Below are positions 1-64,000 of a stretch of DNA of 64,000 bases, in pieces. The notes beneath the pieces were generated by a model, which was given only the letters and a program-made list of their open reading frames with translations, had not been told where the DNA came from and ran no database searches. A program made the translations under genes and the position numbers. Position 1 is the stretch's first letter. Every line of letters begins with the position of its first letter. Source of the stretch: Sipunculus nudus (lineage: Eukaryota > Annelida > Sipuncula > Golfingiida > Sipunculidae); contig CM049311.1 of assembly GCA_026874595.1 (NCBI GenBank), positions 40,489,676 through 40,553,675 on the forward strand, read 5' to 3'.

Positions 1-1480
1 GGCCGCCGACGGCGACGCAACAGTTTTTAGCTCAGCTGACTGAAATTCAACTGAGGCATAGGTATGGCAGTTTGTCCGTCGTCCGTCCGGTCGTCCGGCC
101 GACCGTCCGTTAGCAAGGTACAAATCGTAACCGCTGACCATAGAAGCTTCTAAAAAATCAATAAAAAAATCTCCTTGGATCCAGGAATTTGGTCACTGCG
201 ACTTAAATCCTTCGAGCTATGAGGCTTGTAAGTGCCCCCCCCCCCCCCCGAAAAATTAAAAATTTGATACAAAACCTCCAGTAACTTGATAATTATTGCA
301 TGAATTGTCAAGAATCTTACCCAGAATGTTGACCACGACTAGTTTTGTCACAGGCGCCACCTGTATTTGTTCTAATTTTTACGATTATTTCCCTGTTTTT
401 TAGAATATAAAATGACAACAATCATGTTAGTGTCTCAGCTGTAGTTTCATCAAGTGTCCCGAAACCCGGTGTGTTTATCCATCACAAGTGGATGCCCTGT
501 ATTTATCACCCTGTCCGTCCGTCTGTCCGTCTGTCGGTCCGTCCGTCCATCCACAAATTGGTTTCCAGATGAAAACTCGAGTTTTGATTGACATATCGAT
601 TTCAGACTTGATTTTTGTTTGGTCCACCATGAAAGCAAGAACCCTAATGACATCTCCAATCTTCCATCTTGTGCATATAGCTGATCTGATTATAGGAAAA
701 GAGCCTAATTGAATTTGGGGTCACAGGGTCAAAGGTCAAGGTCACAGGAGTCATCAGTCCACACATCAGTTTCCAGATGATAAATCAAGTTTGGTTTGAC
801 ATACTACTTTCATATTTAACTTATAATTTTATAAATGGCCCAACACTAAAGTAAGAACCCTATTGACTTTAGGGTCATGAGGTCAAAGGTCAAGGTCACA
901 TAACCTATTTCTTTTAAATATTGTGGATGCATTTTAAGCCATCACAAACCTTCGATCTGCCAGATATTGCTCATCTACCAATAGGGTAAGATTATTCTTG
1001 ATGTTGGGGTCACAAGATCAAAGGTCAAGGTCACAGGGCCAATCCGCAAATTAGTTTATGGCTGGTTATTTAGTTTGGATTGAAACAATGGCTTTTTAAA
1101 CTTGATTTATTTATAACCAACCACCTAAGGAAGAATCAACTTTATTTCGGGGTCCTGAGGTCAAAGGTGAAGGTCACAGGACCCACAATTTTAAAAATAT
1201 GTGGATGCATAATCAAACTTTTCATCCCAAACTTCCCCATCTTTCACAATTGGTTTACCTGCCGAGGTTGAAGATATCTGTAGATTTTGAGGTTACGTGG
1301 TCTGAGGTGAAGTTCACTGAACCCACTTTTTTAAAGATTATTAAGAAAATTAAAATGCTGCAATTTCAAGGATAGTGAACTCTCAGATTTTTTTTTGGTT
1401 ACAAGATCAAGGGTCAGGGTCGAAGGACGCACATTTTTAAAAAGCTCATAAAATATCCTTATAGACAAATTCAGCTGAGC
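1..1480. repeat. Dispersed repeat with TCCG run and AGGTCA half-sites
   Basis: Starts with the TTTTTAGCTCAGCTGACTGA end (24-43). It then has CCGTCCGG-type runs (79-110), a C tract (236-250), a TCCGTCTG microsatellite (511-552) and three or four diverged units of about 150 bp, each with a variant of aggtcaaaggtcaaggtcac (near 725, 880, 1015, 1157, 1290). The first 300 bp match 4513-4835 closely. No gene. Confidence 0.8.
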
Positions 1481-2787
1481 GTCGAGATCCATGGGTCCCT
1501 AGATTTTATATTTTTGTCTGTTAACAATTCCACATTGCGTCAGTCACTCTTGACAATTGAGGAGTCAATTCTTATTGACTACACCTATGGTTGTTTCTTT
1601 AGACGTTTAAAAGGCGTTATCACTGTCTGACGATACAATGATGGTAATTTGAACGTTCCTGTGAAATCAAGCGACAGATATTGGAGAGTTTAATGGCAGG
1701 ACACACGCAGACAATACTTACTATTTCTAGTGGCCGTCAGCGTCATGTCAAGCCAGTGAGCAGCCTGCCTTCCTGACTTCCGCCTAATGACTAAGCTGAG
1801 ATCAACTATCATAACGTTTAGGAACAAACGAGGACCGCCATCAAAATGACATATCATTGCCGGTGGTCCTTTTTGAAGGAGCCTGTCCTTATTGCCACCC
1901 CATCACACATCCGCAGGGACAAAGCATTTACAGATATGCTTTGACAAACATATTTCACAAGTGAAAGTGAACACAACATTATTTCAAGAGTTACAAAACC
2001 ACTGGCTTCTTATCTGATGTACCTGTCACTTTGAATTGTTTTTGTTGATTAAACATTGACATTAGAACATATCTGAAAACCAAACTGTAAATATCATTTT
2101 GTGCAAACTTTTGTGCAAAACTTTTGTGAGCAGAAAATTCATATTATTCAGCATTTTAATTACATGAACGTATATCGACAATAGGTGGGAATACATTATT
2201 GAATTTTAGAAAGAAACGATATTCGTAACATTGTGTAATATTGTTTAATTGGATGGTATTATATATTTCATTTGATACTACCCAATACTGCGCATTTAGC
2301 AGCCAAAATTTCAAAATGTTTCTACACTGTGAGGGGGAACGAAGTCGGTTCCTTATATACCCTCCCATCCCAGTCTGAGCATCCGCCCCCCCCCCCCCCC
2401 CAAATTCTCAAACCCTGTGGCCTGATAAGGCATGTTTGGTCTACGATTTTGTTTCCGCTCTGGGCACTCCGGTATGGTCACAAGGCTGTCATCACCCACT
2501 TTGTGTTGGTGAAATTTTCTTGAAAGCGTTGCATTCAGATGTTACGTCAGGGTTCTGGGATATAAATGGCCTGCATTATCCCCCTTTTTCTCAGTGTTGC
2601 AATCTTACCCTGACAGCACACCTTTAAAAAAAGAAAAAGAACTCTTACACTAACTAATCGAATGGCTTAACATCGCCAGTAATATTCGTCAGTAGTCAGG
2701 TCATAAGACCTGCGGGCTGGCCACATGCCACTAATGGATGAAGTCAGATCACTTTTCCGTTACTCCAGCGGACATAAAGCGTTACTC
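1481..2787. other. Unassigned non-coding
   Basis: A poly-C tract at about 2384-2401. Otherwise unique-looking AT-rich sequence with no exon, RNA or element I can support. Confidence 0.5.
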
Positions 2788-3131
2788 TTAGGCCAAAATA
2801 AAAAAAAAAGGTATGGTTCTCAGGCACTTTTTTTCAGAAATCAATGCGGGCGGGCGCTTTTTTATTTTAAATTTTTTGGTATGTTTCGATAAAAATGTCA
2901 AATGATAAGGGAAAAGCATGAAAATAACAGTCGTATTTTGCTAAATAAGTAAAAGCACTACAAAACAAAGGAAATTGTATGGTTTTATCTTCTTGAAAGA
3001 AATGTCGGAGCGGCAGCCGCCCAAAATTGGAAAGTTTTTATTGAAAATCAACATAAAAATTTTTGATGCGGGGGTTTAAAATTGATGCGGGCGGTGCCTG
3101 AGAACCATACCTTTAATTTTTTTTGGCCTTA
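2788..3131. mobile_element. MITE with TTA target duplication (PIF/Harbinger-like)
   Basis: Inverted ends of about 38 bp: GGCCAAAAT + A run + GGTATGGTTCTCAGGCAC on the left and its complement GTGCCTGAGAACCATACC...TTTTGGCC on the right. TTA flanks both sides (2788-2790 and 3129-3131). A 3-bp TTA duplication and GG-starting ends are typical of PIF/Harbinger elements. The body also holds a repeated TGATGCGGG motif and no protein. Confidence 0.85.
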
Positions 3132-4512
3132 GCTGGTCGATTTGCGGGAAATCCTGTGCAAAGAAATTTTTGTACGGGTTTCTCTTGATTTCACTTTACG
3201 GTGTTCACTACCGTATATGTAGACCTCGGGACATATGAGTATATAATCAACGACAAGAACTCTTACTGGATAATGGTGCCAAAGGCGAACTTCCTTTTTT
3301 ACATACCCTGAGTGTCCTTATCTAAGGAAACATCTGGCAAGACGTATGGTGATTATCAGGAAGTGTATTGTGAGCGTGTTGGATTGCAGGAATTATTGAC
3401 CTGCTCTGTACAGCATGAGTCAATATGTTAAAGTTTGTACGGATTCTGAAGCTAGCATTGTAAACCAACTGATAAAGAAGTTATTAAATCTAAGAGTCAG
3501 CATTAGAATAAAAGATTTCATATTTCAAACATTTTGGACGTTTGTTTACTGCTTGTCCGCCAGAGGGCTTTGTTAATTTCCTGTGCGCAGATCCAATCCT
3601 CTCGTTGCGAGCATCTCATTGTAGAATGAACTTGAAAGAAATCAGGTTCTTTCAACGCTCTAATTACGGATGTCTCGGGTTAAAAACAGACCATGTGGTT
3701 AACTTTCAGAGAAATACAGGGACACTGTAGGAAAGCTCTACCGAGTGCAGTAGGAATTTATTTTCAAGCTCCGTATCATCAGGTACCCCAGACGTTTTTT
3801 ATACTCTATTACGTATAATATTCATCGCGCAGCAAAACATGACCACGCATGTTCCGTATTCCTATTTATATTGATTCAAACAGTGACACTATTGGACCAT
3901 ATGGAATACTTGCGAAGTGTAGGCCTAATTTCTTAAATAACGACAAAACAGCGATAATAAGTATATATTTTTAATATTTATATTCGTCACTTATTGTATG
4001 CTAAGATTTACTTACTACGACATGCAGCTGCAGCTAGGCCGATTCCTTTCAAGAGGTCCATTCCAATATGTGAGGCTCGTTAAATTAAGATATTATATTG
4101 AATCTTTTATTATAATTATCAAAAAACGGCACCCGGTGCACAGGTTGTCCGTTTTGTTTATAGCCACGTGTATATAACAAGAGGGGGCCCTCGATTGTAA
4201 TCCAAACATATCAAACAAGAACCTATAGCAGCAAATCAGGCAAACCAGAGTTTGCAAATGAAAAAGATGGTGTTGCGTTGATCACCCACATGCTTTTTCT
4301 GTTTGCCAACAAGTGCACACGTACCGCTGCAGGATTTTTTTCCACAGACAATAGAAACAGCACAGAAATTTAATCATCATTTACAATCATCAAATGGCCG
4401 AAAGATCTGGCCTTAGTCTTTCATAATCACGTGAGGGCTGAAAGGACATAATTCCTAGAATTCTGAGAAAATTCCATGGAAGACGCAGATATTGCCCAGA
4501 CCTGCACCTTTG
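3132..4512. other. Unassigned non-coding
   Basis: No coding or repeat signal that I could identify, apart from short AT-rich tracts. Confidence 0.5.
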
Positions 4513-4960
4513 ATAGCCGCCGACGATGACGCAACAGTTTTTGGCTCAGCTGACTGAAATTTTACTGAGGCATAGGGATGGCGCTTTGTCCGTCGTCCGT
4601 TCGGTCGTTCTGTCGGCCGTCCGTTAGCAATGCACAAATCGTAACCGCTGACCATAGAAGCTTCTTAAAATCAATAACAATCTCCTTGGAAACCTTAAAT
4701 TAGGTCACTGCGACTTAACTCCTCCGAGCTATTGGGCTTGAAAGTAACCCCCCCCCCCCCCCCCAGAATAGTGAAAAAAATTGATAAAAAAACCTCCAGT
4801 ATCTTGATAATTATTGACAGTCCGTCTGTCTAGCTGTGGGTCCGTCCGTCAATCCACAATTTTTTTCCAGATGATATCTCAAGTTTGAATTGACATATGG
4901 ATTTCAGACTTAATTTTTGTATGGCCAACCATGAAAGCATGGACCAAGTACTTTGGACAT
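4513..4960. repeat. Second copy of the 5' dispersed repeat
   Basis: Matches 1-300 from GCCGCCGACG through the CCGTCCGT run, the stretch gcacaaatcgtaaccgctga, the C tract (4747-4764) and TTGATAATTATTG. It then continues into the same gtccgtccg and cagatgatatctcaagttt segment as 540-800. This implies a deletion relative to the first copy. Confidence 0.85.
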
Positions 4961-5362
4961 GTACTGTTGGCACTAAATAAATAACCATGGATCAATTTAA
5001 ATTCATTCATTAATCAAATCTCTTTGTCGGCATCCACTAGTGTATGGGTCTGGTTGTTGGCCTTCCTGTGGAAGGACATGTACGAAGGGCGCGGCAATCG
5101 GAGGTCCATTGGACAGTGTGATAAAGAGCTAACAATATGACACAGGGAAAGTGGTAAGACTGCTATGAACCGATCAAATTGAGCATAACTTTATGCAGGC
5201 TTATTATTTAATGTGTATATTAACTTCACTGATTAAAATGTTTTACAGGAATTTTTTTGTAAAGTTCTCAAGGGTATAGGCCCAGTAATTCCAGTGAGGA
5301 CATTCCCCCATAATGTAACACCAGAGTTATAGAAAGGGGGTTTCATTCGGGTTAATTATTTG
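4961..5362. other. Unassigned non-coding
   Basis: Nothing identifiable between the dispersed repeat and the TTAA element. Confidence 0.4.
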
Positions 5363-5825
5363 TTAAAGGGGCCCAATCACCTATCTGACCTTTGTAAACT
5401 AAAGGTAATCACTTGGAGCTTTTATAAAAATAGGCCAGAAAACGTGGATATCACCGCACACCAGCTACTTTTTTTTTGTTTATATCAGCGTGTTTATAAT
5501 ATGTAGGAGCCCGCCAAATTAATCAAAACAAATCTAACAAGGGCATCTGACAGCAAGAGCTTTGCAAATGGCGTTTTGCAACAAGTGACTTTTCTACCTC
5601 CGCATATATGCACTTACCTGTTCCTTAGGTAATATGTTTTTCCCGTTTGTCAACATGGCAGTATTTACAAACATGTTGTTGATAAAAAAGTTCATACATT
5701 CTTCACGAAGGTGTTATGAGAACTTTTCACAACCAAAATAACCCTTAGATCATTAATATATACACAGAGAGAGCCAGAAATCACATTAATTCTTTTTTAA
5801 AAGGAAGTTGATTGGGCACCTTTAA
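5363..5825. mobile_element. TTAA-flanked MITE, copy 1
   Basis: The left end is TTAAAGGGGCCCAATCACC. The right end is the complement, GATTGGGCACCTTTAA. The 463-bp element is bounded by TTAA, the target of piggyBac-type transposases. It shares ends with the element at 25723-26224. No coding sequence. Confidence 0.75.
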
Positions 5826-6119
5826 ACGTAGGCAAGTATAAAGTTACGATGTATGCACGTGCAGTAAAGCTTCCAGTATCTTTTCTGGGAAGAAATAGCT
5901 GGCAGTATTAAAACGTGTCCGATTCATTCTCTTTGGGGGTATTAAGATTATATTTTTCCTTCTTTTCAGGTATTGCTCAGACCTATTCTGTGATGTGTAC
6001 AGTTGGGTTTCGTTATTACCAGGAAAACCTGATTTTGGATACTATGGGACATTAGCCGTGCAAGAGATATCTTTATTTTTATTTTACTTTTAAGTTTCAA
6101 GTTTACATTTATATGTTTA

Positions 6120-7080
6120 CATTAATATTTAAAAAACCTCTAAAATGCTGCTTCACCGAAAGTGTCCAGCCAAATTTTTCAATATTTCACAGAATTATTC
6201 CCAGAAACAATCTCTCTCAAGTTTATTCTCAAATGGTTCCAGTTCGGTGATTTTTGGTTGAGTTACAGGAAGTTGAACTTTAGTCATTTTGCCAATAATC
6301 ATACTTAAATTGCAATCTCAGAAACGGCAGGAGCTATCATCACCAAATTTTATTCAAATGATGGTCACACCAGTCATATTTGAAATTGAGGTATTGGTGA
6401 CGCTACTTGCACCTTTTATGTATGGGGATCATAAGTCATCAGTATATTAACCCATAATTTCTTAGGAACAGCAGGAGCTAGCCTCACCAAATTTTATGCA
6501 AAAATCAGTCACAAGTCAAATATTGTGAATTGAGCTTTTTTTGGCGCCACCTGCATCAACTTACATTTTACTGGGAATACTAAGAAAACCTTTGAAAATC
6601 TTCTCTTCCAAAATCTTTCAGCCAGATTTTTCAATATTTCACAGAAATATTCCCTGAGAGTGACGAGCTCTCTCCAGTTTGTTCAGATGTTTGGGTTCGA
6701 TGAATTTTGGCTGAGGAATTTTTACAGGAATTAGAACTTAGTCATTTGGCCAAGCAAGCATACTAACATGACAATCTCAGAAATAGCAGGAGCTAGCATC
6801 ACCCCGTTTCATGCAAATGTTGGTCACATGATTCATATTTGAAATGTAGGTTTTAATGCCGCCACCTTCATTGACCCTGGCAACAACAAAAAAGTCGTGT
6901 AATTTTAGACTCTTTCATCTTCTACATCAAAAATATTTTATAATGGAACTGTCCAGCTGCATTGATTAACTTTTCACAAGAATTATCCTAGTGTAGGTTT
7001 CTCTTGATTGAATAAGTATAAGAATTAATTGGTTCTGTGAATTTTGGTAGAGTTATAGAAAGCTGAAGTTGGTCTTGTAG
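6120..7080. repeat. Tandem-core dispersed repeat, GCCACCT type
   Basis: Two to three diverged units of roughly 450 bp with gtccagccaaatttttcaat, cagaattattcc, aacggcaggagctatcatc and a ggcgccacctgca-like motif (6542). A reverse-oriented relative is at 49.3-49.75 kb. Confidence 0.75.
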
Positions 7081-9570
7081 CCATGTAAACCTATATAAGA
7101 CTGAGGGCTGCAATAGTCTCCTTCTGCAAAAACTGTTTTAAATTCTGTAATAATGCACAAAAATGATTCTTAGGTGACCTTTGTTCAAAATTATTTAAAT
7201 GATTTTTTTCTGAACAATTGGACCTTTAAACATGAAAAGAAAGTGAGATACTTTGGTAAATAAGTAGTAGATTTATTATAGTAACAGACTTAGCCATGAC
7301 CACATGACACTTAGGCCTTTGGAAATAAATTAATAGGGCCCATAGTCTTCAGTTCATATAAAATCGACATTTGGGGTGACAGGCTTTAGCTATAACAGAC
7401 CCAGCTCTGTTGGTATATAAGCAGAGCTGTAAAGGCAGCATAAGTAATTGATTTCTATATCCAGCTTATGTGTGAGATAAATCCATGAATAAAATATATA
7501 TGCATTCTGATTTTGCTTTCAATAGGCATCTGTTATTATTCTAAACATTTTGATAAAAACAATCTTATGAATATGTCAGCTTGAAAAAAAACATTGTAGC
7601 CAGTCTTTCAGTATGTATAAACAGAACTGGCAACATGCCAAGATTTTGTCTGTATCTATGAATATCATGGCAGACTGCTAATTATTTCATATTTGGCAAC
7701 AGGCCAAGTTTCAGCCTGTATCTATTTATAGTTTTAGCAGACTGCCCACTGTCTTTGATTTGTCAACAGGTCATGTGTTCACTCAGTGCAGTAGCTGTAC
7801 CTGATATCCGTACATCTTTGATGGTTCACTTGGGGACAACTGCCTTCCTAAGTTAAACTTGGTCATCTAAATGCACCTGACTCGAGAGAAATCTGATGTA
7901 TAAGCCTAAACTTTAGGCCTGTCCATGCAACTTTGATGGTTTTCTCGTACACAAGACTGGCATCACCACCTAAATGCCTTTTTTGGTGCACATTTTATGT
8001 CCCTGCTTATTTCTTAAGAGGGATTTGATATATCAGCCTGAAATTGTGTAGATCTACACATCTCAGCTTTGTCTACACAAGATTGGTGGTGCCACCAACA
8101 ATAATTTTGCAAATTGTATGTCCCTGCTTATTTATCAGGATTGATTTGATATATCAGCCACAAAATGTTTTGGAGTTTCATGTATCTGTGTGATAGCTCC
8201 TGAGTGGTTTGAAGTATCTACCTGAAAGTTTGCATATTGGTACATCTTTGATGGCTTTCTCATAGGCAAGACTGCTTGCACCATCTACAGTCATTTTTGT
8301 TCTGTATTCATCCATGCTAGTGTTTCAGGAGTGATGTATGTTTATTTGTGCTTGTACTCAAATTCAAAATATTTAATGCTTGCCTTTTACAAATATCAGT
8401 TACACATGTATTTGAAAAGTAATCAAGTACTTTTTAAATAATGATCAAGCAAGCATTATATCTGCTGTATGTTTTCCCATTGTACAGGTTCATATTAAGC
8501 CTGTGGGCTTTGTTTATGGTTGCTTTGGTCTGAATTAAGTCCAATTTTAAAACAATATGTAGTCCAGGGATGATTCATTTGTGGCTCAATCATAATTGGG
8601 ACAACAATTTTCTGTGTTGGGTGTTCTTGGACATATATCTCATGTTAAATACTAAACTGCTTCAAGGAAAATACAAGGAGAGTTCCAGGTTTTTTTTACA
8701 TATAATTTAATGGTGGCATTTATTCTTTATGTACAAAGAGAAAATCAAACATATATTAGAGCCAGTAACGAAAAACAGGCATATACAAGTATATCAAATG
8801 TACATTGGTGGCCCGATGAAGACACTCGGTATAACACCATGTCTATCAATGATAGAGGTTAAAGATTAAGGGAGGCAGGATTTTATAGTCACCACAACAG
8901 GAATAACAAATAAACAAAAGAATTATTCCATGGGTCATGATGATCAGCTGCCAAGTATGACCTGTCACAACATGGCCTCACATTCACATTTGCTGGTCAT
9001 ATTTTCAAAGAACTCAACTGACTGTTCAAACTTTGTAGGATGGCCGGATATGTCTAATTAAAGCATGTTACTTCAGCTGACATTCAATCCCAGAATGTAA
9101 TTGCAGAGCTTAAATATTGACAAGACTACTGTTTGAAAGTAAAAAAATAACCACTGAACTTGCAAAAGAAATGAATGTGTTGCTGATATTCTGGTATGAC
9201 TGCTATTTGAAGCTCTTAAATAAAATTTGTTTTTTTTTTATTATGTGATCCCATTGTAAATCTTCATATTACAGTATTTACCACTGTAACAGTGTTACTT
9301 AAAGTTGCTCAAATCATGATTTTGCACATATCTCAACATTATTGTTTACCAAGACTGTAGGTAAGGTTTCCCAAAGGATTTTACCAGGATCTATCAGTTT
9401 GTTAAGCAAGAACTTTCAAAGTCTTATGGTCGTGATTAGTGTCCTGCAAAAGGATGGATAATTAAATGCCATCTGGTGACTGAACAGAAGTATGACTGAC
9501 AGATAAAATGCTATCTTTCTGCTGTCTGGTGTATAATTTAATTACACTGCTTACCTCATCTTCTTGTATG
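7081..9570. other. Intergenic, with a roughly 165-bp diverged repeat at 7.8-8.35 kb
   Basis: Segments such as tttgatggttttctc, gtccctgcttatttc, gatttgatatatcagcc and ggtggtgccacc recur at 7.8-8.35 kb. The rest is AT-rich and featureless. No second gene was found. Confidence 0.5.
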
Positions 9571-9577
9571 ACCTATT

Positions 9578-9583
9578 TTTATT
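9578..9583 (-). promoter_or_regulatory. Candidate polyadenylation signal of DNAI7
   Basis: AATAAA on the minus strand about 300 nt downstream of the DNAI7 stop codon. The distance suits a short 3' UTR. The hexamer is common in AT-rich DNA and other copies lie further downstream, so this is only a plausible end of the transcript. Confidence 0.3.
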
Positions 9584-9878
9584 TACTATATAAATCACAA
9601 TTCAGTTGGAGCAAAACTTAACAATACCTTTGGTCCTTATGTACAGTATCCACAGTACATTGTAGGCTGTTCACATGCGTTTAGAAGATGAACTTTCATC
9701 TATGACAGGTGTGGCACACTACTCACCATTTGTATGCACTGACTGTTTGTATATAATTTCTAATTTCACATGTTTTTGGAAATGACACCCACACTTTATC
9801 AGGAGCTGGTGTGACTGATGTATACAACAGTCAAGACTTCACACACAGTATTATTGTTCTCCTGTCAACATTAGCTTC

Positions 9879-10016
9879 CTAGGAGTATATAAGAAGACGG
9901 GTGGCTTTCAACAGGTCATACACGGCACCCTTGAACTTGTAACTAGTATCCTCTAGCCGGTCCTTCCCTTCCTGGCCTGTCACTTCCAGAGTGGCATGAT
10001 ACAGATCTGCATTGAA
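9879..10016 (-). CDS. DNAI7: DNAI7/CASC1-like terminal coding exon
   Basis: This is the last coding exon of the dynein-associated ciliary protein DNAI7 (CASC1). Read on the minus strand, a ctgttgcag acceptor is followed by 45 codons starting FNADLYHATLEV, with a central YKFKGAVYDLL and ending ATRLLIYS, then a TAG stop at 9879-9881. From memory of the family, the human protein ends in a very similar ST-RLLSYS style. The exon enters in phase 0, matching the exon at 16382-16636. The family binds axonemal dynein and tubulin and acts in motile cilia; that role is family knowledge. The intron in front of it is 6.4 kb. Confidence 0.9.
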   Translation of the reverse strand, partial: FNADLYHATLEVTGQEGKDRLEDTSYKFKGAVYDLLKATRLLIYS

Positions 10017-10199
10017 CTGCAACAGAAAAAAATATAATATTTAACTACTGGTAATGTTTTGTTGTATTGGTATACTGATGTGAAACTGTTATCCCTAACT
10101 GAGGCAAAAATATGAACACTACAGAAGTAGTGACATACATAATTAACAAGTGAACCATTGGTCATGACGCTCAGCTTACTAAGAATTTATTTACAAAAC

Positions 10200-10720
10200 G
10201 CCAAATTTTGTAGGATGTATCCCCATTCAAATGAGGCTTAGCTCAGAGGATATGGGTGACAGAGACCTAAATGTCAAGTTAGAAGATTCTAGGTCCAGTG
10301 GTTACTATTTTTGTGCCTGGTTAACGGACAATTGCTGCTTTGAATGTCTCAAAAAATGGAGAAAAAAAATAGTAAAAATTGGGAAAAATGCAAGTGGCAT
10401 CACAAGTCTGCAGGAAATGATGTAACACTCCATGATCAATATGCATGCAAAGAATCATGGCGTTCAATGCATTTGTTGTTCAGATACTGGAGCTTTTGTA
10501 TCAAACTTTTGATTATTCTGGAGGGGGGGGGGGGGGGGGCTACTGATATAGGTAACAGAGACCTACTCTCAGGTTTAATGAAGAATTTTCAGGGACCTCC
10601 CAGGATGTGAAGTAGGAAGATTCTAGGTCCAGTTGTTACGATCCAAAGGTTACAATTTGTGCCTTGTTAATGTTCAGACAGCCAAACCTTTGAAGGTCTC
10701 AACCAGAGGCCCATAGGCCA
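10200..10720 (-). repeat. Dispersed repeat of the GTAACAGAGACCT family, partial
   Basis: Contains gatatgggtgacagagacct, a G tract (10511-10528), aagattctaggtccag and gttacgatc blocks shared with the 12.1-14.1 kb block. No gene. Confidence 0.8.
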
Positions 10721-10829
10721 TGATGCTCAGCTGAATTCAAGGAATGGATTAGCAAAATTACTGCCAGATTGAAAAAAATCATGAAATTTGTGAAGAGTCC
10801 TTAGAAATGTCTGGTTTATGAGATAACTC

Positions 10830-12030
10830 TCCAAGATGGATTGACATGCCAAATTTCAGACCAATACCTTGAACCACCCTTAAGATATGAGCAATTTTCA
10901 CTCAAAGCTCATGTACGGATGGACGCCACAGGAAAACAATTGCAGATGGCATCACCAGTCTTGAGAAGAAGATGGAGAAGTCCAAGATATATGGACATGC
11001 ACAATTTCAGGCCAATATGGCACACAACTCCTAAGAAAAGAGCATAAATTTATTCTATGGAAAGGGAAGGTAGGTGGTGCCACCTGTCTGCTTTAGGAGA
11101 ATTTTTTTTAAGATGGAAGAACATGCCAAATTTCAGACCAATACCTTGACCCACTCCTGAGATATAAGAATTTTTCTCCCAAACCACATGTATGGATGGA
11201 AGCCACAGGAAAATGATTGAAGGTGGCTCCACTAGTCTTGAGCACAAGATGTAGGAATCCGAGATCTATGAATTTGGGCAATTTCAGGCCAATACAGCAA
11301 ATCACTTCTGATAAAAAGCATTAATTTATTCTACAAAAACAGGAAGGTAAGTGGCGCCACCTGTCTGGCTTCAATAAAACTTTCCAAGATGGATGGACAT
11401 GCCAAATTTCAGACCAATACCTTGACCTACTCCTGAGATATGAGCAATTTTCACCCAAACCACATGTATGGATGGAAGCCACAGGAAAACTATTGCAGAT
11501 GGCATCACCAGTCTTGAGTACAAGATGGAGGAGTCCAAGATCTAAGGGTATGCACCTTTTCAGGCCAATATGGCAAATCACTCCTGAGAAAAGGGATTTA
11601 TTTATTCTACAAAACTAGGAAAGTATGTGGCACCACCTGTCTGGTTTAAAAAAAAACTTTCCAAGATGGATGGACATGCCAAATTTCAGACCAATATCTT
11701 GAACCATTCCTGAGATAAGACAATTTTTCACCAAAAGCAAATGTACTGAAGGACGCCACACAAAAAACACTGCAGACGGTGCCACCAGTCTTGTTTACAA
11801 GATGTAGGTGTTGAGGATCTATGAACATGCACAAATTCAACCCAATACATTGAAGAACCACTAAGACAAACAGATGGAAAATGCACAGATGGAGAGATCC
11901 AAGTTCAATGGACATGCAAACTTTCAGCACAATACATTGAGGCACTCCTAAGATATCAGCTGTTACACCCATATCTGTATTGCACAGAAAGGATTGCTGG
12001 TGGTGCCACCTGTCTTTGTTTGGCAAAACA
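10830..12030 (-). repeat. Roughly 290-bp tandem repeat with a GGTGGYGCCACC core
   Basis: Four diverged units, each with aagatggatggacatgcc, aatttcagaccaatacctt, gagatatgagcaattttc, acaggaaaa and a GTGG-GCCACCTGTCTG core (11070, 11355, 11628, 12001). A related piece is at 52.2-52.6 kb. Long minus-strand open frames here are chance products of the repeat. Confidence 0.85.
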
Positions 12031-12099
12031 ACATAGGTGAGTCACAACTATGCTGGGTATTGGAAAGATTGTTCCAAGGGTCTCAGAGGAGTTCTCTGG

Positions 12100-14090
12100 A
12101 AACTAGCGCAGAGTTTTTTGTATCACACTTTTAATTAATCTGGGGGTACTTAGGAGCCCCATAGCTCAGAGGATATGGGTAACAGAGACCTTATTTCATA
12201 TTTCAATGGAGACCTTCATAGACCTCCTTTGATGTCAGTAGAAGATTCCAGGTCCAGTGTTTACGATTTGTGCCCTGTTAACAGATGACAGCTTCTTTGA
12301 AGGTTTCAAAAATACAGAAAAAAAATTGTAAAAATTAGAAAAATACAGGTGGGGTCACCAGTTTGCAGGAACTGATAGAACACTCCATGATCAATATTCA
12401 AATGAAGAATCATGGTGATCAATGCAGAAGTTATTCAGATACTCGAGCTTTTGTATCAAATTTTTAATTATTCTGAGGGGTACATACGAGACCCACAACT
12501 CCGAGGATATGAGTAACAGAGACCTTATTTTAAGTTTCCAAAGAGACTTTTCATGGACCTCCCTGGATGTCAAGTTAGAACATTCCAGGTTCAGCAGTTA
12601 TGATTTGTGCCCTGTTAACAGATGACAGCTTCTTTGAAGGTATCAAAAATAGAGAACAAAAATTGTAAAAATTAGAAAAAAATACAGATGGCACCACCAG
12701 TTTGCAGGAACTGATGGAATATTCCATGATCAATATTCATGCAAAGAATCATGGTGATCAAGGCAGTAGTTATTCAGATACTGAAGCTTTTGTACCAATT
12801 TTTTTATTATTTTGGGGGGGGGGGTACTTACAAGACCCATATATAGCTCCAAAAATATGGGTAACAGAGACCTAATTTCAGGTTTCCAAGGAGATTTTTT
12901 ATGGACCTCCCTGGATGTCAAGTTAGAAGATTCCAGGTCCAGTGGTTACGATTTGTGCCCTGTTAACAGATGACAGCTTCTTTGGAGGTATCAAAAATAG
13001 AGAAAAAAAATCATAAAAAATAAAAAATACAGGTGGTGCCACCAGTTTGCAGGAACTGATGGAACACTCCATGATCAATATTCATGCAAAAAATCATGGT
13101 GGTCAAGGCAGTAGTTATTTAGATACTGAAGTTTTTGTATCAAATTTTTTATTATTCTGGGGGGTTCCTACGAGACTCATAGCTTGGAAAATATGGGTAA
13201 CAGAGACTTAATTTCAGGTTTCCAAGGAGATTTTTTATTGACCTCCCTGGATGTCAAGTTAGAAGATTCCAGGTCCAGTGGTTATGATTTGTGCCCTGTT
13301 AACGGATGGCCCTGTTAACCAGACGGATGGACGACGGACATAGTGATCACTATAGCTCAGATGACTTTCAGTCAGCTGAGCTAAAAACTGAGAAAAAAAT
13401 TTGTAAAAATGTGGAAAAATACAGGTGGCATCGTAAGTCTGCAGAACCTGATGAAACACCCCATGATTAATATCCATGCAAAGAATTATGGTGATCGATG
13501 CATTAGTTATTCAGATACTGGAGCTTTTAATTGTATCAAATTTTTAATCATTCATGGGAGGTGCTTCTGAGCCCCATAATTCGGGAGGATATGGGTAGCA
13601 GAGACCTAATTTCAGTTTTCAATGGACCATTTTCATGGACCTCCCAGGATGTGAAGTAAGAAGATTCTAGGTCCAGTTGTTACAATTTGTGCCTGGTTAA
13701 TGGCCAAAAATACGTCAAAAATAGAAAAATACAGGTGGTGCCACCAGTCTGTAGAAACTAATGCAACACCCCATGATCAATATCCATGCAAAGAATCATG
13801 GTGATCAATGCATTATTTGATCAGATACTTGAGCTTTTGTATCTAATTTTCCATTATTCTGGGGGATACTTCAGAGCCCCTTAGCTCAGAGGTTATGGGT
13901 AACAGAGACCTGATTTCTTATTTCCAAGGAGATTTTTCATGGATCTCCCAAGAGGTTAAGTAAGCAGATTCCAGAACCAGTCATTATGATTTGTGCCTAA
14001 TTAACAGACAGACAGATGGACGGACAGATGCTGGACAAAGGGTGATCGCTTTAGCTCAATGACTTTCAGTCAGCTCAGCTTAAAACTACA
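12100..14090 (-). repeat. Roughly 340-bp tandem-core dispersed element with hairpin ends
   Basis: Six or so units, each with gggtaacagagacctaattt, tttccaaggagattttt, aagattccaggtccagtgg, gatttgtgccctgttaac and ggtggcgccaccag-like cores. Two ends of the form agctcagatgactttcagtc agctgagctaaaaa occur (13354-13387 and about 14053-14085), each preceded by a GACGGAC run. Units are oriented so that the TTTTTAGCTCAGCTGAC end is the start on the minus strand. Confidence 0.88.
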
Positions 14091-14099
14091 GAAACAATA

Positions 14100-15499
14100 T
14101 ATAATAAGATTGACCGATTGATATAGCTCTCCTGAAGAGTTATAATACAAGTAAAACTATGCCACTGATCAGTTTTAAAGTGTATACTTAATTAAACATA
14201 TACCATTTCATATCCTAACTCTACAGGGTACATCAAGCTAAAGAACATTATAAATACAGATTTCTAGGGACCCATGTATCACATTGCTCAGCTGAATTTT
14301 GTATAATTTTTGCATATGCAAAATATACTTAATTCTGTCACAGAATGGCATCTGTACTATTGTGTATCATAAGTGTTACTTTTTATTATTTACCCCCCTC
14401 CCTTAAGTCCATACCTATTCTGCCACCCTCATTAATTGAGTAAGGAGCCACCCCTGATAAAAGGCAAGGAAATAGTGTAACTATTTCAGGCATGGCAATG
14501 TGATATCTTTTCACTGTTTCCAATGAACTTTTCTCTGTGGAAGAGATTTCTTTAGCTTTCTCAATACATCATGCTGCATTGCTTTTCTTCTTGCAAGTTC
14601 TGTTGCTCTTTGAGATTTTTGTGATGGCAAAGCAGAGGTGAGATTTTCGGTCAGTTAGCTACTCACACTGTCAAGGTGCTGGACATTTAACTAGGCCTTG
14701 TTTTGGCCAAGCAGATATTCTCATTGCAGAGGATACTAAATTTGATGGTATACAAGGGACACAGTGTTTCTATGTTCTTGACTGTGGTTCCTCCCAGAGA
14801 GATGCTGGAGACTTTATAACTGTGGTTCAGTGATGCATTCCAGAGAGATGAGCCTTACATATTATCATTCTCAATTGGCAGTGGCAGAACTTGCTTCCTG
14901 TTGGTTGTATGTGCAACAAATTAATATTAATCTATATAACTGTCAGTGAAGCTTGCATTACACTCCATCACCGTAATAAGCTGCTGTAAGTCAAAATTAC
15001 CCTACTCCTGGTGGAAAGAAGCATAAACCAGGTGGGTTTCATTCCTTAATTATACTGAATTAGTAAATCAGATTATTTTACATATTTATTTTTTCTAAAT
15101 TGTTTTTTATTATTTGGGCATAAAAAAGTCTTGCCCTTCAGTTTTCTTCTAGGCAAGAACTTTGAATTAATCTGTAATCAGATATTTTCTTAATACCAAC
15201 ACATATATGAGATTTAAAGTAGCTTCTTTATTCTAATTGATTATATGACTTTTAAATTTTAGTTCCTTTTAGTTCCTTTTAGTTCCTTAGATTCCTAAGT
15301 ATTTTATTTTGATCACATTTTTTATCTGAACATCTCCAAATATAAAACATAAGGATTAGACTAATAGAGATGTTAACTTTGTAAAATTCCGGATGAGTTC
15401 TATTTTGTCATCATTAGTTTTAACTTATTTTGTGATATCCAGGGTTTTACTAACAGGAGACGGTTTTCCTCTGGTGTCACAATCTTCACTGCCATTCCA
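14100..15499. other. DNAI7 intron, unassigned
   Basis: AT-rich, with a small triplicate tagttcctttt at 15262-15290. No exon or element recognised. Confidence 0.5.
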
Positions 15500-16394
15500 T
15501 CCTATCATGTTCTTATGCTGGTGCCCTCATATCATGCACTTACACTGGTTTGTTCATATAATGTTCTTATGCTGGTTCCCTCAAATCATATACTTACACT
15601 TGTGCCCTGCATATAATGTGCTTTTGCTGGTTCCCTCATATCATGTACTAACACTGGTGCCCTCATATCATGTACTTACACTGGTTCCCTCATATCATGT
15701 ACTTACACTGGTTCCCTCATATCATGTACTTATGCTGGTGCTCCCATATCATGTACTTATACTGGTTCCCTCATATCATGTACTTATGCTGGTTCCCTAA
15801 TCATGTGCTTTTGCTGGTTCCCTAATATCATGTACTATCACTGGTGTCCTCATTTCATGTACTTACACTGGTTTAATCATATCATGTACTTATGCTGGTT
15901 CCCTCATATCATGTATTTATGCTGGTGCCCACATATCATGTACTTATACTGGTTCCCTCATATCATGTACTTATGCTGGTTCCCTCATATCATGTACTTT
16001 TGCTGCTTTGCTCATATCATGTTCTTAAGCTGGTTCCCTAATAAATGTACTAAATCTGGTGCCCTCATATAATGTACTTAAACTGGTTTGTTCATATAAT
16101 GTACTTATGCTGGTTCCCTCATATCATGTACTTATACACTTGTGCCCTGCATATAATGTGCTTTTGCTGGTTCCCTCATATCATGTACAAACACTGGTGC
16201 CCTCATATCATGTACTTACACTGGTTCCCTCATATCATGTACTTACACTGGTTCCCTCATATCATATACTTATGATGGTGCCCTCATATCATGCACTTAC
16301 ACTGGTGCCTTCATTTCATGAACTTACACTGGTTCCCTCATATCATGTACCTACACTGGTGCCCACATTTCATGTACTTACACTGGTTCCCTCA
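15500..16394 (-). repeat. 27-bp minisatellite carrying DNAI7 splice donors
   Basis: About 33 head-to-tail units of 27 bp. In gene sense a unit reads GAGGGAACCAGT|GTAAGT followed by acatgatat. The unit nearest the exon is the real exon end and donor (16382 is the last exon base). About ten units keep a perfect CAGTGTAAGT. A 540-bp block (20 units) is duplicated: 15535-15729 matches 16075-16269. Open frames seen across it arise because the unit is a multiple of three. Confidence 0.95.
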
Positions 16395-16636
16395 GCGTAG
16401 TCCTCTGAGAATGTCTCACTCATCTCGGTCATTTTCAGTTTGGTGGTGCGTTTCTTCGTGATAAGAAACAATGACCAATCATCCTCCAACAAAGCCTCAT
16501 CCTTCAAGTGTTCGGCTGCCTGAATCACAATACTGTTTTCATCGTTTACATCAGCATTCCACTTTGACCACTGATAAGCCATTGTTGATGCTGTCATGGC
16601 CATCTGCTGGTACAGCCGCTCCTCTGTCGCTGCATT
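16382..16636 (-). CDS. DNAI7: DNAI7/CASC1-like exon (penultimate), 3' end lies inside a minisatellite
   Basis: An 85-codon exon, phase 0 at both ends. It starts NAATEERLYQQMAMTAST, contains YQWSKWN and DDWSLFLITKKRTTKLKM, and ends SEDYAEGTS. The WSKWN block and the K-KM-E-SE-FSE stretch are recognisable DNAI7/CASC1 family signatures. The acceptor is ttgacag and the donor is AGT|GTAAGT. The last 13 exon bases plus the donor are repeated many times in the 27-bp array that begins at this donor (15500-16394). Read-through past the donor meets TGA within four codons. Confidence 0.93.
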
Positions 16637-17799
16637 CTGTCAATGAGTGTGATAAGTTCTCAGTAACACTCTTACCTTCCTACTTTCTGCAATGTGATCA
16701 TTTAAATACTTTCTTAAATATCAATTTTTATGCAACAAAGATTGTCTTAACAAGAAATTTATTTGCTTGTCTATACATTACATACATAAGGCACTTTTTG
16801 GAATCCTGTCCTTGGTTTTGATCTTTCATATGAACATGTAGTCACACAGGGAGCCAATCTTGTGTAGTTGCTGCAGATGACATTAGCTGGCTCATACATA
16901 CATACCCTGAGTCCAGCTTATAATGGTTAATAGGGGTAGTTACAGGCAAAATGTCACATGAAAGCTTTTCTGCTTCTGGTAAGGATTTGTATATAATATA
17001 GAACTACCAAATTAACCATTAAGAAGAAATATTGATGAAAATATCTTTGTAGGATAAGGTAGATGTTCTACATTTCTAAATGTGAGGATCTGATGAAAAT
17101 GTTTTCTAATGATAAACTGTTACCAATATGGAACACCATCTTCTACCTCTCTGGTTAAACTGTTGCCTCTGGACAGCTTTTAAAATTGTTTATCTATTGT
17201 TGCTGAACAGCTTTTGTTTAAACTTTTGTCTCGGGTCAGATAGTCCACTGGGCCAGTTTACAGTGGCCGATGGTATACCAATAAATCACACTGGACCTTA
17301 TGTGTTTTATATTCTTTTTCTCAAATAGTAGCCCATCCCTAATGGCAGTTAGCCAAAATGCTGAGTTGCCTTTACTGACCAAGTGCAGAGCCCTTGTTTC
17401 AACTACTAGAGTACATGAATCATTTGTCATCCATGCTGTTAGTCCTGGCTAATTTACTGAAACAAATGAATGCACACAAAACTTGTTTAGGGAGCCAAGG
17501 AACTTATAACATCAAATACAGTGTGTGTATGTATGTATGTATATTATAAATGTGTGTGTGTATAAAGATGTTTATAAATTTTTCCTGATATAAAAAAAAT
17601 TTCCAGAAAGAAAAGATCTGTAATCAACAAAAATAAACTCAATGTAGAGTCATGTTGGTAGAGTGGCAAACTTTGTTGAATGCCTAAGAACACTATATTT
17701 TGTGTATATAAACAAACCTGGAGTGTAGAGTAAGTCCCTTTAACAGTACCCGGCACTGGTTAACAAAACTTTAAGACATACTGATGTTGTGATCCTTAC
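16637..17799. other. DNAI7 intron, unassigned
   Basis: A short GTGTGTATGTATG microsatellite at about 17520-17560. Nothing else identifiable. Confidence 0.5.
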
Positions 17800-17871
17800 C
17801 TTGGTTTGGACACTGACATACTTTGATGAGTCTCTTGCTGGGAACAGGTTTATGCCAGCCTCCTTCATGAC
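17800..17871 (-). CDS. DNAI7: DNAI7/CASC1-like exon
   Basis: A 24-codon exon, phase 0 at both ends: VMKEAGINLFPARDSSKYVS followed by VQTK. The acceptor is ttggcag and the donor is AAG|gtaagg. The KEAGINLFP block is nearly identical to my recollection of the human CASC1 segment, which makes this one of the strongest identifiers of the gene. It joins in frame to both neighbouring exons. Confidence 0.95.
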
Positions 17872-18315
17872 CTGCCAATAACAAACATCACAACATAAAG
17901 GTCATGACTTGTACTGTAATCTGTGACCCTGTGACTTGTACCAACAGATCCAAACAAAACAAAGACTGACAGTGAAAAACACAGCACAGCTAACCTTTAT
18001 TCCTAATTATCATTGATTGTACTGAGGAAAACTGACATTCTGTGACATTATTTCCATTGTCTCTGAAAACTGAATTCATCTTGGGAATAGTAATTGTTAC
18101 ATGCATATCAAGATGAAAAATGCTTACTATAAATCAGCATTGGAAAGAAACCCTGACTTGGCCTGATGATATGACAATATGTTTCAAAGTTATCAAACTG
18201 CTACCAAACTCCCATATGATACAGGCTCTGCAACTGCATAATGAGTGAAGCTGTATAAATGAATAACAATAAAAACCTGCTCGACTGTTTTATTGCTGAA
18301 AATAGACTTGTTTAC

Positions 18316-18405
18316 CTTAATGAGCTCTCTGGGTGGCATCCACTTTCCACGAATATGAGCCAATTCTGGGCGGTCAGCTGGCTGAGTCAAACAACAATCT
18401 CCCTC
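18316..18405 (-). CDS. DNAI7: DNAI7/CASC1-like exon
   Basis: A 30-codon exon, phase 0 at both ends, starting EGDCCLTQPADRPEL and ending HIRGKWMPPRELIK. The acceptor is ttcttgtag and the donor is AAG|gtaaac. The G-W-P-ELI pattern ahead of KEAGINLFP matches the family order. A 48-bp minisatellite (about 18.49-19.33 kb) lies about 80 bp upstream of the acceptor. Confidence 0.93.
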
Positions 18406-18489
18406 CTACAAGAACACAAGTGGTTGATTATAGGAGAGCAACTGGATTGTTTGAAACATCAAGCTAGGTTTCCTTAGGATGAGTGTTCC

Positions 18490-19335
18490 CTGAACTAGTA
18501 TTAGAACTTAGCTAAGTTTCTCTGTGTGAGTTTTGTTTGCCTGGTCCAGTATTTGAACCTAGCTGAGTTTCTCTGTGTGAGTTTTCCTTGGACCAGTATT
18601 TGAACCAAGCTAAGTTTCTCTGTGTAAATTTCCCCCCTGGACCAGTATTTGAACCTAGCTAAGTTTCTCTGTGTTTATTTTCCCTTGGACTAGTATTTGA
18701 ACCTAGCTAAGTTTCTCTGTGTTAATTTCCCCCCTAGACCAGTATTTGAACCTAGCTGAGTTCCTCTGTATGGGTTTCCCCCTAGACCAGTATTTGAACC
18801 TAGCTAAGTTTCTCTGTGTTAATTTTCTCCCGGACCAGTATTTGAACCTCGCTAAGTTTCTCTGTGTGGGTTTTCCCCTGGACCAGTATTTGAATCTAGC
18901 TGAGTTTCTCTGTATTAATTTTCCCCCTGGCCCTGTATTTGAATCTAGCTAAGATTCTCTGTGTAAATTTTCCCCCTTGACCAGTATTTGAACCTAGCTT
19001 AGTTTCTCTATGTGGGTTTTCTCCTCGACCAGTGATTGAACCTAGTGAAGTTTCTCTGTGTTAATTTTCCCCTTGGACCAGTATTTGAACCTAGTTAAGT
19101 TTTGTATTAATTTTCCCCCATGCCTGTATTTGAACTTAGCTAAGTTTCTCTGTGGTAATTCCTCCCTGGACCAGTATTTGAACCTAGTTAAGTTCCTCTG
19201 TGTGAGTTATTTGAACCTAGCTTAGTTTCTCTGTGTGAGTATTCCCTGGATCAGTATTTGAACCTAGCTGACTTTCTCATTGTGGGTAATTTGAACCTAA
19301 ACAAGTTTTGTCTGTGTGAGTTTTGCCTCAACCAG
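18490..19335. repeat. About 48-bp minisatellite in a DNAI7 intron
   Basis: About 17 diverged units, plus-strand consensus around tttgaacctagctaag, tttctctgtgtgag and ttccccctggaccagta. Unit length varies through indels. It begins about 80 bp upstream (gene sense) of the acceptor at 18405. I see no exon-like or donor-like copy in it, unlike the 27-bp and 36-bp arrays. Confidence 0.9.
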
Positions 19336-19680
19336 AATTTTCTGGTTGAACCATATCAAAGTTCCTCTTAATTATTTGGCTTAAAATTGGTCCACAAGCC
19401 TGGAAGGACAGAAGGAAGAACGGCACGACAGACGTATGAACAGAGGTGTTACTATATCCCCTCCTGAAACTTCATTGCAAGGAGATAATAATGTTAATAC
19501 ATGCCACCCAACTTTGATTGTATTATTTGATTAGCTCAAAGTCAAACCAGAATTTGTACCTTATCAAAGTTCCTCTTAGTTATTTGGCTTAAAATTGGTC
19601 CCTCAGCCAATTCTTGAAGATTGTATTATTTAATTAGCTCAAAGTGAAAGTTGCATTTTCTCATTAAAATGACTAATTAC
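19336..19680. repeat. Two-copy diverged repeat, intronic
   Basis: The segments caaagttcctctta, ttatttggcttaaaattgg and attagctcaaagt each occur twice, about 100-200 bp apart (for example around 19358 and 19565). No coding signal. Confidence 0.6.
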
Positions 19681-19767
19681 AGGCATGGCACAGCACTAAT
19701 ATCAAGGTAAAGTCAGAGTTCTGGCTGTGTTGACAAAGGACATAAGATTTCATAGGAACAGAAATAC

Positions 19768-19934
19768 CTTGATCTCAATTTCTACTTCAACAATGGCAGC
19801 AATGATGGTGAGCAGAGCGCTGTTCGTGGTGTGAGGTCTGAGCTCCCAGGACTGGTATGGCATGTTGATATGGGCATCTTGGATGAGAGCCATCTTTCCA
19901 AAGAAACAGGTTTTGAAGCTCAGCACACGGTTCT
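19768..19934 (-). CDS. DNAI7: DNAI7/CASC1-like exon with the family core LIQDAHINMPYQSWELRP
   Basis: A 167-nt exon (2 nt completing a split Glu codon, then 55 codons). It reads NRVLSFKTCFFGKMA, then LIQDAHINMPYQSWELRP, then a hydrophobic LLTIIAAIVEVEIEIK. The 18-residue core is the best conserved stretch of DNAI7/CASC1 known to me and settles the identity. The acceptor is gatttacag and the donor is AAG|gtattt. Frame is kept into EGDCC of the next exon. Confidence 0.97.
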
Positions 19935-21110
19935 CTGTAAATCAGCAAAAAATCTTTAAAGTGTCAGGATGTTACTGTAAAAATGGCCTATCAGTTCTCT
20001 ACAAGTATACATGAAAGAGAAGGAACTTGTGTGGCAGATTTTTGGTAAGAGCCCCTTAACATAGGCATCCTCCTCCAAGGTCATGGTCTTCAGTTTTAAG
20101 TCCTGTCCAAGATCTCAGTGGTAACAATGTGTGTATAGAATTTGAGGAAAAATATGCAGTTCTTCAAAAGTTATGTATTTCACCAAATCCAGTATTTCTG
20201 CAGATTTGACACCAAAAAACCAAGGTCAAGGTAAACAAGTCTTCAAACAAATCCAAGATCTTTGTGGAACCTATTTGTGTGTCAAATTTGAGGGAAAAAT
20301 ATACAGTTCTTCAAAAGTTATCAGGTTAACAACTAGGGACCTATGGGCTCAGCTGTATTTGTCTATTAGGATATTTTTAAAGAAATTTAAAGGTCCTGTG
20401 ACCATAACCAATGACTTTGTGACCAAAAAATCTGTGAACTTATTATCCCTGAACTTGCAGCATTTAAATTATTGTAACATTCTTCAAAAAAGTGCGGGTC
20501 CAGTGACCTTGACCTCTGACAAGGTAACCTCAAAATCTACAGATTTCTTCCATTTTGGGCAAGTAAGCCATGTGTGAAAGATGGAATGTTTGGGATGAAA
20601 ATTTTGATTTACATTGCATCCACAATCTTTTAGAGATATGGCTCCTGTGACCTTCACTTTTGACCTCTGGACCCTGAAAATCAAAATGTTTTTTAACTTA
20701 AGTGGTGGGTCATTAATAAATCAAGTTTGAAGCCAATCTGTCTAGCCAAAGCAGAATTATCATCCATAAACTAGTTTGTGACCTTGACCTTTGACCCCAG
20801 GACCCCAAATCGAAAAGAATCTTCCCCTATTGGCAGGTGAGTAATATCTTGAAGATGGAAGTTTGTGATGAAAAGTTTGGCTTGAAATGCATACACATTC
20901 CTTTAAAAGAAATGGGTCCTGTGACCTTTACCTTTAACCTTTGGACCCTAAAATCGGCAGGGTTCTTACTTTAGTGGTAAGCCATACATAAGTTAAGTTT
21001 GAAACCAATATGTCAGCCTACACTGGAGTTATCATCTAGAAACTAAATTGTTAACAGATGGCCCCTGTGATTACTATGGGGCATCCACTTGTGATCAATA
21101 AATACACCAG
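19935..21110 (-). repeat. Dispersed repeat with inverted AGGTCA half-sites
   Basis: Units of about 150-190 bp with tgaccttgacctttgacccc (20779-20798) and variants near 20508, 20648, 20921. It is the same family as 1-1480 but in the opposite orientation. No gene. Confidence 0.8.
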
Positions 21111-21169
21111 GTTTTGGGACACTAGATGGAATCACAGCTGAGAAACTGACATGATTGTTGTCATTTTAT

Positions 21170-23810
21170 AGTAAAAAAAATAGAAAAATATTTGTAAAAA
21201 TATGGGTGGTGCCACCACTTTTCGGGAACTACCAAAACTAGTCATGGTCAATATTAAAGGCAAGATTCATGACAATCCATGCATTAATTATCAAGATATT
21301 GGAGGTTTTGTATCAAATTTTTTATTATTTTTGGGGGTACTTACAAGCCCCTTGGCTCGGAGGAAATAGGTTGCAGTGACCTATTTTAAGGTTTCCAAGG
21401 AGATTTTTATGGACCTCCCTTGATATTAAGTTAAAGGCTTCTAGGGTCAGCGGTTACCATTTGTGCCCTGCTAACGGATGACCGGACGGCCAGATGACCG
21501 AATGGCCGGACGGATGACAGACAAAGCGCCATACCTATATCTCAGTTGACTTTTAGTGTGTCAAACTTGAGTTCAAAAGTTATGAGGTTAAAGACAAGTG
21601 GCCCATGGGCCATGACGCTCAGCTGAATTCAAGGAATGTTGAACAATGAGCAAAATGACTGCCAGAGTGCAAACAAATCATGAATTTTGTGAAAAGTCCT
21701 TAGAAATGGGTTTCAGTGGGCTTTTGGACAGATGACAACTTCATTTGAAGGTCTCATAAATAGAAAAAAAATGCGTAAAAATTTGAAAAAAATACAGGGA
21801 GTGCCACCAGTGTGCAGGAACTGATGAAACACTCCATGATCAATATATGTCCAAAGAATCATGGCTATGAAGGCATTAGTTATTCAGATACTGGAGCTTT
21901 TGTTTGTATCAAATTTTTAATTATTCTTGGGGGTATTTATGAGCCCTATACACAGAAAATATGGGTAACAGAAACCTAATTTCAGGTTTCCAAGGAGATT
22001 TTTCATTAGTCTCCCTGGATGTCAAGTAAGAAGATTCTAGGTACAGCAGTTACAGTTTGTGGCATGTTAACAGATGACCACTTCATTTGAAGGTCTCATA
22101 AATAGAGAAAAAATGTCTAAAAAATCGAAAAAAAATACAGGTGGCGCCACCCGTTTGCAGGAACTGATGGAATACTCCATGATCAACATGCCTGCAAAGA
22201 ATCTTGGAGATCAATGCATTGGTTATTCAGATACTGGAGTTTTGTATCAAATTTTTAATTATTCTGAGGGGTACTTACTAGGAAGGATATGGGTAACAGA
22301 GAACTAATGTAATGTTTTCACAGAGACTTTTCATGAACCTCCCTTGATGTCAAGTTAGAAGAATCTAGGTCCAGTGGTTACGATTTGTGCCCTGTTAACA
22401 GATGACAGCTTCTTTGAAGGTCTCCAAAATAAAGAAAAAATTTCGTAAAAATTGAAAAAAAATACAGATGGCACCACCAGTTTGCAGGAACTGATGGAAC
22501 ATCCCATGATCAATATTCATGCAAAGACTCATGGTGATCAATGCAGTAGTTATTCAGAGACTTGAGTTTTTGTATCCAATTTTGCATTATTCTTGGGGCT
22601 ACTTCGGATCCCCATAGCTCCAAGGATATGGGTAACAGAGACCTAATTTCAGGTTTTCAAGGAGATTTTTCATGGGCCTCCCTGGATATTAAGTTTGAAG
22701 ATTCCAGGTCCAGTGGTTACAATTTGTGCCCTGTTAACAGATGACAGTTTGATTGAGGTCTGAAAAAAAAGAGAAAAAAATTTGTAAAAATTCTAAAAAA
22801 TACAGGTGGCACCACCAGTCTGCAGGAACTGATGGAACATCTCATGATCAATATTCATGCAAAGAATCGTGGTGATCAATGCAGTAGTTATTCAGATACT
22901 TGAGCTTTTGTATCAAATTTGCATTATTCTGGGGGGTACTTCGGATCCCCATAGCTCCAAGGATATGGGTAACAGAGACCTAATTTCAGGTTTTCAAGGA
23001 GATTTTTCATGGACCTCCCTGAATATTACGTTAGATGATTCCAGGTCCAGTGGTTAGGATTTGTGCCCTGTTAACAGATTACAGTTTCATTGAGGTTTGA
23101 AAAAAAAAAAGAGAAAAAAATTTGCAAAAATTTGAAAAAATTCAGGTGGCGCCACCAGTCTGCAGGAACTGATGGAACATCCCATGATCAATATTCATGC
23201 AAAGAATCTTGGTGATCAATGCAGTGGTTATTCAGATACTTGAGCTTTTGTATCAAATTTTGCATTTTTCTGGGGGATACTTCAGAGCCCCATAGCTCTA
23301 AGGTTTTGGGTAACAGAGACCTAATTTTCAGTTTCCAAGAAGACTTTTCATTGGCCTCTCTGCATGTCAAGAAAGAAGATTCTAGGTCCAGCCGTTATGA
23401 TTTGTGCCCTGTTAACAGATGACTGCATCTTTTAAGGTCTCAAAAATAGAGAAAGAAAACTGTAAAATATAGAAAAAATACAGGTGACGCCACCAGTCTG
23501 CAGAAACCGATGAAACTCTCCATGATCAATATCCATGCAAAGAATCATGGTGATCAATGCATTAGTTGTTCAGATATTTGAGTTTTTGTATCAAATTTTC
23601 ATTATTCTGGGGGGTACTTCAGAGCCCCATAGCTTGAAGAATCTGGGTAACAGAGACCTAATTCCAGGTTTCCAAAGAGATTTTTCATGGGCCTCCCCAC
23701 ATGTCAAGATATAAGATTCTAGGTCCAGTTGTTATGATTTGTGCCCTGTTAACAGATGAATGCATCTTTTAAGGTCTCAAAAACAGAGAAAAAAATCATA
23801 AAAACTGATG
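21170..23810 (-). repeat. Tandem-core dispersed element, second large block
   Basis: About seven units of the 340-bp type seen at 12.1-14.1 kb, with gggtaacagagacctaattt, gttaacagatgacag and ggtggcgccacc cores (for example 22140, 23146). The run at 21.48-21.53 kb of GGACGG/GGCCGGACGG is the end-associated simple sequence. Open frames here are repeat artefacts. Confidence 0.88.
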
Positions 23811-25620
23811 AAACATTAGTCTCTTACACAGACACACGGTGGCGCTCCGCAACCCCCCAGTGGGTCTGTAAACGGAGACCATTTTGGGCCTGGGATTCCG
23901 CCTGAATCTATTCAGATGAGTTCAAGCTGCCCATGCGTGCTACACGATTCCTATCAGGTACAGCTGCAAGCGAGTCACGGGCATGAGACACATTTTCTCT
24001 GTCAAAGGTCACTCAAATTAGGATAACTGACGCTGTGTCATTGACGAACGGGATATACTCAGGTTACTGCAGCTTCTAAGTGTCACTTATACGGTTACCA
24101 CATGTGCATTCATAATGATATACTGTATTAAACGTTGCACTTCCTGATATCGCTCAAGTCCATGTGTGTACGTTTTGCCTGCATGTTTCGTGTGCCTGAC
24201 TGTTATCAATTAATAAATAAAATATCAAAGTACGACCATGTTTTGCTTTTTAAAAATTAAACTATTTAAAAAGTACCATATAATCAGAAGGGCCGGTATT
24301 AAACCTGTACTGCCAAAGTTTTACTTCCAAGAAAATTTTCTTAGTGCCACGCCCCCTTTTCTTTGGTTGATGTGTGTGTGTGGGATGGGGGGGGGGGGGG
24401 GGGCAATGTTTTTACACAAATGTAGACCGTGAGAAAATGCCAAAGTTTTGAGCCAAATCAACATATATTATTATGTGATATTTAGATACAACAAAATGTT
24501 AATGTATGATTTTCATTTTGTTTTTGTTTTAATTTTTGTACTGGATTAAATTTTTATGTATCTTTACAACAAATTATTATTCAAATGTGTTTCCTTTACC
24601 GCTAAATGTGAAATGTGTAACTTCCTGATTACCTTAAATGTTTAAAGATTAATTCATTAAAACAACACATTAACTGAAAATATAAAAAAAAATAATGCAG
24701 TTCAATCATAGGTAGTATATATGCTTTTCCACCTTTTGATATAAAGATACATGCAATCAACAACAATCAGTACGACCCAAAATATAAGCATTGTGTTAAA
24801 CAAATATCATGTATTTATTTAAAAAAAACATTCAATCAGAGAAAACCCTGTCATGATATAGCCATGTTGAGTTCATAAATAAGCTTTCCCAGATTTATTT
24901 CATTGTTTTATCATTACAAGCATTTCATGAATACATTCTGTTGATATCCCTATTTTTAACAAGTCATGATAATCATACAATATAACCATATCGTATTTTT
25001 TTTCTGTAATGCACATGAACTTTAAAATATCATCTCTTACAAAATGAAAGGTCTAAAACTCTGAATGAGTTTTAATAAATCTGCTGGCAGAACATGGTAG
25101 TGTTGTAGAATTCCAGTCTGGACTTGTACTCTAGTTCAGACTTGAGTTCACTTTTTAAGGACTCAGACTTGGACGCGAGGGTCCTGAACTTGGACTTCTA
25201 CTTCTACTTCTACTCGCAGGTATAATGACTCAAGAAATCACTCAGAGTCTATCTCAAGCAGAAGCGGATTGAGGGGGGTCCAGAGGTCAGGACCCCCTTT
25301 TTTTCATACGCCGCAACGTTTTCGAGAGTTTCTGGCAACATTCTGTGGCCTGGATCCCCCTTTTACCAGGCCTTGGGACCTTATTTTGACTGTTGAGTCC
25401 AATAAAAAAGAAAACTCACATATTTTGTTAAGATTGTGCACATGGGTTAACTACTTATTGATATTATAAAAAAATAAGACAAAACATACCAAGGTTTAGC
25501 TCTGTATCAGGAGTTAAATGTAATTAAACATTCAAATAAAGTGCACTTGAAAATTAATAAATTTGCATGATTATCCCAAATATCCGTTTCCAAGTTCTTT
25601 TAATAAGAAAATTTGTGTCA
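23811..25620. other. DNAI7 intron, mostly unassigned
   Basis: A G tract at 24387-24403 and a GACTTGGACT-type low-complexity repeat at 25.12-25.22 kb. No exon seen. Confidence 0.5.
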
Positions 25621-25722
25621 AACTTGGACTAGTGTTCCAAATGACTTGGACTCAATGTTGGTGGACTTGGACTCATGTTCCAAATGACTTGGACTTGAAG
25701 AAGGTGGACTTGGACTTAAACC

Positions 25723-26224
25723 TTAAAGGGACACAATCAGGAGTAATATTTTGCCTACTCTTCAACACTAATAGTTCAGTTTTGCTTTATACAAAAGTTT
25801 TCCAGCAAAAACATCCAAGCACATAGGCTAGGTACCTCGCATACGGCGGTTTAGCACTTGTTATGGCTCTGCATGTTGTTAAACATAGTCCACGTGTGTT
25901 TGTTTACCAAAATAATCCCGCAGATCAGGGGTCCGATTTTGAGCCGCAACACGTGATTTTTGAGCCAGCAGGAACGTGATTTCAATTTTTCGGCCAAGGA
26001 GTCATAAAATCTAGAGAATGACACGTGCTGAAGCCCTGCGATGCGTACACTGTGTTTATGTTTACACCTGTGATCGCGCCCGGTGCACTGTTTTTAAAAC
26101 TCGTCAACCTGAGTAAGCAAACGGTTTCAGGGCAATAGTTTGGCAGGTACCAATCCGTTTTAAAGGGAAGAGGCTATTTTTTGTGTTAGTTCAACATGCT
26201 TAATAGGTGATTGGGCCCCTTTAA
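25723..26224. mobile_element. TTAA-flanked MITE, copy 2
   Basis: Ends are TTAAAGGGACACAATCA and TGATTGGGCCCCTTTAA, about 17-bp inverted repeats of the same family as the 5.36 kb element. It sits inside a GACTTGGACT simple repeat that continues on both sides (25.62-25.72 and 26.23-26.29 kb), which confirms the boundaries. Length 502 bp, no protein. Confidence 0.78.
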
Positions 26225-26294
26225 GGATTCAGATTTAGAATTGGACTCGAGTGACCTGGACTCTGACTTGCACTTGGACTTGAATGGGGTGGAC

Positions 26295-28990
26295 TCAACT
26301 ACATCACTGGAAAGTGGTAGGAAATGGTAGGAAATGCAAATCATCTTTCCTTAAAGCTCAACTTTTCAGTATATATCAAAAGAATACAGAAATACACAAG
26401 ACTGAAGCAGATCAAAGGCAACAGCCTGGCATGTGTCAGCTTATCTACTTATTACTTTATATCAGGTGCTTGATTTGAAACAAAAATTATGTCCTCATGG
26501 TTAAAGCACAAACTTGAGTGAAATATAATGAAAAGTTACATAGACCTGGTATGGAATCTTTGTTTTAAGCAAGTCTGGTCTTTATCATTGGTACATGTAT
26601 CTCCTTTACTTTGATTTCCTATATTTAAATAAGTATTTTTGTTGGACCTTGTGGACTTCCATTAGGATATATTTTACCATAGAAAAAGATCTGTGCTTGT
26701 ATCTATGTTTTACTAAGGATTTGTTATATGTATTAACATTATATAGATATCTAAATACAATGTAGTTATTCACATGACATGAATAGAATGATCAGAAGTC
26801 TATGTGTCTGCATGCATAGTATTTGACCATGGTCTCGTTCAAATCTGCAGTCATATACATGTAACTGGCACCATGTAAATGCTGTCCTTGAACAATTTTC
26901 TCCTTCATGTAAAGTGATCTTAATTGCTTTTTTCCTGCTATACTAGAGGACCTGTTATTTCCACATATTGTGGGTTAAGTAGGAATTTGATTTTTTTTCA
27001 CATGAAATCCCCATTGAAAATTTATTAGTGTGCAAATCAAGGTTTATAGGTTTCTGCTTTAACTTTCACCTAAAAAAATGCAAGTAATTTATTAATGCAG
27101 CAGACCTGTACCTTAATATATGAATCACATAGACTAACATGGAGCATGTATTCACCTTTTTTTCATTACCCAGGGAGGGAGTGTAGGACATCCAATCTTC
27201 CCCTAAGCATACATCCCTACAGAGACAGTGGGCTTTATTTTGTCATGGAGATCAGGGTGCTTCTTCAGTATCTTACTGGAACTAAAACTTTAAATTTTAG
27301 AACTGCACCAGTCTGAAATTAATAGTAGTACAACAGCATGTTTTTTATTTACAGCTGAACATAATATAGTGATCAGCTGTTGAGATGTACCAAGCTGCAT
27401 ATGGGAGCATGTCAGTTGCAAAAAAAAACCCAGTTTGGGTTGAATGGGTTTTACCAAGTTATTCCTCAGAATTGGTTTTACCACTAATTTCTATTATTCA
27501 GAATGATGTGCTTTGTACATGCATCCCAACAAGAGGCAAATGGGTGTAAATAGCTTCTTTTAGACAGTGATGATGTGGTCAGAGCCACTTGGCTCACCTA
27601 TCTATGTTCACAAAATGTGTGCTTAAGTTCTTTTGACCAATTCAAAAGAAGCTAATCTTTAAAAAATATTCTAATATGCTGGGCAAAAATCTGGAGTATA
27701 TAATGGGTCAATCCTCGTTAAAATACTTTTAACCCAGGTTTTACCCACTGGATTGGGTAAAAATAGGTTTACCTTGGTCAAATTGCAACTCTGAATATAC
27801 TACTGCTTATTGCCCACACATAAAATATGGAGTGTCAGGTGACTTTCCTTTTCAAACAACAATCCCCACTACACCATGTATATGTATATTTTATGTCCTT
27901 AGGTATCACCTAGAGATCAAAATTATCAAAAGGACATAGATATAACTATAAATGCAATAAATTAAGTGAGCCTTTTAATGTTGGTTGACTGGCTTTGATT
28001 CAGTGAATTATTTGATGCATTGTTACCTGCAGCCCTTATATATTCTGATAGTCATGTGTGGGAGAGAGCATGTGGACAAATGGACACTAGGTTGAAACTC
28101 AACTGATCTTTAATACTGAACATATTTCATAAACATAGCTAATAAATTGCATTTTCCACCAAGAAACATATCTGACCAAAAATTATAAATTGAAATGCTG
28201 CAACAGTGAATGCAGGTTTATCAAGCACATGCTAATAAATCTTTAGCATTATAGCATTTAACCGATGACATTATTCCTATACATATTAAACTGCAGTGCA
28301 ACATTTCATATCTGAGCACATCTCTATATCCAACTGGAGATGATCAAATACACACAAGCTAGTAATACACAGGGTAGCTGGTATTTTGTACAAAGATGTA
28401 ACTGAACTGAGAGAATAAATGCCATATCTTTTCACATTAAAATTTAGGACAGATTATCCTCTTAAGATATCTACGACACACACTTTTGGTCCTCAGACTT
28501 GTCCCAGAGTTAAAATGTTATTCAGAGTGGACCAGTGACATTTGTTTGACTTTTAAAACCACTGAAATTCCTATTTAACCTTGAACAAAGGTCTCCTCTT
28601 CATTAAACACAGTTGGACAAACTCAAACTTTGTCAATTATTTTTATTTGCTGCCAAAAAGTTCCATCATTTTTCTTTTAAAGTAACATGCCTGTATTTTC
28701 TTTTCTAATGTATTTGTTTTTGTACCTTCATTTTTATTCAAGTATATATTAATTTATCAACGCCCTTTTTTCATAGACAAATCAGAAATACTGCACATAT
28801 TTATATGACAAATATATATTTTAAATTTGAATTATTTGTTTTAAGGTTATTGCATGATACTTGGAATGTATATTACACAATGATTGAAATATTAGTTAAA
28901 ATATATGAATCTTTTGTGCTGAATGTGATTAAGCACCAGGTCATATTATGAAATTATACATTAATCCTGTTACAGCATGACACTTAACCA
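26295..28990. other. DNAI7 intron, unassigned
   Basis: AT-rich unique-looking sequence. No coding, RNA or repeat signal that I can support. Confidence 0.45.
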
Positions 28991-29007
28991 ACAGAATATA
29001 TACTGGT

Positions 29008-29011
<4 letters not shown>

Positions 29012-29084
<73 letters not shown>
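29012..29084. repeat. (TA)n microsatellite
   Basis: About 36 TA dinucleotides with one short interruption, inside the long DNAI7 intron. Confidence 0.97.
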
Positions 29085-29089
<5 letters not shown>

Positions 29090-29399
29090 GATCTAAGGCC
29101 CAGTAAAGTAACACCCGTTGAACATATTTATACAGAACATGACACTATAAAAAAATATATATACAGGTATAATTTAAAAAAAGGTTTATGCTTGAAATCT
29201 TAAATGATTTTGGGGGAAATATAATAAATTTTGCTCTTTCTAAGTGTTTGGTTTAGGGAGCATGCAGTCCCACAAATTTTGACAAACCTCAGGCAATGGG
29301 CTGTTAGTCAGAAATAAGGCCCCACTCGAGAGTGTAAAACTGGTTTCAGTTCAGCGAAACCATTCACTTACTTATAGCAAACCGAAACAGGTTTTGGTG

Positions 29400-30090
29400 A
29401 AACTGCGAAACCATCTCCGGAGAAACATCTCATGATTAATATGTATGCCAAAAATCATGACCATCAGTGATGTAGTTAATGAGATATTGAAGTTTTTGTA
29501 TGAAATTTTTCACTATTCTGGGGGGGGTACTTTGGGGCCCCATAGCTCAAAGGATATGGGTAATAGAGACCTAATTTCTGGTTTCCATGGACACTTTTCA
29601 TAGGTCTCTCAGAATGTCAAGAATGAAGATTCTAGGTCCAGTCTTTACGATTTGTGCCCTGTTAACAGATGTACACATTTTTTAAGGTCTCAAAATTAGA
29701 GAAAAAAATTCGTAAAAATCGAAAAATACAGGTGGCGCCACCAGTCTGCAGGAACTGATGGAACATCTCATGATCAATATGTATGCCAAAAATCATGACC
29801 ATCAGTGATGTAGTTAATGAGATATTGAAGTTTTTGTATGAAATTTTTGACTATTCAGGGGGGTACTTTGGGGCCCCATAGCTCAAAGGATATGGGTAAC
29901 AGAGACCTAATTCCAGGTTTCCAAGGAGATTTTTCATGGACCTCTTTGGATGTAAAGTAAGAAGATTCCAGGTCCAGCGGTTACAATTTGTGCCCTGTTA
30001 ACTGACGGCCGGACGGACTGCCTGACGGATGACGGACAAAGAGTGATCGCTATAGCTCAGATGACTTACAGTCAGCTGAGCTAAAAACCT
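29400..30090 (-). repeat. Tandem-core dispersed element, two units with hairpin end
   Basis: Two 340-bp type units (cores at about 29728) ending in GACGGCCGGACGG (30004-30016) and the hairpin end agctcagatgacttacagtc agctgagctaaaaa (30055-30088). A short segment with aggtcaaggtcac variants follows to about 30.45 kb. Confidence 0.88.
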
Positions 30091-30624
30091 ATAAATTTCG
30101 GGAAGGTCAAGGTCACCATAACCCATATCTCCAAGTGCACTGAATGAAAGAAATCTGTGCAATACTGCCAATAGATTTTACTGCTCACACTACTGTCAAG
30201 TGGCAACTAAAGGGAAATTTAAAGGTGCAAAAAAAAAGAAAAGGTGGTGACACCTTTCTTGAGATATATAAGATATTGTTAGATTTTTACCAAAAATTAC
30301 AGGTCAAGGTCACTCTTCCAGTAAAGGTCATGACCCACTTCATGAGTTATTTTGCTCACAAACTGGGTGGCAGTGGGGACACAACTAGCACACACAAAAT
30401 TAGCACAATGCATGAGGTCACTCCTGAGAAATCTTACCCTTATATAAATGTTTCCTCCAACTGAACCTTCTAACATACATTGTGCTTAAAATTAAATCTC
30501 CCTCTTATTAGTCAAAATGGACAAATGTGCAACCCTGTAGACAAGAGCACTTTTAGTTGACTGAGCAATCACCTTGAATGGGTACAACTGGGATACTCAT
30601 TAAATGGAAATCAAAAGAGCTGAC

Positions 30625-30731
30625 CTTCATTGAACTGGTGATCTGTGAAGCCGTCCAGTCGCCACTGTTTCTCATCACTGTCCCAGCGCACTACCTGTGG
30701 CTCCTCACAGAAGTACACAGTCTCTGGTAAT
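30625..30731 (-). CDS. DNAI7: DNAI7/CASC1-like exon
   Basis: A 107-nt exon coding LPETVYFCEEPQVVRWDSD then EKQWRLDGFTDHQFNE. The VVRWD-x-K-W-DG block is a family signature. The acceptor is cttgtag and the donor is GAAG|gtcagc. Its first base completes a Lys codon split with the exon at 34223-34373, and its last G starts the Glu codon finished at 19934. The following intron is 10.7 kb and consists mostly of repeats. Confidence 0.95.
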
Positions 30732-30819
30732 CTACAAGTAATTCAAACACTACTGTATGTGATAAAACTGGGATCTGATAAACACTTACTTTATTACACA
30801 GCTACCTGACTCTACCTGA

Positions 30820-30950
30820 CTCTCACAGACAGGAAGATACTCTCACCCACCTTTGGGTCATACTTGACAACATGTTGACATGGAATTTACATATCAAAGA
30901 GGTCGAGGAGAAAACTGTTACTTCTAAAGAAATAAGCTTGCTCTAAGTTT
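30820..30950 (+). mobile_element. Short LINE reverse-transcriptase remnant
   Basis: The plus strand reads THLWVILDNMLTWNLHIKEV followed by EEK, the familiar post-catalytic segment (LGV-LD-LTW-HI) of LINE ORF2 proteins. It stops where the 33-bp array begins. The segment beyond the array (31.86-32.5 kb) has short open frames that could be a continuation, but I could not recognise them. Confidence 0.6.
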
Positions 30951-31850
30951 GTGGTATTCTGAAGTAAAGTTTGGTGTACACAGGCAGTGTTCTGAAGTAC
31001 AGGTAGGTAAACAGAGTATTCTGAAGTACAGGTAGGTGTACACAGGCAGTATTCTGAAGTACAGATAGGCGAACACAGGGAATATTCTGAAGTACAGATA
31101 GGTGTACACAGGCAGTATTCTAAAGTACAGGTAGACAGACACAGTATTCTGAAGTACAGGTATGCGTACACAGGCAGTATTCTGAAGTACAGCTAGGTAG
31201 GCAAATAGTGTATTGTGAAGCACAGGTAGGCAGACACAGAGAGTATTCTGAAGTACAAGTAGGTGTATACAGGCATTATTCTGAAGTATAGGTAGGTGTA
31301 CACAGGCAGTATTTGGAAGTACAGGTAGGTGTACACAGGCATTATTCTAAAGTACAGGCAGGTGTGCACAGGTAGTATTCTGAAGTACATGTAGGTGTAC
31401 ACAGGCAGTATTTTGAAGTACAGGTAGGTGTACACAGGCAGTTTTCTGAAGTACAGGTAGGTGTAAACAGACAGTATTGTAAATTACAGGTAGGCAGACA
31501 CATAAAGTATTCTAAATTACAGGTAGGTGTATACAGGCATTATTCTAAAGTACAGGCAGGTGTACAAAGGTAGTATTCTGAAGTACATGTAGGTGTACAC
31601 AGGCAGTATTTTGAAGTACAGGTAGGTGTACACAGGCAGTATTCTGAAGTACAGGTAGGTGTACACAAGCAGTATTCTGAAGTACAGGTAGGCGTACACA
31701 GGCAGTATACTTTAGTACAGGTAGGTGTTCACAGGCAGTATGTTTAAGTACAGGTAGGTGTGCTTAAGCAGTATTCTGAAGTACAGGTAGGCATACACAG
31801 GCAGTATTCTGAAGTATAGGTAGGTGAACACAGGCAGTATGTTTCCTGTG
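30945..31850. repeat. 33-bp minisatellite in a DNAI7 intron
   Basis: About 27 units, plus-strand consensus acaggtaggtgtacacaggc followed by agtattctgaagt. It starts about 215 bp from the exon at 30625-30731 and is bordered on the low side by a LINE remnant. On the plus strand, antisense to the gene, each unit has a strong donor-like CAG|GTAGGT. Confidence 0.95.
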
Positions 31851-32520
31851 ATGGAATACAGAGATGGAGCTTGAGCAAATGCTGCAAAGGAAAAGCAGCT
31901 GATTGGACAACATGCAGAATGCAGGCATGTGTCTCATTTCTAAATGCCCTGGTCTGCATCCTTGAAACCTTGCTTGAAGAAAGAGGAAATGAGAACTCCT
32001 TAATCAGCCTGAAAATCTGCAGAGACACTCATCACACAAAGTCCATCAATAACTCAAAAGAACAAACAAAAAACATACTGAACAGGAAAAAAATTTCAAC
32101 CATATGAAAAAATGTTGATGAGAACAGAGAGTGGAATACTGGCAATCTTACCCAAATAGCTGCTTTAAAATGCTCAAGAGTGGAACAGTCCTACTGGAAG
32201 ACAATTCTAGAAGAAGCAGAATCACACCAAGAGAGACACTCTCACAAGATCTTCACCTGCTGAAGCCTATGTGGATGATGTTTGAAAGGCACAAGCCAAT
32301 GTCTGTACGGAGGGTCCTAGAACATCTGACTGACTGAGACCTTGTAGTGCTGTAGTCGACCTTCAGCAAGGGCCATACTTAGGGAGATAGTGGCAGAAAA
32401 ATATATACCAAGAATATCTGGTATGAAAAAAAAAATTTGGTCCTCCAGTTTAAAAATCTGCCTGATGCTAGTGTCAAAAGCAAGGCATTTCTGGAAAATA
32501 GCATCCAAAGACTGGCATGT
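31851..32520. other. Unrecognised possibly coding remnant
   Basis: Short plus-strand open frames (31871-32107 and 32131-32337) with fairly protein-like composition (for example KHKPMSVRRVLEHLTD) but no motif I recognise. It may be the 3' part of the LINE remnant at 30.82-30.95 kb, split by the minisatellite. No splice signals tie it to DNAI7. Confidence 0.3.
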
Positions 32521-32639
32521 TTAGAAGTATTCAAAGGTCCCTAACTTACTTAATATTCAACATATCTACTTCAAATGACTTTCTATGTATGGCCAAATAA
32601 ATATTCTTGCAATTGACTGACAGACTGATTGATTAATTA

Positions 32640-33555
32640 TGTATTTTAATTTGATTAGGTAATTAATGTAGGAGCTGATTAGTATATGTTGGGACCTTTT
32701 TTGCTGTGCTGCTTGAGTAATCTTATCTTTAATTGGGGACATTAATTGTTTTCTTTAAATACAAATATGGGCATCTATGTATTCATTAAACACATGTAGA
32801 CAAGTTATATTGGGATTTCTTTTATTAACTTGAAGACAAAAAAATATTTAGAGCAATGATTAGTTTTTAATAATATATTACTGCAGCTAGGTGTAGGTAA
32901 ATCGATAATATGTTGCATAGTAATTATCACCAAGTTACAACTAGTCTGTCACAATAGAAATAAATATGCATGATGTCAATAGTTTAATAACAAATAGTTA
33001 AGCAGAGTGCTAGTTTGCTACTTTCATGCATTCATTGACTTGGCATGTCTGTTCAATCTCAACCTTAATACCTTCCTTTAATCGAGCTTACCCGGTAATT
33101 AGTTAGGGTGTTGAATTATATAATTAGTCCTTGATTGTAACAAGTCTTCAAGGTATTTGGATATACAATAGCAATTAGTATTTTTCCTTGTACTTAATTA
33201 ACTTTATTTGACAAGTGAATAAATTAATTAAGTCAGACAGGAGAATTGAATTATGTTAAGTTTGTATATATAAGAGTCTGGGATAGATTCTGAGAAGGGA
33301 GGAGACTGGTAGCATAGAAGAGAAGCAGGAAGAGTGTAAAGAGTGTAGGAGACAAAATAGTGGAGAGAGAAGAGGAGAAAATAGAGAGTGAATAGGAGTT
33401 AATGTGATCACTGTACCAGCACAATGAGAGACTATAAATACAGTTTAATCCTGTTGAATAAATGAACTTTAATATATCAGTGAAATTTATGGTGGAGAAA
33501 ATAAATTGTTAAACAACATCAACTGGAGTCCTGTTCAGATATATAAAACCACAAC
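32640..33555 (+). mobile_element. Possible solo LTR
   Basis: The plus strand has a TATA-like gtatatataagag (33264), a downstream purine-rich GAGAAGGGAGGAG stretch and an AATAAA (33459) in LTR-like order. No clean TG...CA ends or target duplication could be fixed, and no gag-pol sequence is nearby. It could instead be ordinary AT-rich intron. Confidence 0.25.
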
Positions 33556-34091
33556 AAAAAGAGAAAAATGTACTTCAGTTTAATGGCTGGTTTTATGCTC
33601 TCTTTCATGCTGCAGTGTTTCAAGATGAATTATTTTTCTTTCAATATGTAGCATAAACTATGGTTGGCTTCATATTTACGAGGCTGAAATTTCATGATTT
33701 CTCCATTTTGAATGTTTCGCAAGGGTTTCATTTTCGCAATCTCGCCAAAACCTATTTCAAATCTTTGGTAGGGCCAATTCTTTGCATGTGTATTATAAAT
33801 TGAGAATATTTCATGAGTTTGTGATATTCTACTCATAAAACAATGGTACCATACACACAGTACAGGTAGTTTAGTTCAAATTTAAGGTAACATTTTTCCT
33901 GTACCTACATGAATTTAATTTATCATAAAATTTCTCACTGTTCTAACCTATTCACATACAAGTATTGGTTTTGTTGAATAAGATGGAAATTCTCTGTTGG
34001 CCAATTATTCCTGAGGGTTTCATTTTCACTATTATTTCCCATTCACTAATATCATGAAATTAAAACCCTTGCGAACAAAAAGGCAACCACA

Positions 34092-34203
<112 letters not shown>

Positions 34204-34222
34204 ACTAAGAGTAATATCTTAC

Positions 34223-34373
34223 TTAAGTGTGACTTCTATTGGGGGTCTCTCCTCTCTCTTTTCCTTGGCCTCATCTTTTCCCTCTTCCTTCTCTTTTTCC
34301 CTTTGGGCCAGCACAGCGGGGTTCACAGTATCAGCAATGTAGTCCATAGTACTCAACATAGGTGGATTCATCA
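34223..34373 (-). CDS. DNAI7: DNAI7/CASC1-like exon, Lys/Glu-rich linker
   Basis: A 151-nt exon (2+147+2 nt). It starts VMNPPMLSTMDYIADTVNP, runs into a charged KEKEEGKDEAKEKREE segment and ends RPPIEVTLK. The PPIEVTL end matches the family. The acceptor is ctctaaag and the donor is CTTAA|gtaaga. A (TA)n tract of about 100 bp starts only about 25 bp into the following intron. Confidence 0.93.
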
Positions 34374-35692
34374 CTTTAGAGGGAAGACAAAATAATGAGC
34401 GAAAATCATTGTGTTAACAAAAGTGCATATGTATACAAGCTGCAGATGTAAGGTCACAAACTTAAATACATATTTTATAATTTTATGTCCCCCTTTTGAA
34501 TACTTTTTAAAAACAACATGATATTTATCAAAACTGATGCAATGCCTGTCTATATAATATATGCCATGTTGCTCAGCTGATTTTACAATTTGTAAGTATT
34601 TTGTAATAATGCAATTAAATGTACAATGTTGTTTACTGATTTTTACTTGTAATGAAGAACTAGGCAGCCCTTCAATATTTCGTCATACAAAATCTATCAA
34701 TATGGACCAGTCAATGAACACATGGCCAGGCAAGGTCAGCTTTCTGTTAATATATAAAATCTGAATTAGATGAATTTAAATATCAAGTATTTTCTAGAAT
34801 TCCTGTAAACTTTCACTGTTCTTTTAATTTTTTACATTAAACTAATTCTTCACTGAGCAGAACTTGACCATTTAACTGGTCTATCAAGAGGTTACAGAAA
34901 AGAGGTTACATTCTTACACTTGAAAATATAAATCTTAATGCTACAGCAATTTGGCAATATTATTGGTAAGCCTGTCCTGCATGTATAGGTTCCTTTCTTT
35001 TATAGTTCCAAACACATATGATGTTAATTGTGCTCATACAATGATTAATTGTACATGGGATAAAAGAGAATTTTTGTATCTATATACATAAAAAAAGAGG
35101 TCCCAAAGCCTTTTAAAAATACTGTTTAATCTGTCTGATATGACATGGTCAAAATATTAACGTAACTATGTTTATTTACTCTAAAGTCCTGCATCTCAAT
35201 AAGGTCTGTTTAAAAATGTATAATAATTGCTAAATGCTCTTAAATATTTAGGGGATCTATTGTCACAAAACTTATCTCAACTGCATGACTGATACAGGCA
35301 GGAGAAGTAAGATCCTTATTAATAAAACAGTAATTTAGAGACAGCAAGGACAAATTAGATATGGTCCTATTGGACCAAAAATATACCTAATAACAAAGGT
35401 CCGTCTGCTTTGAGCTAAAAGCATGATGCTGCAAGTATTTACCAATTTGGCTGCAGTTCATTATAAGTTTCACTCAGCAGTCAAAGATCTCTACTTCCTC
35501 AAGAAATTTGTTAAAGCTCTTTATTTTTTTTCTACAGGTCCGGGTGGCCTCATTTTAGGTTTCAAGGGAGGAGTCTATTGGAAAAGAATCATCAATCAGC
35601 AGCATGACTTAAAGTCAAATGATCTCAAAGGGAAAAGCTTGTGGTGTGTATGTTGAGTTAACTAATTATGCACATAAACTGGTGAATCTTAC
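34374..35692. other. DNAI7 intron, unassigned
   Basis: AT-rich, nothing identifiable. Confidence 0.45.
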
Positions 35693-35836
35693 CTTGTCTG
35701 ATGATCCAGCCTTTGACTGGCTTTGGCTGTGGAGGCATGTGTACAAGGTCAAATGAGAACGTGCCACCGACGACATGGTATGCCCTCAGATCTATCATAT
35801 CCTCATTACCATCAAAATCTTCAAACTCCTCTGGTT
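35693..35836 (-). CDS. DNAI7: DNAI7/CASC1-like exon
   Basis: A 144-nt exon coding PEEFEDFDGNEDMIDLRAYH then VVGGTFSFDLVHMPPQPK and PVKGWIIRQ. The DLR-GG-F-FD-PPQ-KGW pattern is typical of the family. The acceptor is cgttttag and the donor is CAAG|gtaaga. The phase matches the exon ending at 39107. Confidence 0.95.
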
Positions 35837-36649
35837 CTAAAACGAGGTCATAAGTTTTATGTCAATATATTAAAAAACAAGGGACCTTTAGGTCACAGTT
35901 CTCAGCTGAAATTGATTATGAGAATAATTATTTAAAATCCTAGCAGTTGTGTTGCCTGTGCAATTGTATGTACTACATAAAAGATGCAGGAGCCCCTAAT
36001 GACACATATTTGTAAAAGGATCAGTATTCAAGTTCAACTTTATATGTATGAAAACCTGTAAATGAAAGAATAAGGAAGAAAGTGGAGATAAGCTGAAGTT
36101 TAATAACACATGTTTAATTTATTAACTACAAACATCTGTGTAAAAAAAAATTCCAATTGTCAAACTAGAATAAACTAATAGACCTGCATATGTTGTACTG
36201 TGTAATAAATAAAAACTGTGGCCTAAACCATTTAATTATGCAAAATAGAAAAACGGTGATGAACCTGAGAGTTACAAATGAAGGATACATATTTGATTAA
36301 CAACAACATCAAAATGTATAAATGTGATAAATACTTGTCAAAACAGCTTAAAAATATGGTCAAATTAGCTAAATATTAAATTATATTCCTGACTGACTGA
36401 GTGAACCGGTGTTATGCAGGGCAAAGCCCAGCCAGCTTTGAAGGATATGAATGAATTGCTACAATGTATATACCAGTTTCCAAGTTTTATCTAAATGTTT
36501 AATTTCAAAAATTGATTTCATGCAGAAAGTCAACCATAACCAGGTTCAGATGTTTTGTATCCTGTTATTAAATTCAAGAGAATTCATATTTTACAAAAAT
36601 TTCAATTATGGCCATAAGTCCTAAAAATTTTTCTGTCTTGGTGTTTAAT
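35837..36649. other. DNAI7 intron, unassigned
   Basis: AT-rich, nothing identifiable before the 36-bp array. Confidence 0.45.
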
Positions 36650-37058
36650 TTGTGTAGGTGTAGGTGTTTTGTGCCCTGTTATTTACACACCAGGCATAGG
36701 TGTTTTGTGCCCTATTATTTACACACCAGGTGTAGGTGTTTTGTGTCCTGTTATTTACACACCAGGTGTAGGTGTTTTGTGCCCTGTTATTTACTCAACT
36801 GGTTAAGGTGTTTTGTCTCCCTTTATTTACACACCAGGTCTAGGTGTTTTGTGTCCTGTTATTAACACACCAGGTTTAGGTGTTTTGTATCCTGTTATTT
36901 ACACACCCGGTGTAGGTGTTTTGTTTACTGTTATTTACACACCAGGTTTAGGTGTTTTGTATCATGTTATTAACACACCAGGTGTAGGTGTTTTGTACCC
37001 TGTTATTTACACACCCGGTGTAGGTGTTTTGTGTCCTGTTATTTACACAACAGGTGTA
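36650..37058 (-). repeat. 36-bp minisatellite, distal part
   Basis: About 11 units of 36 bp (plus-strand taggtgttttgtgtcctg then ttatttacacaccaggtg). This is the part of the array far from the exon, separated from the rest by a LINE fragment. Confidence 0.95.
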
Positions 37059-38208
37059 GGTGTTCCACAGGGCTCAGTCCTAGGTCCAAAAGAGTACTGT
37101 ATGTATACCCGACCTGTTGGCACCATTGTGAGGCAGCATAACATGTTGCATCACAGTTATGCTGACGACACCCAAGGTTACCTTGTGATCAAGTCATCTG
37201 CTAACTGGACGGATACTACCCTACAGATCCAGAAATGCATGTCCGCCATAAGCAACTGGATGAGCAACAACTGGCTGAAAATGAACAATTACAAATTTGA
37301 GTATATTATCTTCTACCCCATAACCGGCAGTTCTATCCCCGTGATTATGCTCTGTCACTGGGAGATGCCATTTACTTGCCATCTCCTAAAGTTAGAAACC
37401 TGGGGGCCACGCAGGACTGTTGTCTCACCATGGAGCGACACATCAGCTCTGTCTTGAGGTCATGTTATTACCAGATCAGATCCATTGACAGAATCTGGCG
37501 GTACATCACTACTGATGCATGCAAAATGCTGGTTCAAGCCTTAGTGACCTCGCGAATGGATTATGCCAATTCGCTTCTGTTTGGCATCACCAATGCTCAG
37601 ATTGGCAGGCTGCAGTACCTTCAGAATTGTGCTGCTCAGCTTATCACACTCACCCAGCGGCGAGCTCACATCAAACCGGTACTTATGGAGCTACATTGGC
37701 TGCCGGTGGAGTACAGACCTTGTTTTAAAATACTGTTGCTTACCTACAAAGCCCTCCATGGCTTGGCACCTTCATACCTAGCTGATATGATTAAGGAGTA
37801 TTGCCCGGTGTGTGCACTGAGGTTGGTCAATAAATCTCTCCTTGAGGTGCCAAGGGCCCGGACACAGTACGGAAAGAGATTGTTTAGATACTCCTCTGCT
37901 ATCCTCTGGAATAATCTTCCAGAACAAATCAAGGATGCCTCAGGTGTTCCATGTTTCAAAAGACAACTGAAAACACACCTTTTCCAGTTGGCCTATTATT
38001 AGCCATTATCATCCACTTTGTTTGGATTCTCGATTATTTAGTTTTCTGCATATCTATTTTTTAGTCATTTTAATTGTATTATCTGTCACTCAAATTTCTT
38101 TTTTAATCATCTTAATATATTTACTGTGTACAGTGCCTTAGAGCTATTGTATTTTAATACAGTGAATTTGGCACTTTAATAAACTAAAATAATAATAAAA
38201 AATAAAAA
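37059..38208 (+). mobile_element. 5'-truncated CR1/L2-type LINE inside the 36-bp minisatellite
   Basis: The plus strand codes reverse-transcriptase motif B (GVPQGSVLGP), the catalytic box (HSYADDTQ) and the long C-terminal region (YLPSPKVRNLGATQD, QRRAHIKPVLMELHWLPVEY, FRYSSAILWNNLPEQIK, FKRQLKTHLFQLAYY) with a stop near 38000. A frameshift lies around 37345. It ends in AATAAA and an AATAAT/A-rich tail. The 5' truncation is in motif B. It runs antisense to DNAI7. It is not active: most of ORF2, including the endonuclease, is absent. Confidence 0.93.
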
Positions 38209-39106
38209 TAGGTGTTTTGTGTCCTGTTATTAACACACCAGGTTTAGGTGTTTTGTATCCTGTTATTTACACACCAGGTGTAGGTGTTTTGTATCCTGTT
38301 ATTTACACACCAGGTGTAGGTGTTTAGTGCCCTGTTATTTACACAACAGGTGAAGGTTTTTTTTATTCCGTTATTTACATAGTAGATGTTGGTGTTTTGG
38401 GTCCTGTTATTGACACACCTGGTTTATGTGCTTTATCTCACTTTATTTACACAGCAAGTGTAGGTGTTTTGTGTCCTGTTATTTACACAATACGTGTAGG
38501 TGTTTTGTATCCTTTTATTAAAACACCAGGTCTAGGTGTTTTGTGCCCTGTTATAAACACAACCGGTTTAGGTGTTTTGTGTCCTGTTATTTACACAACA
38601 GGTGTAGGTATTTTGTGTCCTGTTATTTACACAACTGCTTTAGGTGTTTTGTCTCCCTTCATTTACACAGCAGGTATAGGCATTTTATGTCCTGTTATTT
38701 ACACAGCAGGAGTAGGTATTTTGTGTCCTGTTATTTACAATGCAGGTGTAGGTGTTTTGTATCCTGTTATAAACACAACCAGTTTAGGTATTTTGTGTCC
38801 TGTTATTTACACAACTGCTTTAGGTGTTTTGTCTCCCTTCATTTACACAGCAGGTATAGGCATTTTATGTCCTGTTATTTACACAGCAGGTGTAGGTTTT
38901 TTGTGTCTCCTGTTATTTACAATGCAGGTGTAGGTGTTTTGTGTCCAGTTATTTTCACAGCAGTTGTAGGTGTTTTATCTCATGTTATTTACACAAAAGG
39001 TGTTGGTGTTTTGTGTCCTGTTATTTACATAGCAGGTGTAGGTGTTTCATGTCCCTGTTATTTACACAACAGGTGTAGGTGTTTTTATGTCCTGTTATTC
39101 ACACAC
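38209..39106 (-). repeat. 36-bp minisatellite, exon-proximal part
   Basis: About 25 units ending exactly at the DNAI7 donor (39106/39107). In gene sense a unit reads ACACCTG|GTGTGTAAATAAC, which parallels the genuine exon end ACACCAG|GTGTGTGAATAAC. An internal block of five units (180 bp) is duplicated: 38615 onward matches 38795 onward. Confidence 0.95.
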
Positions 39107-39227
39107 CTGGTGTCGGTATCTCATAATCCTCCTCCATGGGTTCATCCTCCTGCTCAGGCTCTTCATCTTGTTTTAACTCCTCCTCCTCAGCCTCGTCATC
39201 CAGACCTTTCAGAGCAGCCATGACATC
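39107..39227 (-). CDS. DNAI7: DNAI7/CASC1-like exon, acidic region, donor abuts a 36-bp minisatellite
   Basis: A 121-nt exon starting DVMAALKGLDDEAEEEE, strongly acidic (DEEPEQEDEPMEED) and ending YEIPTP with a split Glu codon. Acidic low-complexity sequence at this place is typical of DNAI7. The acceptor is ttttctcag and the donor is CCAG|gtgtgtga. The 36-bp array (36.65-39.1 kb) starts exactly at this donor and its units resemble the exon end plus donor. Confidence 0.9.
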
Positions 39228-39479
39228 CTGAGAAAACACAACATCATGTGTTACATGTCCATACAAACACCTTAATGACAGCTGTCCTTTATCAGACATG
39301 TCTTTATCACTTCTGCAGGGAAAAAATATTATTCAAAACAATTAATTATTAATCATTCATACCTCACATTATGTTAAAATGTCAACTAGCTGTTCCACAT
39401 TGATTTCTTTTGTGTTAAAGAAAACAAATCATAGACTGGATGTGCATTGAAACACAGTAAATGTATCTCATAATTTCAC

Positions 39480-42400
39480 ATTTATCTATTACTCACAGCC
39501 CTCTTCTGGTATGAGGCCTCTCAAGGCCTGTGACACCAGCTCTATTTCTTGATTGTATAGGTCATGCAAAGTGATATTAATAATGTTTGAATTATAATTA
39601 TAATATAAAATCTGATGTTTCGAGAACAGGCCAAGTCTTTTTGTCAAATGATTGCACTGTTTTTACATCTAACACATATAAAGGTAAACTGTTCCACAAC
39701 CCATGCAAAAAGTTTTTCTTGAATTCTGTTTTCCTTGAATTCTGTTTGAAGATTTTGTATTGATGTCCTCTGGCAATTGAGTCTGTTCTCATTTTAATTA
39801 AATCGCACACTTTTTTATCATATATTTTACTTAGGATCTTGTACATTTCAATGATATCTCCTCTAGATCTTGTTCTATGGTATGTCAAAGTTGGTAGCTG
39901 ATGATTCCTTAGTCGCTCTTCATATTATAAATCTGATAGTCCTAGTATTCATTTACTGGCTCTTCTTTGGATGTTGTCTAACAAATCAATTTGCTCCTTC
40001 CTTAAAGGGTTTTATATTTTATTTGCATATTCTAGATGTGGTTTTACCACCACAGTAAACAATTATACCTCATAATAATTTGTAGATCTGAACTGCTTTA
40101 TTCCCTTTTCTGCTGATAATTGTTTTTCAAACAATAATTTATTGTTTATGATTATACCAGTGTCTTTCTCCAATGCACTTTGTCCAAATGACTTGTATTT
40201 CTCACAGAGATGATAATAATGAGCTACTTTTCTTGTATGAACTTATCTTCATATTTCACATTTTTTTGGGTGACAAATTTAAATAGTAATTTATCTGCCC
40301 AGTTATGCATCAGATAAGTATCTTTCTGTAGCTGCTTGCAATTTTCAATAGATCTAATCTCATGATATATTTCAGCATCATCTGCAAAAAGATATATTTT
40401 ACTTCCATCAGAGAAGACATCAGGTAAGTCAATAATGTACATGACAAATAACAGTGTCCTACAACAGATCCTTGAGGAATTCCACGAGTTACAGATTTCC
40501 AGTCAGAATGCTTACAATTTACTATTACTCTGTTTTTGTCCTTTAAAAAATGATCTAATCGGGTCAATGTACTTGTTATTGATGTTATACATCCCTAGTT
40601 TATGGATGAACCTGTATGTTATGTGCGACTTTGTCAAATGCCTTCATGAAGTGACTATAAGCTACATCTATGCTGACAGCTTTATCTAGTAATTCTAACC
40701 ACTCAACCATGACCTTGATCAACTGTAGAACTAGATCTTCCTGAAATGAATCCACATTGACTTTTGATGAATAGTTTCTGTACCTGAATATGTTCAAAAA
40801 TCTTTTCTCTATAATTATATTCTATAAAATTTTATTTATGACTCCAGTTAAACTGATTGGTCTCTATTTGCATGTTTGCACTTTTCTTATCACTTCCTTG
40901 AAAAATGTAGTTATGTTTCCACTTTTTCAGTCTTCTGATAAGAATCCTTGTTGGAACGAGCTATTAAAACTAATTTTGAGTGGTTCAGCTAATGTGGTAT
41001 TTACATAGTGTACATGGATGTATATTGTCAGGTCCTGGTGATTTACTTGTTTTCAGATTCTTAAGTTTCTTATGGATTGTACATGGAAAATTTCCTCTAC
41101 CTTTTAATTCTGGATTGTTCTTGTGTTCAATGGGAGCTAGAGGCACAGGCCTCTATGACTCATTTGTGAATACACTAGAGTCAGCTGGAACATTTGCTTA
41201 TCTTTGTCAGATTTTACTGTTTCTTTATCATTATCTCTACTGCCCAATTCACCAATGTTTTATTTGACTTGGCTTTTTGGCTGTTCATATGCCCAAAACC
41301 CTCTTGGATTATCTTTTACTCTTTGAGCTATTGCTTTTTCCTTTAAACAAATTACCTTTTGACTGAGACGTCCGACTTCACTACTAATCCTATTGTATTC
41401 CAGCCTAGCTTGTTGGTCTGCAGTTTGTATTCACTTGAACCAGAGCCTCTGTTGCTTTTAATTAGTGTCATAAGTTCTTTTTGTGGGAGATAGGTTATAC
41501 TACATATGTTTGCTGGAGTCTATAGTCACTTTTTTTATACAAAGTTAAATTACCTGTTTGTTTATAAACAATTTCAACTGTTGATCTACACTCTTCTTAT
41601 TTCATAAATCTATTCAATGTCTCAATCATTCTATTGTAAATTACTGCTTTATATTTATATCTTATTTAACATTTCTAGTGTTTGTTGTACATCTTATGAC
41701 TATGAGTGAATGGTCACTTACTTTTGTTCCCAGTGGGGGTTCTATTCTAAGACCAGTAAAAAATGTTCCTCACTGGTAAACAGCAAGTCAATACAAGATC
41801 ATGGTTTATTACTGTCTCTCCCTCCTAGTAGGATAATAATATGCTAATTATATATAGATACAAGTCCCTGATGGCTTCAACAAATTCATATCGAGTATCT
41901 CCAGACCCACCAGTAGCAAGGCCTAATCTATTCCAGGGTAAATAAAGTTTCTGAATATCACAATAATAGCTTTTGTCATGGTACATACTGTTTTAGTATC
42001 ATCTTGTGAAGGAATTCTATACACTGGTATCAATATTAATCTATCACATCTCCAGATAAGCTCAACTGCTAAATATTCATTAAAGTCACTGTGGATATCC
42101 AATATTCAGTATTTACTGGTAAGTGCTGAGTCAATGTTTATTATCTTGCTTCATCCTGGCTCATCTTTGAGTATGGTATATTAATTGGAATAAATTGGTA
42201 GCTCTCTAGTATGTATTCCTGAATGCTTATATTTAATCTGAAGTTCTTCAGTTTCACCTATTTGATGGCTATTACACAGTTAATAATCCAGAATTCAATC
42301 TTAACTGTAGTTCATGCAGCTTACAGCTTATAAACATATCTACATTTGTAAACCTGCTGTCATACTGTTCATGTCACTAGATTAATTTTTCCTGTCAGGG

Positions 42401-43420
42401 TATTACTTGTTTATGCTTTACCAACAACCTTCCCTTTCTTTGGCTGAACATTTCTCTCCTAGATTACTTTATTGTATGCCTCTCCAATGGTAGTCCCCTC
42501 ACTACAAACATAACATTTCTCAAGTCATCCTTCTCTGTTTTGTGTTTCTTTCACCTCTTTTAGTGTTTTGTTTCTTTCAATCATTTCCTCTTTGGTCACA
42601 TCATGCTCAATCCTAATTTTTCTGATGTAGTTAATCAGAATGAGAGTTTAAAATGTTCCTCATTACAGTTGCTTTCATGGGTCCGTCAGAGTAACAACCA
42701 ATATTCTAGGAACCACCAGTACTTGGTAAACCTGGTCCTTTTTGCCCACTCTCTTCGTAGCAATAATATGTTTATTATCTAGGTCCACATCTATTTCTTT
42801 ACACACTTTGATTACTGCATCATGCACTGTCATGCTTTGACAGATACTAGTTTTCTAGATACTAGTTGCATGGTTCTCTCATGTTGAATATGGTAATGTT
42901 ATTCTTTCTATCAATTCTAACCTGCTTCTCTTTGTAGCTTTCTTTAATTACTAATTAAGTTTAATGTGTTGACAGCTTCACTGTCACTAATTTCTTGGGA
43001 TGCCACTTTGTTATTACTAAAACCTTGGATCATCTCCGTTTTCAATTCTTTCATATCCTTATAACAGCTGGTAACATTTCCTTCTTTCTGATGGTGACTT
43101 CTTTTCAATTTTGTGTATCTAGCTCTCTACTGATTTTTGGAATTAATTGAATCTATTTTCAGTTGTTTTGGTTTGCTTGATACTTTATAGGAATTTGTTT
43201 AAACACAAATGACAGAGTCATGGCTGATCTGCTCTGCTACTGATACCCCTGTATAGTGACTTGCTCATTCCTAGACATGATACAGTTCCGGTAACCACAG
43301 TACTCACAGGTCAACAACTTCTCACTGAGGTCACTGTATGAAGAATTATTTATCACACTGCCTGTTCTCTAACACTGAAGGTCCATCCTCCCTCATGTCT
43401 ATGTTGCTATCATTTGTACT
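39480..43420 (-). mobile_element. Degenerate CR1-like LINE in a DNAI7 intron
   Basis: Read on the minus strand: a CEYC zinc-finger-like remnant near 43.28 kb, an ORF1p-like region at 42.5-42.9 kb (TKRVGKKDQVYQVLV, then a TKEE remnant), endonuclease remnants at 41.6-41.9 kb (LLFTSEEHF, TGLRIEPPLG, SDHS), RT motif A (FMKAFDKVAHN) near 40.63 kb, motif B (TRGIPQGSV) near 40.48 kb, FADD near 40.38 kb, and the typical C-terminal block (RSRGDIIEMYKILS, GLWNSLPLYVLD) at 39.6-39.89 kb. Stops and frameshifts are numerous. It has the same orientation as DNAI7 and separates the micro-exon from the next exon. Confidence 0.85.
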
Positions 43421-44201
43421 ACTTCTAGCAATCACTGACACTTTTCCATGTGTTGTAGTACTCTTTTACATTGTTGTAGATTGTCTTCTCCATGTCCGCT
43501 ATCTTGTTAAATACTCTGTGTTCATCTTTGTGATGCTTGCGACATCTAAAGACCTGTTTTTTCCTAGTTCTTCATGTATAACAGTGCAGTCTTACTATAA
43601 ATGCAGCCTCTTCTGATACGTGTACAAGATTATATCAATACTTTAACATGAACACTGGATTCTTGCTGATTTGCATTTAAATTCCTTATGGATGGTGGGA
43701 ACACTACCATACATGACTGGAACCAGAAGAAAAAATATGTATATATCAAAATGATCTAAAACTTGATACTTCATCATCGACATCAGCACCTACATAACCA
43801 ACATGCACTGGCATCAAAATACATTCTAGACTGTTCAACACCAAGTCAATACATCACAATACAAACACACAAATACCAACTGCACTTATATTAGTGATAT
43901 ATACTCATTTATCTACCTTTAAACATTAAGTAACACAGCAAACAGTACAATTCATTAGTCTGCAAAGATACTATCAAATGATCCATGGTGATATAATAAA
44001 CAACAATTGCCATGCAAGTATATGACCAATACACATACCATGCCAGTAATGGCATGTGTACCCTGGGTGTTGTATTGGTGCTTGCTGACAACATTACCCA
44101 TGTGACATTTAGGGACATGCATTATATATTTCATCTTATACCTTTAATTATACTGCAAGTTATTTTCTAAGAGGCTCAAACCCATTTACTGAGCAACTTA
44201 C
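43421..44201. other. Intronic, unassigned
   Basis: Possibly the 5' untranslated part of the minus-strand LINE near 43.4-43.6 kb. The rest has no signal. Confidence 0.35.
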
Positions 44202-44225
44202 CAGATCATCAAATGCTGTACTGCT
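44202..44225 (-). CDS. DNAI7: Candidate DNAI7 micro-exon (8 codons)
   Basis: On the minus strand a cataatccag acceptor and a CTG|gtaagttg donor bracket 24 nt coding SSTAFDDL. It is phase 0 on both sides and joins in frame to DVMAALKGL of the exon at 39107-39227, extending the acidic segment. The intron between them holds a whole degenerate LINE. With only 24 nt the coding evidence is weak; the splice signals and phase carry the call. Confidence 0.5.
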
Positions 44226-44457
44226 CTGGATTATGAATGTACAAAATAAGATGAGCAGTCAAAATATTTAACTATCAATACCAAAACCATCATTAACTGG
44301 TTAGTCTGTCACAGCATCTTTTCATAGCAGATAATTAAACTTCACTACCATATTCATCATGAGATTTACTGTAGTTCGTTTAAATAACAATTCTCATAAA
44401 ATTAATACATACTAAGGTTACAGATACCAACACCTCAAGTGATGTTTTCCCTCTATA

Positions 44458-44642
44458 ACAAAGTCTGCTGAGACAAACCATAAAATGGATTTCTTGTAGA
44501 GACGACTCTTGCTTGTGACGAATGGCTTTAGACAGGGAAACCCCCAGCCCAGTTTTTTCCCAGTACTATGAAACCACTGCGTTGGCCGTTTCCTTTTCGG
44601 AAGCAAATCATCTCAAGCAAGAGTGGTCTCAGCAGACTTCAT
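44458..44642. mobile_element. Small TIR element (about 185 bp)
   Basis: AAGTCTGCTGAGAC at 44461-44474 is complementary to GTCTCAGCAGACTT at 44627-44640. A second pair built on CTCTTGCTTG lies inside. A minus-strand frame of 62 codons crosses it but shows no domain I recognise. No target-site duplication was clear. Confidence 0.5.
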
Positions 44643-45609
44643 CTCAACACATTTGAATCCCTCAAGCATATACATGTTCAATAAATAACAACAAAACCAT
44701 AATTAATAAAAAATGACTTTTCCCATACCCCATCAAACAAAATTTATTACTTAATAGCAATATCTGAAATAAAAATATGGCTACCACAGTAGGTTAGGTA
44801 AATTATATTCCTGATTCAATACACAATTATTTGTCCAGCCAAAGCTGTTTTACAAGTAGACCTGGGTTAAATTCAGATTGTTCAATTAATTTGGTGAGCA
44901 TACAAAACAATGAAATGTTTTGTTATTATTGAATCTGAAACAATTAATAGAACTGTGGCTGTTTAGAATAGTTGGTCATGGACAGATGATGCACTCCCAA
45001 TAACTCTCCCTATTCATTCTTCCCATTTACTCTCATGTGATCACATTTTAAAACATCATAAATACAGAATCTCACTTGCTTACTCAAATGCCGGATAAGG
45101 ATTCAGGAAACTTCTAATTTATAAAACAACAAGGGAACCATGGGTTAAGGCACTCAGCTGAGTTTTCCTATGACAGAAATTTATAATATCCTGATAAACA
45201 GAAAAGTACATACATTTGGCAATATTATAAATAAGTCTGGCCTGCATATGGTTTCCTTTCTCTTAATTCCAAATACATGTGATGTTGCTCAGACACCTAC
45301 CATGATTATACATGATGAGGTGGGTAAATAATGAATAAATGTTTGTATTCAATCCCAACTTTTCATAATATCAATTTTCAAATTAAATCATATAATTGTA
45401 AAATAAAAAATAACCAGAAAGTGTAAACTGAATCAGAAATATTTAAAGATGGACAGAGAGATTGAAGACAGAGCTGATTACTGTATTTCCCATTGTGCTG
45501 AGGCAGGAATTTAATGAATATGTTAATTTGCATTAGATCCTAGTTTTTTACTGTGATATCATAAAATATAAGATGATTATAGCACACAGTTGTAGTGAGC
45601 TTTGCTGAT
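44643..45609. other. Unassigned non-coding
   Basis: AT-rich. No exon of DNAI7 and no element recognised. Confidence 0.4.
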
Positions 45610-45732
45610 AAATGTAAGTTTGACAGTCTCATTATAGGTCCCTTGGTTGTGATGAAGCGTGTTTACTGAAGCCTCTTGCCACGCACTTATCATGACCATG
45701 GGGCCTAGTGAGACTGTCAAACTTACATTTAC
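45610..45732. repeat. Long inverted repeat (hairpin)
   Basis: Arms of about 32 bp built on AATGTAAGTTTGACAGTCTC (45611-45630) and its complement (about 45711-45730), separated by about 60 bp. It lies immediately upstream of the Jockey-like LINE. Confidence 0.8.
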
Positions 45733-45754
45733 AGTGAATCCCACTAAGACTCTG

Positions 45755-48040
45755 AGCTTCAGACACCTTTCAGACTGGCTCTATGAATTGTAAAGTTTGA
45801 GCCATAAAGAGACCTTCAGACTGTTGACCAATGTTTTAAGTGTCAACACTTTGGACATACACCCAGACAATTAATGTCAGAACACAGTCTACTGCCTTAG
45901 ATGCAGAGAGCCTGGACATGGAATATGTGCCTGATCCATTACAAAGCCCACACAAGATGCGCCAATTGTTCGGGTGCACATATTGCATCCTATCAGGATT
46001 GCCCCCCATTTGAAGTGGAAAATCATAAGTTTAGACATGAGAGAAAGACCAGCAGCACAGCCTATACAGCAAAGCAAGTGCTCATTCAACCTGCATCTGC
46101 CCGACAGACGAATTCCTGGACACTCCCAAAACCCTCTCTCACTCCGAAAAAAGGCACAACAGTACATATTTAATGGAACATCATGTTGTTCATCTGGTGT
46201 ACAATTTCCTCCCGGTGTAAAACTTGATCAGATATGCAAGGCAGCTGCTGGATTGATCTGGAGGTATTTCTGCCAAAAGGACGACCATACAGCCATTGGA
46301 TTGGACATCGACAGGTTGGAAGAACTGGCCAGTGCTGACCACTGGCCTACCTTAGTCTAAACAGAAACCATCAAAACACCCTGTAAACAGGGTAAATATG
46401 TTCAACAGTATTAATAGTGCACATGTCAACACTAACGGCTTAAATGCTTATAAACTTGATTTATTAAATTATCTAGATAATAATAAAATAGATATTGCTT
46501 CAATATCTGAAACTTAACTAATGCCTGGTAAACAATTTCACACTAGGCAACCATGACCTGAGAAAGGTCAAGGAGGGGGAGCGGGTATCGCTGTGGACAG
46601 AAGATTAGATTTATTTGTCAATAAGTCGTTCAGTATTTTTAAAGCCAAAGCCCTCTCAGTCAGAATAAACGGTGCAGATGGACAAGCACCAGAGTAGATT
46701 TAATATTTTATTAGAACCCGCCAACAGCAAAATTGCAAGAACAGATTTTCAGAAAAACTAGATCAAAATGTACTAATTATATAATCCTAGGTGATCTAAA
46801 TGCCCCACAGACAGACTATGGTGCTAGATATAGTAATGCCTCTGGTAAAATACTTTTTAACTTGCAGATGGTAATTTAGTTTTATTAAATGATGATAAGC
46901 CAACATTCTACAGTGTGACTAACAGCACTTGGAACATGTTAGATCTCGCTCTTGCCATTTCAAACATAGCTGTCTCCTCCAAGTTTTATATAGGGGAGTG
47001 TATTGGATGGGACCTGATTTCCCAATACATGTAGACATGTTTGGAAACCACAGTTTTCCTGGCCCAAATTATTTTGGAATCTTGCTGATTGATGCCGTTT
47101 TCAGGAAATCCTTATAAATAATATATGGTAGATCCTTCTAAAATTGACATAATCACACATTTACAGTTAGACTGCATTGCAACAGACATAATATGTAGTA
47201 TCACTCAGGCCGTCAATACGGTCACTCAAGAGAGTGAAGTTAAAAATAGAAACTGGTGGAATTTCACCCAGAAATGAAAGAAATGGTAGCCTTAGGGGAA
47301 CGAGTCGGGCGCACCCAACAATGCATACTTACCAAAGAAGCCAAAGCATTGTTTTAATAGAGTAAATAGGTTAGTAGATAGAGCTATCTTGGTGCAAAAA
47401 CGATCTCAATGGTCACAAAGTACATGTATAACAGTTTAGATAATAAATCATACTCAGGGGAATTTTGGAAACATTTCAAGTGTTTCTCTAACTCAAAATT
47501 AAACCCAAATACAGGACAAGCTGAACCTGTATTATGCCCTGAAGGCATAGTCGCTGCTATAGCAAAGTGTTGTGCAGATCTATTTGCGAATACATTAAAT
47601 CAAATACACAAATCCCCAACACACCCTGACTTTAATAATTATTTCTTAAACACAGTTAAACAAATAATTGATGAATATAAAACACTACTTAACCCTCTAG
47701 AAAACCCGACCACGGAAGAAAGTGATGACAACACAGCAGTATAGGACCAGTGAGACTTCTAGAAGTAAAGGGCACCCTTGCTAAATCAAAAGGGAAATCA
47801 GCCCCTGGTCTGGACAAACTTACTTACAAGATACTAAAGCAAATCCCAAACCCCTGTCTAGGAAGAATTGCAAACCTATTACATGCTTTGCATTTCATGG
47901 GGATATTTTCCAACTGAATGGAAAAGAGCTTTTATATGGTAACCATGATCCCAAAACCTGGCAAGGCAACTGACAAAGAGACAAATTTCAGGCCTATGAG
48001 TTTGCTACCCTGCCTGGGCAAGCTGTTTGAAAACAAGGCC
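45755..48040 (+). mobile_element. Jockey-like LINE, 5' part (zinc knuckles, endonuclease, RT fingers)
   Basis: The plus strand has three CCHC-type knuckle remnants in shifting frames (CFKCQHFGHTPRQ near 45.83 kb; YCLRCREPGHGIC near 45.89 kb; CANCSGAHIASYQDCPPF near 45.97 kb). An endonuclease follows (start near 46.40 kb; GDLNAPQTDYGARYSN near 46.79 kb; DKPTFYSVTNSTWNMLDLA near 46.91 kb). The start of RT is at 47.76-48.03 kb (SAPGLDKLTYKILKQIP; IPKPGKATDKETNFRPMSLL; CLGKLFE). This order is that of Jockey/I-type ORF1 and ORF2. Many stops and frameshifts show it is dead. Confidence 0.9.
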
Positions 48041-49999
48041 TACAGGCCTAATGCGAACCTGTGCAAAGTTTAGGAGTATGAATGGAGGTTTATTTTTAAA
48101 ATTTAATATTGATCCTCCTAAGTCCTGCATATCTACCTTAGTCATTATGATTTCAGCAAAATGGACATTTCTGAACTGCAAGTTTCGGACTAGGACATTT
48201 TAAAACCAGAATATGGGTAGTCAACAAGCCACTATGTGTATGCACAGAAATCAGAGTGGGACGGGTGAAGTGAGGCATGGATTAAGTGGCAAGGGGAATA
48301 GAGCGTGGTGTGTTGCATATTAGCATGGATGTCTGCAGCTTAAACGTGAATGTAGGTGGTGCCACCTGTCATAAAATCAAGAAAATTGTCCAGGATGTAT
48401 AAACCTGCAATATTTCAGGTGGATAAGTCAAACCACTGCTGAGATATGAGTGATTTTATCCCAAGGCAGATCAACAGATTGATGCTGTGCATAAGCGGTT
48501 GCAGTTGGTGCCACCAGTTTTGTCTATGATGAAGAGCTATGTGAGATCTATACACAAGCAAAATTTTGGCCCAATCGGTCAAACGGTTCCCGAGATATGA
48601 GCTTGGATGTCTGCAGAGTAAACGTGAATGTAGGTGGCGCCACCTGATATAAATCGAGAAAGTTGTTCAAGATGTATAAACCTGCAAAATTTCAGGTGGA
48701 TAAGGCAAACCACTGCAGAGATATGAGTAATATTATCCGAAGGCAGATGAACAGATGGACGCTGTGCAAAAATGGTTGCAGGTGGTGCCGCCATTTTTAG
48801 TGCATGTTATAAAGATATCAAAGGGCTACATTTGTGCAAAATTTTTAGCCTGATCGGTCAAATGGTTCCCGAGATATGTGGGTTTATGTGTGGAAACAGA
48901 CGCACAAATGGACGCTGGGCAGCAAGGAAAGGTCAGAGGTCAACCAAAAATGAGGGTGCAGCAGTTCACATGTGACCTGATGATAAACCGATTCGCTTAA
49001 AATGCAAACCAAGTTTTTTCAAACAGTTGAAAGATGCAGTACCAATAATCTGGGAATTCTGCTTCTAAACAATGTGTCCAGACGTCTAGACGCTGTGTCT
49101 AGACATCTAGACACATTGTCTAGACACCCCCCCCCCCCCCCCCCGAGCCAGGTCAGTTGCCATGGTGATGTCTGGACCCCACCTGTTTGTACTGAGTGAC
49201 CTCTTGACTTGGCTGCTGAAACTCAGTATGAAGTCAAATCTGTTTTCAAATACAGAAAGCCTTTTTCAATTGGCTACAATGCTTTTTTAAAACTGTATTT
49301 ACCCAATCTATTCTTATAAAACTGGCAGAACCCTACCATAGAATAATTCTTGTAAAGTTTAAACCAATCAGCTGGACAGTTTTATCATAAATCAGTGTAT
49401 AAGCTAGAAGAGTTTAAAATTACGTTTTCGCTTGTAAAAAAAAACACATCAATGTAGGTGGCACCACCAATACCTCAAAATCAGATATGACATATGTGAC
49501 AAACATTGGTATAAAATTTGGTCATTATAGCTCTAGCCGTTTTTGAGATTTTAATTTTAGTGTGCTCTTTTGGACAGATGACTAAGTTCAACCTCCTGTA
49601 ACTCGGCCAAAAATCTCCGAACTGGAACCATTCGAACAAACTTGATAGAGATTGTTCCAGGGATTATTTTTGTGAAATATTGGACAATTTGGCTGGACAG
49701 TTTCAGAGAAGAAGATTTTTAAAGGTTTTTAAGCTTTTTCTCTATAAAATCTAAATTAATGCAGATACCCAATAATAAGCTCCAGGGCACCAAGTTTCAC
49801 ATGTGACGAATTTTTACATGTAATTTGGAGCTGCTAGCTCCGACAGTTTCTGACTTACAGCCATGGACGGCGGAAAGCCAGCCCTGGACGGCGGACGGCT
49901 GACAGCTGACGACGGACGGACAACGCTGCGCCATCGCATAAGCTCACAGGTTTGCTAAAAAATATGAAAAACCGAATTACTATGTTTTTATAGACTAGG
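48041..49999. mobile_element. Dispersed-repeat insertion splitting the Jockey RT
   Basis: About 2 kb between RT fingers and the LNDYQSGF block holds no RT sequence. It contains two units around ggtggcgccacctga (48.35-48.85 kb, near-repeats of each other), a CTAGAC direct repeat with a C tract (49.08-49.14 kb), a segment related in reverse orientation to the 6.1-7.1 kb repeat (49.3-49.75 kb), and a GACGGCGGAC-rich end (49.86-49.95 kb). Exact boundaries and a target-site duplication could not be fixed. Confidence 0.7.
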
Positions 50000-51175
50000 C
50001 AGGCGAAGCTTGGTTGCCTATTTTTTAAATGACTATCAATCAGGCTTTCGCTCCCGGAGGTCAACATATAATCATATATTCCGGTAATGTAGTCAGGCAG
50101 TCATGATGGTATGAAGCGAAGACAAGCACACCTAAGCCACATATCTTGACGTGGAAAAGGCCTTTGATGCAGTATGGTCTGATAGTCTCCACATCAAAGT
50201 TATGAGATCCCATCTGCCAAATAAACTGGTGAGATTAATCTTCTTATTCCTGACAGATAGATATCTTATGCTAAATCTTAAAGGTACAAACTCGGAGGAG
50301 ATTACGCTTGAAGCTTGGACTCCCAAGGGCTCAGCACTGATGTAACACTTATGTATGTTAACAACCTTCCAAAAACGGGACAAATTGTCAGCGTTTAACA
50401 AACGCTTATGACACAGCCATCTGGGCAACGGGTTCCAACGTTTGCTATATATGCAATGCAGTCCAAGTGCAGCTCGACCGTAATGATAAGCAATTTTAAC
50501 TGGTGCAGCACCTGGAGAATCAAACTTAAAATCCAACTTAAATGCAAACCCTTTTGTTAAGCAGAACCTACAAACCAAAATATTTTGAACCCTGAAAATT
50601 GTTAGTTGAGAATTTAAAAGATTCATATGCTGCCAGATTCTTAGGTCTAAATTTTGACAATAAAAGCCACTTGGTGGCTCACATAGAGCATATCAGTCAA
50701 CAAATGTGGAGTAGCTTTAATGCTCTAAAGGCTGTACAGTGTGCTTTATTAAAAGGACAGACCTAAACTGGAAACAGCTACACCCTTATATAAACAATGG
50801 ATCCACCCTATAGGAATATATGGATCCATAGCTTTCTTAGGTGGAGCTAAGACACACTTATATAAACTAGAAGTTCTGGCAACAAAACAAAGCCCTCAGA
50901 GCAGCCTATCTTTAGCGTTAGAAGGTTCACTAAAACATCAAAACTAAGAGCATGCACAAACACACCGACTGTTAAAGATAACATGACAGAACAAGCTGTC
51001 AACACTTACAACAGGATAAAACATATAAACTCAATACATATCTTAACAAGGAGACCACAAAGCAGAGCATCCCCTTGCAGGGGGCATAATAAGAATGGAT
51101 GTATTACACAGTGTGAAAATAAGGAGGGCAGCTGTCTGTCCTTGACCTTCATTCCTATGACCTCAAACTAAATAG
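50000..51175 (+). mobile_element. Jockey-like LINE, 3' part (RT palm and C-terminus)
   Basis: It continues the element interrupted near 48.04 kb. LNDYQSGFRSRRSTYNHIFR is near 50.02 kb, motif A YLDVEKAFDAVWSD at 50.14-50.18 kb, then a motif-B-like AWTPKGSAL near 50.31 kb. The YADD/FADD box region near 50.39-50.43 kb is frameshifted and damaged. LGLNFDNKSHLVAHIEHISQ is near 50.64 kb, with a C-terminal tail to about 51.17 kb. The 164-aa minus-strand frame at 50132-50626 is a shadow of this. Confidence 0.88.
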
Positions 51176-51219
51176 AATTCTTCATCCATGGGTGGGTGAT
51201 CCATATGAGGAAGATGACA

Positions 51220-51785
51220 CTGAGAGGTGTTGGTCAAATGGTTTGGCCTAAAATGGGTGCACAAGCTTTTTCAAGAAGCGGGCCTTGTGGCTGTGACCTT
51301 TGACCCTGTGAACTCAAAATTGATAGGGGTCTTGATCAATGGGTTGGTGAGCCATATGTGCAAGATGAAAGGTTTTGGTCAAACAGTATGGCTTTAAATG
51401 GGTCCACAAGCTTTTTCAAGAAGTTGGCCTTGTGGTGGTGACCTTTGACCCCATGACCTCAATATCATTAGGGTTCTGCATCCATGGGTTGGTTAGCCAT
51501 ATTTACAAGATGAAATGTTTTGGTTAAATCGTTTGGCTTAAAATGGGTGGACCAATTTTTTCAAGAAATGAGCCCTGTGGCCGTAACCTTTGACCCTGTG
51601 ACCAAAAAATTGATAGGGGTCTTCATCCATGGGTCGGTGAGCCATGTGTGCAAGATGAAAGGTTTTGGTCAAACGGTTTTGGCTTAAAATGGGTCCACAA
51701 GCTTTTTCAAGAAGTGGGCCCTGTGGCTGTGACCTTTGACCCTGTGAACTCAAAATATATAGGGGTGTTGATCCATGGGTGGGTT
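51220..51785 (-). repeat. Roughly 150-bp tandem repeat with TGACCTTTGACC
   Basis: Four units, each with gtgacctttgaccctgtga, catgggttggtgagccat, gcaagatgaaaggttttggt and cacaagctttttcaagaa. It follows directly on the Jockey-like LINE. Confidence 0.9.
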
Positions 51786-52200
51786 ATTAAATAATAAGGA
51801 TCTTTTTGATTGGAATTAATTAATATATTGTTTACAGGCAAATGAAAATATAGCCTTTAAATATGTGCAAAAAGCATCACCTATTGTCTGAATAATAAAC
51901 TAAATAGAAGGACCATACATAAGGGTGTTCTACTGTACTAACAGTGACATTATCTGTTGTTTTCACAGACATTTAATAAGGAAATTAAGATTTTAAAGAC
52001 GTTAAAGAGAGTTTGCCAGGCAATTATTTGGTGCTACTTTGCACTGAATACTTACGATTATCATTATTAATGTACTTTAAGACAAACAATAATCCAACAT
52101 GCTGTGAGACAAGGGTGATTTTGTGCAGCACTACTAATTCTGCAATTTCCTCTGTTTTTCTGCAATCGCAGAAAATCTGTGCCAACTGTTCAGACCAATA
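51786..52200. other. Unassigned non-coding
   Basis: No signal that I can support. Confidence 0.4.
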
Positions 52201-52640
52201 CAGCAATACCACTCCTGAGGAAAGGGCATCAATGTATTCTATGAAAACGGGAAGGTTGGTGGCACCACCTGTCTGGTCTATGAGAAATTTACTCTCTAAT
52301 GGATGGAAATTCCAAATTTCAGATCAATAAATTTAACCACTCTAGAGATATAGGCAATTTTAATCCATCATGCAAAAACCATTGTAGGTGGTGCCACCAG
52401 TCCCGAGTACAAGATGGAGAGATATAAGATCTTTGGACATACAAAAGTTCAGTTTAATACACTGGACCTGCACTCCTCAGATATGGGCTGTTATCACTTC
52501 ATACTGCACAAATAGGATTGCAGGTGGCACCACCAGTCTTTGTTACACACAACTTCATAGGTGCATGATTGAATAACTATGCCAGGTTTGGGAAAAATCA
52601 TTCGAAGGGTCCCAGAGGAGATCAAAAGCGGAGTATTCGC
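52200..52640 (-). repeat. Copy of the roughly 290-bp GGTGGYGCCACC repeat
   Basis: Shares gaaaacgggaaggt, ggtggcaccacctgtctgg, ccaaatttcagatcaat and ggtggtgccaccagtc with the 10.83-12.03 kb block. Confidence 0.85.
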
Positions 52641-52799
52641 AGTTAGCCAATACTGACTGCAACTGATGTATTCAATACACTTATGTGTGACAAGGTCTTC
52701 TAAAACTTGAATGAAAACTACAGTTTTTGACCAATTGCTTTCCTATTTTAGATTATAAAAAGATTTAAATCCTTATATGTACATGCCATGAATATTAAA

Positions 52800-54165
52800 T
52801 CAACAGTGCTTACAAGAAAACAAGTGACCCATGGGTCATAATGCTCAGGTAACTGACATGTTGACAAAATGTCCTTGCAACGGCAACTAGTTAAGGTAAT
52901 GTAGGTGGCATCTTGGTTCATGCATATTAGGTCAAGTTCATCAAGACCCATAAGCACACCAAATTTGATGACAATCCATCCTGCCATTTCTGAGGAATCT
53001 GGCAAATTGTGTGTATTTTGCATTTTTTCTGTGGAGCTCAAACATGGACTGTAAAGCAGAGAATATTGGTCACAGTGACCCAATTTCAGGTTTCTGAGGA
53101 GAACTTTTGAGGAACTCTCAGGATGTCAAGTAAGAAGATTCTAGGTCCAATGGTTACGATTTGTGCCTTTCTTTAGAATCAAATTTTCAATTATTCGGGG
53201 GGGGGGGGGGCTGGGGGGGGGTGGGGGGCTGGGGGGGGTGGGGGGCTGGGGGGGGGGGGGGATGGCACTTATAAGCCCCATTGCTAGGAGAATATTGGTA
53301 ACAGGGACCTAACTTCAGGTTTCCAAGGACACTTTTTATGGGCCTCCATGCATGTGAAGATAGAAAATTCTAGGTCCAGTGGTTACGATTTGTGCCCAGT
53401 TAACAGATGGAGACATCTTTTCAGGTCTCAAAAATAGAGAAAAAAAATTCATAAAAATTGAAAACAAACAGGTGGCACCACAAATCTGCAGAATTTGATG
53501 AAACACTCCATGATCGATATCAATGCAAAGAATCATGGTGATCAATGTTTTAGTTATTGAGATACTTGAGCCTAAATTTGTGTCAAATTTTCTATCATTC
53601 TGTGGGGTACTTCAGAGCCACATAGCTTGAAGGATATGGGTAACAGAGACCTAATTTCAGGTTTCCAAGGAGACTTTTTCATGGGGCCTTATTGCATGCT
53701 TAGAGACAAGATTCTAGTTCCAGTCGTTATGGTTTGTGCCCTGTTAATAGATGACCACAACTTAAAAGGTCTCAAAAATAGAGAATAAAATTTGTAAAAG
53801 TAAAAAAAATACAGGTGGCGCCACCAGACTGCAGAAACTGATTAAACATTTCATGATCAATATCCATGCAAAGAATCATGGTGATCAATGCTTTAGTTGT
53901 TGAGATACTTGAGCTTTTGTATCAAATTTTTCATTATTCTGTGGGGTACTTCAAAGCCATCCAGCTTTAAGGATATGGGTAACAGAGACCTAATTTCAGG
54001 TTTCCAAGGAGCCTTTTTCATGGGGCCTTCCTGCATATTAAGAGTGAAGATTCTAGACGATTTGTGCCTGGTTAACGGACAGACAGACAAATGGACAGAC
54101 AGACGCCGGACAAAGAGTGATCGCTATATCAGATGACTTTCAGTCAGCTGAGCTAAAAATGTGCC
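52800..54165 (-). repeat. Tandem-core dispersed element, third block
   Basis: About three units of the 340-bp type, cores at about 53472 and 53815, with a G-rich tract at 53198-53262. It ends in GACAGACAGACGCCGGAC (54090s) and the hairpin end cagatgactttcagtc agctgagctaaaaa (54130-54159). Confidence 0.88.
53198..53262 (+). repeat. G-rich tract with G-quadruplex potential
   Basis: Long runs of G interrupted by single CT or T (ggctggggggggg, gtggggggct), arranged as a short tandem repeat. More than four runs of at least four G lie within 65 bp. Confidence 0.9.
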
Positions 54166-54429
54166 ATGGTCAAAGTTTAAAAAATTTAAGGTACTGATTT
54201 TACATTTATGCTAATCATTAAAAAAAAACTGGTCTAATTTCTGGTGGGAGATCTCAGGAACACGTAACTGTATTTTGAATTTTGTATTCTTACGTCCAAG
54301 TTTTAAAAGGTGCCCTTTGGACAAAGGACCGGATGGACAAAGGACCATCGCTATGGCTCAGATGACTAAACACCATAAAATGAATATTTAAGTATCATCA
54401 TTTACTTTTTTTTTCTTATTTTAAAGGAT

Positions 54430-54692
54430 AGGTCCATGGCCTGTTGGTGGCATTGTCTATTGAATGAGCATGAAGGATGTTATTATTGAGCCTTATGGAT
54501 TTCAGGTTTTATATGCACAGGGTTAGGAATAATCCAGAAGTCATAACCTGTCGTTAAGACATTAGAGCAAATCTCTGAGGTTCAACGAGATTTTACTATT
54601 ATGCCATCGAGGCACAGGCAGGGTTCAAACCAGGGACCTTTAGCTCCAAAGTCTAACGCCTTAACCACTAGGCTTATATATACGTCCTAACC
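54430..54692 (-). mobile_element. tRNA-derived SINE
   Basis: On the minus strand, GCCTAGTGGTTAAGGCG (A-box-like, around 54657-54673) is followed about 30 nt later by GGTTTGAACCC (B box, 54621-54631), the internal RNA polymerase III promoter of a tRNA head. A non-tRNA body extends toward 54.43 kb. No complete cloverleaf or 3' CCA end is present, so it is a SINE, not a tRNA gene. The family name is not known to me. Confidence 0.75.
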
Positions 54693-56720
54693 CTGTTTAC
54701 AGCTGGACGGACAAAGGACCATCACTATAGCTCAATCAGATGACTAACAGTCATAAAATGAATATTTTAGTTTCATCACTTACATAACTGTGTGTTAATC
54801 TGAAAATTGACTCAAGTCTCACCCCTTCTGTTCTCTGGCTGGGAAAGTTTAAGAATATTTCCTGATATCTTAAGTAAAACAAAGACTTTTTCCAGTTCCT
54901 CTGTGTACTTTAAATACCTTGATGAAATTACATGATGGTTTGACCATTCATATCAGTTTTGATCAAATGATCATGAAAATTAAGGGAAATAAAGGATGAA
55001 TTATAGATAAAATCTACAAATATCATTAAAAGACATTTGCAGTATTAGTATGCTGCATAGGAGAAAAATATATGATACACATCTTTACAACTAAATATCT
55101 ATGGTCAACTAGCCTTATAGAACTAAGTATACACTGAAGAAGTCAAGAGGTCAAACTGATATGAAAAAAACAATTGCTACACAGATTTCAAATATAGGTT
55201 TGCACAAAAGGATCATTTCTAATACACTTATATGAGACTAATAAAACAGCACTGGAAATAAGGTATCATTGCCACTTGCAAATGAGTTTAAATTATGCCA
55301 GGAATCTGGGGTAAAATGGCAAATCTGAGCTTGCCTTAGATCTCAACTATATAAAGGTATTCAGGGTTATTCCCCACCACTCTCATAGAAAACCTGATAT
55401 TTATAAGGGTTACTACTAGGCATAAAATTATTTTCTGCTTGCCAATTTTATAGATGCACCACCTACAGACTTCAATCTTATAATCTGTACCAATGAACCA
55501 AATATTGCTCATAATGCTCGGTGCTAAAACATTAGGCATATTGTTTTAATTTCTGCAGAGTATGAACAATCACACAAAAGTGACTGCTGGGATCCAAGAC
55601 TGAACAATTGGATATATAGAGTTTTATTTTAAGCATAAGAAGACATACATATATAACATTCAAAATATTTTGGAAATTAATGTCCATTTCAAATTCTGTC
55701 CAAAGTACTTATCATATTTAAATTAAAGTAGATAAAATAATACGGGTACACATATTGGCTGAATCATTATGATTATAACTGGACTAGTGGTTAGGGAGAA
55801 GACTCAAAATGGTGCTAGCAATGGTGATAGTGTCAGATACCAGTAGTTCTTATGCCTGTGACTGCCATTTGTATAAACAGTTAACCTTGTAACAATTTTG
55901 TTTGTGCATTTTTCCTTCAAAAGATTCCTGGGAGAAAGTTAAACTATGGGCCATATTGCCCACCTTGTGCTATCAGCCCAAGTTCTATTTTCCACAAACA
56001 TAAAAGTGATTTTATATTCAATAACTAAAAGCTATATGAATTGATGTGAAGATTTTCTTCCCTTTGCAAGTGACAATGATGGCTAATTAGTTTATTCAGC
56101 AGCTGAGTCTGGAAATATCTGTAAAGGCAGATTATTTTATATAATAATACTTAAAGCATATAAAGATAAAGGATGAGACTTCTTCATGTAAAGATTGTAC
56201 TCACTATTGATGACACCTGAAATACATATGGACCACCATAATGCAAGCTTACAAATGTTAAAATTCACTCTTAACATACAAAGATGTACAGCAATGTTGA
56301 TTATTTTGTCTCTGTCTAATATAAATGATCTTTCCCTACCTGTTCTTTGAATGGGTAATGAGTGAGTTAATTTGGGAGTAAATCAAGAGGAAAACAGCAT
56401 CATTCTCTAGCCATCTTTGGACTTTCTAGCATCATGCTGACATGCAAAAATGGTCACAGCACTGGATGAAATTGTATAAACCCATGTCACTGCCACTACT
56501 TTAAGCTAAACAGCAAATACATATATAATTTCAAACTTGCTTCAGTTCATAACCAAAAATGCAAAGGCATTCTAGTTTAGAGAGCAGCACCTGAATCATT
56601 CTGTAGTAACCATGCACCAGTATATCTGCATGTGTTTCTCCTAAACCAGGAGACAACCCTGACTGAGGCCACTGATGAACAGGGCATGCTTGGTGAGCCT
56701 GGATTTTAAATCATGCTCAC
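54693..56720. other. Unassigned non-coding
   Basis: AT-rich. A possible small DNAI7 exon at 54823-54861 is discussed as a finding. Nothing else is supported. Confidence 0.4.
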
Positions 56721-56721
56721 C

Positions 56722-59700
56722 TTGAGCTCTGTCTGCCTTTTTCATTTATCTGACCCATTTCTACACTAATGTCTCCTTCTCTGTCTCTGTCTCCCTCAGC
56801 TTGAGCTTTGTCTGCCTTTTTCATTTATCTGACCCGCTTCTACACTAATGTCTCCTTCTCTGTCTCTGTCTCCCTCAGCTTGAGCTTTGTCTGCCTTTTT
56901 CATTTATCAGACCCACTTATCGGTAATGTCTCCTCTTCTGTCTCCCTCACCTTGAGCTTTCTCTGCCTTTTTCATTTATCTGACCCAATTCTACACTAAT
57001 GTCTCCTTCTCTGTCTCTGTCTCCCACACCTTGAGCTTTGTCTGCCTTTTTCATTTATCTGACCCAATTCTACACTAATGTCTCCTTCTCTGTCTCTGTC
57101 TCCCACACCTTGAGCTTTGTCTGCCTTTTTCATTTATCTGACCCGCTTCTACACTAATGTCTCCTTCTCTGTCTCTGTCTCCCTCAGCTTGAGCTTTGTC
57201 TGCCTTTTCATTTATCAGACCCACTTATCGGTAATGTCTCCTCTTCTGTCTCCCTCACCTTGAGCTTTCTCTGCCTTTTTCATTTATCTGACCCAATTCT
57301 ACACTAATGTCTCCTTCTCTGTCTCTGTCTCCCTCAGCTTGAGCTTTGTCTGCCTTTTTCATTTATCTGACCCGCTTCTACACTAATGTCTCCTTCTCTG
57401 TCTCTGTCTCCCTCAGCTTGAGCTTTGTCTGCCTTTTCATTTATCAGACCCACTTATCGGTAATGTCTCCTCTTCTGTCTCCCTCACCTTGAGCTTTCTC
57501 TGCCTTTTTCATTTATCTGACCCAATTCTACACTAATGTCTCCTTCTCTGTCTCTGTCTCCCTCAGCTTGAGCTTTGTCTTCCTTTTTCATTTATCTGAC
57601 CCGCTTCTACACTAATGTCTCCTTCTCTGTCTCTGTCTCCCTCAGCTTGAGCTTTGTCTGCCTTTTCATTTATCAGACACACTTATCGGTAATGTCTCCT
57701 CTTCTGTCTCCCTCACCTTGAGCTTTCTCTGCCTTTTTCATTTATCTGACCCAATTCTACACTAATGTCTCCTTCTCTGTCTCTGTCTCCCACACCTTGA
57801 GCTTTGTCTGCCTTTTTCATTTATCTGACCCACTTATACACTAATGTCTCCTTCTCTGTCTCTGTCTCCCTCAGCTTGAGCTTTGTCTGCCTTTTTCATT
57901 TATCTGACCCGCTTCTACACTAATGTCTCCTTCTCTGTCTCTGTCTCCCACAACTTGAGCTTTGTCTGCCTTTTTCATTTATCTGACCCGCTTATACACT
58001 AATGTCTCCTTCTCTGTCTCTGTCTCCCAAACCTTGAGCTTTCTCTGCCTTTTTCATTTATCTGACCCGCTTCTACACTAATGTCTCCTTCTCTGTCTCT
58101 GTCTCCCACACCTTGAGCTTTGTCTGCCTTTTCATTTATCAGACCCACTTATCGGTAATGTCTCCTCTTCTGTCTCCCTCACCTTGAGCTTTCTCTGCCT
58201 TTTTCATTTATCTGACCCAATTCTACAGTAATGTCTCTTTCTCTGTCTCTGTCTCCCTCACCTTGAGCTTTGTCTGCCTTTTTTCCCATTTATCTGACCT
58301 GCTTTTAAACTAATTTCTCCTTTCCTGTCTCTGCCTCCCACACCTTGAGCTTTCTCTGCCTTTTTTCATTTATCTGACCCACTTCTACAATAATGTCTCT
58401 TTCTCTGTCTCTGTCTCCCTCACCTTGAGCTTTCTCTGCCTTTTTCATTTACCTGACCCAATTCTACAGTAATGTCTCTTTCTCTGTCTCTGTCTCCCTC
58501 ACCTTGAGCTTTCTCTGCCTTTTTCATTTATCTGACCCAATTCTATAGTAATGTCTCTTTCTCTGTCTCTGTCTCCCTCACCTTGAGCTTTGTCTGCCTT
58601 TTTTCCCATTTATCTGACCTGCTTTTAAACTAATTTCTCCTTTTCTGTCTCTGCCTCCCACACCTTGAGCTTTCTCTGCCTTTTTTCATTTATCTGACCC
58701 AATTCTACAATTATGTCTTTTTCTCTGTCTCTGTCTCCCTCACCTTGAGCTTTCTCTGCTTTTTTCATTTATCTGACCCAATTCTACAGTAATGTCTCTT
58801 TCTCTGTCTCTGTCTCTCTCACCTTGAGCTTTGTCTGCCTTTTTTCCCATTTATCTGACCTGCTTTTAAACTAATTTCTCCTTTTCTGTCTCTGCCTCCC
58901 ACACCTTGAGCTTTCTCTGCCTTTTTTCATTTATCTGACCCACTTCTACAATAATGTCTCTTTCTCTGTCTCTGTCTCCCTCAGCTTGAGCTTTGTCTGC
59001 CTTTTCATATATCAGACCCACTTATCGGTAATGTCTCCTCTTCTGTCTCCCTCACCTTGAGCTTTCTCTGCCTTTTTCATTTATCTGACCCAATTCTACA
59101 GTAATGTCTCTTTCTCTGTCTCTGTCTCCCTCACCTTGAGCTTTGTCTGCCTTTTTTCCCATTTATCTGACCTGCTTTTAGACTAATTTCTCCTTTTCTG
59201 TCTCTGCCTCCCACACCTTGAGCTTTCTCTGCCTTTTTTCATTTATCTGACCCATTTCTACAATAATGTCTCTTTCTCTGTCTCTGTCTCCCTCACCTTG
59301 AGCTTTCTCTGCCTTTTTCATTTATCTGACCCAATTCTACAGTAATGTCTCTTTCTCTGTCTCTGTCTCCCTCACCTTGAGCTTTCTCTGCCTTTTTCAT
59401 TTATCTGACCCAATTCTACAGTAATGTCTCTTTCTCTGTCTCTGTCTCCCTCACCTTGAGCTTTGTCTGCCTTTTTTCCCATTTATCTGACCTGCTTTTA
59501 AACTAATTTCTCCTTTTCTGTCTCTGCCTCCCACACCTTGAGCTTTCTCTGCCTTTTTTCATTTATCTGACCCAATTCTACAATTATGTCTTTTTCTCTG
59601 TCTCTGTCTCCCTCACCTTGAGCTTTCTCTGCCTTTTTCATTTATCTGACCCAATTCTACAGTAATGTCTCTTTCTCTGTCTCTGTCTCTCTCACCTTGA

Positions 59701-62700
59701 GCTTTGTCTGCCTTTTTTCCCATTTATCTGACCTGCTTTTAAACTAATTTCTCCTTTTCTGTCTCTGCCTCCCACACCTTGAGCTTTCTCTGCCTTTTTT
59801 CATTTATCTGACCCAATTCTACAATAATGTCTCTTTCTCTGTCTCTGTCTCCCTCACCTTGAGCTTTCTCTGCCTTTTTCATTTATCTGACCCAATTCTA
59901 CAGTAATGTCTCTTTCTCTGTCTCTGTCTCCCTCACCTTGAGCTTTGTCTGCATTTTTTCCCATTTATCTGACCCACTTCTACACCAATTTCTCCTTCTC
60001 TGTCTCTGTATCCCTCACCTTGAGCTTTGTCTGCCTTTTTCATTTATCTTACCCGCTTATACACTAATGTCTCCTTCTCTGTCTCTGTCTCCCAAACCTT
60101 GAGCTTTGTCTGCCTTTTTCATTTATCTGACCCGCTTCTACACTAATCCCCTTCTCTGTCTCTGACTCCCTCACCATGAGCTTTGTCTGCCTTTTTCATT
60201 TATCTGACCCGCTTCTACACTAATGTCCCCTTCTCTGTCTCTGACTCCCTCACCATGAGCTTTCTCTGCCTTTTTCATTTATCTGACCCAATTCTACAGT
60301 AATGTCTCCTTCTCTGACTCCTCACCTTGAGCTTTGTCTGCCTTTTTTCCCATTTATCTGACCTGCTTTTAAACTAATTTCTCCTTTCCTGTCTCTGCCT
60401 CCCACACCTTGAGCTTTCTCTGCCTTTTTTCATTTATCTGACCCACTTCTACAATAATGTCTCTTTCTCTGTTTCTGTCTCCCTCACCTTGAGCTTTCTC
60501 TGCCTTTTTCATTTATCTGACCCAATTCTACAGTAATGTCTCTTTCTCTGTCTCTGTCTCCCTCACCTTGAGCTTTCTCTGCCTTTTTCATTTATCTGAC
60601 CCAATTCTACAGTAATGTCTCTTTCTCTGTCTCTGTCTCCCTCACCTTGAGCTTTGTCTGCCTTTTTTCCCATTTATCTGACCTGCTTTTAAACTAATTT
60701 CTCCTTTTCTGTCTCTGCCTCCCACACCTTGAGCTTTCTCTGCCTTTTTTCATTTATCTGACCCAATTCTACAATTATGTCTTTTTCTCTGTCTCTGTCT
60801 CCCTCACCTTGAGCTTTCTCTGCCTTTTTCATTTATCTGACCCAATTCTACAGTAATGTCTCTTTCTCTGTCTCTGTCTCTCTCACCTTGAGCTTTGTCT
60901 GCCTTTTTTCCCATTTATCTGACCTGCTTTTAAACTAATTTCTCCTTTTCTGTCTCTGCCTCCCACACCTTGAGCTTTCTCTGCCTTTTTTCATTTATCT
61001 GACCCACTTCTACAATAATGTCTCTTTCTCTGTCTCTGTCTCCCTCAGCTTGAGCTTTGTCTGCCTTTTCATATATCAGACCCACTTATCGGTAATGTCT
61101 CCTCTTCTGTCTCCCTCACCTTGAGCTTTCTCTGCCTTTTTCATTTATCTGACCCAATTCTACAGTAATGTCTCTTTCTCTGTCTCTGTCTCCCTCACCT
61201 TGAGCTTTGTCTGCCTTTTTTCCCATTTATCTGACCTGCTTTTAGACTAATTTCTCCTTTTCTGTCTCTGCCTCCCACACCTTGAGCTTTCTCTGCCTTT
61301 TTTCATTTATCTGACCCATTTCTACAATAATGTCTCTTTCTCTGTCTCTGTCTCCCTCACCTTGAGCTTTCTCTGCCTTTTTCATTTATCTGACCCAATT
61401 CTACAGTAATGTCTCTTTCTCTGTCTCTGTCTCCCTCACCTTGAGCTTTCTCTGCCTTTTTCATTTATCTGACCCAATTCTACAGTAATGTCTCTTTCTC
61501 TGTCTCTGTCTCCCTCACCTTGAGCTTTGTCTGCCTTTTTTCCCATTTATCTGACCTGCTTTTAAACTAATTTCTCCTTTTCTGTCTCTGCCTCCCACAC
61601 CTTGAGCTTTCTCTGCCTTTTTTCATTTATCTGACCCAATTCTACACTAATGTCTCCTTCTCTGTCTCTGTCTCCCTCACCTTGAGCTTTCTCTGCCTTT
61701 TTCATTTATCTGACCCAATTCTACAGTAATGTCTCTTTCTCTGTCTCTGTCTCTCTCACCTTGAGCTTTGTCTGCCTTTTTTCCCATTTATCTGACCTGC
61801 TTTTAAACTAATTTCTCCTTTTCTGTCTCTGCCTCCCACACCTTGAGCTTTCTCTGCCTTTTTTCATTTATCTGACCCAATTCTACAATAATGTCTCTTT
61901 CTCTGTCTCTGTCTCCCTCACCTTGAGCTTTCTCTGCCTTTTTCATTTATCTGACCCAATTCTACAGTAATGTCTCTTTCTCTGTCTCTGTCTCCCTCAC
62001 CTTGAGCTTTGTCTGCATTTTTTCCCATTTATCTGACCCACTTCTACACCAATTTCTCCTTCTCTGTCTCTGTATCCCTCACCTTGAGCTTTGTCTGCCT
62101 TTTTCATTTATCTTACCCGCTTATACACTAATGTCTCCTTCTCTGTCTCTGTCTCCCAAACCTTGAGCTTTGTCTGCCTTTTTCATTTATCTGACCCGCT
62201 TCTACACTAATCCCCTTCTCTGTCTCTGACTCCCTCACCATGAGCTTTGTCTGCCTTTTTCATTTATCTGACCCGCTTCTACACTAATGTCCCCTTCTCT
62301 GTCTCTGACTCCCTCACCATGAGCTTTCTCTGCCTTTTTCATTTATCTGACCCAATTCTACAGTAATGTCTCCTTCTCTGACTCCTCACCTTGAGCTTTG
62401 TCTGCCTTTTTTCCCATTTATCTGACCTGCTTTTAAACTAATTTCTCCTTTTCTGTCTCTGCCTCCCTCAGCTTGAGCTTTGTCTGCCTTTTTCATTTAT
62501 CTGACCCGCTTCTACACTAATGTCTCCTTCTTTGTCTCTGTCTCCCTCAGCTTGAGCTTTGTCTGCCTTTTCATTTATCAGACCCACTTATCGGTAATGT
62601 CTCCTCTTCTGTCTCCCTCACCTTGAGCTTTCTCTGCCTTTTTCATTTATCTGACCCAATTCTACACTAATGTCTCCTTCTCTGTCTCTGTCTCCCACAC

Positions 62701-64000
62701 CTTGAGCTTTGTCTGCCTTTTTCATTTATCTGACCCACTTATACACTAATGTCTCCTTCTCTGTCTCTGTCTCCCTCAGCTTGAGCTTTGTCTGCCTTTT
62801 TCATTTATCTGACCCGCTTCTACACTAATCCCCTTCTCTGTCTCTGTCTCCCACACCTTGAGCTTTGTCTGCCTTTTTCATTTATCTGACCCGCTTATAC
62901 ACTAATGTCTCCTTCTCTGTCTCTGTCTCCCAAACCTTGAGCTTTGTCTGCCTTTTTCATTTATCTGACCCGCTTATACACTAATGTCTCCTTCTCTGTC
63001 TCTGTCTCCCAAACCTTGAGCTTTGTCTGCCTTTTTCATTTATCTGACCCGCTTCTACACTAATCCCCTTCTCTGTCTCTGTCTCCCACACCTTGAGCTT
63101 TGTCTGCCTTTTTCATTTATCTGACCCGCTTATACACTAATGTCTCCTTCTCTGTCTCTGTCTCCCAAACCTTGAGCTTTGTCTGCCTTTTTCATTTATC
63201 TGACCCGCTTATACACTAATGTCTCCTTCTCTGTCTCTGTCTCCCAAACCTTGAGCTTTGTCTGCCTTTTTCATTTATCTGACCCAATTCTACAGTAATG
63301 TCTCCTTCTCTGTCTCTGACTCCCTCACCTTGAGCTTTGTCTGCCTTTTTCATTTATCTGACCCGCTTATACACTAATGTCCCCTTCTCTGTCTCTGACT
63401 CCCTCACCATGAGCTTTGTCTGCCTTTTTCATTTATCTGACCCGCTTATACACTAATGTCTCCTTCTCTGTCTCTGTCTCACAAACCTTGAGCTTTGTCT
63501 GCCTTTTTCATTTATCTGACCCGCTTATACACTAATGTCTCCTTCTCTGTCTCTGTCTCCCACACCTTGAGCTTTGTCTGCCTTTTTCATTTATCTGACC
63601 CGCTTATACACTAATGTCCCCTTCTCTGTCTCTGACTCCCTCACCATGAGCTTTGTCTGCCTTTTTCATTTATCTGACCCGCTTATACACTAATGTCTCC
63701 TTCTCTGTCTCTGTCTCACAAACCTTGAGCTTTGTCTGCCTTTTTCATTTATCTGACCCGCTTATACACTAATGTCTCCTTCTCTGTCTCTGTCTCCCAA
63801 ACCTTGAGCTTTGTCTGCCTTTTTCATTTATCTGACCCACTTATACACTAATGTCTCCTTCTCTGTCTCTGACTCCCTCACCTTGAGCTTTGTCTGCCTT
63901 TTTCATTTATCTGACCCGCTTATACACTAATGTCTCCTTCTCTGTCTCTGTCTCCCAAACCTTGAGCTTTGTCTGCCTTTTTCATTTATCTGACCCGCTT
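56722..64000. repeat. 79-bp minisatellite/satellite array, runs off the window
   Basis: About 90 head-to-tail units of roughly 79 bp, plus-strand cttgagctttgtctgcc, tttttcatttatctgaccc, gcttctacactaatgtctcc, ttctctgtctctgtctccct, cac. Several subtypes exist (gcttctacac, aattctacagt, ccatttatctgacctgctttt, tatcagacccacttatcgg). A block of 2064 bp is tandemly duplicated (about 58262-60325 and 60326-62389). In gene sense most units contain CTCAAG|GTGAG or a close variant, a 5' splice donor consensus. Confidence 0.98.

Follow-up and report, generated by a model that had tools for sequence, protein, structure and literature searches.

DNAI7 exons in the window

The window, a 64-kb stretch of animal-like DNA, carries on its minus strand a DNAI7 gene, also known as CASC1 or IC97. 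Human DNAI7, which gave a full-length match to PDB chain 8j07_k3, served as the tblastn query. Six exons were detected in order on the minus strand (E values from 3.9e-14 to 8.8e-4), at 35837-35700, 30742-30641, 19935-19768, 17868 onward, 16624-16385 and 10019-9882, and a seventh (18405-18316, minus strand) was placed by eye. For human DNAI7 before about residue 365, no tblastn match was detected within the 64 kb.

The exon that bears the array is the penultimate mapped exon (16382..16636, minus strand), delimited by phmmer, tblastn, its junctions and the reading frame. It comprises 255 nt or 85 codons, with phase 0 at both ends. The exon matched the DNAI7 chain 9fqr_Hn in phmmer (E 1.3e-11) and human DNAI7 in tblastn (E 8.8e-12), which also placed other exons on that strand, while the Pfam family Casc1_C scored 12.2 bits on this exon alone, under the cut-off of 26.2. 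The assignment of this exon to DNAI7, proposed in an earlier note on this DNA, was confirmed by phmmer and by tblastn across several exons in order. The last exon (9879..10016, minus strand), identified by tblastn (E 8.8e-4 with the whole human protein and 2.3e-5 with its C terminus alone), joins in frame to the exon ending at 16382. It follows the acceptor ttctgttgcag/TTC (a slash marks the exon-intron border throughout) and holds 45 codons (FNADLY...TRLLIYS, 10016-9882) before a TAG. These last 45 residues show 30% identity to human DNAI7 over 46 aligned residues, ending in TRLLIYS against human TRLLSYS. The intron between the two exons is about 6.4 kb long and contains the bulk of the array.

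A 27-bp array in register with the exon-intron junction

TRF detected a minisatellite at 15495-16394, read here on the minus strand, with a period of 27, 33.3 copies and 80% matches, which extends 13 exonic bases past the donor. Wraparound alignment resolved it into 33 full units plus a ragged 34th. The exon-intron junction itself forms unit 1 (16394-16368): on the minus strand this unit reads TGAGGGAACCAGT/GTAAGTACATGAAA, that is, 13 exonic and 14 intronic bases with the donor between them, and it differs from the majority unit at a single base of 27. The tandem unit spans the exon-intron boundary in register. Homology to the unit ends 13 bases into the exon, the next two upstream 27-mers matching at 5 of 27 positions each. 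Searching the window for the junction 17-mer AGGGAACCAGTGTAAGT with up to two mismatches gave 15 matches, each of them located in 15592-16392; 100 shuffles yielded 0.01 on average, and chance is therefore ruled out. The earlier estimate of about 33 copies of a 27-bp unit, in register with the exon end and donor, is in agreement with TRF, the unit alignment and the shuffles. The array had also been said to start exactly at the real donor; the register stands, but the array precisely begins 13 bases before that donor. Its far end, formerly given as 15500, was moved by TRF to near 15495.

On the opposite strand of the array a stop-free frame of 151 aa (15617-16069, plus strand) shows no sign of being a gene; long stop-free frames are found on that strand because 27 is a multiple of 3. 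A scan of the array for bacterial promoters and terminators, which is not applicable to an animal gene, gave no promoter excess. A search for relatives in a prokaryotic contig collection gave 26 stretches that matched a pattern, of which tblastn confirmed none, a result uninformative on animals.

Copies of the splice donor

The native donor, AGT/GTAAGT (16376..16381, minus strand), was recognized from the sequence, from its in-frame, gapless connection to the last exon, and from the U1 duplex. The same motif is present in ten units, the native one counted, with the +1 position at 16381 (native), 16327 (unit 3), 16300 (unit 4; donor at 16295..16300) and, for seven further decoys within 15538..16246, at 16246, 16219, 15866, 15706, 15679, 15597 and 15543, all on the minus strand. 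Unit 2 reads AGT/GTAGGT, with +1 at 16354, and together with the GTAAGT of unit 3 makes up the two decoys nearest to the exon (16322..16354, minus strand). Ten intact donors plus one GTAGGT bear out the earlier count of about ten. By aligned columns the number of donors is 11, but one of these belongs to unit 10, in which a 2-base insertion interrupts the site. GT at +1/+2, also by aligned columns, is present in 14 of the 33 units with the native one included; among the 32 downstream units it was kept in 13 and lost in 19. The splice signal is found in many but not all units, and the units contain consensus donors, as in the minisatellite of human IFI6.

U1 duplex energies were computed with the 5' end sequence of U1. 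The native donor gave -7.8 kcal/mol and the nine GTAAGT decoys -6.4 to -8.3, while five other DNAI7 donors, with borders set by eye, gave -5.4 to -10.0 kcal/mol. By U1 pairing the decoys equal the native donor and fall inside the spread of values obtained for these five. At -1 the native donor unusually carries a T, where the five others read AAG/GT. A single-strand fold of 16440-16260, sought as a structure masking the decoys, showed nothing unusual (z 0.17).

Predicted consequence of decoy use

If the native donor were skipped, the first in-frame stop would be the TGA at 16370..16372 (minus strand), the end of the exon being read through as EGTS-VST-stop. Since this TGA of unit 1 comes first in the read-through, any decoy use would be predicted to yield one and the same protein, 45 residues shorter and with three others added. 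The truncation proposed earlier for the use of a distal donor is supported by this translation, with the loss corrected from 46 codons to the 45 of the last exon. An in-frame TGA had been ascribed to each unit; the G of this TGA persists in only 27 of the 33 units, and later indels shift the frame, but the TGA of unit 1 suffices.

By arithmetic, the distance from the stop to the new exon junction is 27k-12 nt, namely 15 and 42 nt for the two nearest decoys and 69 nt or more from unit 4 (27 x 3 - 12 = 69). Nonsense-mediated decay follows a rule of 50-55 nt between a stop and the last exon junction, and unit 4 is the first decoy that places the stop more than 55 nt before it. Only transcripts from the third decoy onward would therefore be candidates for decay.

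Growth and decay of the array

Units 6-12 (16074..16259, minus strand) recur 20 units on as units 26-32 (15719-15530), with 182 of 189 bases identical (0.963), while no more than 0.926 was reached when the unit order was shuffled 300 times. A block of seven units is duplicated within the array in the one haplotype available, which indicates that blocks, in addition to single units, contributed to its growth. The mean identity of units 2-33 was 0.877 for the exonic half and 0.884 for the intronic half. Such equal decay is what a neutral array should show, and it suggests that no part of the copies is being maintained.

The columns at -1/+1 over the 33 units read TG in 15, CA in 13, another dinucleotide in 5 and CG in none. 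The 900-bp array contains no CpG at all, and the observed-to-expected CpG ratio of the whole 64-kb window is 0.26, indicating strong depletion. On the simplest reading, a CpG at the junction decayed both ways, in which case the loss of donors would be a mutational matter. The five units with neither TG nor CA at these columns are unaccounted for by CpG decay.

Other arrays in the window

Minisatellites are common in this region. As counted from TRF, the 64 kb hold six arrays that have 10 or more copies and unit lengths of 27-79 bp. Only the 27-bp array touches a mapped junction, the next nearest array ending 82 bases from one. With arrays this dense and many donors genome-wide, some arrays would be expected to straddle donors by chance. 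The units of the six arrays, drawn from 32 TRF rows with arrays of units of 145 bp and more left out, were compared with both borders of the seven exons (84 comparisons, cut at z 3). Two comparisons exceeded the cut, one being the 27-bp array against its own donor (score 54, z 14.7). The other was a 48-bp array (18488-19203) in the neighbouring DNAI7 intron, the one that ends 82 bases from an acceptor, compared with the acceptor of the exon that begins at 19934 (score 24, z 5.2). Its derivation from that acceptor was rejected: the match is gapped, the array lies on the other side of the exon, and of fewer than 2000 random 60-mers taken from the window, 10 equal or exceed its score. The match is therefore taken as chance.

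Two arrays of a near-identical 36-bp unit (36656-37064 and 38209-39117, plus strand) flank an ORF of 233 aa (37301-37999), which resembles, by eye, the terminal part of a LINE reverse transcriptase and had no match in Pfam; the arrangement looks as if the element had landed in one array. A 79-bp array (56716-64000) with 92 or more copies continues past the end of the window and is strongly strand-skewed; its minus-strand unit contains the donor-like AAGGTGAG, with no exon border found nearby. Another DNAI7 intron holds a 33-bp array (30954-31840, plus strand) whose consensus units each include the donor-like CAGGTAGGT, though not on the strand of the gene but on the opposite one. Pfam gave no match on seven long ORFs of the window. 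The interspersed repeats of the window presumably resemble those of molluscs.

Origin of the array

The array is probably a minisatellite of the mirage type, born from the junction, in which the native donor is preferred and the decoys are seldom or never used. A 27-bp segment consisting of the last 13 bases of the DNAI7 exon and the first 14 of the intron would have been duplicated in tandem, and slippage and unequal exchange, later with block duplication, would have expanded it to about 33 copies into the intron. An array overlapping a donor copies that donor in any case; no selection for decoys is required. The native donor is most likely the main one used, because it is joined to the exon body, and the decoys would be rarely used or silent. 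A neutral array with at most leaky use of the decoys is most likely. The following counts against this explanation. The decoys match the native donor in U1 pairing and the three nearest are intact, and a strong preference for the native donor is left unexplained by donor strength. In human IFI6, moreover, downstream units are used, and the five units with neither TG nor CA stand outside the CpG reading.

The birth of the array from the junction, which the earlier note had put forward, is favoured by comparison of the protein sequences. The exon end EGTS/FNADLY aligns without a gap to human EETE/FHSTLY, both exons being in phase 0. The exonic half of the unit lies at the expected coding position, which favours a junction that came before the array. 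A later overwrite of the same length would also be compatible with this alignment. In such a history an intronic minisatellite would have reached the exon and overwritten its last 13 bases and the donor, so that the splice site would come from the array. In its favour, EGTS differs from EETE in half of its four residues, and the native donor carries T at -1 against AAG/GT in the others. The overwrite, however, would need to have preserved both length and frame at the gap-free, phase-0 junction, and the rest of the exon is without unit-like sequence (best 27-mer 15/27, mean 7.3); we consider this order of events unlikely. It is likewise improbable that harmful decoys lost their GT by selection, with +1/+2 changing faster, a process compatible with birth from the junction and a preferred native donor. 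Among the 26 pairs of adjacent columns, the +1/+2 dinucleotide is indeed the one preserved least often, in 13 of 32 units or, once the later blocks are set aside, in 8 of 20, and the triplet from -1 to +2 has eight states, the most among 25 triplets. However, column 7, remote from the donor, is strongly variable too, being kept in only 21 of 33 units, TG and CA are the products of plain CpG decay, and variants shared by duplication leave few independent events. The three decoys nearest to the exon, which should be the most dangerous, are intact.

The same intact decoys, within a tandem of ten strong donors, could also be read as parts of a working switch in which regulated decoy use would lead to a short DNAI7 or to transcript decay, tuned by copy number. 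Human parallels are consistent with such a switch: repeat units of IFI6 can act as donors (PMC4526556), and the repeat number of CBS differs between people, with 16-21 copies (PMC2630376), as far as these accounts go. Against it, GT was lost in most downstream units, the 45 residues at stake are conserved to human, and exonic and intronic columns decay alike; we regard a working switch as very unlikely. Still less probable is a copy-number-tuned rheostat of splicing, in which the number and state of the decoys would set the share of DNAI7 transcripts shortened or decayed; if it were true, polymorphism of array length would alter cilia function between individuals. The neutral, junction-born array remains the preferred reading.

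Comparison with known junction-spanning repeats

Mirage minisatellites were reportedly first described by Canestro et al. in 2002; the CBS VNTR is said to have been studied by Lievers et al. in 2001, and the minisatellite of IFI6 (6-16), providing multiple splice donors, by Turri et al. in 1995. In amphioxus, mirage minisatellites, the nearest published parallel to the DNAI7 array, are described for Adh3 and for the globin genes BflGb6 and BflGb9, and according to the authors they seem not to disturb regular splicing (PMC3087553). In the features given by this source, the DNAI7 array is alike in having minisatellite-like units across an exon-intron boundary, a splice signal in many but not all units, and block-wise turnover, which is concerted in the mirage case. 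The amphioxus Adh3 units of 10-72 bp cover the 27 bp of the DNAI7 unit, while the copies number 33 in DNAI7 against 6 and 3 in two BflGb6 haplotypes (PMC3087553). In contrast to the mirage cases, the DNAI7 array lies in another gene and at a single donor boundary, and is known here from the genomic sequence of one haplotype.

The human CBS gene carries a 31-bp VNTR, c.1444_1467+7(16_21) (PMC2630376), at exon 13-intron 13 (PMC1395315). As these sources describe it, the CBS unit likewise joins the exon end to the intron start (24 + 7 bases, against 13 + 14 in DNAI7), in tandem from the real donor, and its 16-21 copies are polymorphic in people and associated with enzyme activity; the DNAI7 array is longer. 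In human IFI6, two downstream units of the minisatellite are described as being used as donors, giving three mRNAs (PMC4526556), the 1995 paper being cited in PMC2572611 and PMC2915984. The IFI6 and DNAI7 arrays are alike in that minisatellite units offer donor sites at an exon end, whereas the downstream units of IFI6 are used in mRNA (PMC4526556) and the DNAI7 decoys are known from sequence alone. Also in the parts of the literature consulted, a VNTR is related to the splicing of miR-137 (PMC6692358), and a 27-bp minisatellite of variable copy number in abalone lies inside an intron and not at a junction (PMC6905558). New introns may arise from human tandem repeats located at exon-intron boundaries (PMC2812944), and junction-spanning minisatellites have been suggested to give rise to new introns (PMC3087553, PMC2812944).

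The DNAI7 array belongs to a known type of repeat, of which it is a large and clean case; the gene is new as far as the cited papers go, DNAI7 itself not having been searched by name. It presents eleven donor-like sites (ten GTAAGT and one GTAGGT) spaced at multiples of about 27 bp, and every site after the first leads to the same predicted truncated protein; this makes it a natural test case for the choice that the spliceosome makes between identical, consecutive donors. The short list of junction-spanning minisatellites also gains a gene, and perhaps a lineage.
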